From an uncultured Gemmatimonadota bacterium (lineage in GTDB: Bacteria; Gemmatimonadota; Gemmatimonadetes; Gemmatimonadales; Gemmatimonadaceae): a stretch of 64,000 nt of DNA. Position numbers and translations under genes: made by a program. The stretch is from assembly GCA_903910555.1 (NCBI GenBank), contig CAIVZZ010000006.1, positions 1 to 64,000 on the forward strand. The letters are read 5' to 3'. The notes beneath the pieces are model-generated. The model was not told the origin of the DNA and made no database searches. It was given only the letters and a program-made list of their open reading frames with translations. This document shows positions 1 through 64,000 of the stretch, piece after piece. Every line of letters starts with the position of its first letter. Position 1 is the first letter of the stretch.

Positions 1-146
1 ACGTCTAACTCGCGACCGACCTGCGTCAGCGTGCCGCCCGCGGCTCGTCGCTCGGCGGCCAATCGGACCGCTTCTGCTTTGAACTCCGCACTGAACTCGC
101 GGCGCTCACGCCGCCCAGCGGGTCCGGCTTTCCCTTTCGATTTCAT
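1..146 (-). CDS. IS3-type transposase OrfA, 5' part (runs off window start)
   Basis: The first 48 codons are visible, read from ATG at 146 toward position 1. The translation contains RREFSAEFKAEAVRLAAERR followed by TLTQVGRELDV, which is the helix-turn-helix start of IS3/IS911-type OrfA proteins that bind the ends of the insertion sequence. A strong Shine-Dalgarno (GGAGGTG on the minus strand, about 151-157) sits just before the start. The rest of the gene and any OrfB lie outside the window, so intactness cannot be judged. The neighbouring 11-bp tandem array and G-poor tract separate it from the czc-type operon. Confidence 0.8.
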   Translation of the reverse strand, partial: MKSKGKAGPAGRRERREFSAEFKAEAVRLAAERRAAGGTLTQVGRELD

Positions 147-216
147 GTGCCACCTCCGCTCCGAACTTAGAGCGAGTAAGGCGTCCACGAAATCGGGTGA
201 GGCTCACTCTCCCGCT

Positions 217-392
217 CAGCTCCCACTCAGCTCCCACTCAGCTCCCACTCAGCTCCCACTCAGCTCCCACTCAGCTCCCACTCAACTCCCACTCAACTCC
301 CACTCAACTCCCACTCAACTCCCACTCAACTCCCACTCAACTCCCACTTAACTCCCACTTAACTCCCACTTAACTCCCACTTAACTCCCACT
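217..392. repeat. 11-bp tandem repeat array, 16 units in three blocks
   Basis: The array has six units of CAGCTCCCACT (217-282), then six of CAACTCCCACT (283-348), then four of TAACTCCCACT (349-392). Each block differs from the previous one by one base, so the array records stepwise spread of point changes. The plus strand is almost free of G outside the CAG units. The minus strand, which is the 3' trailer of the RND pump gene, therefore carries sixteen GGG tracts spaced 11 bp apart. No long coding sequence is convincing here. Confidence 0.97.
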
Positions 393-509
393 CACCCTCA
401 CTCTCATTCCTCAAACTCCCTCTGATCTTACTCAAACTCATCCCTCCCTCTCATACTCAACTCTCATTCTCAACTCGCACTCACCTCTAACTCCCACTCA
501 TCTCGGCTC
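393..509. repeat. Degenerate CTCA-rich, G-poor tract
   Basis: Pyrimidine- and A-rich continuation of the 11-bp array, with scattered ACTC/CTCA words (for example CTAACTCCCACTCA near 487-500) but no exact period. It ends directly at the stop codon of the RND pump gene. It is probably decayed repeat; no gene or terminator hairpin is visible. Confidence 0.6.
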
Positions 510-3500
510 TTAGACCTCGAGCCTATCCCCCGGCCGCGCCGCCATTTCATAGAGCACCGGCATCAAGAAAACGCTGATCAAAAGTCGGGAGAACAGTCCT
601 CCCACAATCACCAGCGCAAACGGCCGCTGCGAGTCCGTTCCCACTCCCGTCGCCAGCGCCGCCGGCAACAGTCCGAACGCCGCCACGAGTGCCGTCATCA
701 TGATCGGCCGCAATCTCAGCATCGCGGCTTCGCGTGTCGCGTCTGCAATGCTCTTTCCCTCGAGCCTCAGTTCGTTCGCATACGAGATGTAAACGACCGC
801 CGTTTGCACCGACACACCAAACAGCGCGAGGAATCCAATACCCGATGAAACCGAGAGATGCGTTCCCGTCATCGCCAGCGCGAGCATTCCGCCGATCGGA
901 CCGGATAGAATGACACCAACGACCGTAATCACCGGGAACTTCACGTTCTGATAGAGCGCAAAAAGGAGCAGGAAAATCAGGCCGAAGGTGATCGGCAGCA
1001 CGATCAAGAGCTGACTGCGTGAAGACGTGTACTCCTCGTATTCGCCGCCCCACACGACTGAATATCCCGTCGGCACTTTGAACGCCTTCGCGATTTGTGC
1101 CTGTCCATCCTGCACAGCGCCCGCGAGATCGCGTCCTTCAACCGAATACTGAATGCCGATATACCGGCTGTTGTTTTGCCGGTAAATCAGCGCCGCACCG
1201 TCGGCCTGGCTGATCGTCGCGACTTCACGCAGCGGGATCTGACTCCCCGACGGCGTGCCGACGAGGATGTTGCCAATCTGTTCAGGTGTCGACCGGAACT
1301 GCGGCTGGAGTCGCACGACGAGATCAAATGTCTGCTCGCCCTGCACGACCTGCGTTGCGGCGCTTCCACCGATCGCCGCCTCGATCAGTCCGTTGATCGT
1401 CGCAGCGCTCAGTCCGTACCGCGCGAGCTTCGCACGGTCCACTGTCACCGTCAGCGACGGCTGGCCGAGTTCCTGCACGAGCGTCACGTTCGTGATGCCG
1501 CGCACTTTTTCGAGCAGGTGCTTCACCTCGAGCCCCTTCACCTGCAGCACGTTCAAGTCCGTGCCGAACACTTTCACGTCGAGCGAACTCTTCAGTCCCG
1601 TCTCCGCTTCGTCGACGGCGTCCTCTGCGGGCTGCGTGTAGTTGAACTGGATCCCGGGGAACTGCGCCAGTTTTTTGTCGACCTCGGCAATGAACTCGGG
1701 CTTCGTGCGGTATTTCCCCTTCCACTCGCCGTACGGCTTCAGGCCGACATAAAACTCCGCGTTGTAAAATCCCGTTGCGTCTGTGCCGCCGTCGTCGCGG
1801 CCATGCTCCGACGCGACATCGGTGACCTCGGGGAACGTCGCAAGAATCTTTCGCACCTGCGGTACGATCTTCGACGATTCCTCGAGCGAGATTGTGTACG
1901 GCATCGTCGCGCGCACCCACAGAGCGCCTTCGTCGAGCTTCGGCATGAACTCGGCGCCAACAGAGAGCGTCAGCGCTGCTGAAATCGCGAACAGGGCGGC
2001 ACTCCCCCACACAACAGCGCCGCGATGTGCGAGGCTCCAGCCGAGCAAACGTCCGTAGCGTTCCTTGATCCACTCGAACGCCGCGTTGCGCTTTTCTTCC
2101 ACGCCGCTCTTCAGCACCCACGAGCAGAGAAGAGGCACGAGCGTCAGCGTGAGCACGAGCGCGCCGATCAGTGCAAAAATTGTTGTATCGGCCATCGGCT
2201 TGAACAAACGGCCCGACGGTCCGGAGAGCACGTAGATCGGCAGGAAGCCCGCGACGATAACGGCGATCGCGTACACAATCGGGCGATCGACTTCGGCCGC
2301 CGCCTGGATGATCACGTCGCGCACTGACATCCCCGGCAGTCGTTTGTGCGCGAGTTGTCGATGGATGTTCTCCACCATCACCACCGCGCCATCGACGAGG
2401 ATACCAAAGTCGATCGCTCCAATCGACAGCAGATTGGCCGGGATGCTCTTGAGATCGAGACAGATGAACGCGAACAGCAGTGCGAGCGGAATCGTCGTTG
2501 CGACCACGAGTCCCGCACGAATGTCGAACAGGAAAAACACGAGTACGACGACCACCAGCACGATGCCGCGGAGAAGATTGTCTTCCACCACACGCGTCGT
2601 CAGCGCGATCAGATCCACGCGGTCGTAGAAGGTGTGGATCTTGACATCTTTCGGCAGGATGTGATCGTTCAGCTCCTTCGCTTTCGCCTCGGCGAGCTTC
2701 AGCACCGTCTGCGCCTGCTCACCGGTGCGCATCAGGATCACGCCTTCGACAGCGTCATCGCGATCGTTGAAACCGAACTGGCCGAGTCGCGGTGCGTAGC
2801 CGATCACCACGGTGCCGATGTCTTTGACCAGGACCGGAATCCCGTTCGACGCGGTCGTGATGACGACGTCGCCGATGTCTTCGGTGGTGGTCAGTCGCGC
2901 GAGGCCGCGGACATAGTAGAACTGTCCGCCCTCGGAGTAGAAACCGCCGCCCGAGTTGTCGTTGTTCGCGCCGAGTGCATTCGAGACATCCGAAATCGCG
3001 AGACCCGCACCGGCGAGTTTGGTCGGATCGACGAGCACCTGATACTGCATCGTCTGCCCGCCGAGGTTGGCCATGTCGGCCACGCCGGGGACACTCTTGA
3101 ACGCTTTTGTGAGGATCCAATCGTTGATGACCTTCAGCTCCATTGCCGAGCGGTCCGGACTGTCGAGCACGTAGCGGTACACCAATCCTGATGGCGAGAA
3201 GAGCGGCGCAACGCTCGCGCTCACGCCGGCGGGCATTGTTGCGTCCGGCAGATGCTCGAACACACGCTGCCGCGCGAAGTACGGATCGGTGCCATCGCGG
3301 AACGTCATGATGACGTCGGAAAGGCCGTAGAGCGAAATGGAGCGCACGACTTTCACGCGCTCGACGCCGTTCATCTCCGTTTCGATCGGTACGGTCACGA
3401 GCCGCTCGACTTCTTCGGCTGCCTTGCCCGGCCACTGCGTGATGATCTCGACCATCGGCGGCGACAAGTCCGGATACGCGTCGACGGGCAAACGGCCGAA

Positions 3501-3656
3501 CGAGTAGATACCGGTGCCGATCAGGACGAGCGCGCCGATGACGACGAGGAATTTCTGATTGAGCGCGCCGCGAACGATTTTATTCGCGAAGGACGGCTCG
3601 TCTCCCGGCAGCCCGTGAGGCGCGCCGGTTCCGGGTGTCTCGTGTGGATCGCTCAC
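510..3656 (-). CDS. Heavy-metal efflux RND permease, CusA/CzcA family
   Basis: 1048-residue inner-membrane proton antiporter that exports metal ions through a tripartite channel. The length and the two halves of repeated transmembrane segments and periplasmic porter loops fit the HME-RND family. Around residues 416-428 the TM4 motif reads DFGILVDGAVVMVEN. From memory of the family signatures, this DFG-x3-DGA-x3-VEN form is that of divalent-cation (Zn/Co/Cd) pumps rather than the AIG-DAA-IEN form of Cu/Ag pumps. The start is GTG at 3656, overlapping the adaptor stop as GTGA, so the two are translationally coupled. It is the last gene of the outer-membrane-factor, adaptor, pump operon. Substrate is inferred, not shown. 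Confidence 0.93.
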   Translation of the reverse strand: MSDPHETPGTGAPHGLPGDEPSFANKIVRGALNQKFLVVIGALVLIGTGIYSFGRLPVDAYPDLSPPMVEIITQWPGKAAEEVERLVTVPIETEMNGVERVKVVRSISLYGLSDVIMTFRDGTDPYFARQRVFEHLPDATMPAGVSASVAPLFSPSGLVYRYVLDSPDRSAMELKVINDWILTKAFKSVPGVADMANLGGQTMQYQVLVDPTKLAGAGLAISDVSNALGANNDNSGGGFYSEGGQFYYVRGLARLTTTEDIGDVVITTASNGIPVLVKDIGTVVIGYAPRLGQFGFNDRDDAVEGVILMRTGEQAQTVLKLAEAKAKELNDHILPKDVKIHTFYDRVDLIALTTRVVEDNLLRGIVLVVVVLVFFLFDIRAGLVVATTIPLALLFAFICLDLKSIPANLLSIGAIDFGILVDGAVVMVENIHRQLAHKRLPGMSVRDVIIQAAAEVDRPIVYAIAVIVAGFLPIYVLSGPSGRLFKPMADTTIFALIGALVLTLTLVPLLCSWVLKSGVEEKRNAAFEWIKERYGRLLGWSLAHRGAVVWGSAALFAISAALTLSVGAEFMPKLDEGALWVRATMPYTISLEESSKIVPQVRKILATFPEVTDVASEHGRDDGGTDATGFYNAEFYVGLKPYGEWKGKYRTKPEFIAEVDKKLAQFPGIQFNYTQPAEDAVDEAETGLKSSLDVKVFGTDLNVLQVKGLEVKHLLEKVRGITNVTLVQELGQPSLTVTVDRAKLARYGLSAATINGLIEAAIGGSAATQVVQGEQTFDLVVRLQPQFRSTPEQIGNILVGTPSGSQIPLREVATISQADGAALIYRQNNSRYIGIQYSVEGRDLAGAVQDGQAQIAKAFKVPTGYSVVWGGEYEEYTSSRSQLLIVLPITFGLIFLLLFALYQNVKFPVITVVGVILSGPIGGMLALAMTGTHLSVSSGIGFLALFGVSVQTAVVYISYANELRLEGKSIADATREAAMLRLRPIMMTALVAAFGLLPAALATGVGTDSQRPFALVIVGGLFSRLLISVFLMPVLYEMAARPGDRLEV

Positions 3657-4819
3657 TGATTCTCCGCGAACTGCACGAAGAGTGCGCCGTCACCGACGAC
3701 TTTATCTCCGGCGGCAAGCCCCGTGAGGATTTCATAGCGGTCGGCGAGACGAAGCCCCAGGTTGACGCGGCGGCGCACGAAGCCACCGTCGGCGGCAACC
3801 ACGAAGACGAACGGCAGATTGTCATCATCGCGAAGCACCGCGGCCACGGGCACGAGCAGTCCGCTCCGTTCCTGACGCGAATGAATCACGACGCGGACAA
3901 ACAGGTCGCGCTTCAGCAGCTGCCCGGGGTTCTCGGCGACGATGCGCACTGAAGTCGCCTTCGTACCCGGATCGACGATTGGCGCCACGTAGTCCACGAC
4001 GCCATGCACTGCTTTCGTCGACGCGTCCGTCATGATGTCGACGCTCTCACCTTTCGTCACGAGCGGAATGTCCGCGGCGTAGACGCTTGCCATGACCCAC
4101 ATCGAGCTCAGATCGGCAATAGTGAACGCCGCCGTTGTACCGGCCGTGAGAAACTGTCCCGGGTTGATGAGCTTCTCGACGACCGTTCCGGGGATCGTCG
4201 CGACGATCGTGCCCTGCACAGGCGTGGTGCGCGTGCCATCGCGAATGGAAGTGATCGTTGCTTCGTCGACGCCGAGCGACTGCATCGCGAGCATCGCGGC
4301 CTCGCGGTCGGCTTCGGCGGATGCATTGTCGGAGCGCGCCTGATCGAGATCGGTGCGCGCGAGCGCGTCGTTCTTGAACAGTTGCTCGTCGAGCTTGAGG
4401 ATTCGCGCCGCGTTGTGCACGGCCGTTTCGGCTTTGCGATACGTGGCGACAGCCGCCGCAAAGTCCGGTGAAGCGACGTTCGCGAGTGCCTGACCGGCGG
4501 TGACCTCAGTGCCAAGCGTCACGAGGATTCGCGACACGGGTCCGGATACGGCGGAGAGCACCTGCGTCGACTTATCGCCGTTGAACGCGACGGTACCGGT
4601 CACCTCGAGCAGCGGCGCGAAGTTCTCTTTCGCGAGCGTGATGATCTTGAGTTTGGTTTTCTGCTCGTCGGTGACTTTGAACGACGTCGGTTTCGTCGCA
4701 GCTGCGGCGACCGCAGCATCGGGCTTGCCGCCGCAGCCGGCGGCGAATGCGATCAGCACGGCGCACGCACAGGCGGAGAACGCGGGGCGCGTGACGGGGA
4801 TGAGCAGTGGCGTACTCAC
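3653..4819 (-). CDS. Periplasmic adaptor (membrane fusion) lipoprotein of the RND efflux system, CusB/CzcB type
   Basis: 388 residues. The N-terminus has a hydrophobic stretch ending LIAFAAGC, a lipobox, so it is probably an inner-membrane lipoprotein. The remainder fits HlyD/CusB adaptors: a barrel-sandwich hybrid split by an alpha-helical hairpin (about residues 100-190, rich in A/E/D/R), then beta-barrel and membrane-proximal domains. It links the pump to the TolC-like channel. The start is GTG at 4819 overlapping the upstream stop (GTGA), and its stop overlaps the pump start the same way, so stoichiometry is probably set by coupling. Confidence 0.9.
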   Translation of the reverse strand: MSTPLLIPVTRPAFSACACAVLIAFAAGCGGKPDAAVAAAATKPTSFKVTDEQKTKLKIITLAKENFAPLLEVTGTVAFNGDKSTQVLSAVSGPVSRILVTLGTEVTAGQALANVASPDFAAAVATYRKAETAVHNAARILKLDEQLFKNDALARTDLDQARSDNASAEADREAAMLAMQSLGVDEATITSIRDGTRTTPVQGTIVATIPGTVVEKLINPGQFLTAGTTAAFTIADLSSMWVMASVYAADIPLVTKGESVDIMTDASTKAVHGVVDYVAPIVDPGTKATSVRIVAENPGQLLKRDLFVRVVIHSRQERSGLLVPVAAVLRDDDNLPFVFVVAADGGFVRRRVNLGLRLADRYEILTGLAAGDKVVGDGALFVQFAENQ

Positions 4820-6123
4820 TTGGAAGCTCCGGGGGCGAACGTGGAGAGCGGCACGCCGGCGGCGCGCTCGAGGTCGGACCGCGCCGAGTTGGCGGCGGCG
4901 AGTGCATCGGCATACTGGCTTTCGGCCGCGAGCAGCACGGTGCGGGCGGTGAGCACATCGAGCGCGGAGAGTCCGCCGAGCGCGTAGCTCGACGTCGCGA
5001 CGCGATACGCCTCGCGCGCGGATGGCAGCAGCTGGTCGCGAATGAAAAGCACCTGACGCAGCGCCGCGTCTGCTGTCGCGAACGAAACGCGAACATCCTG
5101 TGCGACACCGGCCCGTGTATCGCGCAGCGTGGCTTCAAGCTCGAGCTCACGATGATGCGTTTCGGCGAAGTCACCTTTCGTATGCTGCCAGAAGAACACC
5201 GGGATCGGCATTGAGAGGCCGAGCGTGTAGGTGGTGTTCGAGTTCCAGGCGGGATCGCCGTAGTCGCGATTTGCGCCGGCGGTGATGTCGGGAGTGAAGG
5301 CGAGTTCTTTGGTGAGCGACGTGTTGGCCTTTGCACCGCGCAGCTGCGCGTCGAGCGCGAGGATCTCCGGTCTCGAGCGGAGCGCCGTCTGTTCGATCGC
5401 TTTCACATCGGGAAGCGCGTCGGGCGCGGTGAGTGAATCAACGGCGAGAATCGGCAGCCCGAGCGGACGGCCGAGCATCCGATTCAGCGCCGCCTCGGCG
5501 TTGGTGACATCGCGCGCATTGCCGATGAGATCGTTGTCGGCCGACGCGAGACTGACCGTTGCATTGATCACATCGAGGCGCGCGACGGTACCGGCGTTGA
5601 ACCGTGCCTGCGTGCGCTGGAGAAAGTCTGCGGCGAGCTGGCGGGCTTCGGTGAAGTCGCGGCGGTGCAGTCTCGTGACGAGCACCGAGTCGTACACGCG
5701 CCCGGCCTGCGATGCGATCTGCTGCTGCACGAGCCGGAACTGCGCTTCGGATGCGTGAATGTTCTCGTTGCCGATCATATTCCGCAGCCGGAATTTATCG
5801 GGGAAGGGAACGACGATGCCGAGGCTCACCGGCCGCGAGGGCGCCGAGCCGATCGCACTGAAACGGGTCAGTGAATCGAGCGAGCCGGAGAGAGTCGGAT
5901 CGGGAATCGCGATCCCTTCGATGCGCTGCGCGCGCACCTGCAACGTCTGCTCGCGCGCGATTTCCAATTGTGGATTCGCGAGGAGCGACGTGGCAATTGC
6001 CTGCCGCCTGGTGATGCGCAGTGTATCGGCAGCGGGATCTCCGCCGACGGCCTGCGCACGTTGTTGTGCGGATGCCGTTCCGGCGACGAGCGCCAGCGCG
6101 GCCATCCAGATGGACGTTCGCAT
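4816..6123 (-). CDS. TolC/CzcC-like outer membrane efflux protein
   Basis: 435 residues from ATG 6123, chosen over a longer frame from 6174 because it gives a clean signal peptide (MRTSIWMAALALVAGTASAQ) and has AAGGA spaced correctly upstream. Two repeats of long helical segments with heptad character (about residues 40-220 and 230-430) match the OEP fold: trimeric beta-barrel plus periplasmic alpha-tunnel. It is the first gene of the czcCBA-type operon and ends by overlapping the adaptor start (GTGA). A hairpin lies about 30-55 nt upstream of the start. Confidence 0.88.
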   Translation of the reverse strand: MRTSIWMAALALVAGTASAQQRAQAVGGDPAADTLRITRRQAIATSLLANPQLEIAREQTLQVRAQRIEGIAIPDPTLSGSLDSLTRFSAIGSAPSRPVSLGIVVPFPDKFRLRNMIGNENIHASEAQFRLVQQQIASQAGRVYDSVLVTRLHRRDFTEARQLAADFLQRTQARFNAGTVARLDVINATVSLASADNDLIGNARDVTNAEAALNRMLGRPLGLPILAVDSLTAPDALPDVKAIEQTALRSRPEILALDAQLRGAKANTSLTKELAFTPDITAGANRDYGDPAWNSNTTYTLGLSMPIPVFFWQHTKGDFAETHHRELELEATLRDTRAGVAQDVRVSFATADAALRQVLFIRDQLLPSAREAYRVATSSYALGGLSALDVLTARTVLLAAESQYADALAAANSARSDLERAAGVPLSTFAPGASK

Positions 6124-6154
6124 GCGTTCCTTGGGGTTTGTTTGCAGAGTGCAA

Positions 6155-6177
6155 CGCGGTGGATAACGATCCACGCG
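6155..6177. promoter_or_regulatory. Dyad/hairpin upstream of the RND operon
   Basis: GTGGAT (6159-6164), loop AACG, ATCCAC (6169-6174), extended by CGC/GCG outside one bulged G. It lies in the 110-bp gap between the small Cys/His gene (6234-6587) and the TolC-like start at 6123, on the same transcript orientation. It could be an operator for a metal sensor or an RNA hairpin; there is no T-tract, so an intrinsic terminator is unlikely. Confidence 0.4.
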
Positions 6178-6233
6178 CCTTGATGAAGCTGGAGCACGCC
6201 AGTGGCGCGCTCAGTCCCTGGGCCGCCGCGAAC

Positions 6234-6587
6234 TCAGGTGAGCTGCGGCGGGGCGCGGGGAAGTACCGTTGCGTCTGTGCGACGGACGGGTGCCACCGGT
6301 GCGGCAAGCGCGGCTGCGGTGTGAACGCGCTCGCCGATGATCGGCGGCGAACTCTGCGCGAGCGCGGCGTGCAGCGAGCGGACCGCGCACACAGCGCAGG
6401 TCGTTTCGTCGTGCTGATACTTGTGCTGCGCTCCTCGGTCCTCGGCATGCGCACCCATGCGTCCCTTTTCGCTCGGCTCGATCAGCGGAGAGAGCGTAAT
6501 CGCGCCTTGCAACGCGAACAGCAGCACCAGCGCGAGCTGGCGAAGCCATCCGGATTGGCGGCGCAGGGGAGCGAATTGAGGGCGCAT
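6234..6587 (-). CDS. Small exported Cys/His protein of unknown function
   Basis: 117 residues starting at ATG 6587. An N-terminal hydrophobic segment (about residues 16-35, LALVLLFALQGAITLSPL) is followed by a polar region with HKYQHDETTCAVCAVRSLHA near residues 54-73 and a Pro/Ala/Arg-rich tail. The paired Cys and clustered His suggest metal binding, as in DUF2946-like proteins found next to copper/metal genes; the family assignment is tentative. It lies upstream of, and co-directional with, the RND efflux operon and divergent from the outer-membrane protein at 6640. A second protein of the same plan is at 7924-8280. Confidence 0.62.
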   Translation of the reverse strand: MRPQFAPLRRQSGWLRQLALVLLFALQGAITLSPLIEPSEKGRMGAHAEDRGAQHKYQHDETTCAVCAVRSLHAALAQSSPPIIGERVHTAAALAAPVAPVRRTDATVLPRAPPQLT

Positions 6588-6639
6588 CGAGTACTGAGCC
6601 TACGCAGAGTGTGCGAGAAACGCTAGAGAACCGCTTATT

Positions 6640-7881
6640 ATGGGAGTTATGCGCCTCATCGCGGCCCTCGGTCTCGCCGTACTTCTGCTTCGTCCGCTGG
6701 GCGCCCAGTCCGCGACGCCGGTCCCGGCGATTGAGGGTACGGCGGGGGACTGGAAGTTGATGTTTCAGGGGATCGCGTTCGTCCAGTATGACAATCAGGG
6801 CGGGCCCCGCGGCGCGAGCCAGGTGGGGAGCCTCAATTGGGCGATGCTCATGGCAACGCACGCGCTGGGCGATGGGCAACTCCAATTGCGCGCGATGCTC
6901 AGCCTGGATCCACTCGGCGTGGGAGGGAGCGGGTATCCGTTGTTGCTGCAAAGCGGAGAATCGTACAACGGGGAGCCGCTGCACGATCGCCAGCATCCGC
7001 ACGATGCGTTCATGGAGATCGGAGTGAAGTATCAGCGCCAACTGTCAAAGGCGATCGGGCTTTCGCTGTACGCAGCGCCCGCCGGTGAACCGGCGCTTGG
7101 CCCGGTGGCGTTCATCATGCGGCCGTCGGCGATCGACAATCCCGTCGCGCCGATAGGTCACCATTGGCAGGATGCGACCCACGTCTCGTTCGGCGTGTTG
7201 ACCGCTGGCGTTTTCACGAAGCGATGGACACTGGACGGATCGTGGTTCAATGGACGTGAGCCCGACGACCAGCGCTGGAACTTCGATCCGATCAAACTCG
7301 ACTCGTATTCGGCGCGGCTCGGCTTTTCACCGGACGCGCATTGGAGCCTCAGCGCATCGTACGGTTATCTCAATAGTCCGGAGCAGTCGGCGCCGACAGT
7401 TTCCGAGCATCGTGCGGTCGGGTCGATCGCGTACGGCACTGCTGTCGGAATGGAAGGACAGTGGAGTTCAACGCTGATTTGGGGCGGCAATGGCCGCGAT
7501 CACGAGTCACTGTCGAGCAGCGTCCTCGGCGAGACCGAGCTTTCGATCGACGCCCGCAACTCATTCATTGTGCGGGCAGAATATGTCACGAAGAGCGCTG
7601 CGGAACTTGTGTTGGACTCGGCGCCGTTCGCCACTGCGGCGAAGCGCAGCTTCGACGTGGGTGAGCTTTCGCTCGGATACGTGCGCGAAATCAAAAAGTG
7701 GGGCCGGGGCACGCTCGGGATTGGCGTGCTCGGCACGGTGAACTTCGTCCCGGTCGCGTTGCAGACCGCGTACGGCTCGACGACACCGCTCGGCGCGATG
7801 ATCTTCGTGCGAATCCGTCCGCGCGCATCGGGAATGGCGGGGATGGACATGGAGCACATGAACTCCTCCAACGCGCGGTAG
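6640..7881 (+). CDS. Outer-membrane beta-barrel-like protein with Met/His-rich tail
   Basis: 413 residues. A signal peptide (residues 1-22, ending LRPLGAQS) is followed by alternating amphipathic strands with many aromatic residues and the pattern of a 12-16-strand barrel (for example HWSLSASYGYLNSPEQSAP). The C-terminus reads GMAGMDMEHMNSSNAR, a Met/His cluster typical of copper-binding tails. No family name is claimed. ATG 6640 is used; an in-frame ATG at 6649 is possible. It stands between two small Cys/His exported proteins and divergent from the metal efflux operon, which supports a role in metal handling at the outer membrane. Confidence 0.75.
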   Translation: MGVMRLIAALGLAVLLLRPLGAQSATPVPAIEGTAGDWKLMFQGIAFVQYDNQGGPRGASQVGSLNWAMLMATHALGDGQLQLRAMLSLDPLGVGGSGYPLLLQSGESYNGEPLHDRQHPHDAFMEIGVKYQRQLSKAIGLSLYAAPAGEPALGPVAFIMRPSAIDNPVAPIGHHWQDATHVSFGVLTAGVFTKRWTLDGSWFNGREPDDQRWNFDPIKLDSYSARLGFSPDAHWSLSASYGYLNSPEQSAPTVSEHRAVGSIAYGTAVGMEGQWSSTLIWGGNGRDHESLSSSVLGETELSIDARNSFIVRAEYVTKSAAELVLDSAPFATAAKRSFDVGELSLGYVREIKKWGRGTLGIGVLGTVNFVPVALQTAYGSTTPLGAMIFVRIRPRASGMAGMDMEHMNSSNAR

Positions 7882-7923
7882 CCACGCGATAACGTTGCGC
7901 GTTCGCATTTCGTATTTACTTTG

Positions 7924-8280
7924 ATGCGCATGCGCCGCCTGTCACCAGTGAGCCGGATTCTGATCGCCGCCATTGCATTCGTGCAGATGGCGGTGCCGGC
8001 GCTTGCGGTCGTTGCAGACGCGCAGCTGCTCGCGGATTCCGGTGGTGCGCCGCAGGTCCACATTGAAGATCACACGCAGAAGAGCTGCCGTCCGGTTCAC
8101 CCGGACGATTGTGCGCTCTGCCAGCTGCTCACGCATTTCTCGGCGCCCCGCGGATCCGCGCCCGAGCTGCCCGTTGCAACCGGCGCGAGCTGCGCGGCAC
8201 ACGAAGGTCCTTCACTTCATCTCGCCTCGATCTCCCGTGCGCAGCAGCGTACGCGCGCCCCGCCCGTCAGCCTGAGCTGA
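7924..8280 (+). CDS. Small exported Cys/His protein, second copy of the plan
   Basis: 118 residues. A hydrophobic N-terminus (about residues 10-30, ILIAAIAFVQMAVPALAVV) is followed by KSCRPVHPDDCALCQLLTH near residues 57-75, then a variable tail with one more Cys. The layout (membrane or signal segment, then H/C-x2-C, then variable tail) repeats that of the protein at 6234-6587, though sequence identity is low. ATG 7924 is preferred to TTG 7921; no clear Shine-Dalgarno is seen. It lies 42 bp after the barrel protein and before the TonB receptor, so co-transcription is likely. Confidence 0.6.
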   Translation: MRMRRLSPVSRILIAAIAFVQMAVPALAVVADAQLLADSGGAPQVHIEDHTQKSCRPVHPDDCALCQLLTHFSAPRGSAPELPVATGASCAAHEGPSLHLASISRAQQRTRAPPVSLS

Positions 8281-8416
8281 CTTTCGCCGCACGGCCGATT
8301 CCCGGCCGTCGCGCGCGCACAAAAACAATTACTGAAGACGCTCTCCCGGACTCCGGGGGCCGTCGTGCGCGCCGCCATGCGGATCTCTCAGGCAATTTGA
8401 TTTTCGGGAGCAAACC
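8281..8416. other. Intergenic leader of the TonB receptor with two small hairpins
   Basis: ACGGCCG-attcc-CGGCCGT (8291-8309) and a CCCGG-act-CCGGG stem near 8344-8358. There is no T-tract after either and no recognised riboswitch signature. The Shine-Dalgarno GGGAG at about 8406-8410 serves the GTG start at 8417. Confidence 0.35.
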
Positions 8417-10756
8417 GTGACTGCATCATCGTGGTTTCATCGCGTGAGCTGCGTGCTTGCGTGTGCAGCTGTGCTCTTTGTCGCACGCCCGGCCGCGGCC
8501 GCGCCATCGGGCGATTTGCACGGCGTTGTGGCCGATAGCGCCAGCGGGAATCCGCTGCCATCGGCGCAGGTCAGCGTCATGCGCGACGGCAAGATTGTTC
8601 AAAATACCCTCACCGATAATTTCGGGCGCTTCATTGTGCACAACCTCGGCGCGGGATCGTACGCCGTCAGCGTGCATTTCATCGGCTTCAAGCCTTACAG
8701 TGGAACAGTGACGGTCTCAAACGCCGACGTCCGGCTGAACATCTTGCTCGTCGTCGCCACGACGCAGTTGCAAGCGGTTCAGGTCACGGCCGAAGCACCT
8801 GTCGCGGTAGACACGCGCACCGGCGATCAGGTGTTCACGGAGCAGGAGTCACATGTTGCCCCGACCACCACCACGTCGCAGATCGTGCAGCAGTCGGTGG
8901 CCGGCGCGGCACGCGCACCGACAGGAGAGGTGCATATCCGCGGGCAGCATGCCGAGTACACGTACTACATCGATGGAATCCCGGTCGCGAGCGGCGTTTC
9001 TGGAAGTCTGAACGAGCTGTTCGATCCGGCGATCATTAACCGGCTCGATTTTCAAACCGGCGGATGGGACGCCGAGTACGGCGAGAAGAACGTGGCGATT
9101 ATCAATGTCGCGACGCGGATTCCGACGGGCGCGTTTCACATGAACGCGTCGGCATCGGCCGGTTCGTTTGGCGCCGCGTCGCAGTCGCTCAACGTCAGCG
9201 GCAACAGCGGCAAGTGGGGCTTCTTTATTTCCGGATCGCGCTCGGTGACCGACATGCGGCTCGATCCGGTCGCGTTCGACACCATCACCTTCAAGCCGAA
9301 CAACTATCACAACCACGGCGAGGACGATTTCGGATTCGCGAAGATCCAATACCAGCCCGGGAACGCAGATATCCTGACGCTCGATATGGACTGGGGGCGG
9401 ACCTACTTTCAGGTTCCGTTCGACTCGACCGGTGGAGTTGTCGCGGACGATCATCAGCAGGATGTGAACGGTTTCGCGAATCTCGGTTGGCGCCATCGGT
9501 TCGGCGGATCGAGCGTTTCGGGCTCATCGGCCGCGAGCGAACTTTTTGTTGGTGCGTTCTATCGTCATGGGAGCCTCGATTACATCCCCGGCTCGACCGA
9601 CACGCCGCAGTTCTTTTTCTATCCCGATACGACGACTCCCTACAATCTGCTCGAACACCGGTTCTTTGACACGTACGGCGCGAAGGCTGACTTCACCTAC
9701 AAGCCGTCGAACGAATTCGAATGGAAGTCGGGAGTGCTCGCATCGCAGACGAGCGGCCACGAAAACTTCGTGACGACGGCCGGCAACGGGACGTTCGGCC
9801 CCGGCTCCAACTCAGGTCTCTCCGGCGGGGACTTCTCGGTGTACACGCAAATCGCGTGGTCGCTGACAGAACATCTCGAGCTTCGCACCGGAGCGCGCTA
9901 CGACACGCACGCGGCACCGTTCGCCGGCACCGCATCGCAGTTGAGTCCGCGCATCCGGCTCAACTTCTATCCTGACAACGCGAACACCTTCTTTCTGTAC
10001 TTCGGCCGCTTGTTCATTCCCACGAACGTCGAAGATCTGCGCAACATCACGAGCGTCGCGCAGGCCGGCGTCGCGACGGTGCCGACCTTTCCGGAGCGCG
10101 ATGCGTTCTACGAAATCGGCTACCTGCACCGCTTCGGCGGAGGCGTCGTTGTAAAGCTCGATGGATATCACAAGGAGAGTTCTCCCGGCATCGACGACAA
10201 CACGATTCCGGGATCGGCGATTGTCACCGACGTGAATCTTCAGCATGTGAGCAACACCGGAATCGAATTGGTGACCGAGTATCACCCCGACGGTCCGTTC
10301 TCGGGATACGTAAACGCCGCGCTCGACCACGCATATTCGTTCGGAACGGTGTCGGGCGGATTCTTCCCGGCTGCGCTTCCTGCGGGAGACTTCGATCTCG
10401 ACCACGACCAGCGGCTTTCGATTGTCGCGAGCGGCACGTATTCGGCCGGACGGTTCTACGTTACTGCGACGGAAATTTACGGCAGTGGTCTCACCAACGG
10501 CGTGGATCCCGCGGACTGCGGATGCAGCTATGGTACGAGCGTTTTCTCGTTCAACTCAGGGATCAAAGTCGCGCCGAACTACATCACAAACGCCGCATTC
10601 GGATACTCGTTTACTCTCGCGGCAACCACGGTCCGGCCGGAGTTGTTCATCGACAATCTTTTTGATAGCCGATACCTGCTGAAGGGCGAGTTTTTCAGCG
10701 GAGCCGCAGTCGGGCGACCGCGGTCCGTGCAGTTGCGGGTGAACCTCGGCATCTGA
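8417..10756 (+). CDS. TonB-dependent outer membrane receptor with carboxypeptidase-regulatory-like N-domain
   Basis: 779 residues, GTG start with GGGAG upstream. Signal peptide (1-28, ending RPAAAAP), then a CarboxypepD_reg-like beta-sandwich (about 30-110, beginning DLHGVVADSASGNPLPSAQVSV), then a plug domain (about 135-245, with VHIRGQHAEYTYYIDGIPV), then a 22-strand barrel to the C-terminus (VQLRVNLGI). It imports a bound substrate across the outer membrane using TonB energy. No substrate motif is visible; the neighbouring metal genes suggest a metal or metallophore, but the same fold serves sugars and peptides. Confidence 0.9.
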   Translation: MTASSWFHRVSCVLACAAVLFVARPAAAAPSGDLHGVVADSASGNPLPSAQVSVMRDGKIVQNTLTDNFGRFIVHNLGAGSYAVSVHFIGFKPYSGTVTVSNADVRLNILLVVATTQLQAVQVTAEAPVAVDTRTGDQVFTEQESHVAPTTTTSQIVQQSVAGAARAPTGEVHIRGQHAEYTYYIDGIPVASGVSGSLNELFDPAIINRLDFQTGGWDAEYGEKNVAIINVATRIPTGAFHMNASASAGSFGAASQSLNVSGNSGKWGFFISGSRSVTDMRLDPVAFDTITFKPNNYHNHGEDDFGFAKIQYQPGNADILTLDMDWGRTYFQVPFDSTGGVVADDHQQDVNGFANLGWRHRFGGSSVSGSSAASELFVGAFYRHGSLDYIPGSTDTPQFFFYPDTTTPYNLLEHRFFDTYGAKADFTYKPSNEFEWKSGVLASQTSGHENFVTTAGNGTFGPGSNSGLSGGDFSVYTQIAWSLTEHLELRTGARYDTHAAPFAGTASQLSPRIRLNFYPDNANTFFLYFGRLFIPTNVEDLRNITSVAQAGVATVPTFPERDAFYEIGYLHRFGGGVVVKLDGYHKESSPGIDDNTIPGSAIVTDVNLQHVSNTGIELVTEYHPDGPFSGYVNAALDHAYSFGTVSGGFFPAALPAGDFDLDHDQRLSIVASGTYSAGRFYVTATEIYGSGLTNGVDPADCGCSYGTSVFSFNSGIKVAPNYITNAAFGYSFTLAATTVRPELFIDNLFDSRYLLKGEFFSGAAVGRPRSVQLRVNLGI

Positions 10757-10775
10757 CCGGCATATAATTGAGAGC

Positions 10776-10803
10776 GGGGCGGCGTCGTATCCGGCGCCGC
10801 CCC
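10776..10803. terminator. GC hairpin after the TonB receptor
   Basis: GGGGCGGCG (10776-10784), ten-base loop, CGCCGCCCC (10795-10803). Very stable, 20 bp after the receptor stop, but with no T-run, so it may be a Rho-assisted or weak terminator or part of the next gene's leader. A perfect TATAAT (10763-10768) sits just before it without a well-spaced -35. Confidence 0.4.
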
Positions 10804-10851
10804 GGGCAGGATCACCATGTATACCAGCGGAGCTCGCAGGATGACGAGAGC

Positions 10852-12885
10852 GTGAAGCGAAGGTATTCGATCATCGCGGTGCTCTTTCTCGCGAGCTGCA
10901 GCCACTGCTCCAGTGACAAGACCACGGGTCCGCCGGGCGGGAGCGGACCTGTTGCGTCGGTCTCTGTTACGGCCGGCGGGTCGCCTGCGATGTTCATCGG
11001 CGCGTCGATCACACTGACCGCCGCGGCGCACAACGCGGCCGGCGCGGCGCTCACCGGGCAGACGTTTACGTGGACATCGTCGAACCCGCTCGTCGCGTCG
11101 GTATCGTCGACGGGCGTGGTGACGGGCGTGTCGGCCGGCGTCGCGTCGATCTCAGCGGCGGTCGATACGATTGCCGGGCAAACCAGTGTGATCGTCTCGG
11201 CGTCGGCGGCGCAGCTCTCGTGCTCGGGCGTGACTCCGCTCGCGCTGAATGTGGGCGATGTGCATCAACTCACGGGGCTTGAGCGGTCATCGCTATGCAT
11301 TGGCGGCGGTGCGGGATCGGAGTACGCGCTGATCGCGTTCAACTCGAGTCTCGATACGAGTGCGACGACGAGCACGGTTGCATTGACTGCGACGAACACT
11401 GTTGCTGCCGCGAACGCGCCAACGCCGCAGGTGATCGCCGGCGGGCCGCAGCAGTTTGCGCAGCGTGCGCGTCGCGACGTTGGATTCGAAATGCGGATGC
11501 GCGCGATGGAGCGCAGAGAACTCAATCCGAAGTTCGCGGCGGCACGGGCGTGGTTCGCGAATCGTTCGCGGCAGACACCGGGCCGAAAAGGGATCTCCGC
11601 GATTCTTGGCGTCAGCAACAGCGCCACGGTTGGCTCGCTGATCTCGCTCAACGGCAACGCGAACAGCGCGTGCGGAACACCGCAGCCGCGGGGCGCGATG
11701 ATTGTGGCGATATCCAGCCATGCGATCATCGCGGTGGATACGCTCACGCCGCCCGGGGGCCTGACGACAGCGGACTATCAAGGTTTCGCCGCGACATTCG
11801 ATACGCTGATCTATCCGATCGATACGCTCAACTTCGGCGTCCCGACGGACATCGACCGCAACGGGCATGCGCTGCTATTCTTTTCTCCGATCGTGAATTC
11901 GCTGTCGCAGGGTCGCGTCGGATCGTACGTGGGAGGGTTCTTCTTCTCGCGCGACCTCTTTCCGCTCACGACGACGATCGTCGGCACTGATACGCTCACG
12001 GGATGCGCCGGGAGCAATGTCGGCGAGATGTTTTATCTCCCGGTCGTCGATCCCAACAGCCAGTACAGCAGTTTCTTTCAGGACAAGGCGTCGGTCGCCG
12101 CGCAGTTGCCGAGCACCATCGTGCATGAGTTTCAGCATCTGATCAATGCGGGGCGTCATCTGTACGTGAACACGTCGGCGACCAGCCTGGAACAATCATG
12201 GCTGGACGAATCGCAGGCGATGCTCGCGCAGGAACTGCTCTACTATCACATATCCGGCTTCGGGCCGAAACAGAAGCTGACCTATCCAACGATCTCCACG
12301 GGCGCGAACGCGAACGGCACGCAGCTCGCGATTGCGCTCGCGAACGTCCAGAGCAATCTCGAGGATGTGAGCGTTTACATCCAAACCGCGGAATCGAGTA
12401 CGCCCTACAACAACACGGAAAACATTCAGACGCTCGGCGCAGGCTGGCAGTTCATGCGGTACATGCTGGATCACACCACCGCGGGCACGCAGGCGAGTTA
12501 TTCCCGCGCGATCGACAACGGGCTGGTTTCGGGTTTTGCGAACTTATCGAATGTGTTCTCGCAGTCGCTCCCGACACTCGCGACCACCTATCAATCGTGG
12601 GCGATCGCGCAGTACATCGACGGCACCGGCCTCACATCGAATGCTGCGTACTCCAATCCGAGCTGGAATTTCCGCAGCGTGATCGCCGGTTTGTTCAGTC
12701 AGTCGACGTACGCGCTCCTCACCCGGCCGCTGTTGCCGGCGTCGCCGGTTTCTGTTTCACTCCGCGGCGGAGGCGCGTCGTACATGCGCTTCCGGGTGAA
12801 CGCCGGTGTGACCGGGCAGATCGTGCCGACGGCAAATGCTGTCGCATCGACCGCGGTGACCTACGCGCTCGTCAGGACTTTTTAG
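10852..12885 (+). CDS. Lipoprotein with bacterial Ig-like (Big2) domain and HEFQH metalloprotease domain
   Basis: 677 residues from GTG 10852, chosen because it yields a lipoprotein signal (VKRRYSIIAVLFLASC). A Big2-type Ig fold spans about residues 30-120 (VASVSVTAGGSPAMFIGASITLTAAA and a typical ...SSTGVVTGVSAGVASI core). The C-terminal half carries HEFQH at residues 425-429 with a downstream WLDES (Glu about 453), an HExxH-type zinc site resembling hyicolysin-like (M30) peptidases. Likely anchored on the outer membrane and active outside the cell. It overlaps nfo tail-to-tail by 14 bp. Substrate is unknown. Confidence 0.75.
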   Translation: MKRRYSIIAVLFLASCSHCSSDKTTGPPGGSGPVASVSVTAGGSPAMFIGASITLTAAAHNAAGAALTGQTFTWTSSNPLVASVSSTGVVTGVSAGVASISAAVDTIAGQTSVIVSASAAQLSCSGVTPLALNVGDVHQLTGLERSSLCIGGGAGSEYALIAFNSSLDTSATTSTVALTATNTVAAANAPTPQVIAGGPQQFAQRARRDVGFEMRMRAMERRELNPKFAAARAWFANRSRQTPGRKGISAILGVSNSATVGSLISLNGNANSACGTPQPRGAMIVAISSHAIIAVDTLTPPGGLTTADYQGFAATFDTLIYPIDTLNFGVPTDIDRNGHALLFFSPIVNSLSQGRVGSYVGGFFFSRDLFPLTTTIVGTDTLTGCAGSNVGEMFYLPVVDPNSQYSSFFQDKASVAAQLPSTIVHEFQHLINAGRHLYVNTSATSLEQSWLDESQAMLAQELLYYHISGFGPKQKLTYPTISTGANANGTQLAIALANVQSNLEDVSVYIQTAESSTPYNNTENIQTLGAGWQFMRYMLDHTTAGTQASYSRAIDNGLVSGFANLSNVFSQSLPTLATTYQSWAIAQYIDGTGLTSNAAYSNPSWNFRSVIAGLFSQSTYALLTRPLLPASPVSVSLRGGGASYMRFRVNAGVTGQIVPTANAVASTAVTYALVRTF

Positions 12886-13822
12886 CGGACTTTCCCGAGC
12901 TCGCGAAGCCTCGCAGCATCGTCAGCATCCGACGATCGTTGGTGACCATGTCGTCGCCCTTCGGCGTCTCGAGAACTTTTGGGACCTTCGCGAGGCGCGT
13001 GTCCTGCATGATTTTCGCGAACGGTCCCGCGCCGATCATCCCCTCGCCGATCAGTTCGTGCCGGTCTTTTTTCGATCCAAGCGGTGCTTTGGAATCGTTC
13101 AAATGGATCAAGCCGAGCAGATCGAGTCCGATGATGTCGTCAAAGCGCGCCCAGACTCCGTCATAGTCCTTGATGAGATCGTAGCCGCCCGCAAAGACGT
13201 GCGCGGTGTCGAGGCACACGCCAACCCGTTTGCGCAGCTTCGCGGGAATCTTCTTGAGCAACAGTGCCATCTCCTCGAACGTCGAGCCGATGACAGTGCC
13301 CTGGCCGGCGGTGAGTTCCATCAGGAGACGCGTTGGGCCTTTTTCTTGCTCGAGCGCCTCGGTGATTCCGTCAGCGTTGCGGGCGATTCCACTCTCGCGA
13401 TCGTCCATGAAATTCCCCGGATGCGACACAAGCGCGTCCAATCCGAGCGCATGGCAGCGGCGGAGCTCGGCGCGAAAACTCTCGATCGACTTTGCGCGCA
13501 GGGCGGGATCTGGCGACGCCAGATTGATCAGATAGCTGTCGTGCGCATTCGTGAACTTCACGCCGCTCTTCGCGAGCGCATCCCGAAAAGCCTTGGCGTC
13601 CGCCGGCGAAACTTCATTCTCCACCCAGCGATTCGGCTGCTTGGTGAAAATCTGCATCGCCGAGCCGCCGATGTCATCGGACCGTGGCGGCGCGTTCAGG
13701 ACGCCGCCGGCGGTGGAGATGTGCGCGCCGAGCAGACCTGCCAAGCTGTGAGCGGCGGGTGGTTGGTTTTTGGTTTTCGGACGCTTGGCGGCCGACTTGT
13801 TCACTTTCTTGATCGAAGCCAT
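12872..13822 (-). CDS. nfo: Deoxyribonuclease IV (AP endonuclease)
   Basis: 316 residues. Cleaves abasic sites in base-excision repair, using three metal ions in a TIM barrel. Visible signatures: GAHISTAGG near the barrel start, SHPGNF, LMELTAGQGTVIG, CLDTAHVFAGGYD and LIHLNDSKAPLGSKKDRHELIGEG, together supplying the His/Glu/Asp metal ligands. A Lys/Arg-rich leader of about 30 residues precedes the fold. It is the last gene of the long minus-strand run and overlaps the envC-like gene by 22 bp. Its 3' end overlaps the convergent protease gene. Confidence 0.95.
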   Translation of the reverse strand: MASIKKVNKSAAKRPKTKNQPPAAHSLAGLLGAHISTAGGVLNAPPRSDDIGGSAMQIFTKQPNRWVENEVSPADAKAFRDALAKSGVKFTNAHDSYLINLASPDPALRAKSIESFRAELRRCHALGLDALVSHPGNFMDDRESGIARNADGITEALEQEKGPTRLLMELTAGQGTVIGSTFEEMALLLKKIPAKLRKRVGVCLDTAHVFAGGYDLIKDYDGVWARFDDIIGLDLLGLIHLNDSKAPLGSKKDRHELIGEGMIGAGPFAKIMQDTRLAKVPKVLETPKGDDMVTNDRRMLTMLRGFASSGKSAKKS

Positions 13823-15027
13823 TCGAGGGGATCCACTGCGCGCTGACCGGGGCGCATTTCAAAATGCAGGTGAGGTTCCATGTCGGGATCGGATTTGCCC
13901 ACGGTTCCGATCGCCTGACCCTTCGTGATTCTCGTGCCCTTCGCGACGGAGATTTTTCCGAGCGAGCTGTAAATCGAATAATCGTTTCCGCCGTGCTGAA
14001 TCACGACGGTGCGGCCGTATGTGCCGAAGCTCTCATCGACCAGCGCGACGACCCCTGCCGCGACGGCCTTCACCGGCGTGCCTTCCGCCGCCGCGATTCC
14101 GATGCCGTTCCAGCGCGTTGTCGTGTTGTTCGGATTGACCAGGCGTCCAAACTGATAGATGATGTTTCCATCCACCGGCCAGTCGAGGCGGCCGAAATCT
14201 GCGGTCTTCAGCGTGCTGTTCGACGGAAATGCTCCGCCGCTCCGTCCCTCGGATCGCTTTCGTTCGACCTCGAGCGACGCGATCACATTGCCAAGCCGCG
14301 CCTCGTCTTTCGCGATCTGCGCGAGCCTGCTTTCCGTCTGCCGCTCTTTCGCCTGTGCTTCGGCGAGACTGCGCGCACGTTTTTCATCGAGAGAGCGCAG
14401 CTGCTTTTCTTCATCGGCCTTTTGCTGACGTGAACTCTCGACGTCGTTACGCAGCGAAAGCAGCATCTGCCGCTGGTTCCCGATCTGTTTGCCAAGCGCC
14501 TCCACTCGCCCGACGAGCGCACGATCGCGCTGAGCCACCAAGTGCAGGTACTTGTAGCGCGCCACGAGCTCGCCGAACGACTGCGCGGAAAGCATCGCCT
14601 CTACTGAATACAATGCGCCGCGCTTGTAAATCTCCCGCACGCGATTGCGCAGGATCGCGCGCTTAATCGCGAGTTCATCCTGCGCACGAATGAGATTCGC
14701 GGTGGCGTCGTTCTCTTCTTCGCCGAGTGCGGTGAGCTGCCGGTCGAGCGTATGTACGGCGCGCGCGGTGGCGTCGGCCTGCCGCTCGATATTCGTGCGT
14801 TCCTCGGAGAGATCGTGCACGGTGGATTGCAGCTCGTGCATCCGGCGCTGAAGATCGGCTCGCTCGAGACGGATCTTTTCGAGCTCGTCCTTTTGCGTTT
14901 TGAGCCGCTCCGACGCGTTCTGCTGAGCCGGCGGCGGCGACTGCTGCGCGCGTGCACCCGCCGGGATCAGCAGCGCGGCGCAGAGCGCAGCGGCACGCGA
15001 TGCAGACCCAATCCGGCCGCGCTGCAC
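13801..15027 (-). CDS. envC: EnvC-like murein hydrolase activator (degenerate M23/LytM)
   Basis: 408 residues: signal peptide (GTG start, ...LIPAGARAQQ), long coiled coil (about 35-270) and a C-terminal LytM domain. The zinc site is incomplete. The first His and Asp of the usual HxGxD are replaced (WNGIGIAAAEG), and the catalytic-loop HL is SL (IYSSL), though PHLHFEMR is kept. This is what is seen in E. coli EnvC, which activates cell-wall amidases instead of cutting peptidoglycan itself. It follows ftsE-ftsX with a 1-bp overlap (TAGTG), consistent with FtsEX controlling it at the septum. Confidence 0.88.
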   Translation of the reverse strand: MQRGRIGSASRAAALCAALLIPAGARAQQSPPPAQQNASERLKTQKDELEKIRLERADLQRRMHELQSTVHDLSEERTNIERQADATARAVHTLDRQLTALGEEENDATANLIRAQDELAIKRAILRNRVREIYKRGALYSVEAMLSAQSFGELVARYKYLHLVAQRDRALVGRVEALGKQIGNQRQMLLSLRNDVESSRQQKADEEKQLRSLDEKRARSLAEAQAKERQTESRLAQIAKDEARLGNVIASLEVERKRSEGRSGGAFPSNSTLKTADFGRLDWPVDGNIIYQFGRLVNPNNTTTRWNGIGIAAAEGTPVKAVAAGVVALVDESFGTYGRTVVIQHGGNDYSIYSSLGKISVAKGTRITKGQAIGTVGKSDPDMEPHLHFEMRPGQRAVDPLEWLRSRK

Positions 15028-15875
15028 TACACGTCCCGTAAGTGCCGTCCGACGGAGAACGCGCTGCCGAGCAGGCCGATCAGCGCCCCGGCGGCCACGC
15101 CGCCGATGGCGTATTTCGCGTCGAAGAACTCTGCGCTGAACACGAATTTTCCAATCAGGGAATTGGCGGCGTACGTGAACAGCAGCGCCAATAAGCCGCC
15201 GAGCGTTCCCTTGAGCACCCCTTCAATCAGGAACGGGCTGCGAATGAACCCGTCGGTCGCGCCAACGACGCGCATGATCGAGATCTCACGCGCCCGCGCG
15301 AGCACGGCCATGCGGATCGTCGATCCAATGATGATCACCGCCACCCCGGCGAACGCCAGGCCGAGCACCGCGCCGGCGAGCGTCGCAATCGTGCGGATGC
15401 GATACAGCTTCTGTACCCACTCCTCGCCGAACCGCACGTCGTCGATAAAATCATAGTTCTTGATCCGCCCCGCGACTGACGCGACGGTCGCTGGATCGCG
15501 GTAGCCTTCTTTGAGCTTTACGTCGATCGATGCCGGGAGAATGCCCGCCTCAAACACATCGCTGAACTCGCCGAGTTCGCGCCGCGCGCGCACGAGCGCC
15601 TCTTCCGGCGAGACGAGTTTCACCGTCGAAACTTCCGGGAACGAGGCGATATCACCGAGCGCCGAGCTCGTCGCCTCGGCGTTCGTGCCGTCGACGACGA
15701 ACGCGCGGATCTCAACGCGATCCTCGAGCTGATTGAGCTGGCGCCGGATGTTCAGCGCGACCAACCCGAACAGGCCAAACGCAAAGAGCGAGAACGCGAT
15801 CGTCGTGACGCTCAGCAAGCTGAGCACCGGCGCGCGTTTGAACGCCATGAATGCCTCACGCCAGGCCAGCCTCAT
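15027..15875 (-). CDS. ftsX: Cell division protein FtsX
   Basis: 282 residues from ATG 15875 (MRLAWREAFMAF...). An upstream in-frame ATG at 15893 has GGAGG only 2 nt away and is less likely. Four transmembrane segments are visible: one at about 20-45 (LSLLSVTTIAFSLFAFGLFGLVAL), a large extracytoplasmic loop, then three near the C-terminus. Forms the membrane part of the FtsEX complex, which transmits ATP hydrolysis to EnvC across the membrane. Its start lies near the ftsE stop, and its stop overlaps the envC-like start. Confidence 0.93.
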   Translation of the reverse strand: MRLAWREAFMAFKRAPVLSLLSVTTIAFSLFAFGLFGLVALNIRRQLNQLEDRVEIRAFVVDGTNAEATSSALGDIASFPEVSTVKLVSPEEALVRARRELGEFSDVFEAGILPASIDVKLKEGYRDPATVASVAGRIKNYDFIDDVRFGEEWVQKLYRIRTIATLAGAVLGLAFAGVAVIIIGSTIRMAVLARAREISIMRVVGATDGFIRSPFLIEGVLKGTLGGLLALLFTYAANSLIGKFVFSAEFFDAKYAIGGVAAGALIGLLGSAFSVGRHLRDV

Positions 15876-15882
15876 CGTGTTC

Positions 15883-16587
15883 TCACGCCTCATCGCCTCC
15901 CGAGGCGGGATATGCGATCGCCTGTTCCGCGGAATCAAAAACAATCGCGCCATGATTCATCTCGATTGTCCGGCACTCCGCGCGCCGGATCAGTTCGAGA
16001 TTGTGTGTCGCCATGATGATCGCAGTGCCGCTCGCATTGATATCGCGAAGCAGCTGAAAGATTCCACGCGTCGCGCGCTCGTCGAGGTTGCCCGTGGGCT
16101 CATCGGCGATCAGTACAACGGGATCGTTCGCGAGCGCACGCGCGATAGCCACGCGCTGCTGTTCGCCGCCGGAAAGTTCACGGGGGAGGGAAGTCGCCTT
16201 CGACGCGAGCCCGACCTGGCCGAGCAGACGGCTGACCTTCGGACCGATTGCCGACGGCTGCGCGCCGGTCACTTCAAGCGCGAACGCGATGTTCGCCTCA
16301 ACGGTACGGTCTTCGAGCAGCCGGAAGTCCTGGAACACCACGCCCATTTTGCGGCGCAGCTTCGGGACATCGCGGCCGCGGATCGTCACGGAGCTCACGC
16401 CGCTCACCTTCACTTCACCCTTGGTCGGCCGCTCCTCGAGAAAAATCAGCTTGAGGATCGTGCTCTTGCCCGCGCCACTCGGGCCGGTGAGAAAAACGAA
16501 CTCACCTTTGCCCACGTGAAACGAAACGTCCTGCAGCGCCAGCCCGGTGCGGGGGAATTCCTTGAAGACGTGAGTGAAGCGGATCAT
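15883..16587 (-). CDS. ftsE: Cell division ATP-binding protein FtsE
   Basis: 234 residues. ABC ATPase with Walker A GPSGAGKST (about 36-44), signature LSGGEQQR (about 140-147), Walker B VLIADEP and the H-loop MATHN. Length and gene order (ftsE, ftsX, envC) are diagnostic. Cytoplasmic partner of FtsX. Its start is only 3 bp from the stop of the trans-sulfuration enzyme, so it is probably read from an upstream promoter. Confidence 0.95.
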   Translation of the reverse strand: MIRFTHVFKEFPRTGLALQDVSFHVGKGEFVFLTGPSGAGKSTILKLIFLEERPTKGEVKVSGVSSVTIRGRDVPKLRRKMGVVFQDFRLLEDRTVEANIAFALEVTGAQPSAIGPKVSRLLGQVGLASKATSLPRELSGGEQQRVAIARALANDPVVLIADEPTGNLDERATRGIFQLLRDINASGTAIIMATHNLELIRRAECRTIEMNHGAIVFDSAEQAIAYPASGGDEA

Positions 16588-16590
16588 CCC

Positions 16591-17748
16591 TTACTTTAAC
16601 GCCTGTTCCAGATCGGCGATGATATCGTCGGCATCTTCGATCCCGATGCTGATGCGCAGATAGCCATCCGGAATGCCGATCCGGGCGCGTTCTTCACTCG
16701 ACATTGCGGCGTGCGATGTGTAACGCGGCTCGCAAACGAGCGTGTCGACTCCGCCGAGGCTCGCGGCGTGCGTGATCAGCTTGAGGCGGCGCAGAAACTT
16801 CTCCGTGGCCTTGCCGCCGCCGGAGAGTTCGATCGCCATCATGCCGCCGAAACCGTCGAGCATCGCGCGCGCGATCTCATGATCCGGGTGATCGGCGAGC
16901 CCCGGATAGTGCACACGCTTCACCTCTTTTCGGTCCGAGCACCAGTGCGCGATTCGCATGGCGTTGTCGTTCTGCCGCCGCACGCGGACGTCCAGCGTTT
17001 TCAATCCGCGCTCAAGCAACCAGAGCGCGAATGGGTCCGGCGTCTGGCCCCAGACCATTTCCTTTTGCAGCACTTCCTGGATGTAGCTCTCGGTGCCGGC
17101 GACGACGCCCGAGAGGACGTCATGATGGCCGTTGAGATACTTGGTGGCCGAATGGATGACGACATCGGCACCGTGCTCGATCGGACGGAAATTTACCGGG
17201 CTCGCAAAAGTCGAATCGACCACGAGCGCGAGTCCAACTTCTTTCGTGAGATACGAAATCGGTCGCAGGTCGAGCACGCGGCAGGTCGGGTTCACCGGCG
17301 ATTCGACAAAGATCGCCCGCGTCTCTTTGCGCAGCCGCTTGCGCCATGCGCGCGGCTCGAGCGGATCGACCAGTGTCACATCGATGCCGTTCCGGTTGAA
17401 CTCTTCCATCAGGAGGCGGTGCGTGCCGCCGTAAATGAATGAACTCGCCAGCAGGTGATCGCCCGGACGGAGCAGCGCGAGCATTGCGCACGCCGTCGCA
17501 CCCATCCCGCTGCTCAGCACGAGCGACGCCTCCGCGCCTTCGAGCATCGCGATGCGCTTCTGCACACGTTCGGCGTTTGGTGTGTTGCCGTAGCGCGTGT
17601 ATTTGAGGCCGGCGCCCGTGCCGACTTCCTGCACGTAGTTCACCGACTGCACGAGCGGTGCCACAACCGGGTCGCCCACGTGGCGCGATTCGGCGCCGCC
17701 GTGGATCGCGATCGTGGAGAGTGAGTGGTGTCCCTTCTTCTTGCTCAT
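16591..17748 (-). CDS. Cys/Met metabolism PLP enzyme (cystathionine gamma-synthase/lyase family)
   Basis: 385 residues. Fold-type-I PLP enzyme of trans-sulfuration. The Schiff-base Lys lies in SATKYLNGH (about residue 200); the substrate/PLP-binding YTRYGNTPN and the SSGMGA phosphate-loop motif are present. Could be cystathionine gamma-synthase, gamma- or beta-lyase, or methionine gamma-lyase; residues visible here do not decide. Separated from the upstream STAS operon by 54 bp and followed 3 bp later by ftsE. Confidence 0.88.
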   Translation of the reverse strand: MSKKKGHHSLSTIAIHGGAESRHVGDPVVAPLVQSVNYVQEVGTGAGLKYTRYGNTPNAERVQKRIAMLEGAEASLVLSSGMGATACAMLALLRPGDHLLASSFIYGGTHRLLMEEFNRNGIDVTLVDPLEPRAWRKRLRKETRAIFVESPVNPTCRVLDLRPISYLTKEVGLALVVDSTFASPVNFRPIEHGADVVIHSATKYLNGHHDVLSGVVAGTESYIQEVLQKEMVWGQTPDPFALWLLERGLKTLDVRVRRQNDNAMRIAHWCSDRKEVKRVHYPGLADHPDHEIARAMLDGFGGMMAIELSGGGKATEKFLRRLKLITHAASLGGVDTLVCEPRYTSHAAMSSEERARIGIPDGYLRISIGIEDADDIIADLEQALK

Positions 17749-17802
17749 CGCGTCGGTCTCCTCACGGTCGGTTCAGCGTCGGTCGAAGGCGTTACTTGTG
17801 CG

Positions 17803-18108
17803 TTATTTGAAGCGCGGCGGCGCAGCGAGCACCGGCCGGTCGGTGTCCACTTTGATCAGGCGTACGATTTCGGTTGGTGCGAGCCCCGCGATATCACGCA
17901 CGACTACGCCGCCGCGCGGAATGCTGTCGTCGATCAAGACCGGCGTAAGATCGTGGCGCCGCGGGCCGTACACCCAGACCAGCTCACCGTCAGTGATCAG
18001 GCGCTTGCCCGCTTCATCCGCATTGAGCATGACCAACGGGCCGCGTTCGGCGTCGGAGACGCGAGTACCGATGAACCCGACGACTTGCAGCGGCGGGTTG
18101 AACGGCAT
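17803..18108 (-). CDS. Small conserved hypothetical protein in STAS/GHKL operon
   Basis: 101 residues; not recognised. It looks like a compact beta-rich soluble domain (FIGTRVSDAERGPLVMLN, GGVVVRDIAGLAPTEIVRLIKVD), somewhat like small substrate- or nucleotide-binding beta-barrels. No signal peptide or membrane segment. The start ATG overlaps the stop of the STAS-like gene by one base (TAATG), so it belongs functionally with the GHKL/STAS pair upstream. Confidence 0.65.
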   Translation of the reverse strand: MPFNPPLQVVGFIGTRVSDAERGPLVMLNADEAGKRLITDGELVWVYGPRRHDLTPVLIDDSIPRGGVVVRDIAGLAPTEIVRLIKVDTDRPVLAAPPRFK

Positions 18109-18656
18109 TACTGCACCGGGCCCAGCGGGGTGTACTCCACGCCGTCGTGACGGAGGAGACGGCGTTGCAGCAGCGATTCGAGAATGCGCGCGAGCTCGAT
18201 CGGATCGTGAGCGGAGATATCGGTGACGTCACCGGCGGCAGCAGACCCGCGCGCGTAGACCATCTCCCAGATTGCGCGCTCTTGATCGGTGACCGATCCA
18301 ACGAGCCGCGCACCGCCGTCGGCGAACTGCACGACGAGGGCGAGACCGTGGTGGTCGAGCACGACTTCAATGGCTTCGAGGTGCGCGTCCGTGATGCCGT
18401 GAAACACGATGTATCCCGCGTGCGCATCCTGACCGGCGAGCGCGATGAGCAGCTTCGCGACGACTTCGTCCGCGCAGGAATAATCCATCATGCCGATGCG
18501 CGAAAAATCGAGCATGGCCACATCACCTTCGCTGAGCGCTTCGAGTTCCGTCTGAATGCACCGCCTCACCGCCGCACCCGTCGGGCGCGTGACGAGGTCC
18601 GAGAACGGAAGGTTCGCCGAATGGCGAAGGACCGAACCGACGTCGATTCGCGTCAC
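18108..18656 (-). CDS. STAS-like (DUF4325) regulator with C-terminal winged-helix-like domain
   Basis: 182 residues. Residues about 20-90 (LVTRPTGAAVRRCIQTEL, MLDFSRIGMMDYSCADEVVAKLL) match the STAS-like DUF4325 fold, in which a Ser/Asp site is regulated by a partner kinase. Residues about 115-180 (VTDQERAIWEMVYARG...LQRRLLRHDGVEYTPLG) resemble a winged helix. GTG start overlaps the GHKL gene stop (GTGA). By analogy to partner-switching systems, it may be phosphorylated or bound by the adjacent GHKL protein; that link is inferred. Confidence 0.78.
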   Translation of the reverse strand: MTRIDVGSVLRHSANLPFSDLVTRPTGAAVRRCIQTELEALSEGDVAMLDFSRIGMMDYSCADEVVAKLLIALAGQDAHAGYIVFHGITDAHLEAIEVVLDHHGLALVVQFADGGARLVGSVTDQERAIWEMVYARGSAAAGDVTDISAHDPIELARILESLLQRRLLRHDGVEYTPLGPVQ

Positions 18657-19546
18657 GCTGCAACGCTCACTTTTTCTGGAATGATGATTTGCAATTGCGC
18701 ACCCGGAAAGTACGCAAGATTTTCGCGGCGCGGCACATCGTCTTCCCAGCTCGGGATGAGGGCGATGCGCGCCGTGCCGCTTCGAACAGAAAACTTTCCT
18801 TCCCAGCGATGCACATAACCGCGGATTCCCTTGAGCCCCTGACCGCGGCCCGGATCGCCATAGCGGCTCACGCCGTTCACCACCGCGGCTTCGAGCGCGA
18901 CGGCGTCGTCCCAGCGGTCGGAAAGTGCGCGACGCTGCCCGCTCTCGAGTGACGAACGGAAGCCAACGCCCGCATCACACACGGCAATCACCACGACGTA
19001 TCTGCCGCCGAGCCTGCGACGATAGTTGTACGCCTGCACCATCACCCAGCCGCCGCGTCCCGCGTGCTCGACGATGTTCTGGCACGCCTCGGACAGCGTC
19101 ATGGCGAAGCCCATCGTCGCGCGCGACTCGAGGTGCAAGTTATTCAAGAGAATGCTCGCGGCGCGTTCCTGAATGCGCTCAACCACACCATGCACGTCAT
19201 CGCTCTTTGTGACCGGCGTCACTTCCAGCAGCACATCGCTCTCGCCCGCCGATCGCGGGCGCGGCACATGGCCGCGCACGTCGAACAGCTCTTCGGCGTA
19301 GCGAAAGAAGCCCGCGCGCGCCCAATACGAAACCGTGTCGGGATTTTCCGGCGGCAGGAACTCGGCTTTTTCATCGCGCGTCTGGGCGAGCGTCAACAGC
19401 GCCGTCAATCCGTAGGGCGTCGCGAACGTCGAGTGACGCGCGTCGATGATCACTTTCGCGTCGGCAGGGTGAGACGCCAGTTGCTCGAGCACGCTCTCAA
19501 ATGTGAGATCGTCGAGTGAAGCGGGAACGGCGATGACGGCGGTCAC
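18653..19546 (-). CDS. STAS plus GHKL (HATPase_c) regulatory protein, anti-sigma-kinase-like
   Basis: 297 residues. An N-terminal STAS-like half (about 1-105, VIIDARHSTFATPYGLTALL) is fused to a GHKL ATPase. N-box: EACQNIVEHAG (about 155-165). G1 box: CDAGVGF (about 190-196). G2 box: GRGQGLKGI. No His-phosphotransfer domain or membrane segment, so it resembles RsbW/SpoIIAB-type kinases fused to their own STAS module, not a sensor kinase. GTG starts and 4-bp overlaps link it to PfkB upstream and the STAS-like gene downstream. Confidence 0.8.
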   Translation of the reverse strand: MTAVIAVPASLDDLTFESVLEQLASHPADAKVIIDARHSTFATPYGLTALLTLAQTRDEKAEFLPPENPDTVSYWARAGFFRYAEELFDVRGHVPRPRSAGESDVLLEVTPVTKSDDVHGVVERIQERAASILLNNLHLESRATMGFAMTLSEACQNIVEHAGRGGWVMVQAYNYRRRLGGRYVVVIAVCDAGVGFRSSLESGQRRALSDRWDDAVALEAAVVNGVSRYGDPGRGQGLKGIRGYVHRWEGKFSVRSGTARIALIPSWEDDVPRRENLAYFPGAQLQIIIPEKVSVAA

Positions 19547-20541
19547 GTAGGACTTAATTCTCTGCGCAAATAGTGAGCGAGCCCGGTGGCTCCGCGGTGT
19601 TCGACATTTCGTGCTGCGGCCTCAAGAGCCGCCCTCATCGCATCCGGAAAAATATCACCGGCAACGAGACGAGAGAAATATGTTGCGCCCCACACGTCGC
19701 CGCATCCAGTGGGGTCGCCGCCATCCGGCACTTGCGCAACTCGTGAAGGCACCAACTGTGTTCGGATTGCCCCGAGAGATTCGGCGCGCGCCGTGCGCGG
19801 AGCGCTCGCGAGATCCCGGCGGACATCGGCGAGTTTGTTGAACTCGGGCGCCGCGAAGTACACCACTCCACGAGCGCCGAGTGTGACCACGAGCGAGCGC
19901 ACGCCGTTCGCGAGCGCCGTCGCGGCGAGCGCCATTCCATCCGGCGCGATCATCGCGAGCTCGTCTTCGTTCACCTGAAGCAGATCAAAGCAGCGGCACC
20001 AGTCGGCGATTCCCGGCAGCGGGCGCGGCGTGCGCAGTCCATCGGGCTGCACGGCAAGAACGATCGAATGGAGATCGCAGTAGATCGGCCCGGCGAAATG
20101 CTGCCGCAGCAGCTGGGCCGTTTGAAGATCGAGTTCGAAACCGCTGATCAAGTTCACGTAGAGCGCGTCGAGGTCGCGCACGAGCGGGGCGAGCCCGAGC
20201 CAGCTCCAGCCGGGGATACCGCCGGAGAGCACCTCGCTGCGGCGCTCCGCATCTGTATAGAAGAGCTCGACGCGATTGTTGCGGTACGGCACTTCTATAG
20301 GAAGGGCGTCGGGCGCGACGTGCTTCAGCGTGCGCAAAAAGTCCCGGGCCTGCGGTGCGAGATCCTCGCCGACCTTCACGAGCGGGACGAGTTCCCAGTC
20401 GGCCGGTAGCGCCGCGTCGAACGCGCTCAGCGCGTAAGTGATGCCGCCCCATTCCTGTACCGCCGCACTCTTTGGGTCGCGCCCGTGAATCACGTCCCAC
20501 ACGAACGTGCCGATCACGCCGACGCGTTTGCGGCGGCTCAC
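19543..20541 (-). CDS. PfkB-family sugar kinase
   Basis: 332 residues. The ribokinase-like signature near residue 275 (GGDPTGCGDVWGATYFSR) holds the catalytic Asp and anion hole, and the N-terminal beta-strand VGVIGTFVWDVIHG is typical. Probably phosphorylates a sugar or nucleoside; substrate not evident. Coupled by GTGA overlaps to the ROK kinase upstream and the STAS-GHKL gene downstream, making an unusual pairing of two sugar kinases with a switch-type regulator. Confidence 0.88.
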   Translation of the reverse strand: MSRRKRVGVIGTFVWDVIHGRDPKSAAVQEWGGITYALSAFDAALPADWELVPLVKVGEDLAPQARDFLRTLKHVAPDALPIEVPYRNNRVELFYTDAERRSEVLSGGIPGWSWLGLAPLVRDLDALYVNLISGFELDLQTAQLLRQHFAGPIYCDLHSIVLAVQPDGLRTPRPLPGIADWCRCFDLLQVNEDELAMIAPDGMALAATALANGVRSLVVTLGARGVVYFAAPEFNKLADVRRDLASAPRTARAESLGAIRTQLVPSRVAQVPDGGDPTGCGDVWGATYFSRLVAGDIFPDAMRAALEAAARNVEHRGATGLAHYLRRELSPT

Positions 20542-21539
20542 GCTCCGGCCGGGTACACCGGGTACTGCGCGATGTACGTCGCGACGGCTCCGACGACGCC
20601 CGCCGTACCGCCGAGTTCGCCCGGCACAATCCGGCAGGCCTCGACGTTCGGCTTGAACGCCCGCCGCCGTACTTCCGCGCGCACCGGCCCGAAAAGATCT
20701 TCGCCCGCCTGCGCAACGCCGCCCGCCAGCACGACGACGTTTGGATTGAAAATGTTCAGCAGGTTCGCGACCCCGGTGCCAATAAATCGTGCGGTCTCGC
20801 GCACGACTTCACGGGCAAGCTCATCACCCTTCTTCGACGCGTCGTACACAATCTGCGCCGTGATGTTTGCGAGGTCGCCGTCGGCCATCGTGATCATCAT
20901 CGAATCGTTCACGCCGACCAGCGCCTCCCGCGCGCGATCCGCAATGGCCGGCCCCGACGCATACGCCTCGAGACATCCATAGTTGCCGCACTTGCAGCGC
21001 CGGCCCGTGGAATCGATCGTCGTGTGGCCGATCTCACCCGCGGCGTCGCTGGCCCCGTGATAAAGCTTGCCGTTGAGAATCAGTCCGCCGCCGATTCCGG
21101 TGCCGATCGTAATCCCGACCACGTTCTGCGCACCGCGTGCCGCCCCGATCCACCACTCACCGAGTGTCGCGCAGTTCGCATCGTTATCGAGCGTCGCGCG
21201 AAGGCCGCTAATGTTCGACACGCGATCGCGCAGCGGGAAGTCAGTCCAGCCGAGATTCGGCGTGGTGATCACGAGCCCCTGCTCGCGATCCAGCGGGCCG
21301 GGGCTGCCGATTCCCACTCCGAGAAAGTCATCGCGTGCGGCACCGGTCTCGCGCATCGTCTGCGTGATCGTCGTCTCGATCATGGCGCAGATGCGGTCGA
21401 CTACGGAATCCGCGCCGTCCGCCGCGAGCGTCGGCAGCGAGTGCATGGCGTGCTGACCCGATCCGTCCGCTTTCATCGCGCCGACGGAGATCTTCGTGCC
21501 GCCGAGGTCTACGCCGAGAACGAAACGTGTGCGCGTCAT
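20538..21539 (-). CDS. ROK-family sugar kinase (glucokinase-like)
   Basis: 333 residues. The N-terminal ATP-binding DLGGTKISVG (10-19), the ROK signature GEIGHTTID, and the zinc motif CKCGNYGCLE identify a ROK kinase; the length fits glucokinase or N-acetylmannosamine kinase. There is no N-terminal HTH, so it is an enzyme and not a repressor. ATGA overlap with the glycosyltransferase upstream and GTGA with PfkB downstream. The glucose preference is a family guess. Confidence 0.88.
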   Translation of the reverse strand: MTRTRFVLGVDLGGTKISVGAMKADGSGQHAMHSLPTLAADGADSVVDRICAMIETTITQTMRETGAARDDFLGVGIGSPGPLDREQGLVITTPNLGWTDFPLRDRVSNISGLRATLDNDANCATLGEWWIGAARGAQNVVGITIGTGIGGGLILNGKLYHGASDAAGEIGHTTIDSTGRRCKCGNYGCLEAYASGPAIADRAREALVGVNDSMMITMADGDLANITAQIVYDASKKGDELAREVVRETARFIGTGVANLLNIFNPNVVVLAGGVAQAGEDLFGPVRAEVRRRAFKPNVEACRIVPGELGGTAGVVGAVATYIAQYPVYPAGA

Positions 21540-22639
21540 GGGAGCAATAAAGTATTCAACGCCAGCGAAACCTGCTCGGCTTCGAGTTCACGCATGCACT
21601 TCCAATGTCCGAGCGGGCACGTCTGCGGTCCGTGCGGGTGGCACGGACGGCAGGTGAGTGTTTCGTTGCCGATGGTTGCATGACGCGGCGCGAGCGGGCC
21701 GAACCCGAACTTCGGCGCGGTCGGCCCGAAGATCGAAAGCGTCGGCGTGCCGGCGGCGGAGGCGAGATGCTGCGGTGCGGAATCGTTCGTGGCCAAACCG
21801 GCGCAGCGTGAGAGCAGCTCGGCGGAGGCGAGCAGCGAGAGCTTCCCCGTCGCGTTCACGACACGTTCCGGTCCCGCTGAGCGCGCGATCTCTGCCGCGA
21901 GCGAGTCGTCCTCAGCGCCGCCGATCACCACAAGGCGATAGAGCGGCGCCAGTCGTGACGCGAGCGCGGGGAAGTGCGGCCAGCGCTTCGTCCCCCAGAT
22001 GCTTCCCGGCGCGAGCGCAAAGAGCTGAGCGCCGTCGCGCGGGACGTCTTTGAGGAGCGCGTCTACCGCAGCGCGCTCCTGATCACCCGGAAAGAGCCGC
22101 GGGCGAATCACTTCGGGTACCGACGTCGCAGCGTCGCCAACCGCGAGGCGCCAGAGTCGCTCGGCGTGATGGAGATCTCCATGATATTTCGCGCGGCGCG
22201 TGTAGAGGAGTTTGCCCGCGGATGTATCGAAGCCGACACGTTCCGGAATTCCCGCGAACAGCGCGAGCGCTGCGCTGCGCCACGATCCCTGCGCCATGTA
22301 AGCCACGGTGGTGCCACGCGGAGACCCATCCGCGCGGGTGCGCAGCGAGCGCGCGAATCGCCAAAGCGCGGCGATTCCATTGTCACCGCCGCGCTTGTCG
22401 AACACGATCACATCGCGCACTGCGGGATGGTTTGCGAGCAGCGGCGCGGCTTGCGGCGTCACCACGACATCAACCGGCCCCCGCGACGCCAGCTCCGCGA
22501 GCAGCGGCGTCGTGAGGACGACGTCGCCGAGGAAGCTGGTTTGGATGACGAGACTGCCAGCCGGAAGCCGGAAGCCGGAAGCCGGAGGCGTTGCGCGCCC
22601 CGCGACTTCCGGCTTCCGGCCTCCGGCTTCGGCCGTCAT
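21536..22639 (-). CDS. Glycosyltransferase family 9 (heptosyltransferase-like)
   Basis: 367 residues. After an odd leader, LVIQTSFLGDVVLTTPLL begins a GT-9 fold; FALAPGSIWGTKRWP and TNDSAPQHLASAAGTPTLSIFGPT are the family's donor-binding motifs. Likely adds heptose or a related sugar to LPS core on the inner leaflet. ATG 22639 overlaps the lepA stop (TGATG). The first ~28 residues ([20 protein letters not shown]...) are encoded by the heptad palindrome 22561-22632 and match nothing in the family, so the extension is probably acquired. No ATG/GTG start lies between it and the conserved core. Confidence 0.85.
   Translation of the reverse strand: MTAEAGGRKPEVAGRATPPASGFRLPAGSLVIQTSFLGDVVLTTPLLAELASRGPVDVVVTPQAAPLLANHPAVRDVIVFDKRGGDNGIAALWRFARSLRTRADGSPRGTTVAYMAQGSWRSAALALFAGIPERVGFDTSAGKLLYTRRAKYHGDLHHAERLWRLAVGDAATSVPEVIRPRLFPGDQERAAVDALLKDVPRDGAQLFALAPGSIWGTKRWPHFPALASRLAPLYRLVVIGGAEDDSLAAEIARSAGPERVVNATGKLSLLASAELLSRCAGLATNDSAPQHLASAAGTPTLSIFGPTAPKFGFGPLAPRHATIGNETLTCRPCHPHGPQTCPLGHWKCMRELEAEQVSLALNTLLLP
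22561..22632. repeat. Heptad-armed palindrome at the lepA/glycosyltransferase junction
   Basis: Arm 1 is CCGGAAG three times then CCGGAGG (22561-22588). A 17-nt spacer follows. Arm 2 (22606-22632) is CTTCCGG twice, CCTCCGG and CTTCGG, the reverse complement with one gap and few changes. It lies inside the 5' end of the glycosyltransferase reading frame and is translated. See the two other palindromes at 34576 and 38598. Confidence 0.9.
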
Positions 22640-24435
22640 CAGTCGACCTGCAACACCGCCAGAAACGCCTCCTGCGGAATCTCAACCGATCCCACCTGCT
22701 TCATGCGCTTTTTTCCCTCTTTCTGTTTCTCGAGCAGTTTCCGCTTTCGTGTGATGTCGCCGCCGTAGCACTTCGCGAGCACGTCCTTACGCAGCGGCTT
22801 CACGGTGGTGCGCGCGATGACCTTCATTCCGATCGCCGCCTGAATCGCGACCTCGAATAGCTGGCGCGGGATCAGCTCCTTCAGCTTGTCGGCGATCTTG
22901 CGGCCCCAGTCGTACGACTTGTCCTCATGAATGATCACGCTGAAGGCGTCGATGGCGTCGCCATTGATCAGCATGTCGAGGCGCACGAGCTTGCTGCGGC
23001 GGTACTCCAGCATTTCGTAATCGAGCGATGCATAGCCGCGCGAGATCGATTTCATTTTATCAAAGAAATCGAGAATGATTTCGCCGAGCGGAAACTCCCA
23101 CTCGAACTCGACTCGTGTGGTGTCGATGTAGTGCATTCCCATGTACTCGCCGCGACGCTCTGTACCGAGCGTCATAATCGGGCCGATGTATTCCGTCGGC
23201 ACCATGATGCGCGCCTTCACGTACGGCTCTTCGACATAATCGATGATCGACGCGGGCGGCATCAGCGCAGGATTTTCGACGAGCATGAGTTCGCCGTCCG
23301 TCTTGAACACGCGGTATTCCACGCTCGGAACCGTCGTGACGAGGCTGAGGTTGAACTCACGCTCGAGGCGCTCCTGCACGATTTCCATGTGCAGCAGGCC
23401 GAGAAATCCGCAGCGGAATCCGAAGCCGAGTGCCGTGGAGGTTTCCGGCTCGTAGGCGAGCGATGAATCGTTGAGCTGAAGTTTTTCGAGCGCGTCGCGC
23501 AGATCTTCGTATTGCTGCGTGTCGGTCGGGTACAGACCGGCGAACACGAACGACTTCACCGCCTGATAGCCCGGCAGCGGTTCAGTGGCGCGATTCTCAG
23601 CGTCGAAGACGGTGTCGCCGGCGCGCGTCTCTTTCACCGAGCGCACGCTCGCGACCACGTAGCCGACTTCGCCGGCGGTCAGAATGTCGGTCGGAACCTG
23701 ACGGAGCTGGTTGTAGCCAACTTCCTGTACTTCGTAGACGCCGTCGTTCGCGCCGAACGTGATCTTGGTTCCTTTCTTAATCGTCCCGTCAACAACGCGA
23801 ATGCTCGGCACGGCGCCGCGATAGCGATCGTAGTACGAGTCGTACACGAGCGCACGCAGCGGCGCCGTCGGGTCGCCCGACGGCGGCGGCGTCTTCTCGA
23901 TGACTTTCTCGAGAAGCTCAACGATGCCCACCCCTTCTTTCGCGCTGACGAGCAGGATGTCTTCCGGCTTGCAGCCGATCAGCCCCACCACCTCGGCGCG
24001 CCGCTTCTCAGGCTCAGCACCCGGCAGATCGATTTTGTTGAGAATCGGAATGATCTCGAGACCCGCTTCCATCGCGAGAAAGAGATTCGACAGCGTCTGC
24101 GCCTGAATTCCCTGCGACGCATCAACGACGAGGATCGCGCCTTCGCACGCCGCGAGCGAACGCGAGACTTCGTATGTGAAGTCCACGTGCCCTGGTGTGT
24201 CGATCAGGTTCAGCTCGTACGTTACGCCGTCTTTCGCGGTGTAACTCATGCGGACGGCGTTCAGCTTGATCGTGATCCCGCGCTCACGCTCCAGATCGAG
24301 CGTATCGAGGACCTGCTCCTGCATCTCCCGCTTCTGGAGCATGCCGGTGGCCTCGATGAGCCGGTCCGCCAGCGTGGACTTGCCGTGATCGATATGAGCT
24401 ACGATGCAGAAATTTCTGATTCGGTCGAGCTGCAA
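22639..24435 (-). CDS. lepA: Elongation factor 4 (LepA)
   Basis: 598 residues, the usual LepA length. GTPase motifs: [12 protein letters not shown] (G1), RGITIK (G2), DTPGHVD (G3), NKID (G4). The C-terminal LepA-specific domain ends with the Lys-rich [19 protein letters not shown] segment. Ribosome-associated GTPase implicated in back-translocation or biogenesis. The start is TTG at 24435 with AGGAAAG upstream; no better ATG precedes the conserved [13 protein letters not shown]. It is the first gene of the twelve-gene minus-strand run. Confidence 0.97.
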
Positions 24436-24486
24436 AGCTTTCCTGGGTGAAATGAATCCTTAAGTATAGTGTCTGGGAGAGAGCGG

Positions 24487-24580
24487 GTGGGTATGTCCCG
24501 ACGAGTCCGCTCGCTGTATGGACGGAGCTCGGCGGGACATACCCACACGCGAACGACGCCCGCCCCGTGGGACATGCCCC
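24487..24580. promoter_or_regulatory. Three GGGACAT-type dyad sites between divergent lepA and DUF58 genes
   Basis: GGGTATGTCCC (24489-24499), GGGACATACCC (24534-24544) and GGGACATGCCCC (24569-24580) are variants of one near-palindrome, GGGACATGTCCC. The first two also form an exact 14-bp inverted repeat (24487-24500 with 24533-24546). The position between two divergent starts suggests operators for one regulator, or a hairpin in either leader. Confidence 0.5.
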
Positions 24581-24650
24581 GGAGCGGCCGACCGACGTTG
24601 AGCATTAGGCGCGAGCAACGCGTAACTGCAGTTACATTCCGCACGGAATA

Positions 24651-25562
24651 ATGGCCGACAAAAGCTCGCGCGCCGACCTGATCGATCCTGCTTCGTTAGC
24701 GGCCCTCGGCCGCATCGAAATTATTGCGCGTTGGGTAGTGGAAGGATTTCTGATGGGACTCCACCGGTCCCCGCGCAAAGGATTCTCGGTTGAGTTCGCC
24801 GAGCACCGCGCCTATCAGCCCGGCGACGACCTCCGCTTTCTCGACTGGAAAGTCGTCGCGCGCGCCGACAAATGGCTGATCAAACAGTTCGAAGAAGAAA
24901 CCAACCTCAAGGCGACAATCGTCCTCGACGTCTCAAAATCGATGGCGTGGAGCGGAGCGCCCGGGCGGCTCACGAAACTCGCGTACGCCGAACAGGTCGC
25001 CGCGGCGGTTGCATGGCTGCTGCTCCGCCAGCGCGATGGCGTCGGGCTGATCCGGTTCGACGACGAAGTGCGGACCGTGATTCCGCCGCGCGGCCGGTCC
25101 GTTCAATGGCGCAGGATTGTCACCGCGCTCGAAGATCCCGGTTCGGGAAAGGGCTCTGACGCTCCAGGCGCGCTGATGAAAGCCGCGCAGCTCGTGATGC
25201 GCCCCGGCATGGTGGTGGTGATCTCCGATTTGCTGGTCGACGAAGAAGAGATGACCAAAGCCGTTTCGGTGCTGCGCGCGGTGGGACACGATGTCACCGT
25301 GCTGCACATTCTCGATCCCGCTGAACGCGATCTTGCGATCGCGAAGATGGAGACCGAGTTGATTGACACCGAAACGGCCGCGTCCGTGAACGTGATGCTG
25401 AGCGAAGTACGCGATGCATACCGCGAGACGGTTCAGGTCGCGATCGGCGAGTGGCGCGACCGGCTCGCCGGAACGGGCGCGTCGTACGAGCCGGTGTATA
25501 CCGATCAGCCCTTTGGCGTGGCGCTCCGCCGCGCATTCGCAGCGCGCCAGCATCTCCCTTAG
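24651..25562 (+). CDS. DUF58 domain protein
   Basis: 303 residues. The DUF58 hallmark HRAYQPGDDLRFLDWKVVAR (about 48-67) is followed by a von Willebrand-type half (VLDVSKSMAW with the MIDAS-like DxSxS pattern, about 99-108, and VVVISDLLVD). Usually encoded with MoxR ATPase and BatA-type membrane proteins and thought to act with them in protein or metal-centre maturation. Here it is followed 18 bp later by a BatA-like gene, but no moxR is adjacent. Confidence 0.9.
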   Translation: MADKSSRADLIDPASLAALGRIEIIARWVVEGFLMGLHRSPRKGFSVEFAEHRAYQPGDDLRFLDWKVVARADKWLIKQFEEETNLKATIVLDVSKSMAWSGAPGRLTKLAYAEQVAAAVAWLLLRQRDGVGLIRFDDEVRTVIPPRGRSVQWRRIVTALEDPGSGKGSDAPGALMKAAQLVMRPGMVVVISDLLVDEEEMTKAVSVLRAVGHDVTVLHILDPAERDLAIAKMETELIDTETAASVNVMLSEVRDAYRETVQVAIGEWRDRLAGTGASYEPVYTDQPFGVALRRAFAARQHLP

Positions 25563-25580
25563 AGCAACCCTTCTGCCCGC

Positions 25581-27392
25581 ATGAATTTTCTCGCGCCATT
25601 GGCCCTGGTATTGGCCGGTGCGGCGGCTGTGCCGCTACTCCTCCATTTGTTGCGCCGGCGCACGGGCGAGAAAGTGGATTTCCCGGCGGTGCGTTACCTG
25701 CTGCGCGCAGAGCGCGAGCATTCGCGCCAGTTGAAGCTGCGCAATCTGTTTCTCATGCTGCTCCGCGTCTTTGCCGTGCTGGCGCTCGCGCTCGCTGCGG
25801 CGCGCCCGATCGGGCGGCTCGTGGGGAGTTCGCATGCACCGACTGCCATCGCGATCGTGCTCGACAATTCGCTGAGCACGTCGGTGGTGATCAATGGTGC
25901 GCCCGTGTTCGCGCGGTTGAAGGAGGCAGCGCGCAGCGCGTTAGGCCGCGCCAACGCGAGCGATCGAATCTGGCTGGTCACGGCCGACTCTCGCGTGGTC
26001 GGCGGAAGTGTGAGTGCCGTTCGATCGGCGCTCGATCGTACGGAACCGCTCGCCGGCGCGGGTGATCTTCGCGCGGCCGTGGCGCGAGCGGCGCAGCTCG
26101 TGCGCGGCGCCGGATTGCCGTCACGTCAGCTCGCCATTCTTACCGACGGTCAGGCGACAAGCTGGGCGTCGGCTGTTCCGCTCGATGGCGTCGCCGCGAC
26201 TGTCTTCGCGCCGGCACTTACGCCGCCGAAAAACCGCTCCGTGCTCAGCGCGGATGCCGAGCCGCCGCACTGGACGCCTCGCGGCGCGGTGCGCGCGACG
26301 ACGACCGCGACCGACTCCGTCACGTTCCGCGTTGCACTCGGCGCACGCGCCGCGGCACGCGGGATTGTCGCGCCCGGCGAGGATATCGTCGTACGGCTCG
26401 CGCCGTCCGAGCGCGGCTGGATTGCCGGCGCTGTAGAGCTCGAGCCCGACGAAATGCGCGGCGATGACGTGCGCTGGTTCGCCGTCCACGTTGGTCCCGC
26501 TCCCGGCGTTTCTGCCGGGCCCGGCGCAGGCGCATTCGCAAAAACCGCGGTCGACGCGCTCGCGCAGGAAGGGCGCGTCGCGAACGGCAACGACATCATC
26601 ATTGGTGGCGCTGAATCGGCGAAGCGACCCGGAGTCCTTTTTGCTCCGTCCGATCCGGTGCAATTGGGCGCCGCGAATCGCGCGCTGGAACGCGCGGGAG
26701 TCCCGTGGAAATTCGGCGCCGCGCGAAGCGGGCCCGCACCTATCACGGGCACCGGACTCACCGGCGTCAGTGCGCTGCGCTGGTATGCGATCGAACCGCG
26801 CGGAGCGCAGGAGCCGGGGAGCGTCGACACCATCGCGCGGATCGGCACTGACCCATGGGCTGTGGCTGGTGACGGCTACGTGCTCGTTGCATCGCCGCTC
26901 ACGGCAGAAGGCACCGATCTCCCGTTGCGCGCGAGCTGGGTCCCGTGGCTCGGATCCGCGATTGCCGATCATCTCTCCGGAGACGCCGGCGCGATCACCA
27001 ATGCCGCGCCGGGCGCGACCGTCGCGCGTCCCGCGTGGGCGCGCGAACTCGAGGAACCAGATGGCACGCGCCGACCCGTGCTCGATTCGCGCCTCGAGGC
27101 GCCGTCGCGCCCCGGTGTGTACTTCTGGCTCCGCGGTACACAGCGTGCCGGCGCACTCGTCGTGAATCCCGAGATCAATGAATCGGATCTCACACGTTTG
27201 CCAATCGCGCAGCTCGGCTCGCGGTTTGCCGGCGCGGAAGTTTCTGCCACCGATGACGCAGGCAAATGGACGGCGTCGGCATTTTCGTTCTCGGGCCGCC
27301 GCGCGCTGGATGGCGCGTTTATCGGCCTCGCGCTGCTCCTGCTCGCTGCCGAAGCGATCGTGACGCGCGCGATCGCGCCGAAAGCGGACTAA
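25581..27392 (+). CDS. BatA-like membrane protein with VWA domain
   Basis: 603 residues. The N-terminus MNFLAPLALVLAGAAAVPLL plus HLLRRRTGEKVDFPAVRYL is the BatA_N signature. A second TM (about 53-70) precedes a VWA-like domain with MIDAS-type DNSLSTS (about 95-101). Long Ala/Pro-rich periplasmic-like region, last TM near 575-595. Partner of the DUF58 protein 18 bp upstream. Followed by mfd after 13 bp, so the three may be co-transcribed. Confidence 0.83.
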   Translation: MNFLAPLALVLAGAAAVPLLLHLLRRRTGEKVDFPAVRYLLRAEREHSRQLKLRNLFLMLLRVFAVLALALAAARPIGRLVGSSHAPTAIAIVLDNSLSTSVVINGAPVFARLKEAARSALGRANASDRIWLVTADSRVVGGSVSAVRSALDRTEPLAGAGDLRAAVARAAQLVRGAGLPSRQLAILTDGQATSWASAVPLDGVAATVFAPALTPPKNRSVLSADAEPPHWTPRGAVRATTTATDSVTFRVALGARAAARGIVAPGEDIVVRLAPSERGWIAGAVELEPDEMRGDDVRWFAVHVGPAPGVSAGPGAGAFAKTAVDALAQEGRVANGNDIIIGGAESAKRPGVLFAPSDPVQLGAANRALERAGVPWKFGAARSGPAPITGTGLTGVSALRWYAIEPRGAQEPGSVDTIARIGTDPWAVAGDGYVLVASPLTAEGTDLPLRASWVPWLGSAIADHLSGDAGAITNAAPGATVARPAWARELEEPDGTRRPVLDSRLEAPSRPGVYFWLRGTQRAGALVVNPEINESDLTRLPIAQLGSRFAGAEVSATDDAGKWTASAFSFSGRRALDGAFIGLALLLLAAEAIVTRAIAPKAD

Positions 27393-27405
27393 CGGTGCAC
27401 AGCTA

Positions 27406-30400
27406 GTGGCGCTTCCTTCGCTCGTCGAACGGCTCTCGGAACTTCCGGCGTTCAGGCGGCTGCTCTCCACGCTTCCCGCAGCACGTGGAACTCAGCGCGT
27501 CTCAGGCCTGGCCGGTTCTTCTGACGCCGTGCTGGTCGGTGCGCTCGCCGGGAATGCGCCGAACCGAATGCTGACGGTCGTCGCCGATCAGCTTCCCGAG
27601 GCGGAGCGCTGGCTGGCTGACCTGCAGTCGGTGCTCGGCGAAGCGACCGTCGCGCTCTACCCACCGCGTGAAGGATTCGGCGAGGTCGAGCCGCACGCCG
27701 AAGTCGCTGGCGAGCGCGTCGAAACGCTCGAGCGCATGACGCGCGGCGAAGTTCGCATTCTGCTCACGACCGCCCGCGCGATTCTCGAGCGCACCCGGCT
27801 TCCGAAAGCACTTGCATCTGCGCGGCTTGAAGTGCGCGTCGGCGATGTGTGGCGGCTCGACGCACTCGCCGCGCATCTCGAGTCTGTTGGATTCGAGCGC
27901 GTCGAGATGGTCGAGGACGTTGCGCAATTCTCCGTGCGCGGCGGGATTGTCGACGTGTACGGATTCGGGATGACCGATCCCGTGCGCCTGGAATTCTGGG
28001 GCGACGAACTCGCCGAGCTGCGTCACTTCGATCTGCTCACACAGCGCACGTCGAAGCCCGCGGAAGTTGCGCTGATTCTTCCTGTTGACGTGAGCGGAGA
28101 TTCAGACGCGGAAGAACGGTTTGAGCGCACGACGCTCGCCGCGCTCTTTCCGCCGGAAACTCTCGTGATCATTCCGGCGGGAATCCATCTCGAGCCGGAG
28201 ATGATCCGGACGTGGGACGAAGCCGCGCATCACATCGAACTCGCGCGCCGCCGCGGCGAAGACGCCGCGCGTCGCGACGAACTGTATCAGCCGCCGCGCG
28301 ACGCGATGGCATCGCTCGCGACCTTTGCCACGCTCGAGATTCTCGAGTTTGGTTCGCGGCATGCCGAGCACAGCGACACGGTCGTATTCCCGCTGCGTCA
28401 GCCGGAGACAATCGACCGCGACATGAAGCGCCTCGCCGCGCTCGTGCGTGGCGATATCCCGACGATCATCCTCTGCGACAACGCGGGCCAGGCCGAGCGT
28501 CTCGATGAACTGCTCGCGGCGCGTCCGGGCGAACCGAGTCCGGCTGCGCTGGCGATCGGCGTGCTCGGCGGTGGGTTTGTCATTCCATCGTCCGGTTCGA
28601 CGACCGGGCTCCGCGTTCTCACAGACCACGAAATTTTCCGCCGCGAACGCAGGATCCGTCGCTCGCGAAAATATTCGACCGGTGTCGCACTCGAAGCCGT
28701 CACCGCGCTCAAGCTCGGCGATTATGTCGTGCATCTCGAGCACGGCGTCGGGATTTATCGCGGGATGAGCACGATCTTCTCCGGCGAGACGACGATCGAA
28801 GTGATCGTCATCGAATACGAAGGCGGCGATCGCCTCAATGTGCCGCTGTATCGCATCGATCAGGTCGAGCGATTCCGCGCGGTTGGAGACGTCTCCGAGG
28901 ACGCACCACCGCCGCGCCTGCACCAGCTCGGCGGCACGCGATGGACGCGCCAGCGCGATCGCACGCGCGGTGCGATTCAGGAGATGACGGTAGAGCTGCT
29001 CGATCTGTATGCCCGTAGAAAGGTCGCGAGCCGTCCGCCGCACTTTGTTGATACCGCGTGGCAGCGTCAGCTCGAATCGAGCTTTTTGTTTGAAGACACG
29101 CCCGATCAGCGAAAGGCGACCGACGATGTAAAGAAGGACATGGAGAGCACGCGTCCTATGGACCGCCTGCTCGTTGGCGATGTCGGTTACGGCAAAACGG
29201 AAATCGCGGTGCGCGCCGCGTTCAAAGCCGTGCAGAGCGGGCGGCAGGTGGCGGTGCTCGTGCCGACCACCGTTCTCGCCGAGCAGCATGCGCGAGTGTT
29301 TGGCGATCGCTTCGCCGATTTTCCGATGCGCGTCGAGGTGATGAGCCGCTTTCAGGGCCCAAAAGCGCAGAAGGAAATCGTCGCGGCGCTGAAGGACGGG
29401 AAAGTCGACATCGTGATCGGCACCCACCGGCTGCTGTCGAAGGATGTGGGGTTTGCGAAACTCGGCCTGATCATCGTCGACGAAGAACACCGCTTTGGCG
29501 TGAAGCACAAAGAACGTCTGAAGCAGCTGAAGCTTGAAACCGACGTGCTCACACTGACCGCGACCCCGATCCCCCGCACGCTGCATCTCGCGCTCGCCGG
29601 CCTGCGCGACATGACGCTGATGCAGACGCCGCCGCGCGACCGCTCGCCGGTGCTCACGTTCGTCGAGCCATGGGACGATGGACTCATAGACGAAGGCATC
29701 TCCCGTGAGCTGGACCGCGGCGGTCAGGTGTTCTTCGTGCACAATCGGATCGAGACCATCGAAGCGATTGCCGATCACGTCCGCCGCATTGTTCCGCGTG
29801 CTCGCGTCGGCGTCGGGCACGGTCAGATGCACGCGCGTGGTCTGGAAAAAGTGATGGAGCAGTTCGTCACCGGCGAGATTGACGTCCTTGTCTCGACATT
29901 GATCGTCGAGAGTGGTCTCGATGTGCCGAACGCCAACACGATGTTCGTGAACCGCGCCGACCACTTGGGTCTTGCCCAGTTGTATCAGCTGAGAGGACGC
30001 GTCGGCCGGTCGCATCGCCGCGCGTACTGCTATCTCATGGTGCCGGACACAGTCGACGAAGACGCGGAACGCCGTCTGAAGGTTCTCGAACATCACACCG
30101 AGCTCGGCGCGGGATATCGCGTCGCGCTGAAGGACATGGAACTGCGCGGCGCGGGGAATCTCCTCGGCCCCGAGCAGTCGGGCTTCGTCACGGCCGTCGG
30201 TTTCGATTTGTACCTTCGCATGCTCGACGAAACCGTTCGTCGGGTGATGCGCGGCGACAACGCGCCGCCACCCCCGCCGGCGGACGTCTCGCTCGATTTG
30301 CCCGCGTTTCTGCCGGATGACTACATCCCGAGCCAGGACGCCAAGCTCGACGTGTACCGCCGCCTTTCGACCATCAGCGAGTCGGCGGCAATCGAAGATG

Positions 30401-30714
30401 TCCGTCTCGAGATCCGCGACCGTTTTGGCCCGCTCCCTCCGGCGGCCGAGGGCTTCTTCCATGTGGCCCAATTGCGGGTGCTCGGGGCCTCCCTGGGCAT
30501 AGAGGGAATCATGGTGCGCGGAGACGAAGCCCGTGTTACCTTTCGAGACGATGCGTTGCCGCGCATGAAGCCGCTCGCGGCCTCCTTCAAGGACGTGCAA
30601 TTTCAGGTCGATGTGCGGCGCGTGCAGCCTCTGTCGCTCAAGCTCACGCGGCTCGGCGGATCGCCCATTCTCGAGGGCCTGGTCCGCGCGCTCCGAACAA
30701 TTGTTCACTCATGA
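27406..30714 (+). CDS. mfd: Transcription-repair coupling factor
   Basis: 1102 residues from GTG 27406. Order: UvrB-homology N-region (1-330), CarD-like RNA-polymerase-interacting domain (about 430-510, YVVHLEHGVGIYRGM), then a RecG-like translocase with Walker A GDVGYGKTE (Lys about 597), Walker B DEEH (about 692), and the TRG/C-terminal domain (DYIPSQDAKLDVYRRL). Removes RNA polymerase stalled at lesions and recruits UvrA. Located 13 bp after the BatA-like gene. Confidence 0.97.
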   Translation: MALPSLVERLSELPAFRRLLSTLPAARGTQRVSGLAGSSDAVLVGALAGNAPNRMLTVVADQLPEAERWLADLQSVLGEATVALYPPREGFGEVEPHAEVAGERVETLERMTRGEVRILLTTARAILERTRLPKALASARLEVRVGDVWRLDALAAHLESVGFERVEMVEDVAQFSVRGGIVDVYGFGMTDPVRLEFWGDELAELRHFDLLTQRTSKPAEVALILPVDVSGDSDAEERFERTTLAALFPPETLVIIPAGIHLEPEMIRTWDEAAHHIELARRRGEDAARRDELYQPPRDAMASLATFATLEILEFGSRHAEHSDTVVFPLRQPETIDRDMKRLAALVRGDIPTIILCDNAGQAERLDELLAARPGEPSPAALAIGVLGGGFVIPSSGSTTGLRVLTDHEIFRRERRIRRSRKYSTGVALEAVTALKLGDYVVHLEHGVGIYRGMSTIFSGETTIEVIVIEYEGGDRLNVPLYRIDQVERFRAVGDVSEDAPPPRLHQLGGTRWTRQRDRTRGAIQEMTVELLDLYARRKVASRPPHFVDTAWQRQLESSFLFEDTPDQRKATDDVKKDMESTRPMDRLLVGDVGYGKTEIAVRAAFKAVQSGRQVAVLVPTTVLAEQHARVFGDRFADFPMRVEVMSRFQGPKAQKEIVAALKDGKVDIVIGTHRLLSKDVGFAKLGLIIVDEEHRFGVKHKERLKQLKLETDVLTLTATPIPRTLHLALAGLRDMTLMQTPPRDRSPVLTFVEPWDDGLIDEGISRELDRGGQVFFVHNRIETIEAIADHVRRIVPRARVGVGHGQMHARGLEKVMEQFVTGEIDVLVSTLIVESGLDVPNANTMFVNRADHLGLAQLYQLRGRVGRSHRRAYCYLMVPDTVDEDAERRLKVLEHHTELGAGYRVALKDMELRGAGNLLGPEQSGFVTAVGFDLYLRMLDETVRRVMRGDNAPPPPPADVSLDLPAFLPDDYIPSQDAKLDVYRRLSTISESAAIEDVRLEIRDRFGPLPPAAEGFFHVAQLRVLGASLGIEGIMVRGDEARVTFRDDALPRMKPLAASFKDVQFQVDVRRVQPLSLKLTRLGGSPILEGLVRALRTIVHS

Positions 30715-30764
30715 CGGTCGCAGCTGCCGTCCGCCCGGTTTTTTTATCCTCTGCCAGTAAATAC

Positions 30765-32261
30765 ATGTCTCGCATTCGTTTCCGCGCCGCCGCGCTCGCC
30801 GCAACGTTCGCCCTCACCGCCTGCGCAGGGCTGAAGGACGCGCTGACCGCGCACGTCGACACCGTCGCGCGTGCCGGCGGACAGGAACTGACTGTCCAGC
30901 GCCTCTCGCAGATGATGGATTCCGCCCACGCGCCCGCCCGCAAGGATGTCGCGCTGGCGATCACCAACATCTGGGTGAACTACCAGCTGCTCGGCGACGC
31001 CGCAGCGCATGGCGACTCGATGAACGATCCGAAGGTTATCGAGGACGCGATGTGGGCACAGGTCGCGCAGATCAAGCTCAAGAAGCTTTTCGCGGCGGTC
31101 TCGAAGGCCACGCCGTCGCTCGATCCCGCGAGCTATGAAAAGCATTACAACGACGGCGACATGCTCGCCGCGCGCCACATCCTGATCTCGGCCAAAAAGG
31201 GCACCGCGACGCCCGCACAGATGGACGCGGCAAAGAAGCAGGCTGAGTCGATCGCCAAGCAGGTCAACGCGGGCAACTTCAACGCGATGGCCAAGAAGTA
31301 CAGCGGCGACCCCGGCTCGAAGGACAACGGCGGTGATCTCGGCGTGTTCCAGAAGGGCCAGATGGTGCCGGAGTTCCAGGCGGGCGTGCTGGCGCTGAAG
31401 CCGGGCGAAATCTCTGGACCCGTTCAGTCCGATTTCGGGTATCACATCATCATGCGTGAGACCTGGGCAGACGCGAAGGACAAGTTCACGAAGGCATACT
31501 CGGGCGTCGCGACTCAGTCCGCTGAGAGCACGTACGGTGCCAACATCGAGAAGGCCGCGAAGATCGAGATCAAGCCGACGGCAGCGAAGGCCGTTCGCGC
31601 CATTGCCGCGGACCTCGATACCTATCGCGACGACCACACAGAAATCGCAACGGCCAAGGGCGTCGACATGACGGCCGCGAAAGTTGCCAAGTGGATGGCC
31701 GCATATCCGCCGCAGACGCAGATCCGTGAGAAGCTCCAGCAGCTGCCCGACTCGGTCATGGGCTTGTTCGCGAAGCAGCTCGTCGTGAACGAACTGATGC
31801 TGAAGGCCGCAGACAGCGCGAAGATCGACCTCGACTCAACGGAGAAGGCGAATATCCGCCAGCTCTTCTCGGGTTCGGTGGTGGCGTCGTTCACCGGTCT
31901 CAACATCACGGCAGCCTCGCTCGCCGACAGCGGCAAGAGCGTGTCGGCGCGTGAGAAGATCGCCGCCGGGCGCGTTGAGGCGTACATGAACCTCCTGCTC
32001 GCGAACAAGGCGCAGTTCGTGGACGTATCGGAGCCGGTTTCGCGTGCGCTCCGCGCGAAGTACGAGGCACGCGTTGTTCCGGCGGGAATCGAACGTGCAG
32101 TTGCCGAAGCACAGAAGTCGGCGGCAAAGGCCGATTCTGCAAAGGCCAAGAACATGCCGCAGTCGGCCGTGCCGGCTCCGGGTCCTGCAGGCGCGGCCGC
32201 ACCGGCAGCGTCCGCACCGGCTGCCCCGGCGCCTGCGCCTGCGCCGACCAAGAAGCCGTAA
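30765..32261 (+). CDS. Parvulin-type peptidyl-prolyl isomerase lipoprotein (PrsA/SurA-like)
   Basis: 498 residues from ATG 30765, chosen because it gives a lipoprotein signal (MSRIRFRAAALAATFALTAC). Helical chaperone region, then one rotamase domain (about 130-240: ARHILISAKKG ... YSGDPGSKDNGGDLGVFQKGQMVPEF ... FGYHIIMRETW), then a second helical region and an Ala/Pro-rich tail of about 40 residues. Folds outer-membrane or secreted proteins in the periplasm. A run of seven T (30739-30745) after mfd lies upstream. Followed by surA, 39 bp away. Confidence 0.88.
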   Translation: MSRIRFRAAALAATFALTACAGLKDALTAHVDTVARAGGQELTVQRLSQMMDSAHAPARKDVALAITNIWVNYQLLGDAAAHGDSMNDPKVIEDAMWAQVAQIKLKKLFAAVSKATPSLDPASYEKHYNDGDMLAARHILISAKKGTATPAQMDAAKKQAESIAKQVNAGNFNAMAKKYSGDPGSKDNGGDLGVFQKGQMVPEFQAGVLALKPGEISGPVQSDFGYHIIMRETWADAKDKFTKAYSGVATQSAESTYGANIEKAAKIEIKPTAAKAVRAIAADLDTYRDDHTEIATAKGVDMTAAKVAKWMAAYPPQTQIREKLQQLPDSVMGLFAKQLVVNELMLKAADSAKIDLDSTEKANIRQLFSGSVVASFTGLNITAASLADSGKSVSAREKIAAGRVEAYMNLLLANKAQFVDVSEPVSRALRAKYEARVVPAGIERAVAEAQKSAAKADSAKAKNMPQSAVPAPGPAGAAAPAASAPAAPAPAPAPTKKP

Positions 32262-32300
32262 CGAAACGAAGTGATCTGCAAGAGAAAAAACGGAGATCGT

Positions 32301-33689
32301 ATGAAGCACACGCGGGCGTTCGTTCAAACAGTTCTTTGCATCTGTGCTGCGGCTCCGCTCGCGGCGCAGCAGCCCGGATCTGTCACGGCGCCCGCTGCGC
32401 CGAAGGCAACGGTAACGCAGCCGATGCCTCCGATCGGTCTGATGATCGACCGGATTGTGGCTGTGGTCGGTCAGAAACCGATTCTGTTGAGCGAGCTCAT
32501 GGACGCGATCTTCACGTTCAAGAGTGCCGGCCGCGAAGTGCCGGATCCGCGCGACACGACGACGTTCAATCCGTACATGCGTGACCGCCTCAGCGACATG
32601 ATCGATCAGGAAGTCATGATCGCCGTCGCGAAGCAGTACAAATCGGAAGTCGACGACAAAGAAATCGCACCTGACGTCGACAAGCACCTGAAAGAACTGC
32701 ACGGAAAATTCAAATCAGATGCGGAGTTCCGCACGCAGTTGAAGGCCGAAGGGTTCGGCACTGAGACCGACCTGAGGAATTCGCTTCTCGAGAGCCGCCG
32801 CCGCGATCTGCTTCAGCAGATGGCCGTGGATTCGCTGCGCGCGCACGGCCGGCTCGCCGCGCCCGTGAATGTGACGGAAGTGCAGGTGAACGCCGCGTTC
32901 GACAAAGCCAAGGACAAGATCGGGCGTCGTCCGGCGACGATCGCGTTCAAGCAGATCGTCGTGGCGCCGAAGCCAAATCCGGCCGAACGCGCTGCCGCGA
33001 AGGTGAAGGCCGATTCGATTTTGGCGGTGCTCGAGAAGGGCGGCGATTTCGAGACGATCGCGAAGAAAGAGTCCGGCGATCCGGGATCGAAGGATGCCGG
33101 CGGCGCACTGCCGTTCGCGCGGCGCGGAACGATGGTCGAAGCGTTCGACCGCGCCATCTTCTCCGGCGCACCTCCGGGCACGATCATCCCGGTTCCGATC
33201 GAGACGCCGTTTGGTTTTCACATCATTCGTATTGATCGTGTGCTGCCGGCACAGGTGAAGGCGAGTCACATTCTGATCATTCCGAAAACCGATTCTGCGG
33301 ACGTCGCCCGCGCGCGCCTCACTGCGGACTCCGTGATCATAAAGTGGCGCTCTGGAACTCCGTACGACACGCTCGTGAAGTACTATCACGATGCTGACGA
33401 GACCCGTATTCAGTCCGAAATCGCGATCGACTCGACGATGCCGCAGGAATATCGGGACGCGCTCGTCGGCGTGAAGAAGGGCCAGCTCACTCAGCCATTC
33501 GCGATTCCCAATCCGCGCACCGGCCAGCCCAAGTTTGCGGTCCTGCTGATTACGGAACGCAATGACGGCGGCGACTACACCATGGCCGACCTGCGCGACA
33601 AAATTCGCCAGCAGCTGGTTGAAGAGGCGCAGTTTCGCCGCATGATGGACCAGCTGCGCCGGGAGCAGTTCGTAAAGATCACGATGTGA
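32301..33689 (+). CDS. surA: Periplasmic chaperone/peptidyl-prolyl isomerase SurA
   Basis: 462 residues from ATG 32301 (GGAGAT upstream). Signal peptide (MKHTRAFVQTVLCICAAAPLAAQ), SurA_N helical domain with DRIVAVVGQKPILLSEL, and two parvulin repeats (about 185-300 and 305-400). Escorts outer-membrane proteins to the BAM complex. The arrangement surA-pdxA, touching at GTGATG, matches the classical proteobacterial gene order. Confidence 0.92.
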   Translation: MKHTRAFVQTVLCICAAAPLAAQQPGSVTAPAAPKATVTQPMPPIGLMIDRIVAVVGQKPILLSELMDAIFTFKSAGREVPDPRDTTTFNPYMRDRLSDMIDQEVMIAVAKQYKSEVDDKEIAPDVDKHLKELHGKFKSDAEFRTQLKAEGFGTETDLRNSLLESRRRDLLQQMAVDSLRAHGRLAAPVNVTEVQVNAAFDKAKDKIGRRPATIAFKQIVVAPKPNPAERAAAKVKADSILAVLEKGGDFETIAKKESGDPGSKDAGGALPFARRGTMVEAFDRAIFSGAPPGTIIPVPIETPFGFHIIRIDRVLPAQVKASHILIIPKTDSADVARARLTADSVIIKWRSGTPYDTLVKYYHDADETRIQSEIAIDSTMPQEYRDALVGVKKGQLTQPFAIPNPRTGQPKFAVLLITERNDGGDYTMADLRDKIRQQLVEEAQFRRMMDQLRREQFVKITM

Positions 33690-34594
33690 TGCGGTCGCGC
33701 CCGCGGCTCGCCATCACGCTGGGCGATCCCCGCGGGATTGGCGCGGAGATCGTTCGCAAGGCGCTGGGTGATGCGCGTGTGGCCGCCGCGTGCGAGACCG
33801 TGATTGTTGGGGCCGCCGGGCTCGATATTCGTCCCGACATCGCGGTGGGGTCGTGGCGGAACTCGGGTGAGTTTGCCGATGCGGGCCGCTTGGCTGGCGC
33901 TGCAATCGAGCGCGCAGTTGAGATGGCGGCTGCGGGTGAGGTAGACGGGATCGTGACCGCACCGATCGACAAAGCCGCGCTTCACGCCGGTGGCTATGAT
34001 TTCCCCGGCCACACCGAAATGCTGGCCGCGCTCACGAACTCGCGGACTGCGATGATGCTGGCGAGCGATCGCCTCCGTGTGGTGCTCGCAACCACTCACA
34101 TCGCGCTACGTGATGTTCCCGCCGCCGTGACACCCGACGCGCTCGCATGGGCCGCGCGTCTCACCCGGGACGGTTTGCGGCGCTGGTATGGGATCGCCGA
34201 GCCGCGGCTCGCGCTCTGCGCGATGAATCCGCATGCAGGAGATGGCGGACGATTTGGCGACGAAGACGAGCGGATTCTGCGGCCTGTTGCGCGGGACGAA
34301 GGACTGTCAGGGCCTTTTCCGGCGGATACAGTTTTTGTGCGGGCCATGCGCGGAGAGTTCGACGCGGTGATCGCGCCGTATCACGATGTGGGAATGACAG
34401 CGATCAAAGTGGCGAGTTTTGGGCATGCGGTGAATGTCACGCTGGGGCTGCCGTTTCCGCGGACTTCGCCGGATCATGGGACGGCGATTGATATCGCTGG
34501 GAAGGATCGGGCGGATGCTGGATCGATGATTGAGGCGATTCTTGAGTGTGCGAAATTTGCGGCACTCAAAACTACGGCGACTGGCGACTCGTAA
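33689..34594 (+). CDS. pdxA: 4-hydroxythreonine-4-phosphate dehydrogenase
   Basis: 301 residues from ATG 33689; GTG 33686 is also possible. Pyridoxal-phosphate synthesis (DXP-dependent branch). Motifs: TLGDPRGIGAE, TAPIDKAAL, GHTEML, NPHAGDGGRFGDED, PYHDVGMTAIK, GLPFPRTSPDHGTA, with the three metal-binding His. The last five residues (ATGDS) and the stop come from the palindrome 34576-34698, so the natural C-terminus was probably a little different. Confidence 0.94.
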   Translation: MRSRPRLAITLGDPRGIGAEIVRKALGDARVAAACETVIVGAAGLDIRPDIAVGSWRNSGEFADAGRLAGAAIERAVEMAAAGEVDGIVTAPIDKAALHAGGYDFPGHTEMLAALTNSRTAMMLASDRLRVVLATTHIALRDVPAAVTPDALAWAARLTRDGLRRWYGIAEPRLALCAMNPHAGDGGRFGDEDERILRPVARDEGLSGPFPADTVFVRAMRGEFDAVIAPYHDVGMTAIKVASFGHAVNVTLGLPFPRTSPDHGTAIDIAGKDRADAGSMIEAILECAKFAALKTTATGDS

Positions 34595-34698
34595 ATGGCG
34601 ATCTGGTGCATAGCGAATGGCGAGTAGCGCGCAGACGGTCTCCGCGCCACTCGCCATTCGCTATGCACCAAATTGCCGATTACGAGTCGCCAGTCGCC
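34576..34698. repeat. 123-bp palindrome supplying the ends of two converging genes
   Basis: Arms 34576-34631 and 34643-34698 (56 bp each, five mismatches) around an 11-nt loop. Each outer arm starts GGCGACTGGCGACTCGTAA when read inward. In both converging genes this is read in the same frame as A-T-G-D-S-stop. Internal heptads: TGGCGAC, AGCGAAT, GGCGAGT. May act as a two-way terminator, although T-tracts are absent. Confidence 0.97.
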
Positions 34699-35990
34699 AA
34701 TTGTCTCTCGACCGCCAGTGTCTCGATTCTGCGCCCATCCATCGCGCGAACCACAAACGTCGCCCCCCCGCCCGTGACCCGATCACCCACCACCGGCAAC
34801 CTCCCCAGCACCCCAAACACATACCCGCCAACCGTCGTGTAATCCTCTTCAGGAATCGTGAGCGTGTACGTCTCGTTGGCTTCGCGAATATTCATCGCGC
34901 CCTCGATCAACACTTCGCCGCCTGACACCGGCACCGCTCGCGCCTCGATGCTCTCGTCATACTCGTCGAGAATCTCGCCGACAATCTCCTCGAGCAAGTC
35001 CTCCATCGTCACGAGCCCGGCCGTGCCGCCGTACTCATCGAGCACGATCGCCATATGCTCTTTGCGTGTCTTGAAATCGGCGAGCACTTCTTCGACCTCG
35101 CGTGACCCCGGCACGACGTGCACATCGCGCATGATGTCGCGCACGGTGAACTCATCCAGCATTTCACGCAGCACGCTCAGCAGATCCTTCACATGGATCA
35201 TGCCGATGATGTTGTCGATCGATTCATCGTACACGGGAAAGCGCGAGAACCCGGCCTCCTCGACCACTTCGAGCGCATCGTCGAGCGACGCGTCGGCCGT
35301 CATCGCGATGATGTCGGTGCGCGGTGTCATCACGTCGCGCGCCTTTTTCTCCGAGAACTCGAAGACTTTGCCCAGCATTTCGGCGTCCGTCGTTTCGAGC
35401 GCGCCCTGTTCTTCGCTCTGTTCGACGAGCATCCGCAGTTCATCGGGCGAGTGCACCGACTCGCGCTGGATTTTCGAGCTCTGCCCGAACACGCGCAGCA
35501 CTCCACCCGCGGACCAGTTCAGCACGTTGATAAATGGCGATGCGATCCACGCAAACGCGAGCAGCGGCGGCGCCAGCCATTTTGCGATCTGCTCGGGGTG
35601 GTTCAGCGCCACCGCGCGCGGAGCCAGCTCGCCAAAAACGACCTGTAAATAGGTCGCCAGGAGCAGTGCGACTATGGCGCCGATGCTGACGCGTAGCGAT
35701 TCTTCAATCGGGAACGGGAGCGTCGCAAAGAATGCCCCGAACGAATGTCCGAGGGCGCTTTCGGCGGTCCAGCCGAGTCCCAGTGAGGCGAGCGTGATGC
35801 CAAGCTGGCTCGCGGAGAGAACGCGGGCGAGATTTCCCGAAGCGGAGAGGGCGAAGCGCGCGACCGGATCGCCGGCCCGCACCATCGCCTGCAGCCGGGT
35901 GCGCCGCGAGCGCACGAGGGCGAACTCCACCGCCACGAAATAGCCGTTGAGGACCAGCAATACGACGATGACTGCAATGCGTTCGAGCAC
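34680..35990 (-). CDS. CNNM/CBS-domain transporter (hemolysin C/CorC-like)
   Basis: 436 residues. DUF21/CNNM membrane domain with three to four TM segments (1-150), two CBS repeats (about 205-320, DVMTPRTDIIAMTADASLDDAL ... HVKDLLSVL), and a CorC_HlyC domain at the C-terminus (IPEEDYTTVGGYVFGVLGRLP). Probably Mg2+ or other divalent-cation efflux at the inner membrane. Ends in ATGDS from the shared palindrome. Start at ATG 35990, divergent from the CDF transporter. Confidence 0.9.
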   Translation of the reverse strand: MLERIAVIVVLLVLNGYFVAVEFALVRSRRTRLQAMVRAGDPVARFALSASGNLARVLSASQLGITLASLGLGWTAESALGHSFGAFFATLPFPIEESLRVSIGAIVALLLATYLQVVFGELAPRAVALNHPEQIAKWLAPPLLAFAWIASPFINVLNWSAGGVLRVFGQSSKIQRESVHSPDELRMLVEQSEEQGALETTDAEMLGKVFEFSEKKARDVMTPRTDIIAMTADASLDDALEVVEEAGFSRFPVYDESIDNIIGMIHVKDLLSVLREMLDEFTVRDIMRDVHVVPGSREVEEVLADFKTRKEHMAIVLDEYGGTAGLVTMEDLLEEIVGEILDEYDESIEARAVPVSGGEVLIEGAMNIREANETYTLTIPEEDYTTVGGYVFGVLGRLPVVGDRVTGGGATFVVRAMDGRRIETLAVERQLATGDS

Positions 35991-36033
35991 GGAGCCAAGT
36001 TACGCAGATTGTTCGGCGCCTCGCCAGCGCGGC

Positions 36034-36978
36034 TTGGCGGGCGCCGGTCATTCGCACAGCCACTCCGGCCATTCGCATGGCGACGGGCACGATCACAGCC
36101 ATTCGGCTCATGCTGCCTCAGGCGGCCTCAAAGGCGCGCTGATCCTCACGACGATCTTCCTGATTGCCGAGGTCGTCGGCGGCCTTATTTCCAATTCGCT
36201 GACGCTGCTCGCCGACGCGGGCCACATGTTCACCGATGTCGGCGCGCTGGCGTTCTCGCTCTTTGTGGTCTGGCTCGCGAAACAGCCGGCCACTTCACAG
36301 AAGACGTACGGCTATCTCCGCTGGGAAATCCTCGCCGCACTGCTCAATGGCGGCGTCCTGCTCGCGGTGTCGGCGGGTATCGTTTGGGAGGCGATCGGGC
36401 GGCTCCGCTCGCCGCAGCCGGTCGAGACGGGACTGATGTTCGCGATCGGTTTGGCCGGTCTTGTTGTGAATGCGATCTCGGCGCGCCTGCTGCATTCGGG
36501 ATCGGGACATTCGCTCAACGTGCGCGCCGCCTACCTGCACGTGCTCAGCGATCTGCTCGGCTCCGCCGCCGCGGTCGTCGCCGCGTTGTTCATTCGTTAC
36601 AAGGGGTGGACGATCGCGGATCCGATCGCGTCGATTGTCATGACGCTGCTCATCGTCCGCAGCAGCTGGAGTCTCGTGCGCGAAAGCGTCGACGTGCTGC
36701 TCGAAGCGACGCCCGCTCATATCGATCTGGGGAAAGTTCACGACGCCATGCAAACGGTTGACGGCGTCGCGTCGGTGCACGATCTCCATGTGTGGACGCT
36801 GACGTCGGGTGTGGTCGCCATGAGCGCACACGCGCTCGTTCCTGATCCTGCGCTGCATCAGTCTTCACTCGAAGCGATGACGCGCGCCGTGGCGGCGCAG
36901 GGAATCCACCACGTAACGATTCAATTGGAAGGACGGACGCTGGAAGAGTGTGAACCTGATCACGCCCACTCCCACTAA
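36034..36978 (+). CDS. Cation diffusion facilitator (CzcD/ZnT-like)
   Basis: About 314 residues if started at TTG 36034, which avoids overlap with the divergent gene; an ATG at 35947 would add 29 residues of unlikely sequence. A His-rich leader (GHSHSHSGHSHGDGHDHSHS) precedes six TM segments. The TM2/TM5 metal-site residues appear as LADAGHMFTDV and HVLSDLLGS. Cytoplasmic C-domain with HDLHVWTLTSG, and a His-ending tail (DHAHSH). Exports Zn2+ or similar with proton exchange. Confidence 0.9.
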   Translation: MAGAGHSHSHSGHSHGDGHDHSHSAHAASGGLKGALILTTIFLIAEVVGGLISNSLTLLADAGHMFTDVGALAFSLFVVWLAKQPATSQKTYGYLRWEILAALLNGGVLLAVSAGIVWEAIGRLRSPQPVETGLMFAIGLAGLVVNAISARLLHSGSGHSLNVRAAYLHVLSDLLGSAAAVVAALFIRYKGWTIADPIASIVMTLLIVRSSWSLVRESVDVLLEATPAHIDLGKVHDAMQTVDGVASVHDLHVWTLTSGVVAMSAHALVPDPALHQSSLEAMTRAVAAQGIHHVTIQLEGRTLEECEPDHAHSH

Positions 36979-36987
36979 ACGAAAACA

Positions 36988-38577
36988 ATGGCCCAGCTAG
37001 ACCGATTGCTCAACGTCATGATCACCAGCCGTGCTGACGAGCTGCTGCTCCGCGAGGACGAAGGCACGATCCTGAAGGTCGACAACGTCGAGAAGCCCGT
37101 CACCAAGGCGCTCACCGGCGCGCAGGTCGTTGCGCTGCTCAAGGAAGTCGCCACTCCGGCGGCCACGCAGCTGATCGACGCCAAGTCGCCGTCGAAGTTT
37201 CGCTACGACTGCGCCGAGGGTGTCTTCTCGGTGCGCGCGATGCTGCAGGACGGCAAGTGGAATGTCTCGATCATAGTCGACGACAAGGGCGATTTCGCGC
37301 GGCGCACGGGGATGATTAACTCGGCGTCGCTTCAGCTGCCGCCCGAAGATGCGCCGCGCGCATCGAGAAAGAGCATCAAGATGGCCGCCGCAAAGCCTGC
37401 GAAAGCCAAGGAGGCGATGGAAACACTGCTCCGAACGCTGGTGAGCGAAGGCGCGTCCGACCTGCACATGCGCGTCGGCGAGCCGCCGATTCTGCGCAAG
37501 CACGGCGAGATGGAGCGGCTCGAGCATGAAGGAAAGTTGAACAACGAAGAAGTCGAGTCGCTTTTGTTCGCGATCATGCCGGACCGCAACAAAAAAGAGT
37601 TTATGGAGCACGCCGATACCGACTTCGCGTACGAGATCGAAGGGGTCGCGCGTTTCCGCGCGAACGCGCTCAAGGATCGCAAAGGCATGGCCGCGGTGTT
37701 CCGCGTAATTCCGAGCGCGATCGTCACGGCCGACCAGCTCGGCGTTTCGAAAGAAGTGCAGAACCTATGCTTCCTGACGAAGGGGCTCGTGCTCGTCACC
37801 GGTCCGACCGGATCGGGAAAATCGACGACGCTGTGCGCGCTGGTCGATCTCGTAAACCGTTCGCGGTCCGACCACGTGATCACGATCGAAGATCCGATCG
37901 AGTTCGTGCATGAGAACAAGAGCTGCATCTTGACCCAGCGCCAAGTCGGGGTTCATACAGACTCGTTCAAGAGCGCGCTGCGAGCGGCGCTGCGCGAGGA
38001 TCCCGATATCATCCTGGTGGGTGAGCTTCGAGATCTGGAAACCGTTGCGATCGCAATCGAGACGGCCGAAACGGGACACTTGGTGTTCGGCACGCTGCAT
38101 ACGACGACGGCGGCGAGCACGATCGATCGTTTGATCGATCAGTTCCCGGCGGACCGCCAGGAGCAGGTCCGCACGATGCTATCCGAATCGCTCAAGGGCG
38201 TCGTGTCGCAGGTGCTGTGCAAGAAAATCGGCGGCGGCCGCGTGGCTGCGCGCGAGATTCTGCTGGTAACGCCAGCGATCTCGAATCTGATTCGCGAAGG
38301 GAAGACCTATCAGATTCCGAGCATCATGCAGACGTCCAAGCGGATGGGCATGATCACGATGAACGACACGCTGTTCGAGCTCGTCCAAACGAAGCAGGTC
38401 GAGCCGAAAGAGGCGTACATGCGCTCGGTCGACAAAGGTTCGTTCCTCACGAAGCTGCGCGAGGGCGGGTGGGATACATCCTACGCGGAGCAGGATCCGC
38501 TCAACGCGCCGGCGCCAGCCTCACAACAGCAGGGGGGAGCGGGAGGGAAGCCGGGCGGGGCTGCCGTCCGCCGGTAA
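36988..38577 (+). CDS. pilT: PilT-type twitching ATPase with duplicated N-terminal domain
   Basis: 529 residues versus about 350 for ordinary PilT. The C-terminal 385 residues are canonical: Walker A GPTGSGKST (272-280), Asp box EDPIEF, Walker B ILVGELRD, and GTLHTTTAAS. The first ~120 residues (LDRLLNVMITSRADELLLRE ... FRYDCAEGVFSVRAML) align in pattern with the regular PilT N-domain at about 146-235 (METLLRTLVSEGASDLHMRV ... FAYEIEGVARFRANAL), suggesting an internal duplication with a decayed first copy. No other pilus genes are nearby. ATG 36988 starts 9 bp after the CDF stop. Confidence 0.88.
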   Translation: MAQLDRLLNVMITSRADELLLREDEGTILKVDNVEKPVTKALTGAQVVALLKEVATPAATQLIDAKSPSKFRYDCAEGVFSVRAMLQDGKWNVSIIVDDKGDFARRTGMINSASLQLPPEDAPRASRKSIKMAAAKPAKAKEAMETLLRTLVSEGASDLHMRVGEPPILRKHGEMERLEHEGKLNNEEVESLLFAIMPDRNKKEFMEHADTDFAYEIEGVARFRANALKDRKGMAAVFRVIPSAIVTADQLGVSKEVQNLCFLTKGLVLVTGPTGSGKSTTLCALVDLVNRSRSDHVITIEDPIEFVHENKSCILTQRQVGVHTDSFKSALRAALREDPDIILVGELRDLETVAIAIETAETGHLVFGTLHTTTAASTIDRLIDQFPADRQEQVRTMLSESLKGVVSQVLCKKIGGGRVAAREILLVTPAISNLIREGKTYQIPSIMQTSKRMGMITMNDTLFELVQTKQVEPKEAYMRSVDKGSFLTKLREGGWDTSYAEQDPLNAPAPASQQQGGAGGKPGGAAVRR

Positions 38578-38597
38578 CGGCTCTTGGACGGTGTACG

Positions 38598-38748
38598 ACG
38601 AGTGAACTGTTAACTACTAACTGTTGGTCGGTTAACCAAAGTCTGACAATCAGTAGGGGCCGCAGCGCCAATCTTTCGGTGCGCGGCCCCTACGAATTGG
38701 GTCACCTTGGTTAACCGACCAACAGTTAGTGGTTAACAGTTCACTCGT
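38598..38748. repeat. 151-bp nested palindrome between pilT and typA
   Basis: Outer arms 38598-38641 and 38705-38748 (44 bp, two mismatches). Inner hairpin GTAGGGGCCGC (38653-38663) with GCGGCCCCTAC (38683-38693). The outer arm contains the heptads AACTGTT-AACTACT-AACTGTT (38605-38625). No open reading frame of interest. It lies 20 bp after the pilT stop and 88 bp before typA, so it could end pilT transcription. Confidence 0.97.
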
Positions 38749-38816
38749 TGGACAGTATGCCCCAAGCCGAACTCCCGTAAATTCAGGGTCTTTTGGTCAA
38801 CATTTCGCGCACTAAT

Positions 38817-38835
38817 CTGGTTATAGTTAAAGGCT
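38817..38835 (+). promoter_or_regulatory. Extended -10 element before typA
   Basis: TGGTTATAG: the TG of an extended -10 at 38818-38819, then TTATAG (38821-38826). No convincing -35. Transcription would start near 38833, so the typA message would be almost leaderless; AAGG is only 2 nt from the ATG. Confidence 0.4.
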
Positions 38836-40671
38836 ATGGAACTCCGCAACATCGCAATTATCGCTCACGTCGATCACGGCAAAACAACGCTCGTCGACCA
38901 GATGCTCCGACAGGCCGGTGCCTTTCGTGAGAATCAGGTCGTCGCCGAGCGTGTGATGGATTCAAATCCGCTCGAGCGCGAGCGTGGCATCACGATCCTC
39001 GCGAAGAACACTTCGGTCCGCTGGCACGGGGCCAAGCTGAATATCGTCGACACTCCAGGACACTCCGATTTCGGCGGTGAAGTGGAGCGCATCCTGCGCA
39101 TGGTCGACGGTGTGCTCTTGGTTGTTGATGCCTTCGACGGCCCGATGCCGCAGACGCGCTTCGTTCTCCGCAAGGCGCTCGCACTCGGCCGCACCCCGAT
39201 CATCGTCATCAACAAGATCGATCGTCCGGGTGCTGATCCGATGCGCGTGCACGAGGAAGTGCTCGATCTGTTTATTGAACTCGAGGCCAACGAAGCGCAG
39301 CTGAACGCGCCGTACGTGTATGCCTCGGGGCGCCTCGGCACGTCGACGATGAACCTCGACGACGAAGCCAAAGATCTCACGCCGCTGTTCCAGACCATCA
39401 TGGATCACGTGCCCGCGCCGCCGAACGATGCGACGGGCCCGTTCCAGATGCTGGTTTCGACGATCGACTATTCGCCGTACCTGGGTCGTCTCGCGATCGG
39501 CAGAATCGAGCGCGGTGTTGTGAATGTCGGCGAGGTTATCGCGCTGCTGCCGCTCGATCACGCGTCGAAGGCTGCGACGAGCAAGGTCACGAAGCTCTAT
39601 GCGTTCGAAGGACTCGAGCGCACCGAAGTGCAGAGCGCCGCCGCGGGCGAGATTGTCGCGCTTGCCGGACTCGAAGGCGTCGAGATAGGACTGACGCTGA
39701 CAGATCCCGGCACTCCGGAGCGTCTCGAAGGCATCGCGGTCGAAGAGCCGACGATTTCCGTCGACTTCCTCGTGAACAATTCTCCGTTCGCGGGTAAGGA
39801 AGGAAAGTTCGTCACGTCGCGTCAGATTCTGGAGCGGCTGCACAAGGAGCTCGAGAAGAACGTCGCGCTGCGTGTTGAAGAAACGGAATCGACCGATACT
39901 TGGACTGTGAGCGGACGCGGCGAACTCCATCTGTCGATTCTGATGGAGACGATGCGTCGCGAAGGATACGAGTTTCAGGTTTCGCGTCCGCGTGTCATCA
40001 CGCATCGCGGCCCGAATGGTGAGAAGCTGGAGCCGTACGAGGAGCTCGCGATCGACGTGCCCGAGGAGTTCATGGGCGTCGTGATGGAAGAGCTGGGGCC
40101 GCGTAAGGCGCAGATGATCGAGATGAAGAATCCCGGGCAGGGATTGATACGTTTGCTTTACAAGATCCCCGCTCGCGGTCTGTTCGGATATCGCTCAGAG
40201 TTCATGACGGACACGCGCGGCACCGGAATCATCCACCACCGGTTTTTGGAGTACGGTGCGTGGGCCGGCTCGCTCGAAGGACGTGGGCGTGGCGTGCTCG
40301 TATCGATGGAATCGGGCACGATCGTCGCCTTCGCGCTGGCGAATCTTCAGGACCGGTCGACGCTGTTCGTGGCGCCGGGTGAGGATGTGTACGAGGGAAT
40401 GATCGTTGGCGAGAATTCACGTCCGGGCGATATGGACGTCAATCCTACACGAGAGAAGAAGCTGTCGAACATGCGGTCGAAGTCGGCGGACGACGCGATT
40501 TCGCTGGAGCCGCCGCGGGAGTTGACGTTAGAGGTCGCGCTGGAGTATATCGAAGACGACGAGTTGATCGAGGTCACTCCGAAATCGATCCGTCTTCGTA
40601 AGCGCAAGCTGGCAGTGAGCGACAGAAAGAAGATTTCGCGCGAAGCCAAGAAGGAACGCGCAGAGGTTTAA
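38836..40671 (+). CDS. typA: GTP-binding translation factor TypA/BipA
   Basis: 611 residues. GTPase motifs [12 protein letters not shown] (G1), RGITIL (G2), [11 protein letters not shown] (G3), NKIDRP (G4). EF-G-like domains II, III and V, then the BipA-specific C-domain ending Lys/Arg-rich. Ribosome-binding GTPase needed for stress and low-temperature translation and 50S assembly. Preceded by the long palindrome and an extended -10. Confidence 0.96.
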
Positions 40672-40797
40672 AGACGCCGCCGCAGTTAATTGAATAGTTG
40701 TCACGTGGCGGTTGTTCGTTGATAGTTGTTGTTGCGTGCGTTGTTCAGTCGTTCTTGCAGTTCATTCGTCGTTTTCTCGAATCGGAGAGCCGGGATT

Positions 40798-41040
40798 ATG
40801 CCGGGCAGTGGTGAGTCGTCGCCGTCCGCCGGACGTGACGAGTTTGGGTTCGACCTCGCGGGTGGTGACGACGAGGCCGAGGAGCTCGATGCGGACGATG
40901 AGGATCTCGATGACGATGATCTCGAAGACGAAGATGAAGACGGTCTGCTCGACGAAGACGAGCTGATCGATTTGGACGATGAGTACGACGATGCCGACCA
41001 GGACGACAAGCAGCATCCCGGGCATCGCTACGACGATTGA
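40798..41040 (+). CDS. Very acidic small protein of unknown function
   Basis: 80 residues starting at ATG 40798 with GGAGAG upstream. Roughly half of all residues are Asp or Glu (39 of 80 by hand count), concentrated from residue 24 to 73 with no basic residue in that stretch. The tail is KQHPGHRYDD. No fold or family recognised; such proteins can bind cations or basic partners. It lies between typA and tRNA-Ile. It is supported by the ribosome-binding site and an open frame, but could be spurious given the repetitive GAC/GAT/GAA codons. Confidence 0.55.
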   Translation: MPGSGESSPSAGRDEFGFDLAGGDDEAEELDADDEDLDDDDLEDEDEDGLLDEDELIDLDDEYDDADQDDKQHPGHRYDD

Positions 41041-41094
41041 CCTGTTTCGTTGACTGAGCGGCCCGGTCCCGCTTTATTTCGAGACTGATGTTTA

Positions 41095-41150
<56 letters not shown>

Positions 41151-41168
<18 letters not shown>

Positions 41169-41330
41169 TTGATCAGGAAGTCGTTGTCCTCGCGGAGCTC
41201 GGATCAACTCCTCGATGGCCCATTGATCAGGAAGTCGTTGTCCTCGCGGAGCTCGGATCAACTCCTCGATGGCCCATTGATCAGGAAGTCGTTGTCCTCG
41301 CGGAGCTCGGATCAACTCCTCGATGGCCCA
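41151..41330 (+). repeat. 54-bp tandem repeat carrying the tRNA-Ile 3' end
   Basis: Three identical 54-bp units (41151-41204, 41205-41258, 41259-41312) plus a partial unit (41313-41330). Each starts with the 18-nt tRNA 3' end (T-loop half, T-stem 3' strand, acceptor 3' strand, A), followed by a 36-nt linker. The first unit's 18 nt are the genuine tRNA end. All copies precede the terminator, so they should be in the tRNA precursor. Confidence 0.98.
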
Positions 41331-41349
41331 CTTGGGAGAGATAGGGACT

Positions 41350-41382
41350 GCCCGTTGGCGCTTCGGCGACCAACGGGCTTTT
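41350..41382 (+). terminator. Intrinsic terminator of the tRNA-Ile unit
   Basis: GCCCGTTGG (41350-41358) pairs with CCAACGGGC (41370-41378). The stem continues as CGC-TTCG-GCG with a UUCG tetraloop (41359-41368) and is followed by TTTT (41379-41382). Strong rho-independent form. It also insulates the PadR promoter downstream. Confidence 0.88.
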
Positions 41383-41487
41383 CGTTTGCGTTCGCTTCTA
41401 GCGGCGTGGTGTCCGCTATGGTGCCCGTTCATTGGTGACAATGAAACGCCTCAACTTGCGGCTGGAGTTGTCGACGTTCGGGTCCCC

Positions 41488-41525
41488 TTGCGCTTCTACA
41501 CGAGTCACATAGTATTGTGTAGAAG
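41488..41525 (+). promoter_or_regulatory. PadR promoter with embedded inverted-repeat operator
   Basis: -35 TTGCGC (41488-41493), 16-bp spacer, -10 TAGTAT (41510-41515). A perfect 9-bp inverted repeat CTTCTACAC (41493-41501) / GTGTAGAAG (41517-41525) with a 15-bp spacer encloses the -10. Position and symmetry fit autorepression by the adjacent PadR protein. The rest of 41383-41487 shows no gene. Confidence 0.68.
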
Positions 41526-41539
41526 CAACAGGGGAGAAC

Positions 41540-41872
41540 GTGACCGACAAGCCAATCGACCTGCCGCAGGGCACACTTGACTTGCTCATCCTTAAGGCCC
41601 TTTCGCTCGGACCGATGCACGGCTGGGCGGTATCCGAGCGGATCGCGCAGGTGTCGCGCGAGGAGCTGGCCATCCAGCAGGGCTCGCTCTATCCATCGCT
41701 GCATCGACTCGAGCGGCGCGGGCTGGTAAAGGCCAAGTGGGGCGTGACGGCGAACAACCGGCGCGCGAAGTACTACGAGCTTACCCGCAGCGGGCGCGCG
41801 CACCTACAAGACGAGGCGGATGCGTGGTCGCGGCTCGTTGCGGTGGTCGGGCTGATCATGAAGACGACCTGA
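41540..41872 (+). CDS. PadR-family transcriptional regulator
   Basis: 110 residues, GTG start with GGGGAG upstream. PadR winged helix from residue 8 to about 85 (LPQGTLDLLILKALSLGPMHGWAVSERI ... GSLYPSLHRLERRGLVKAKWG ... RRAKYYELTRSGRAHL), then a short dimerisation helix. Such short PadR proteins are regularly encoded directly before stand-alone ABC permeases and repress them. The gene ends 8 bp before the permease. Confidence 0.93.
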   Translation: MTDKPIDLPQGTLDLLILKALSLGPMHGWAVSERIAQVSREELAIQQGSLYPSLHRLERRGLVKAKWGVTANNRRAKYYELTRSGRAHLQDEADAWSRLVAVVGLIMKTT

Positions 41873-41880
41873 GGGCTGTC

Positions 41881-44604
41881 ATGTCGCGCGAACTGCTGAG
41901 CGATCTTCGGTACCGTCTCCGCGCGCTGTTCGGCGGCAGACAGATGGAGCGCGAACTTGACGATGAGCTTCAATTTCACCTGGATGCTCAGACCGATCGC
42001 CTCGTGCGCGAGGGCGTTACGCCAGCGGAGGCCGTCCGCCGGGCGCGCATCGCGATCGGCGGCGTCGAACACGTAAAGGAACTGAGCCGCGACGGGCGCG
42101 GCGTCCGCGTCGCGCTGGATGTCGCGCGCGACTTCGCCTTCGCGATGCGCGCGGCGCGACGGCGTCCGGGTTTCTCGCTGATCGTCGCGCTCTCGCTCGC
42201 GTTGGGAATCGGCTCAACGACGGCGGTATTCAGCCTCACATACGACGTGCTCCTCGCGCCGCTTCGCCTACCGCATCCCGAGCAGCTCGCGTCGCTTACG
42301 CGCATCGACAAGGACGAAGATGACAACTCGTTTACATGGGCTGAGTACGCCGCGTTGCGCGACACTCCTGGTGCCGGCATGTTCTCGGCAGTGCGCTCCG
42401 CCAGCGCGATTTCGATCGTCGCGGGCGAGCAGCGCGACCTGATCAACATTCACTTCGTCGACGGCTCTTACTTTCCACTGACCGGCGCGCGCGCTTCACA
42501 GGGGCGCCTTATCTCCGCGAATGACGACGCCTTCGGCGCACCGGTTGTGGTGCTATCCGCGTGGTTTGCTGACAAGCTCTTTCCCGGCGATTCGGAACGC
42601 ATCGGGAAGATCGTACTAATTCGCGGCGCGCCGTTCACGGTCATCGGTGTAACAGAGCGGCCGTTCCTGGCCCTCGAGTTCCCAGGCTGGTTCACGGCGG
42701 CAATTCCGCACGGCGCGGTATCGCTTCTCGGTGCGCTCGGTCCCGGGAGCGACAATCGCGGTGAACCTTTCGGGGTTGGCGACGACCGACTGAGTGCGCA
42801 CCGGCTGTTTCGCGTGGTCGCGCGCATTCCGGGGGACCTGCCGGCGGCGCGCGCGGCACTCGCGGCGGCCTTTCAGCGATGCTGCCGCTCCACGTCGACG
42901 GAGCGGCTCGTCGTTACGGAGATCAGCCGGGGCATTGGCGGTGGGAAGAACGACTTTCGAGTTCAGGCTCGGGGGATTCTCACGATCCTTCTTGGGGGAA
43001 TGGCTCTCGTGCTGCTCGTCGTGTGCGCCAACGTCGCCGGATTGCTGCTCGTGCGAGAGTCGGCGCGGAAGCGAGAGATCGCCGTGCGGCTCGCACTGGG
43101 CGCATCGCGCGCACGGATCATCCTGCAACTCGTGATGGAGAATGTGCCGCTCGCGATCGCAGGGGGTGTCGGCGGCGCGGCAGTCGCGATCTGGTATTCG
43201 GCAATCTTCATGCGGAACATACCGCCGGATTGGGCCACTCCCGCAGATCCGGTCCAGCTTTTCGGGATTCGCGTGGGGCCGGTGCTGGTCGGCTGCACCG
43301 CGGCGCTGACGCTGATATGCGGGATTGGGTTTTCGATTTATCCCGCGCTCCGCGCGACACGGCACGATCTTGCGCGGTCTCTTCGCCTCGACGCGCGGGC
43401 GTCCCGCACCCGCAAGCAGGGCGCGCTGGCGCGCGGAGTGGTCGCCGCGCAGGTGGCGGTCACGCTCGCGCTCGTGACCGCGGGCGGACTGTTCGCGGCC
43501 ACCATCGGAAACCTCGAGCGCCTCGATGGCGGCTTCAACTCAGGGAATCTGCTGCTCGCCGGCCTCGAGGCGCGCAGTTCCCGCTACGAGTCGACGGGCG
43601 TGGCGCCGTTGCTCGGCGCGGTCGTCGCGCGCGTCCGCAACGAGCCGGGCGTGCGCTTTGCCGCTGCCGCAACGAGCGTGCCAGTGTTCGGTGGTAACAA
43701 CTGGCGCGCCATCGCCGAGATTCCTGGCTTCGTTCCACCACCGGGAAAGCATGCCTCGGTGGCGCTTTCGGCGCTGACGCCCGGGTACTTCGACGCACTG
43801 GGCGTGAAGCTCGTCACTGGGCGCGATTTCGCGAATACTGACGATGCGGGATCGGAGCCCGTGGCGATCGTCAGCTCCGCCTTCGTGCGAAAATATCTGT
43901 CGCGCGTGACCCCGCTGGGGCAATCGGTTGCGGTTGCATCGCACGGCGATTCGTTGATCGCGGTGCGCATCGTCGGCGTCGCGCCCGACGTCGCGTCCGG
44001 TGACTTGCGCGCGCCTGCGGCGCCGCTCGTGTACGTGCCATTTTCACAGACTACGGGATCGTGGCACGGCGCCATGCTTGCAATCCGTACGGCCGGAAAC
44101 CCGAATGACGAAATCCGCTCGACGTTGCGGGCGATTCAGGCCTCGGCGCCGGGATTGAACGTGCGCAATGTGCGGGATATGCAGTCGCTGCGAGATCAGG
44201 CGACGACCGTCGAGCGTCTCGCCGCGCGTCTCGCGACGTTCGTGAGTGCCATGGCGCTGCTGCTTTCGGCGGTAGGGCTCTACGGCGTGGTCGCGTACAG
44301 CGTTTCACAACGAACAAGCGAGATTGGCATTCGCCTGGCGCTCGGTGCGCGCCGGGGGTCGGTGCTTTGGCTCGTCGCACGCGAGGCCATCGTCATCGTC
44401 GCCGCGGGCGTGGTGGTGGGGATTCCGCTGTCGTACGCAACGGGCGGCGCGCTTCGATCGCAACTGTTCGGGATTGGAGTGCACAACCCGGTGGCGCTCA
44501 CAGTGGCCGTTGCGTTGTTGGCGGGGGTGGGGTTGGCGGCAAGCGTAATTCCCGCGAGTCGCGCGACGCAGATTGATCCGAGGGCGGCGCTGAACGCAGA
44601 TTGA
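41881..44604 (+). CDS. ADOP-type ABC transporter permease (MacB/FtsX fold)
   Basis: 907 residues from ATG 41881; a longer open frame upstream overlaps padR in another frame. The ADOP N-terminus (LLSDLRYRLRALFGGRQMERELDDELQFHLD, about 4-35) precedes a TM, a MacB-type periplasmic domain, an FtsX core of three TMs (about 360-500), a second periplasmic domain, and a final FtsX core (about 785-900) ending SRATQIDPRAALNAD. No ATPase is encoded nearby, as usual for this class in Gemmatimonadota and Acidobacteriota. Substrate unknown; PadR control suggests a toxic small molecule or peptide. Confidence 0.9.
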   Translation: MSRELLSDLRYRLRALFGGRQMERELDDELQFHLDAQTDRLVREGVTPAEAVRRARIAIGGVEHVKELSRDGRGVRVALDVARDFAFAMRAARRRPGFSLIVALSLALGIGSTTAVFSLTYDVLLAPLRLPHPEQLASLTRIDKDEDDNSFTWAEYAALRDTPGAGMFSAVRSASAISIVAGEQRDLINIHFVDGSYFPLTGARASQGRLISANDDAFGAPVVVLSAWFADKLFPGDSERIGKIVLIRGAPFTVIGVTERPFLALEFPGWFTAAIPHGAVSLLGALGPGSDNRGEPFGVGDDRLSAHRLFRVVARIPGDLPAARAALAAAFQRCCRSTSTERLVVTEISRGIGGGKNDFRVQARGILTILLGGMALVLLVVCANVAGLLLVRESARKREIAVRLALGASRARIILQLVMENVPLAIAGGVGGAAVAIWYSAIFMRNIPPDWATPADPVQLFGIRVGPVLVGCTAALTLICGIGFSIYPALRATRHDLARSLRLDARASRTRKQGALARGVVAAQVAVTLALVTAGGLFAATIGNLERLDGGFNSGNLLLAGLEARSSRYESTGVAPLLGAVVARVRNEPGVRFAAAATSVPVFGGNNWRAIAEIPGFVPPPGKHASVALSALTPGYFDALGVKLVTGRDFANTDDAGSEPVAIVSSAFVRKYLSRVTPLGQSVAVASHGDSLIAVRIVGVAPDVASGDLRAPAAPLVYVPFSQTTGSWHGAMLAIRTAGNPNDEIRSTLRAIQASAPGLNVRNVRDMQSLRDQATTVERLAARLATFVSAMALLLSAVGLYGVVAYSVSQRTSEIGIRLALGARRGSVLWLVAREAIVIVAAGVVVGIPLSYATGGALRSQLFGIGVHNPVALTVAVALLAGVGLAASVIPASRATQIDPRAALNAD

Positions 44605-44773
44605 AGAACGGGACGCCTGGCGTGCCCTGCGCCGCGCAATGGTGTCCATCCGAGTGTGTGAAATGCACGTCGACTTGAACATTTGCGCACAATTCGAACG
44701 CGAAACTGAGCAGGATGTTCGAGACGCGCGGACAAAGTGAACGTTCGCGCACAATTCATGCGCAGTTCAGGGG
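44605..44773. other. Gap without gene, short imperfect direct repeat
   Basis: No coding potential seen. GAAC-N2-TT/C-N-GCGCACAATTC occurs twice (44677-44695 and 44739-44757) with two differences. This could be a trace of element ends. The gap runs up to the tRNA-Ile 3' fragment. Confidence 0.4.
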
Positions 44774-44817
44774 GCCTGATAAGCGTGAGGTCCGAGGTTC
44801 AACTCCTCGATGGCCCA
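44774..44817 (+). pseudogene. tRNA-Ile 3' half (anticodon loop to discriminator)
   Basis: 44 nt identical to 41125-41168 of the complete tRNA-Ile: the end of the anticodon stem, loop, variable region, T-arm and acceptor 3' strand. The 5' half is missing, so it cannot make a tRNA. Position relative to the full gene is that expected for an attR-type remnant. Confidence 0.95.
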
Positions 44818-44874
44818 CTGATTAAGGAAGTCGTTGTCCTCCTCGGGGAGTCGGATCAACTCCTCAATGGCCCA
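44800..44874 (+). repeat. Diverged copy of the tRNA-end repeat
   Basis: One 57-bp unit (44800-44856) and an 18-bp partial (44857-44874, one change) related to the 54-bp repeats at 41151. The linker differs by a few bases and a 3-bp gain. It shows that the repeat unit exists on both sides of the PadR/permease cassette. Confidence 0.9.
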
Positions 44875-44898
44875 CTGAAAACGGAAGTCGCCTTATCG

Positions 44899-44930
44899 AG
44901 CGCCGCCCAGACTTAGGTCTCGGCGGCGCT
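44899..44930 (+). terminator. Hairpin after the tRNA fragment
   Basis: AGCGCCGCC (44899-44907) / GGCGGCGCT (44922-44930) with an inner AGAC/GTCT pairing. It is followed by TTGGTTATCT, so the T-tract is weak. It occupies the place that 41350-41382 has after the intact tRNA and could be the original tRNA terminator. Confidence 0.6.
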
Positions 44931-45032
44931 TTGGTTATCTCTGCGTGAATTCAGTGACGCATACGGGAACGGAGCATCTTAGGTTCGCGTTGCCCGGATG
45001 AGACCCGAACGCCCTTCCCGGCACCACTTGCA

Positions 45033-45055
45033 AATCTGCATATATCGTGCAGATT
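45033..45055. promoter_or_regulatory. VapBC operator-like inverted repeat
   Basis: Perfect 8-bp arms AATCTGCA (45033-45040) and TGCAGATT (45048-45055) with TATATCG between, ending next to the vapB start. Typical position for autoregulation by the antitoxin-toxin complex. The region 44931-45032 shows no gene. Confidence 0.65.
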
Positions 45056-45062
45056 GATGCAG

Positions 45063-45287
45063 ATGAGAACCACACTCAATCTGGACGACGACCTCATGAA
45101 TCGCGCAATTCATCTCTCCGGCATCGCGGAGAAAACCGCAGTAATCCACGCCGGCCTCGAGGCGCTCATCGCGCGTGAATCCGCACGCCGGCTTGCCCGG
45201 CTCGGCGCCTCCATGCCCGATCTCGAGCTCCCGCCGCGCCGGCGCCCTGAGGCTCCCGCCCCGCGGAAGTCACGTGGTTCTCGCTGA
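45063..45287 (+). CDS. vapB: Type II antitoxin, VapB family
   Basis: 74 residues from ATG 45063 (MRTTLNLDDDLMNRAIHLSG); ATG 45057 and TTG 45054 are also in frame. The N-terminal ribbon-helix-helix pattern (TTLNLDDDL ... AVIHAGLEALIARES) binds the operator just upstream. The Pro/Arg-rich C-terminus should wrap the toxin. Its stop lies inside the toxin frame (14-bp overlap), the usual coupling in vapBC pairs. Confidence 0.88.
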   Translation: MRTTLNLDDDLMNRAIHLSGIAEKTAVIHAGLEALIARESARRLARLGASMPDLELPPRRRPEAPAPRKSRGSR

Positions 45288-45621
45288 CACATCGGTGTGG
45301 GTGCATCACTTTCGGCGCGGCAGCGACCGGCTCGGCGTGCTGCTCGAGTCCGGAATGGTGGCGATCCATCCATTCGTACTCGGCGAGCTCGCGTGCGGGA
45401 CGCTCGCGCATCGCGGTGAGACGCTGAACAGCCTCCGCGCTCTTCCGCATGTTGCCGCGGCGGATGATGACGAGGTGATGCGCTTGATCGAGACGTCGCG
45501 ACTCTGGGGGACCGGTCTCGGTTGGATCGACGTACACTTGCTCGCGGCCGCGAAGCTTGCTGATGTGAAGTTGTGGACGCTCGACACGGCGCTCGCGCGC
45601 GCGGCCGGGCATACGTCCTGA
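45274..45621 (+). CDS. vapC: PIN-domain toxin, VapC family
   Basis: 115 residues from GTG 45274 with GGAA upstream. PIN RNase with acidic site residues in VVLADTSVWVHHF (Asp about 5), LGELACG (Glu), GWIDVHLLAAA (Asp) and WTLDTALARAAG (Asp). Cleaves tRNA or rRNA when the antitoxin is lost. The gene lies 344 bp after the tRNA-Ile hairpin. Confidence 0.9.
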   Translation: MVLADTSVWVHHFRRGSDRLGVLLESGMVAIHPFVLGELACGTLAHRGETLNSLRALPHVAAADDDEVMRLIETSRLWGTGLGWIDVHLLAAAKLADVKLWTLDTALARAAGHTS

Positions 45622-45646
45622 ACGCCTTTCAAGGAGCCGTTCCTCA

Positions 45647-46066
45647 ATGTCCTCCGCACGCCTCTACCGCACCGCCGCCGTCCTGCTCGTCCTCTACGCC
45701 GCCGCGCATTCGTTCGGTTTCCGCACAGTCGATCCGCGGTGGAATGCGGACACCACGGTCGCCGCGATGAATACGACGTTCCAGGTGCAGGGAGTGACGC
45801 GATCATATTGGGATTTCTTCTCGGGATTTGGCTTCTTCGCCACCGGTCTTCTGCTTTTCTGCGCAATTCTCGCGTGGCAGCTCGCAACGCTGCCCGCTGA
45901 CGTGCTTCACAGGCTCAAGCTCGTCCGATGGGCTTTCGCGGGATGCTTCGTCGTACTCACGGGCATCACGTATGTCTACATTTTTCCGGCGCCCCTCGTG
46001 TTTACGGCACTCGTTGCGATCGTCCTCGTGCTGGCGGCGAGGACGGGGGCGGTGGCGAACGGATAG
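45647..46066 (+). CDS. Four-TM membrane protein of unknown function
   Basis: 139 residues, ATG with AAGGAG upstream. Hydrophobic segments at about 8-25, 58-80, 90-110 and 112-133, with the second beginning after SYWDFFSGFGFFATG. Resembles small LIC_13387/DUF4345-like membrane proteins in layout, but the family is not certain. Neighbours (vapBC, kinase group) do not suggest a job. Confidence 0.7.
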   Translation: MSSARLYRTAAVLLVLYAAAHSFGFRTVDPRWNADTTVAAMNTTFQVQGVTRSYWDFFSGFGFFATGLLLFCAILAWQLATLPADVLHRLKLVRWAFAGCFVVLTGITYVYIFPAPLVFTALVAIVLVLAARTGAVANG

Positions 46067-46087
46067 TTCCGCTATCTTTCGCCCACG

Positions 46088-46774
46088 ATGACTGACCGCC
46101 GATTCAACGAAGACGAAGTCGCCGCGATCTTCGAGCGGGCGACGCTCGAGCAACCATCCCCTCAGCATCAGCTGCCTTCCGGCGAAGGGCTGACGCTCGC
46201 CGAACTCCATGAGATCGGTCGCCAAGTCGGCGTCGCACCGGAAGTCGTGTCGCGTGCCGCGGCCGCGCTCACGCAGGCCGGCACTCCAACATCGCGCAAG
46301 CTCCTCGGCCTGCCGATCGGCGTCGGCCGCACGGTCGATCTCGACCGCAAACTCTCCGCAGACGAATGGGACCGGCTGATCGTCGATCTACGCGAAACGT
46401 TCGACGCGCGCGGCACGACTCGCCAAGACGGCTCGTTTCGCCAGTGGACCAACGGCAACCTGCAGGTTCTTGTCGAGCCCACGCCAAATGGACAGCGCAT
46501 TCGGATGCGCACCACCAACGGCGCGGCGCGCACATGGCTGACCGGCTCGGTTGCCATGCTCACCGTCGCGGCGGCTGGCGTAATCTCAGCGGTGGCCGGC
46601 GGCCATCTCGCCGACTGGAACTTGGCCGTCGTACTCACGGGCTTCGCCGGCAGTCTGTTTGCGATCGGAGCAGCCCGGCTTCCCGCATGGGCGCGGCTGC
46701 GCGCGAAGCAAATGGAGGAGATCGCCGGGCGCGTCGCGCTTGCGCCCGCTGCGTTGCCGCCCGAAAATAGCTAG
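46088..46774 (+). CDS. Membrane protein encoded directly before a Ser/Thr kinase
   Basis: 228 residues. A soluble N-half (about 1-145) includes a helical LTLAELHEIGRQVGVAPEVVSRAAAAL, like a short helix-turn-helix, and a beta-rich part (WTNGNLQVLVEPTPNGQRIRM). Two TM segments (about 150-172, 177-198) follow. It ends with TAG directly before the kinase ATG at 46775, so the two are coupled. Possibly a signalling partner of the kinase; no named family. Confidence 0.72.
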   Translation: MTDRRFNEDEVAAIFERATLEQPSPQHQLPSGEGLTLAELHEIGRQVGVAPEVVSRAAAALTQAGTPTSRKLLGLPIGVGRTVDLDRKLSADEWDRLIVDLRETFDARGTTRQDGSFRQWTNGNLQVLVEPTPNGQRIRMRTTNGAARTWLTGSVAMLTVAAAGVISAVAGGHLADWNLAVVLTGFAGSLFAIGAARLPAWARLRAKQMEEIAGRVALAPAALPPENS

Positions 46775-49700
46775 ATGGATCTTCGGGATCAGCTGCAGGC
46801 GACGCTATCCGGCAGCTATACCCTCGAACGCGAACTCGGCGGCGGCGGGATGTCGCGCGTGTTCGTCGCTGAAGAGTTAAGGCTCAAGCGAAAAGTTGTC
46901 GTAAAGGTTCTCTCGCCCGAACTGGCGCAGGGAATTAGCGTCGACCGCTTTGAGCGCGAGATCCAAACCGTCGCGGCACTGCAGCAAGCGAATATCGTGC
47001 CCGTGCTCACGGCAGGCGATACCGACGGCCTGCCGTTCTACACGATGCCGTTTGTCGAGGGTGAATCGCTGCGCGCGCGACTCGCACGCGGGCCGCTCGC
47101 TGTGACAGAAGTCATCGGCATTTTGCGCGACGTGTCGAAAGCGCTCGCGTATGCGCACCAGCGCGGAGTCGTGCACCGCGATATCAAACCCGACAACGTG
47201 CTCATTTCCGGCGGCACCGCGGTGGTCACGGATTTCGGCATCGCGAAAGCAATTAGTGAGTCGCGCACGCTGTCCGACCACGAGACGCTCACGCAGTTCG
47301 GGACGAGCATCGGCACGCCCGCGTACATGGCGCCGGAGCAGGCAGCCGGCGATGCAAACATCGACCAGCGTGCTGATATCTACGCGCTCGGCGCGATGGC
47401 GTACGAACTGCTGAGCGGACAGGTCGTGTTCGCAGGCCGCACGCCGCAGCGAATGCTCGCCGCGCACATGAGCGAAGCAGCGGCGCCGATCTCGACGTTC
47501 CGCGCTGATCTTCCCGCGCCGCTCGCAGAGCTGATCATGTCGTGCCTCGCGAAGGATGCAAGCGCGCGGCCTCAATCAGCCGGTGATATCACGCGGATTC
47601 TCGAGACGATCACAAGCGGGAGCGGAATGCAGTCGATGCCGCCCGTGCTGCTCGGCGGACCGGCGATGTTCAAGAAGGCGCTCGCGATCTACGCGGCGGC
47701 ATTCGTCGCCGTGGCGATTCTCGCGCGCGCCGCGATCGTCGGCATCGGACTTCCCGATTGGGTATTCCCCGGTGCGCTGATCGTGATGGCGCTCGGGTTG
47801 CCCGTGGTGCTGTGGACCGGCTACGTGCAACGCGTCACGCGCCGCGCGCTGACGATGACGCCGACGTTCACGCCCGGTGGTACGCCGTCGCTCACGCACG
47901 GCACGATCGCGACCCTCGCGTTGAAGGCCGCGCCGCGAATGAGCTGGTATCGCACCGCGCGTGGCGGAATGGTCGCGGGCGGCGCGTTTGTGCTGATCGT
48001 TGCTGCGTTCATGGCGATGCGCGCGTTCGGCATCGGGCCGGCGGGCTCGCTCTTCGCGGCAGGAAAGCTCAAGGCCAGCGAACCGATCGTGATGACCGAT
48101 TTCAGCGCTGCGAACGGCGACACTGCGATGGCGCGCGTCGTGAGCTTCGCCGTGCGGTCGGCGCTTGCGCAGTCGTCTGTGGTATCGATCATGGACCAGG
48201 CGACGATCGCCCGCGTGCTGCAGCGCATGGAACAGCCGCGGACGGCGCGAGTCGATCTCACACTCGCGCAGGGCGTCGCGCTGCGCGAGGGAGCAAAAGC
48301 GGTCATCGACGGTGACGTGACAGCGCTCGGCACGGGATACGTCGTGACGGTCCGGTTGCTTACGAGCGATTCGTTGAAGGCGCTCGCGTCGTTCCAAGCG
48401 AACGGTGAAGGCACGAAAGGATTGATGGAAGCCGCTGACAAGGTGGCGCGTGACCTGCGCGCGAAAGCGGGCGAGTCGCTTCGATCGGTGCAGAACGCCG
48501 TGCCGCTGTCGCGCGCGCAGACCGCATCACTCGACGCGCTTCGGTCGTACAGCGAAGCGGTCTTTGCGATGACAGTCGAGGATGACAATCCCAAATCGAT
48601 TCGTCTCACGCGCGCAGCGCTGACCATCGACTCGTCTTTCGCCGCCGCTTGGGTGCTGCTCGCCCAGGGCACCGCGAACAGTGGGCTGCCGCGTTCGCAA
48701 TCGGATTCGGCCTACCAGCACGCGTTCGCGCTTCGGAACCGTCTGCCCGTCTCGGACCAGGCGTACATCGCGGGTGGCTATTTTGGCGTCGGGCCCGGAC
48801 GCGATCGCGCGAAGGCGATCGAAGCGTACTCGGCTGATACGCGTGGTCCGTGGCCAATGCCGCATAGCCTCGCGGTCCAACTGTCGCTTCGGCGCGATTT
48901 CGCCCGGGCCGACTCATTCTATCGAATCGCGATTGCCGCCGACTCGGAGCAGTCGATTTCGCTGTACAACCTCGCGGGAGTACTGGTATTCGAAGGTCGG
49001 CTTGATGCCGCCGACTCGCTTTTGGCGGCAGGACAAAGACGATTTCCCGCAGCGAGCGTTCTGCGGCAGCGCGCGGTGATTTTGACGTTCGAGCGGGGGC
49101 AGCTCGATGCATATGCTCGGCAGCTCGACAGCGCGCGCGCCGCGCTCGATCCGCGCGACCCTGCGTGGGCATTCACGAGATCCTCGGAACTCGCATTGCT
49201 GCGCGGCCAGTACGCCAAATGGCGTGAGTATCGTGCGAGGGCGTTCGCCGCCGACTCCACCATCGGACGGCGCCCATCGCCCGTGTTGGCCGCCGCCCGT
49301 GCTTTGCTCGTGGCGACGCGGGTACGCGGCGAAGCTGGCGCGGAGCTCGAGGCATTCGACGCCGCGCTCGTCAAATCGCCGTTGAAGTCGCTTCCTGAAA
49401 CTGACCGACCCGATCTTGAGATTGCGAGATATCTCGCGCTCGCCGGGCACGCCGATCGCGCGCGCGCTGTTATGAGCGGATTCGCGGCGACTGTTCACGA
49501 CACCGCGCTGCTGCGTGACGTGGAGTCCGCGGTGCACACCGCACGCGGCGCGATCGCTGCGGCTGACGGGAAAACGGCAGATGCGCTTCGCGAGTTTCGT
49601 CGCGGCGACAGTTTGCCCGATGGCCCGGCGAACCAGTGCACCACCTGCTTGCCGTTGTATCTCGGGCGCACATTCGACGCGGCGAACCAGCCCGACTCCG

Positions 49701-49957
49701 CAATCGTGGCGTACGAGGCCTATGTTCACACGCCGGATGTCTTTCGCTACACCGAGGTTTTTGATCCCAGCGCACTTCCCGCTATCCGAGAGCGACTCGG
49801 CCAGCTGTACGAAACCAAGGGCAACACCGCGAAGGCGGCTGAGCACTATCGCGCATTCATTGAGTTGTGGAAGAACGCGGACGCGGACTTGCAACCGCGC
49901 GTCGCCGAAGCGCGGCGACGACTCGCGAAGCTGACACCGGTAGAAAAACAAAAGTGA
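46775..49957 (+). CDS. Ser/Thr protein kinase with multi-TM anchor and TPR sensor region
   Basis: 1060 residues. Hanks kinase (about 15-275): glycine loop GGGGMSRVF, Lys44, HRD at 134-136 ([12 protein letters not shown]), DFG at 153-155, [10 protein letters not shown]. Two TMs at about 303-350 and one near 397-415. The C-terminal half first carries a TolB/CsgG-like part ([16 protein letters not shown] ... [15 protein letters not shown]) and then tetratricopeptide-like helices to the end. The first 40 residues are nearly identical to the kinase at 60781. It overlaps the next kinase by GTGA. Confidence 0.92.
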
Positions 49958-52602
49958 CTCAACAGACCGAACGCCTGACCGCCGCGCTCGCCGGCCGCTA
50001 CACCATCGAGCGCGAGCTCGGCGCCGGCGGCATGGCGACCGTGTACCTGGCGCGCGATTTAAAGCACGACCGCGCGGTCGCGATCAAAGTGCTCAAGCCC
50101 GAACTCGCGGCGGTGCTCGGCGCCGAGCGTTTTGTTGTGGAAATCAAAACGACGGCCAGCCTGCAGCATCCGCACATTCTGCCGCTCTTTGATTCGGGAA
50201 CCGCCGACGGATTTCTGTTCTACGTGATGCCCTACATCCAGGGCGAGACGATTCGCGAAAAGCTCAACCGCGAAACACAGTTCGGCATTGAAGAAGGCGT
50301 GCGTGTCGCACGCGAGGTGGCCGACGCGCTCGACTACGCGCATCGCCACGGCGTGATCCATCGCGATATCAAGCCGGAGAATATTCTCCTGCATGACGGC
50401 CGCGCGATGGTGATGGACTTCGGCATCGCGCTCGCCGTATCAGCGGCCGCCGGCGGCCGCATGACCGAAACGGGACTCTCGCTCGGCACGCCGCACTATA
50501 TGAGCCCCGAGCAGGCGACGGCGGAAAAGGAAATCACGCCGCGCTCGGATATCTATTCGCTCGCGAGCGTGCTGTACGAAATGCTCGCGGGTCAGCCGCC
50601 ACACATCGGCGGCACGGCGCAGCAGGTGATCATGAAGATTGTCACGGAGCAGGCGCAGCCCGTGCGTCAGCTTCGGAAGAATGTCCCGGCGAACGTCGAT
50701 GCGGCGCTCGCACAGGCGCTCGAGAAAGTGCCGGCGGACCGATTCGAGAGCGCGGCAAAATTCAGCGACGCGCTGCGCGATCCGCACTTCACGCGCGGCG
50801 AAGCCGCCGCCGCCGCAACGGCCGCTCCCGTTGGCGCGACGACCCGGTCAACTCGCGCGGCGCTCTTCGGCGGCGCAGTCCTCGCGGCGGCAGGGCTCGC
50901 TTTCGGCGTGTGGGGCATGATGCGCGGTTCGTCCGGCGACGTCGCGCCAATCGTACCGCTCACGCTGGAACTGCCGGGCGGACGCCCCGACCTCGGCCGC
51001 TTCGCCGTCTCACGCGACGGCGCGCGGTTCGCATTTTCGACTGACGAGGGACTTGCTGTACGCGACTCGGGAAAACGGGAGTATCGGCTGATCCCAGGTC
51101 TCGAAGCCGCGGAGTCACCATCGTTTTCGCCGGACGGAAAGTGGCTCGTGTTTCAAGTCCGCGGTCACCTGCGAAAAGCGCTGGTCTCCGGTGGCGCGGC
51201 GGTCGCTGTCGTGCCGAACGACTCCGTGCTGGCCGGCCGCGTCGAATGGGGACAGGATGGCAGCATCGTGTTCGAGGCCGCAGATCGTCTCTACGTCGTC
51301 TCGCGCACCGGGACGCTTCGCATGCTTGGGAAGGCAGCGCGGGCTGCGTCGCCGCGTCTAACTCCCGACGGCACCGGCGTGCTCTATCTCGACACGCGCA
51401 GCGGTCCGACGCTGATGTACTACGATCTCGCGGCCGATACGGCGTACACGGTGCTCCAAGAATCCGCCGAGGCGTTGTACCTGCCTACGGGTCACATTCT
51501 TTACGCCGCCGTCGGCGGCGGGATCTTTGCCGTGCGGTTCGATCTGAAGCGGCACGCCACGTTCGGCGACCCAATCCCGATCGTGAGCGACATCCAGCCG
51601 AACGGCGGAATCGCGCCGTTCGACGTGACGCAAAATGGAGCGCTGGTATACCGTGCGGGTCTCGATCCGGAATATCGAGTGCTCGTGCGAAATCCAAGCG
51701 GCAAGATCGACACGCTGCCGTTTGCGCCGAAGATCATTGGATATGTGCGTGCGTCCCCCGACGGACGCACGCTCGCGATTACCGTGGGTTCAGCGCGCGG
51801 GACGAATCGCTACACCGGTCTCTACGATCTCGCACTCGGCAGCCTCACCCGTTTCACGCAGGATGGCGGCGGCCACGCTCCCATGTGGTCACCGGACGGA
51901 AAACGAATCGCGTTCACCGCCGAACTTCCCGGCGGCGATGCCGAAGACATTTTCGTGCAGCCAGTTGATCGCAGCACGCCGCCGGCGCGTCTGTTCAAGA
52001 TGCCGAACGACCAGCATGCGAGTGCGTGGCCGCTCGACACAATGCTGGTGTTCTCATCGCAGAGTGCGCCCGGCACGCTCGGCAACCTGCGCGGAGTCGC
52101 GTCGGGTGGGACGCCGGGGACGGTGTACGTCACGAACCCGTCGACGCCCGGCGCCACACCGCGCAGTTATCTGTCGGCCGAATGGGGACAGCTCGACGCG
52201 GCGATTTCGCCCGACGGCAAGTGGGCGGCGTTCACGTCGTTGGAGGCGGGGTCGCCGGATGTATACGTCCGGCCGTTCCCGTCGACCAGCGCCGGCGGTG
52301 TCGTGAAGATCTCGTCAGGCGGCGGCGGAAACGCGCGCTGGTCGGGCGACGGCCGCACGATCTACTACCGTGGTGCAGATGGAAAGACTGTTCGTGCCGT
52401 GCACGTGACCGTGGGTACGTCCATCACGGCCGGCGCGCCGGAAATTGTGATGACGGTGGCGAACCTCGGCAACGGGTGGGATGTCGACCGTAAGACGGGA
52501 AAGATTTATGTCACGCAAGGGCTGATCGGCGGCGATCCCGCGCGCATCGTCGTGATCCAGCACTGGCTCGACGATTTCCGCCGCGCGCACGCGGGGAAGT
52601 GA
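49954..52602 (+). CDS. Ser/Thr protein kinase with WD40/TolB-like beta-propeller
   Basis: 882 residues from GTG 49954, overlapping the previous stop (GTGA). Kinase (about 15-275): GAGGMATVY, Lys45, HRD 136-138, DFG 155-157, GTPHYMSPEQ. One TM near 305-325 (ALFGGAVLAAAGLAFGVWGMM). The periplasmic region forms repeated blades with SPDGKWLVF, SPDGRTLAI, SPDGKRIAF, SPDGKWAAF and SGDGRTIYY, that is, a PD40/WD40-like propeller for ligand or protein sensing. Co-transcribed with the TPR kinase. Confidence 0.92.
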   Translation: MTQQTERLTAALAGRYTIERELGAGGMATVYLARDLKHDRAVAIKVLKPELAAVLGAERFVVEIKTTASLQHPHILPLFDSGTADGFLFYVMPYIQGETIREKLNRETQFGIEEGVRVAREVADALDYAHRHGVIHRDIKPENILLHDGRAMVMDFGIALAVSAAAGGRMTETGLSLGTPHYMSPEQATAEKEITPRSDIYSLASVLYEMLAGQPPHIGGTAQQVIMKIVTEQAQPVRQLRKNVPANVDAALAQALEKVPADRFESAAKFSDALRDPHFTRGEAAAAATAAPVGATTRSTRAALFGGAVLAAAGLAFGVWGMMRGSSGDVAPIVPLTLELPGGRPDLGRFAVSRDGARFAFSTDEGLAVRDSGKREYRLIPGLEAAESPSFSPDGKWLVFQVRGHLRKALVSGGAAVAVVPNDSVLAGRVEWGQDGSIVFEAADRLYVVSRTGTLRMLGKAARAASPRLTPDGTGVLYLDTRSGPTLMYYDLAADTAYTVLQESAEALYLPTGHILYAAVGGGIFAVRFDLKRHATFGDPIPIVSDIQPNGGIAPFDVTQNGALVYRAGLDPEYRVLVRNPSGKIDTLPFAPKIIGYVRASPDGRTLAITVGSARGTNRYTGLYDLALGSLTRFTQDGGGHAPMWSPDGKRIAFTAELPGGDAEDIFVQPVDRSTPPARLFKMPNDQHASAWPLDTMLVFSSQSAPGTLGNLRGVASGGTPGTVYVTNPSTPGATPRSYLSAEWGQLDAAISPDGKWAAFTSLEAGSPDVYVRPFPSTSAGGVVKISSGGGGNARWSGDGRTIYYRGADGKTVRAVHVTVGTSITAGAPEIVMTVANLGNGWDVDRKTGKIYVTQGLIGGDPARIVVIQHWLDDFRRAHAGK

Positions 52603-52635
52603 AGACTGGTGTGGGGTTCAGGACGTTTCGTCTGA

Positions 52636-53763
52636 CTACGGGCTGGGCGGAATGAGCCCGAGTTCCTGCGCGTCGAGGCCGAGGTACACGTTTTTCCGTT
52701 CGATGTACACCGCCGCATTCGCGGAAATCGAACTCGGATAGCTCCCGATCTTCCACTCGATCGTGAGCTTCGCGCGCGGTCCGCTTTCGTCCACTGAATA
52801 GCGGGCAAAATACTGCGGCCCGTTGAAGCTCATCGACACGATGAACTTTCCTGCGCTGTCGCCTGGCACCCATGTGCCATCGGCGAGTTCAGAACCGGTC
52901 GGGGGAACGTTCATGTCCTCGAGATCGATATGCTGAAAATGACCGTACGCATTGGTCACGTCGTGAATCGTCATGACGTCGAAATAGAGTGGATCGGCGG
53001 CCTTCCACGCTTTGTTCGTGCACAGCCACTCGCCGAGAAATGTGCCGCGGTGGTCCGCGTGGTCGAGGATTTTGTTCGTGAGATTTGGTTCCCACGGGCG
53101 GCTGTTGCCGGCGATCGAACCGCTCATGAAATACGGATTGACCACTTCATTCACATGCCGCGCGATGAGCGCCGCCTGCGCGTCCGGCTTTAAATAATCG
53201 AACGGCGACACGTTTGCGCCGCCGGTGTCGCCGGTGCGAACGCCGTCGTTGCGATTGTAGTCGACGAGATTGAACTCCGCGTTGCCAGTCGCGACGACCA
53301 CCGGATCGCCCGCCTTCACATGCTGGCCCACCGTCACGAGAACACGGTCTGCGACCTGATGTTTGCCGACGAGTCCTTGCCCGTAGTCGATGTCGACGTA
53401 AAACGACCCTCCGATGTTCTGGATATCGAGCACAGTGCCGTCGGCCCAGCTGCCGATCACCGTGCCGGGCCTCACCGGCATCCAGAGGTGATCGAGTCCT
53501 TCGACATGACCTCCTTCGTGCGCGCCGAAAAACCCCAGGCCGCCGTTTGCGCCGAGGATGATGCTGTCGACGGGCACCGGGAGCTGCAGCCGCACCGGCG
53601 AGCCCCAGCTCGGCACGGGCTGCACCCACGCGTTGTCGACCCAAGTTACGGGCAGCACCGCGAGCGGCGTGTTGACGCCGCCGTTGCAGGTGCAGCCATC
53701 GACGCCGGCGCCGTTGTGGCACGCGGCGAGCAGGATGAGAGCGATCAGAGAACGTTTGAGCAT
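52636..53763 (-). CDS. Lipoprotein with LytM/M23-like barrel, function unknown
   Basis: 375 residues from ATG 53763, which gives the lipobox LIALILLAAC; a longer frame from 53799 lacks this start logic. The middle part (about 75-180) looks like a lysostaphin-type barrel (HEGGHVEGLDHLWMPVRPGTVIGSWADGTV ... VTVGQHVKAGDPVVVATGNAEF), but canonical HxxxD and HxH spacing is not kept, so peptidase activity is doubtful. The C-terminal 120 residues are unassigned. Convergent with the propeller kinase. Confidence 0.68.
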   Translation of the reverse strand: MLKRSLIALILLAACHNGAGVDGCTCNGGVNTPLAVLPVTWVDNAWVQPVPSWGSPVRLQLPVPVDSIILGANGGLGFFGAHEGGHVEGLDHLWMPVRPGTVIGSWADGTVLDIQNIGGSFYVDIDYGQGLVGKHQVADRVLVTVGQHVKAGDPVVVATGNAEFNLVDYNRNDGVRTGDTGGANVSPFDYLKPDAQAALIARHVNEVVNPYFMSGSIAGNSRPWEPNLTNKILDHADHRGTFLGEWLCTNKAWKAADPLYFDVMTIHDVTNAYGHFQHIDLEDMNVPPTGSELADGTWVPGDSAGKFIVSMSFNGPQYFARYSVDESGPRAKLTIEWKIGSYPSSISANAAVYIERKNVYLGLDAQELGLIPPSP

Positions 53764-53840
53764 TTGGTGGTTAAGTATCGGCACACCGTTTGCTTTCACG
53801 CCGTGATCTGGCTCACGCGACCCGCCAATCGCTCCGTCGA

Positions 53841-55991
53841 TCAGTCGGCGAACGAAGTATGCCCGAGAATCTTGTCCAGCGTGATCGGCAGATCCCGCAC
53901 CCGCACGCCGGTCGCGTTGTAGACCGCGTTCGCGATCGCCGCCGTAACCCCAACGCAGCCGATCTCGCCGATCCCTTTCGTTCCGAGCGGATTCGTCTGC
54001 GGGTCGCGCTCGTCCATGAACATCACGTCGATCTCCGGGATGTCCGCGTTCACCGGAACGAGATACTCGGCCAGGTCCGCGTTCAGGTAACGGCCGGTGC
54101 GCGCATCGAGCAGCGTGTCTTCCGTCAGCGTCATGCCCAATCCGTAGATCATGCCGCCGATCATCTGGCTGCGCGCAGTTTTCGGATTCAAGATCCGGCC
54201 GACCCCATAGGCCCCCAGCATACGTGAGAGCTTCACGGTGCCGAGCGATGCATCGACGCGCACTTCGGCGAAAATCGCGCCGAACGAATGCATCGAGAAC
54301 GCCTTCTGCTCGTCACCCGGCTTTGCATCGGCGCGCGCCTCGATCGGCTGGCCGCCGCCGCGCGTCACGAGATCGCGCGCCGATACGATCGTTGTCACAT
54401 CACCGCGCATCGCTGCGATCTTGTCGTGGAGCGCGACGGCCGCGAGATGGACCGCAGTCCCGGTGCTCTGCGCGGTAAGCGAGCCGGCCGAGATCGGATT
54501 CTCTGGAAGCCGCGTGTCACCGAGTTCGAAGCGCACGCGTTCGATCGGAACTCCGAGCGCATCGGCGGCGATCTGCGTCATGATCGTGTAGGTGCCGGTG
54601 CCGAGCTCGTGCGTGGCTGCCTGCACGACGATCATGCCGTCGGGCATAAGCCGCGCCAGCGCCGATGCCGGGGCGCGGCGTGCTGGATACGTCGCGGACG
54701 ACATACCGATGCCAACGAACGCATCACCGTCGCGCACAGACCGCGGCTCGGCGCGGCGGCGCGACCAGCCGAATCGCTCCGCGCCAAGTGAATAGCACTG
54801 GCGGAGCGACTTACTCGACCACTCGAGACCGCTCTCTGGATCGCGCTCCGCATAATTCCGAAGCCGGAGTTCGATCGGATCCATCGCGAGCTTCACCGCG
54901 AGCTCGTCCATCGCCGATTCGAGCGCGAAGATTCCCGATGATTCACCCGGGCCGCGATTGAACGTCGGCGTGCCGACATCGAGCCTCACGAGTTCGTGCG
55001 CAGTCTGTTGGTTTGAACAGGCGTACATCAGGCGCGTCGCGAGCGTCACGGGCTCGACCCATTCTTCGAACGACGACGTGCTCGAAATCGAGCGATGTTC
55101 CATTGCGGTGAGCGTGCCGTCCTTCCTGGCGCCGAGCTTCAGGTGCTGCACGGTGTGCGGCCGCGCACCAACGAGGCCGAACATCTGCTTACGCGTGAGT
55201 ACGACTTTCACCGGGCGGTTCAATGCACGCGCGGCCATCGCGGCGAGTACAACATGTGACCAAGGCGCGCCTTTCGATCCGAACGCGCCGCCGGTGAAGT
55301 GCGAAATGACACGTACATTGGCTTCGGGAATCCCGAAGATCTTTGCGATGAACCGCTTCACGCCGTAGACGAACTGCGTGGAGTCATACAGTGTGAGCTG
55401 ATCGCCGTCCCACTGCGCGATCGTGTTGTGCGGCTCCATCGAGTTGTGTGTTTCGATCGGCGCGGTGAAGGTTGCGTCGATGCGCGCGTCGGCGGCGGCA
55501 AGACCTGCGGCGAGATCTCCGCGCTGCGTCGCCGGCGGAAAGCTTCCGTTGATATTCGGTTTGTATGGATACGCAGAAGGAAGCGCGCTCTGCATATCGA
55601 TCAGCGGCGTGTGCGACTCGTACTGCGCGCGCACTAGCGACGCGGCGTGCGTCGCCTGCTCGAACTTCTCGGCGACGACCAACCCGATCGGCTCGCCGTT
55701 GTAGCGCACCGCGCGATCCTGCAGCAACGATAACTCGCGCCCCGCCGGTGGTTTCATCGCAGCGCGACCCTTGTCCGGCAGCGCCGGCGCATTGTCAGCG
55801 GTATACACCGCGACTACGCCGGGTGACGAGCGTGCGTGCTCGGTGTCGAACGCGGTGATCATTCCTTTCGCGACCGTGCTCTGCACGATCACTCCGTACG
55901 CGAGATTGTCGATCGGCCATTCAGCCGAGTAACGCGCCGCGCCGGTCACTTTGAGGCGCCCATCGACCCGGCTGACTGGGTCGCCGATCAT
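53841..55991 (-). CDS. Molybdenum-cofactor subunit of a periplasmic aldehyde oxidoreductase (PaoC/XdhA-like)
   Basis: 716 residues. Xanthine-oxidase-family large subunit: N-terminal a/b-hammerhead (about 10-110), then the molybdopterin-binding domain with GGAFGSKG, and the active-site Glu in GTKGIGEIGCVG near residue 685. Oxidises aldehydes or purine-like compounds. It has no signal of its own; in PaoABC the complex is exported by the Tat signal of the small subunit. ATGA overlap with the FAD subunit. Confidence 0.88.
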   Translation of the reverse strand: MIGDPVSRVDGRLKVTGAARYSAEWPIDNLAYGVIVQSTVAKGMITAFDTEHARSSPGVVAVYTADNAPALPDKGRAAMKPPAGRELSLLQDRAVRYNGEPIGLVVAEKFEQATHAASLVRAQYESHTPLIDMQSALPSAYPYKPNINGSFPPATQRGDLAAGLAAADARIDATFTAPIETHNSMEPHNTIAQWDGDQLTLYDSTQFVYGVKRFIAKIFGIPEANVRVISHFTGGAFGSKGAPWSHVVLAAMAARALNRPVKVVLTRKQMFGLVGARPHTVQHLKLGARKDGTLTAMEHRSISSTSSFEEWVEPVTLATRLMYACSNQQTAHELVRLDVGTPTFNRGPGESSGIFALESAMDELAVKLAMDPIELRLRNYAERDPESGLEWSSKSLRQCYSLGAERFGWSRRRAEPRSVRDGDAFVGIGMSSATYPARRAPASALARLMPDGMIVVQAATHELGTGTYTIMTQIAADALGVPIERVRFELGDTRLPENPISAGSLTAQSTGTAVHLAAVALHDKIAAMRGDVTTIVSARDLVTRGGGQPIEARADAKPGDEQKAFSMHSFGAIFAEVRVDASLGTVKLSRMLGAYGVGRILNPKTARSQMIGGMIYGLGMTLTEDTLLDARTGRYLNADLAEYLVPVNADIPEIDVMFMDERDPQTNPLGTKGIGEIGCVGVTAAIANAVYNATGVRVRDLPITLDKILGHTSFAD

Positions 55992-56974
55992 GCCAGCGCA
56001 CCGGCGCGCGCGAGCGCGCGCATCAGCGTCCGTTTGGCGAGTTCGATCTTAAACGCGTTGCGCGCGCGCGGGACGGCGCCTTCGAGTGCGGCCATCGCGG
56101 CGGCATGATATGCCGCCGATCCGGCCGTTTTGCCGACGAGCGCACTCTCCGCGGCCTGCGACCGCCACGGCTTCGTGGCGACACCGCCGAGCGCGACACG
56201 CGCGTCGCGAATGATGCCGTCACGTATATCGAGCGCGACGGCCGCCGACGCGAGCGCGAAGGCGTACGAGCGGCGGTCGCGCACTTTCAGATAGACCGAT
56301 CGCGTCGCGAATGGCAATCGCGGAATGTCGATTCCGACGATCAACTCGCCGTGCTGCAGCGCGGTCTCCCGTTCGGGATGCGCGCCGGGCACGAGATGAA
56401 AGATCGAGAATGGAAGTGCTCGATCACCGGATGGTCCGTGGATCCGCACGATCGCGCCGAGCGCGGCCAGCGCGACGCACATGTCGGACGCGTGCGTCGC
56501 GATGCAGTGATCGCTGGCGCCGAGGACCGCATGGATCCGGTTCTGTCCATGCAGCGCCGAGCAGCCGGAGCCCGGGTCGCGCTTATTGCACGGCGTTGCG
56601 GTATCGCGGAAATACCAACAGCGCGTGCGCTGGAGAATGTTTCCTCCGGTCGTTGCCATGTTGCGCAGTTGCGGCGATGCGCCGGCCAGCAATGCCTGCG
56701 AGAGCACGGGGTACCGCGCCTGAATCAGCATGTGATTCGCGAGATCGCTGTTCCGCACCATCGCGCCCACGCGAATGCCGCCGTCGGGGAGCTCCTCAAC
56801 TTTTGCGAGCGGCAGGCGGGTGATATCCACCAGTTGTGCCGGATGCTCGACATTCAGTTTCATGAGGTCGATGAGCGTTGTGCCGCCCGCGATGAACGCG
56901 GCGGCGGGATCGGTGGCCGCAATCCGGCGTGCCGTTGGCTCGTCGGCTGCGAGCGTGTAGAGGAATGGATGCAT
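55988..56974 (-). CDS. FAD subunit of the aldehyde oxidoreductase (PaoB-like, with FeS insertion)
   Basis: 328 residues. FAD site AGGTTLIDLMK (about 30-40) and TTGGNILQ (about 118-125), then an insertion with Cys at RCWYF, TPCNKR and GSGCSAL, matching the extra [4Fe-4S] cluster of PaoB and 4-hydroxybenzoyl-CoA reductase beta subunits. C-terminal CO-dehydrogenase flavoprotein domain. Transfers electrons from the FeS subunit. Sits between the 2Fe-2S (6 bp away) and Mo subunits. Confidence 0.9.
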   Translation of the reverse strand: MHPFLYTLAADEPTARRIAATDPAAAFIAGGTTLIDLMKLNVEHPAQLVDITRLPLAKVEELPDGGIRVGAMVRNSDLANHMLIQARYPVLSQALLAGASPQLRNMATTGGNILQRTRCWYFRDTATPCNKRDPGSGCSALHGQNRIHAVLGASDHCIATHASDMCVALAALGAIVRIHGPSGDRALPFSIFHLVPGAHPERETALQHGELIVGIDIPRLPFATRSVYLKVRDRRSYAFALASAAVALDIRDGIIRDARVALGGVATKPWRSQAAESALVGKTAGSAAYHAAAMAALEGAVPRARNAFKIELAKRTLMRALARAGALA

Positions 56975-56980
56975 GGTTCG

Positions 56981-57598
56981 TTATCCTCGCGCGGTGGCGG
57001 TGCGAACGTCTTGTACGGCGGCGACAATGTTCGGGTATGCGCCGCAGCGGCAGATGTTGCCGCTCATGCACTCGCGCACATCGTCGTCCGCGGGGCCGCA
57101 TGGCTCGTTGAGGAGCGCGACCGCCGACATGATCTGGCCGGGCGTGCAGTAACCGCATTGAAGGCCGTCGCGGTCGATGAACGCTTGCTGCATCGGATGC
57201 AGCGTGTCGCCGCGGGCGAGTCCTTCGATTGTGGTGACCGGCTGGTCCTGCGCCATGACGGCGAGCGTCAGGCAGGCGAGGACGCGCCGACCGTTCAGGT
57301 GCACCGTGCACGCGCCACACTGTCCGTGATCGCACCCTTTCTTCGATCCCGTCAGGTGCATCGACTCGCGCAGTGCGTCGAGCAGCGTCGTGCGCGGGTC
57401 GAGCGTGAGGCGGACTGTTGTGCCGTTCACCGTGAGCGCGACTGGTATGTCAGGCGGCGGGGTCAGCGTTGGCGGCGGCGCGCCTGGCGGTGAGTGCGGC
57501 GACGCGGCATCGGCGCGCGCAGTACCTGGCGCGAGCACACTCGCGAGCGCAGTCGTCACGACGGTTCCGATGAACTCCCGGCGATTTGGATCGTCCAT
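56981..57598 (-). CDS. Tat-exported [2Fe-2S] subunit of the aldehyde oxidoreductase (PaoA-like)
   Basis: 205 residues. Twin-arginine leader NRREFIGTVVTTALASVLAPG. After a Pro-rich linker comes a plant-ferredoxin-type cluster (CDHGQCGACTVHLNGRRVLAC) and the second cluster (CGYCTPGQ ... CMSGNICRCGAY). First gene of the operon; it carries the whole complex through the Tat pathway if it behaves like PaoA. Confidence 0.9.
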   Translation of the reverse strand: MDDPNRREFIGTVVTTALASVLAPGTARADAASPHSPPGAPPPTLTPPPDIPVALTVNGTTVRLTLDPRTTLLDALRESMHLTGSKKGCDHGQCGACTVHLNGRRVLACLTLAVMAQDQPVTTIEGLARGDTLHPMQQAFIDRDGLQCGYCTPGQIMSAVALLNEPCGPADDDVRECMSGNICRCGAYPNIVAAVQDVRTATARG

Positions 57599-57766
57599 GA
57601 AGTCGTTGCGGGTGATGGTCGCGGTTCCGGCCGCGCTTTTCGTGAACCCACAGTGAGGATACAGCCGCGCGATTCGGCTATGCCATCGCTCGAAAGGCTG
57701 ACTCGTATCACCCGTTCGTATCAGCCGGTGCGTGCGGGGGTTTGCTGCGTCGGCATCGTTTTGTCA

Positions 57767-57795
57767 TTGACCGCCGATGCAAATGTGCTTACTGT
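57767..57795 (+). promoter_or_regulatory. mazEF promoter
   Basis: -35 TTGACC (57767-57772), 17-bp spacer, -10 TACTGT (57790-57795). The expected transcription start is at or next to the A of the mazE ATG (57802), so the message may be leaderless. The rest of 57599-57766 holds no gene. Confidence 0.5.
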
Positions 57796-57801
57796 TATTA
57801 C

Positions 57802-58146
57802 ATGGAAATCACTCATTTGAAAGTTGCCCGCATCGGTAACTCCCGCGGAGTCCGGATTCCAGCGACGACGCTCGAGCGCTACCGGATCGGTGACAGCGTC
57901 ATCATGGAAGAGCGAGCGGAAGGGATCCTGCTTCGCCCCATCCGCGCCGTCGGCACGAAGCTCTCTTGGGAAGACACAGCGCGCGCGATGGCGGACGAGC
58001 CGGAGAACTGGAGCGCGTGGGACGAAGTGCTGTCCGATGGTCTCGAACAGATACCGTGGGATTCGCCGTTGCCCGTCAAGCGCGTCGCTGAAAAGAAGCG
58101 TGCATATCCGGCGCGGAGCCCCGCAGCAAAGCGCTCAAAGAAATGA
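57802..58146 (+). CDS. mazE: MazE-like antitoxin (AbrB/SpoVT fold)
   Basis: 114 residues from ATG 57802, preferred to a longer frame at 57742 because the AbrB fold begins here (LKVARIGNSRGVRIPATTLERYRIGDSVIMEERAEGILLRP). The C-terminal half (KLSWEDTARAMADEPENW ... IPW) should bind the toxin; the tail is Lys/Arg-rich. Overlaps mazF by ATGA. There is no Shine-Dalgarno, in line with a leaderless start. Confidence 0.88.
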   Translation: MEITHLKVARIGNSRGVRIPATTLERYRIGDSVIMEERAEGILLRPIRAVGTKLSWEDTARAMADEPENWSAWDEVLSDGLEQIPWDSPLPVKRVAEKKRAYPARSPAAKRSKK

Positions 58147-58463
58147 AGCGCTACGAAATCCGCTGGGCGCAACTCGATCCCACCAAGGGCGCCGAGATGG
58201 CAAAGACACGTCCCGTGGTGGTCGTCAGCCTCGACGCGCTGAATGCGCGGCTGCAAACCGTCACCGTGTGTCCGCTGACCTCACAATTGCACGGAGCATG
58301 GCGCACGCGTCTCGAGGTCCGTGTCGCCGGCAAACGCGCTGAGATTGCGGTGGATCAGATTCGTACCGTCAGTAAGGCGCGCCTCGGTTCCAAGATGGGT
58401 GCGCTCACGCCGGCCGAGGCCGGAAGCCTCCGGCGTCTGATCACGGAGATGTACGGCGAGTAG
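58143..58463 (+). CDS. mazF: MazF/PemK-family mRNA interferase
   Basis: 106 residues. Starts MKRYEIRWAQLDPTKGAEMAKTRPVVVVS, the PemK-like core with the active-site Arg after K-T; later strands include VTVCPLTSQ and RVAGKRAEIAVDQIRTVSKARL. Sequence-specific RNase held by MazE. Overlaps mazE by four bases and the convergent FAD oxidoreductase by 23 bp at the 3' end. Confidence 0.92.
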   Translation: MKRYEIRWAQLDPTKGAEMAKTRPVVVVSLDALNARLQTVTVCPLTSQLHGAWRTRLEVRVAGKRAEIAVDQIRTVSKARLGSKMGALTPAEAGSLRRLITEMYGE

Positions 58464-60084
58464 GCGCGTCCATTCCCGGCGGCGGTCGATTCGGCCGCCG
58501 CGTGCTGTCTGCGGGCACGGCCGGCGCCGGCGGCGGATATTCCATCGACGGAATCTTGAACGCCTTCACGAGTTTCGGATCGCCGTCGACTCCGAGAATT
58601 CTGCTCGAAGCGTAAGCGCCGATCTTCGGGCACATCTTGAAGCCTTCGGAATTTCCGCCGGCGACAATCCAGCAGTTCGACATCGCCGGATGCGTGTCGA
58701 CAATAAAATCGCCGCTTGAAGTAGACTCGTAGTGGCACGAGTGCGTCTGCGAAACCGGCGCGCCTTTCAGTGCAGGGAACCGATGTTCGATGAAACGGCG
58801 TGATCCGTCGATGCGCGTTTGATCGGCCCAGCGATCACTCGTGTCGGGATCTTGCTGCGCGAGCGGAACGTCGGCTTGCTGGCCGCCACGTCCGCCTCCG
58901 GCTCCGCCGGCGCCAGCAGCTCCGCCGCCGCCACCACCGCCGCCACCGCCGCGAGCAGCGCCCGCAGCTGCTGCACCGGCCGCAGGTGCCGCGCCCGGAG
59001 CCGGCGTCGTGCCCGGCGGTCCCGCAGGCGCACCCGGCGCGCGCTCGGCGCCGCGCACACGAAATCCACGATTGTCCACCGGCAGCGCCGCCCAGCCGGT
59101 CACGCCTGGGAAGTTGTAGCTCGGCAAATTCGGAAAGGTGAACCGCTGATCATTCACCGGCGTGGCGAAGTAGACCACGTATCCGATCGGCACTCTTGTT
59201 TTCTTGGCGAGAATATCCGGAAAGGTTTTTCCCATCCACGGGCCAACCGCCCACACGAACGTGTCGGCGCGCAGCGTCTGACCGGTGTCCAAATTAATTT
59301 CGTCGAGTTTCCCGCCTGACATTTTCCCGGGCGTCGCGCGGCCGATGACGATTTTGCCGCCGAGTGTTTCGAATGCGGCGGCGGCGGCCTGTGCGGAGCG
59401 GCGTGCACGCACGATTCCCGCGTCGGGTTCGTACAGCACGGCCGTTATGTCGTCCATCGAAATCACCGGAAACGCTTTTCGCACGTCGGCGGGATTCAGC
59501 ACTTCGTACGGAATCTTGTGCTTGTCCCACCAGACTTTCGTGCGCAGCTGAAAGTTGTCCCACTCGCTGCGCATGATCAGATCGCCTGTGACGTGGAAGA
59601 GATTCAGACGAAAATGCTTTCCCCATTCGTCATCGAACGCCTTCCACATTCCCATGGCGTCGCGCGCCCAGAGCGTCCACGTTTCGCCCTGCTCACCCGG
59701 GCGATCGCCGTAGGACGAACGCACACCGCGTGTTTCGTCGCCCGAAGTCGAGCGCGCGTTTCCCGGGCCGTATGCATCGACGAGCGTAACCTTGTGCCCT
59801 TTCTGAATCAGATTCAGCGCGGTAAACGCGCCCCACCCGCCGGCGCCGATGACCACGATATCAGCCGACGCGCTTGTCGCGCGCGGCATCACGATCGACT
59901 TCGGCAGCGCGCTCTCGATCCGCCGCGGAATGTCGCTCCCGCCCACCATAAACAGCCCCGCGCCGGCACCCGCAAAGCGCAGAAACTCGCGCCTTGGCAA
60001 AGCGCCATCGGCCGGCCCGTCGGGAGCGGTGCTCCGTGCGGTCGGCTCGGGAATCGGGGTCGGATCGATCGGCTCGTCGGTCAT
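58441..60084 (-). CDS. Tat-exported FAD-dependent oxidoreductase (DAO family) with low-complexity insert
   Basis: About 547 residues from ATG 60084. Twin-arginine leader LPRREFLRFAGAGAGLF (about 30-46), then a Rossmann FAD motif DIVVIGAGGWGAFTALNL and the DAO-family body, closest in feel to monomeric sarcosine oxidases. Around residues 342-410 an Ala/Pro/Gly-rich stretch with about ten consecutive Gly splits the substrate domain; it is likely a disordered surface loop. The C-terminal tail is Pro-rich. Divergent from the cytochrome c gene, a plausible electron acceptor. Confidence 0.85.
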   Translation of the reverse strand: MTDEPIDPTPIPEPTARSTAPDGPADGALPRREFLRFAGAGAGLFMVGGSDIPRRIESALPKSIVMPRATSASADIVVIGAGGWGAFTALNLIQKGHKVTLVDAYGPGNARSTSGDETRGVRSSYGDRPGEQGETWTLWARDAMGMWKAFDDEWGKHFRLNLFHVTGDLIMRSEWDNFQLRTKVWWDKHKIPYEVLNPADVRKAFPVISMDDITAVLYEPDAGIVRARRSAQAAAAAFETLGGKIVIGRATPGKMSGGKLDEINLDTGQTLRADTFVWAVGPWMGKTFPDILAKKTRVPIGYVVYFATPVNDQRFTFPNLPSYNFPGVTGWAALPVDNRGFRVRGAERAPGAPAGPPGTTPAPGAAPAAGAAAAGAARGGGGGGGGGGAAGAGGAGGGRGGQQADVPLAQQDPDTSDRWADQTRIDGSRRFIEHRFPALKGAPVSQTHSCHYESTSSGDFIVDTHPAMSNCWIVAGGNSEGFKMCPKIGAYASSRILGVDGDPKLVKAFKIPSMEYPPPAPAVPADSTRRPNRPPPGMDAPTRRTSP

Positions 60085-60239
60085 TTCTCTGATGCGCGTG
60101 GGAAGCACAAAACTGATACCAAGTGGTTATGAAAATCAAACCGCGGCGGGAGGTACGCCCTGACGGTCGCGAATCGGCTGCGCAATTGTTAAATAGGGTG
60201 GGCGAAGCGTGGGCCTACCAACGGAGAGGATCGATACGC

Positions 60240-60740
60240 GTGAATCGCCGAACCATCCTGGCATCTGCGATACTGCTCGCGACATACGCGTGCGCGACAG
60301 CGCCGAATGTCCGGTCGCCGTTGGGCGCGTATCTATCGCCGAACGCCAAGACAGGCCCAACAGTCCCGCTCCGCGTTGATCCGAACGCGCGCGTGATACT
60401 CTCCGGCGCGGCCGGGCTACCGGCAGCGCAGTTTCTCGCATCTCAGGCCACGCGCGGCGCCGCGATTTATTCGCGAACCTGCGACACCTGCCACGGCGCG
60501 GGAACGCTCGTCGGAGCGACGTTCGTGCAGTCGTGGAACAACCGCCGCGTGTACGATCTCTACGCGGTTGTCCGCAGCACGATGCCGCTCGACAACCCCG
60601 GCGGCCTGAAAGACGGCGAGTACCTCGACGTGGTCGCGTACCTATTGCAGGCGAACAAACAGCAGACCGACCGGCCGGATTCGCTCAAGAGCGATACGCT
60701 CTCGATGAGGGGCACGAGGATCGCGGTCAGCGCTCCGTGA
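60240..60740 (+). CDS. c-type cytochrome, probable lipoprotein
   Basis: 166 residues from GTG 60240 with GGAGAGGA upstream; longer frames start in unlikely sequence. The N-terminal leader ends LLATYAC, compatible with a lipobox. One haem motif, CDTCHG, near residue 81, and a likely axial Met in STMPLDNPG. Class-I cytochrome with a single haem; could take electrons from the divergently encoded FAD oxidoreductase or the PaoABC-like complex. Ends about 40 bp before a kinase. Confidence 0.85.
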   Translation: MNRRTILASAILLATYACATAPNVRSPLGAYLSPNAKTGPTVPLRVDPNARVILSGAAGLPAAQFLASQATRGAAIYSRTCDTCHGAGTLVGATFVQSWNNRRVYDLYAVVRSTMPLDNPGGLKDGEYLDVVAYLLQANKQQTDRPDSLKSDTLSMRGTRIAVSAP

Positions 60741-60780
60741 GCATTACCGGCGCGTCAGGGTTCCGGCGGTAGCGCGCGAT

Positions 60781-63222
60781 ATGGACCTCCGCGACCAACT
60801 CCAGAACACACTCGGCAGCTCTTACACCCTCGAGCGCGAGCTCGGCGGCGGTGGGATGTCGCGCGTGTTCGTCGCAGAGGAAACGTCGCTCGGTCGCAAG
60901 GTCGTCGTAAAAGTTCTGCCGCACGATATGGCGGCCGGCGTTTCGATCGAGCGATTCAAGCGCGAGATCGCGCTCGCGGCCCGGCTTCAGCATCCGCACA
61001 TCGTGCCGCTCCTTTCCGCTGGGGATTCCGAAGGGTTGCCGTACTTCACCATGCCGCTGATCGAGGGCGAATCGCTGCGCGGCCGCATCGCGAAAGTTGG
61101 CGAGCTGCCTATTGCCGAGGGGCTGCGCATTCTGCGTGAAGTGGCAAGCGCGCTCGACTACGCGCACGAGAAGGGGATCGTCCATCGCGACATCAAGCCC
61201 GATAACGTGCTGTTGAGTCGTGGCAGCGCGATGGTCACGGATTTCGGCGTAGCGAAGGCGCTGTCGGAATCGAGCAACGCCGAGTTCAGCGGCGTGACGT
61301 CGCTTGGCGTCGCCCTCGGTACGCCGGCCTATATGTCGCCCGAGCAGGCGACGGCTACCCCGAATATCGACGCGCGCACTGACATCTACGCGCTCGGCGT
61401 GATGGCGTACGAATTATTCGCGGGCCGCCCGCCATTTTCAGGACGATCACCGCAAGCGGTCCTCGCCGCGCAGGTCACCGAAGCACCCGAGCCGGTGCAG
61501 CGGTTGAGGCCGACGCTGCCACCGTCGCTTTCCGCGTTGATCATGCGCTGTCTCGAAAAGCGGCCGGCGGATCGTCCACAGACCGCGGCGGAAGTCGTGC
61601 ACGCGCTCGACACGATCACGACGCCGAGCGGCGGAACGCAGCCGGCGTTGGCAATCCCGAGTGGTGAGGCGGCAGCTGCGTCGCCTGCGCCGAATCGCGC
61701 GATGCCGGTGATGATCGGCGCGATCGTCTTGCTGGCGATTGTTGGCGGAGTGTACGCGATGAAGGGCCGCGGTGGCGGCGCTGTGGCCTCGGGTGCGAAG
61801 TCGCTCGCCGTGCTCGCGTTCGAAAACAAGAGTCGCGACAGCAGCTTCGACTATCTCGCGGACGGGATGAGCGACGAAGTGCGGAGTTCGCTCACCAACG
61901 TGCCGGGGCTGTCCGTAAAGGCGCGCGGCTCGTCGACGCATTTCAAGAGCGGCGAGGCGGACATTCACGACGTCGCCTCGAAGCTCGATGTGCAGTCCGT
62001 GCTCACCGGCACGCTGAGCAAGAGCGGCACGAAGTTTCGTTTGGTCGCCGAGTTGGTGAGCGCGTCGAGCGGAAACGCGATCTGGAGTGGCACGTACGAG
62101 CGCGCCGCCGATCAAATGGCCGCGGTGCAGGATTCGATCTCGCGCGCGGTGGTTGCGGCACTGCATATCGGCGCGGCCGCGGCCGCCATCGAAACGGTCG
62201 GCGGGAGCGAGGCGCGCGGGACGAACGATCTCGAAGCGTACGACCTGTTCCTGCGCGGCCAGCATCTGCTCGGGGCGTATTCCGACAGTTCGGAATTTCA
62301 CGCGCGCGACTATTTCAAACTCGCCGTCGCAAAGGATCCGCAATTTGCACGCGCGCATGCGTGGCTCTCGCTCGCGTACCTCACTCTTGCCGGTACCGGG
62401 CTCGTCGAGCGCGCCTCGACGATATCGCTGGCGCGAGCCAGTCTCGCGAAGGCAATCGCGCTAGACTCGACGATGACCGCCGTGATCCTCGCCAAGTCGA
62501 GCATGCTTGCCGCCGAGTTCAAGTTCGCCGAGCAGGATCGGCTGATCGCGACGGCGTTGCGCGCGCACCCTGAAGACGACGAACTGCGCGGCGAACGTGT
62601 CTCCACGCTGCTCAATGTTGCCAGCGAGCAAGAAGCGCTGGCCGCCGCGAAGCAGGTGCGGCAGCGCAACCCGCTTGACGGTCGCAATCTCCTCGAGCTG
62701 CAGTATTTGCTCTATGTGAACCACGACTATGCCGGCGCGGTCAACGCGACGAAGGATCTTCTGGAGTTGAACCCGCGCGACATCGCGGCGTACCAGAACC
62801 TTGGCCTGGCTGAGGTCTTCCTGGGCCATCCTGACAGCGCGGTTACGGCGCTGGAGAAATCGGTGCAGATCGATCCCACGTTGTATGGGGGCCGGATATA
62901 CCTGATCTTTGGTTACGCCGCCGCAGGGCGATGGAAGGACGCCGAGGCGGCGCGCGCGCAGTTGGCGAAAGAGAGTGGCAGCAATTCGCCGAACTTTCAG
63001 CGCGGCTATGTCAATCTTGCGTTCGGAAAGTTTGACGACGCTGCGAACGATTTCGCCCGCAGTCTCGCCGAATTCGAACCGCTCGTGCTGACGAACGACC
63101 TTCCGTGCGACCCTGTGTTCGATCCGCTCAAATCGAATCCGCGATTCACGAAGGCGGTGACCGCGATCTGGCCGAACATGTGCCCTGCGGCGTCGAAGTG
63201 GCCGATCAAGCCCCGCGGCTAG
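60781..63222 (+). CDS. Ser/Thr protein kinase with TolB-like domain and TPR repeats
   Basis: 813 residues. Kinase (about 15-275): GGGGMSRVF, Lys44, HRD 135-137 ([12 protein letters not shown]), DFG 154-156, GTPAYMSPEQ. One TM at about 311-330. A FlgO/TolB-like domain follows (SLAVLAFENKSRDSSFDYLADG from about 341, VLTGTLSKSGTKFRLVAELV), as seen behind adenylate cyclases, and then TPR helices to the end. N-terminus nearly identical to the kinase at 46775 while the sensor differs. No own regulator seen. Confidence 0.92.
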   Translation: MDLRDQLQNTLGSSYTLERELGGGGMSRVFVAEETSLGRKVVVKVLPHDMAAGVSIERFKREIALAARLQHPHIVPLLSAGDSEGLPYFTMPLIEGESLRGRIAKVGELPIAEGLRILREVASALDYAHEKGIVHRDIKPDNVLLSRGSAMVTDFGVAKALSESSNAEFSGVTSLGVALGTPAYMSPEQATATPNIDARTDIYALGVMAYELFAGRPPFSGRSPQAVLAAQVTEAPEPVQRLRPTLPPSLSALIMRCLEKRPADRPQTAAEVVHALDTITTPSGGTQPALAIPSGEAAAASPAPNRAMPVMIGAIVLLAIVGGVYAMKGRGGGAVASGAKSLAVLAFENKSRDSSFDYLADGMSDEVRSSLTNVPGLSVKARGSSTHFKSGEADIHDVASKLDVQSVLTGTLSKSGTKFRLVAELVSASSGNAIWSGTYERAADQMAAVQDSISRAVVAALHIGAAAAAIETVGGSEARGTNDLEAYDLFLRGQHLLGAYSDSSEFHARDYFKLAVAKDPQFARAHAWLSLAYLTLAGTGLVERASTISLARASLAKAIALDSTMTAVILAKSSMLAAEFKFAEQDRLIATALRAHPEDDELRGERVSTLLNVASEQEALAAAKQVRQRNPLDGRNLLELQYLLYVNHDYAGAVNATKDLLELNPRDIAAYQNLGLAEVFLGHPDSAVTALEKSVQIDPTLYGGRIYLIFGYAAAGRWKDAEAARAQLAKESGSNSPNFQRGYVNLAFGKFDDAANDFARSLAEFEPLVLTNDLPCDPVFDPLKSNPRFTKAVTAIWPNMCPAASKWPIKPRG

Positions 63223-63236
63223 ATTTGCTCTGACAA

Positions 63237-64000
63237 ATGACTGAGAACACCCCACCGAAAGGCGAAAAACGCTACGACCGCTCACTCGTCGAGGGACACC
63301 TCCCTTCAGCGGTCTGGAAGCTCGCGTGGCCCACCATGCTCGCCAACATCATCGGCGGGATGCAGGGCGTGATCGATCATGCGCTCGTCGGCAACTTTGT
63401 GGGCTTCACCGGCAACGCCGCCGTCGGCGTGAGCTGGCAGATTTTTCTCGTCGTGATCGTCTTCATATCGTCGCTCTTCACCGGCATGAGCGTGCTCGTC
63501 GCGCGCTTTGCCGGCGCGGGCGATCACGAGAAAGTCGATCGCACCGTCTATCAGGCGTTCCTCACAGCGATCATCATCTCTCTCGGCGTGCTCGCGCCCG
63601 CAGGATATTTCCTGGCGCCGCATCTGCTGGGAATGGTGAACGCATCGGCGGCGGTGCAGGCAGAGGCACTTCCATTTCTTCGCACGATGTTCGTGTTCAG
63701 CCTCGGCATGATGATCTTCTTCATGCTCGCTGGTGCTCTTAGGTCCGCGGGTGACGCCAGAACTCCCATGGTTCTCGGCATCACGACCACCGTGCTCAAC
63801 ATCTTATTCAACATCGTGCTCATTCGCGGCTTGGGTCCGATCCCCGCGTACGGCACTCGAGGCGCTGCGATGGGCACAGCCACCGCGTTCGGTCTCGTCG
63901 CGATTTACTCGCTGTACAAGCTGCTCGCGGGCGGATGGGTGATCTCGTTTCCCAAACATGAAGGGTTCGCGCCCGACTGGACGATTATTAAATCGCTGTT
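63237..64000 (+). CDS. MATE-family efflux transporter, 5' part (cut by window end)
   Basis: 254 codons visible from ATG 63237, open to the window end. After a short polar leader come repeated TM segments; LAWPTMLANIIGGMQGVIDHALVG and AGALRSAGDARTPMVLGITTT are MatE_N-type motifs (membrane sensor of Na+/H+-driven drug export). The start lies 12 bp after the kinase stop. The rest of the protein (normally about 450 residues) lies outside. Confidence 0.9.
   Translation, partial: MTENTPPKGEKRYDRSLVEGHLPSAVWKLAWPTMLANIIGGMQGVIDHALVGNFVGFTGNAAVGVSWQIFLVVIVFISSLFTGMSVLVARFAGAGDHEKVDRTVYQAFLTAIIISLGVLAPAGYFLAPHLLGMVNASAAVQAEALPFLRTMFVFSLGMMIFFMLAGALRSAGDARTPMVLGITTTVLNILFNIVLIRGLGPIPAYGTRGAAMGTATAFGLVAIYSLYKLLAGGWVISFPKHEGFAPDWTIIKSL

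Follow-up and report, generated by a model that had tools for sequence, protein, structure and literature searches.

Behind a tRNA-Ile gene of an uncultured bacterium of the Gemmatimonadaceae (Gemmatimonadota; assembly GCA_903910555.1, contig CAIVZZ010000006.1), the 3' end of the tRNA is repeated in tandem ahead of a terminator-like hairpin. What these repeats are, and how they came to stand there, is the question raised by the locus. The window, i.e. the whole stretch of 64,000 nucleotides that was analysed, contains at this place the following features:

41095-41168, + strand: tRNA-Ile(GAU), no CCA encoded (ARAGORN; Rfam RF00005, 70.7 bits)
41169-41222, + strand: unit 1, a 34-nt spacer followed by a T-loop-to-3'-end copy of tRNA-Ile (TRF, 54 bp, 100%)
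41223-41276, + strand: unit 2, same sequence as unit 1 (TRF; sequence repeats)
41277-41330, + strand: unit 3, same sequence as unit 1, its end at the canonical distance from the arm sites of an adjoining island (TRF; arm-site scan)
41350-41382, + strand: GC-rich terminator-like hairpin with a short T-run, 3' of the array (sequence; hairpin predicted by RNAfold)

The three perfect 54-bp units directly abut the 3' end of tRNA-Ile, without a gap and in phase with the tRNA (41169-41330). TRF reports a 54-bp period with 3.4 copies at 41150-41330 (100% matches, score 362). The layout given in the original prediction, three identical units and then a terminator behind tRNA-Ile, is indeed present, though the hairpin, which RNAfold forms, is absent from the listing of a consensus terminator scan. 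The tRNA part of each unit is exactly tRNA-Ile 56-74, beginning in the T-loop and ending with the discriminator base; the base preceding it is A in the units and T in tRNA-Ile. The acceptor 3' strand is present in four copies including that of tRNA-Ile itself, which agrees with the proposed four alternative 3' partners. The 5' strand of the T-stem is absent from the units, therefore a unit cannot build a normal T-arm of its own.

The gene is the sole tRNA-Ile among the 46 tRNAs detected by ARAGORN in stretches taken from this genome. When the 46 tRNAs were scanned, the full 18-nt tRNA end was found to recur (18/18) within 600 nt downstream for tRNA-Ile only, which rules out chance for this repeat. 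The second best was a tRNA-Met, with 17/18 of the end recurring in a similar single unit, and the other 44 tRNAs reached at most 16/18, their three best matches sitting within neighbouring tRNAs. As the genome is a draft of 32 contigs, the exact copy number of the units is subject to the assembly. Elsewhere in the window, an 11-bp tandem repeat (CTCCCACTCAA) is present in 17 copies at 209-394, and two long inverted repeats lie at 34576-34698 and 38592-38754, with arms of 61 nt (90% complementary, 1 nt between) and 72 nt (86%).

The location of the array between the tRNA and the terminator-like hairpin would suit a functional trailer RNA, in which the units serve as RNA decoys or as a source of tRNA 3' fragments, similarly to the RtT RNA of E. 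coli tyrT (RtT RNA is described in PMC4986893). A hairpin common to the units and a global minimum-energy fold of the precursor that is devoid of the cloverleaf are in line with this proposal. According to the partition function, P(acceptor) is 0.97 for the tRNA alone and 0.95 for the tRNA with a unit-free trailer, the cloverleaf being the main fold, and it drops to 0.08 with three units; these numbers are thermodynamic and ignore co-transcriptional folding, modification and tertiary contacts. However, misfolding as strong as that of the three units was seen in 28 of 200 shuffled arrays, and the locus of a related genome without any unit (G010) has a P(acceptor) of 0.03. The decoy pairing that had been suggested thus gains no special support from folding. 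An Rfam scan of 40700-45300 gave no RtT match at E<=1, only the tRNA reaching the cut-off. Open reading frames of 100 and 111 codons cross the array, yet a coding repeat was rejected, as the unit lengths of relatives break the frame; with lengths of 54, 55, 57, 49 and 67 across loci, the 100-codon frame is not conserved. We regard a functional trailer RNA as highly improbable.

The array stands at the tRNA side of a small island, the far end of which is a tRNA-Ile fragment with a diverged unit, 3.6 kb to the right of the array:

41407-41430, + strand: paired arm-type sites TGGTGTCC / TGGTGCCC, 12 bp apart, also found in integrase-bearing relatives (motif scans)
41540-41872, + strand: PadR-family regulator, island cargo (PF03551, E 1.9e-20)
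41881-44604, + strand: MacB_PCD/FtsX permease, island cargo, presumably ADOP-like (PF12704, E 2.2e-34; PF02687, E 1.1e-29)
44626-44773, + strand: right arm of the island, with TGGTGTCCATCC at 44640, resembling the right arms of islands in the related genomes G029, G006 and G008 (blastn)
44774-44817, + strand: right att core, tRNA-Ile positions 31-74 (44/44 identical)
44818-44874, + strand: diverged 57-bp unit that follows the right core and is regarded as the native trailer in displaced position (84% to the left unit, 86% to the unit of G012)
44900-44929, + strand: predicted terminator-like hairpin in the native trailer on the right-hand side (sequence only)

The diverged unit was found at the right-hand copy, where the original prediction had placed it. 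The arm motif TGGTGTCC occurs twice past the tRNA-side junction (once as TGGTGCCC) and a third time close to the island's right end. Three of the four matches to TGGTGYCCRYTC with at most one mismatch in the 64 kb fall at these arm places; once two mismatches are allowed, the motif occurs no more often than chance would predict. The right arm shares up to 73% identity over 139 nt (E 1e-15, blastn) with the right arms of relatives, and the 140 nt ahead of the right tRNA fragment align with the same place in G029, G006 and G008. There is no integrase among the ORFs and Pfam matches of the island, no PF00589 match on the whole contig, and no relative of the tRNA-Ile-side integrase of related genomes at E<=1e-20 in the genome of the window. 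On the basis of the matching att core and arms and the missing integrase, we read the island as an integrase-less member of a tRNA-Ile island family: as expected of a cis-mobilizable element (CIME), it has flanking att repeats as in integrase-bearing relatives, shares their arms and has no integrase of its own. To the right of the island, at 45050-45621, lies a short gene pair that is VapB/VapC-like by eye.

A query made of the tRNA and the array has a match of any kind in 54 of 61 related genomes. Besides tRNA-Ile genes, these genomes contain many 3' halves that start at about 29-33 and end at 74, often serially beside the gene, and the island ends repeat tRNA-Ile positions ~31-74. A relative of the integrase is present at E<=1e-20 in 14 of the 61 genomes. 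Of 23 integrase matches, eight are located at 36-721 bp from tRNA-Ile or one of its fragments, and all eight point towards it; five of these (one partial) were compared and are mutually 35-79% identical, forming one family. This shows that tRNA-Ile is a serial integration site for one tyrosine integrase family in the Gemmatimonadales, the order of the source bacterium. A virus origin was also considered, and one IMG/VR contig carries the 43-nt core. In a genome of the same genus (L004; G015:C7, from ~164867) a CRISPR-like array (repeat GTTCTCCCCACACGCGTGGGGATGGTCCG) starts soon after tRNA-Ile, and an integrase-bearing tRNA-Ile island of G041 (L034; G041:C8:1403500-1423400) contains genes that are defence-like by eye (a Vsr-like endonuclease, methylases and an ATPase).

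Units as such are far from general. An exact pattern (two tRNA ends, limited gap) detected them in at least 4 of 179 genomes of the family, a lower bound because the pattern search was exact. When 395 genomes sampled across the phylum were searched, the matches outside the family were whole tRNA-Met genes, bar one short match in G225 that was taken as chance. A fixed repeat number in relatives would have counted against the original prediction, but unit copy number differs among genomes, with three plus one in the genome of the window and a single unit in each of G012, of the same genus, and G125 and G029, which belong to two other genera. Ten same-genus loci have a readable trailer, and one of them (G012) carries a unit, the other nine having none. 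In G125 the unit is present with no second att fragment in ~17 kb of downstream sequence.

The common form of the unit is GTTG(T/C)CC, a loop of 3 to 23 nt and GG(A/G)TCAACTCC, an inverted repeat the right arm of which is the T-loop. Three genera have retained the spacer motif around GTCGTTG(T/C)CC. The middle pairs of the inverted repeat co-vary (TCC/GGA in the window and G029, CCC/GGG in G012 and G125), which is weak evidence for structure, since only one or two independent changes are involved. In the tRNA-Met unit (G000:C27, in the genome of the window) the repeated end lies ~50 nt downstream, its junction is CGGATCGAGTCC versus GGTTCGAGTCC in the tRNA, and CTCGTCC stands on the opposite side. 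The T-to-A change at the junction and the arm design (CTCG..CGAG in the tRNA-Met unit) are common to the tRNA-Ile and tRNA-Met units; the tRNA-Met spacer shows no significant likeness to the five tRNA-Ile spacers (110 to 499 of 1000 shuffles). These comparisons show the unit to be a T-loop-to-3'-end copy with a trailer-like spacer, sporadic in related genera and found once on tRNA-Met.

A few other candidates were dismissed. A junction match in G171 was dropped because its two ends disagree; a scan of the loci with GCTC(T/G)CC-N1-3-CGG for a REP-like element gave only three matches judged relevant (beside tRNA fragments), the rest being coding-like by eye; and an integron attC does not fit by its box order, judged by eye against the consensus. 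About 5.5 kb downstream of tRNA-Met, on the minus strand of G000:C27 at ~8345 (L169), there is a long palindrome. Its right arm is identical to the end of tRNA-Met, starting at the T-loop, and it resembles a terminator made from the tRNA T-arm and acceptor.

We propose, as the probable explanation, that the repeats are neutral duplicated tRNA-Ile 3' ends, that is, amplified duplication scars at the attL junction, on the tRNA side, of a small island without integrase. The array looks like a by-product of insertions and duplications rather than a new RNA device. An initial duplication of the tRNA 3' end and trailer, either via replication slippage or as a recombination scar at the T-loop, would have given rise to a single unit, and slippage between identical units would subsequently have raised the number to three in this genome; the array would be part of the tRNA transcript, which would reach the hairpin at 41350, and would be removed in 3' maturation. 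Since the three left units are identical throughout, their amplification is likely to be recent. Tandem origin was scored by the resemblance of the sequence after a unit to the unit's own spacer, relative to 1000 shuffles. The score was reached by 6/1000 shuffles each for G012 and tRNA-Met, was marginal at the right-hand copy (48/1000), and failed in three of the six units (left array 256, G125 987 and G029 940 of 1000). Tandem duplication is therefore supported for some units and not for others. The proposal that the repeats are scars of att-site recombination agrees with the setting, a serial attachment tRNA and an integrase-less island flanked by att repeats. The att repeat itself, though, is the 44-nt fragment (31-74), and the 54-bp units are a further feature, amplified T-loop-to-3'-end duplicates. 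The conserved spacer motif, the paired changes and the CTCG..CGAG of tRNA-Met could reflect selection or a specific recombination site, which would speak against a neutral scar.

The breakpoint recurs at tRNA position 54-56 in all units. This would be accounted for if the units were half-site scars of a second, T-loop-specific element, nearly all of which was deleted, leaving 34-44 bp and the tRNA 3' end. Fragments on C136 and C65 of G012 stop at 55 and are followed by CGGGCT, one fragment of G155 begins at ~54, a tRNA-Ile fragment of G010 (G010:C69:118-200, L108) has a hairpin-rich insertion of ~43 nt in the T-loop, and the CGG(A/G)TC junction is common to tRNA-Ile and tRNA-Met. Insertion in the T-loop has been described, for islands in ssrA of Dehalococcoides (PMC3146451). 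However, no element with a complete T-loop junction pair and an integrase was found, and a fixed overlap does not fit, because the loop of the units ranges from 2 to 23 nt. We consider such an origin improbable.

The spacing of the arm sites bears on a further possibility. In islands without units the arm pair lies at +79/+92 (G029, G155), +75/+87 (G041) and +76/+89 (G053) from the tRNA 3' end, and at one inner att fragment of G041 it lies 74 and 87 bp past the fragment. In the window the pair is at +79/+91 from the end of the last unit (+241 from the tRNA), and in G012 at +81/+92 from its single unit (+136 from the tRNA), the G012 pair being a divergent GTGAAC motif that was picked by eye before measuring. 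In both loci having units and an island, the canonical distance is thus counted from the last unit, not from the tRNA. Among the scanned loci, one further G041 fragment, G149, G016, G015, G014, G004, G001, G125, G010 and G153 have no arm site, and there is no arm pair in G152, G009 and G006 (one site) or in G127 (two sites far apart).

This spacing is the strongest hint that a spare end may stand in for the tRNA end where the island is joined, albeit in two loci only; as a pattern read from sequence, it would be compatible with an island joining at the unit and also with units added later. If islands joined at the last duplicated 3' end, insertion and exit would leave the sole tRNA-Ile gene untouched. 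On the other hand, the G012 pair is divergent, the cognate integrase was not found in the genome of the window, and att identity starts in the anticodon loop. The usual crossover point of such integrases is the anticodon loop, and it is missing from the units because they lack that loop. We deem spare attachment ends unlikely. An extended version, in which the duplicated ends are sacrificial and steer islands off the sole tRNA-Ile, the last spare end sets the arm sites, the hairpin of spacer and T-loop marks or insulates each end, and the arrangement has arisen on more than one tRNA, is decidedly unlikely in our estimation.

The closest precedent is the tyrT/tyrV array of E. coli, which also has tandem units directly behind the tRNA, each ending in an exact T-loop-to-3'-end copy. 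In tyrV of E. coli K-12, the 19 nt at the 3' end of the tRNA recur at +160, +338 and +516 (checked here), i.e. three times with a 178-bp spacing, compared to the 54-bp unit of the window. We take these 178-bp repeats to be the "3.14 repeats" linked with RtT/RttR RNA and tpr. Unlike tyrT/tyrV, the tRNA-Ile of the window has no encoded CCA, no conserved ORF and no Rfam RtT match, and it is the attachment gene of an island. In this last respect the locus resembles CIMEs and tRNA/tmRNA islands that grow by tandem accretion, such as the ssrA islands of Dehalococcoides, for which PMC3146451 describes tandem islands and integrase-less "cis-mobilizable" members: the att repeats are 3' ends of an RNA gene, an integrase is lacking, and integrase-bearing relatives occur in tandem. 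The integrases are tyrosine enzymes here and serine enzymes there, and the window differs in its extra short units between gene and island and in its very small cargo. The listings of a literature search contained no other case of tRNA-end arrays.

We favour neutral duplicated tRNA-Ile 3' ends, but the units might still serve as spare attachment ends, given that the T-loop junction recurs and that the arm sites keep their canonical distance from the last unit. The array behind tRNA-Ile is a second, independent example, in the distant phylum Gemmatimonadota, of repeats such as those long known downstream of tRNA-Tyr in E. coli. Its tie to an island attachment site makes the origin testable, be it att recombination, slippage or spare landing ends. 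The analysis further reveals a family of tRNA-Ile islands in the Gemmatimonadales, several being small and integrase-less.
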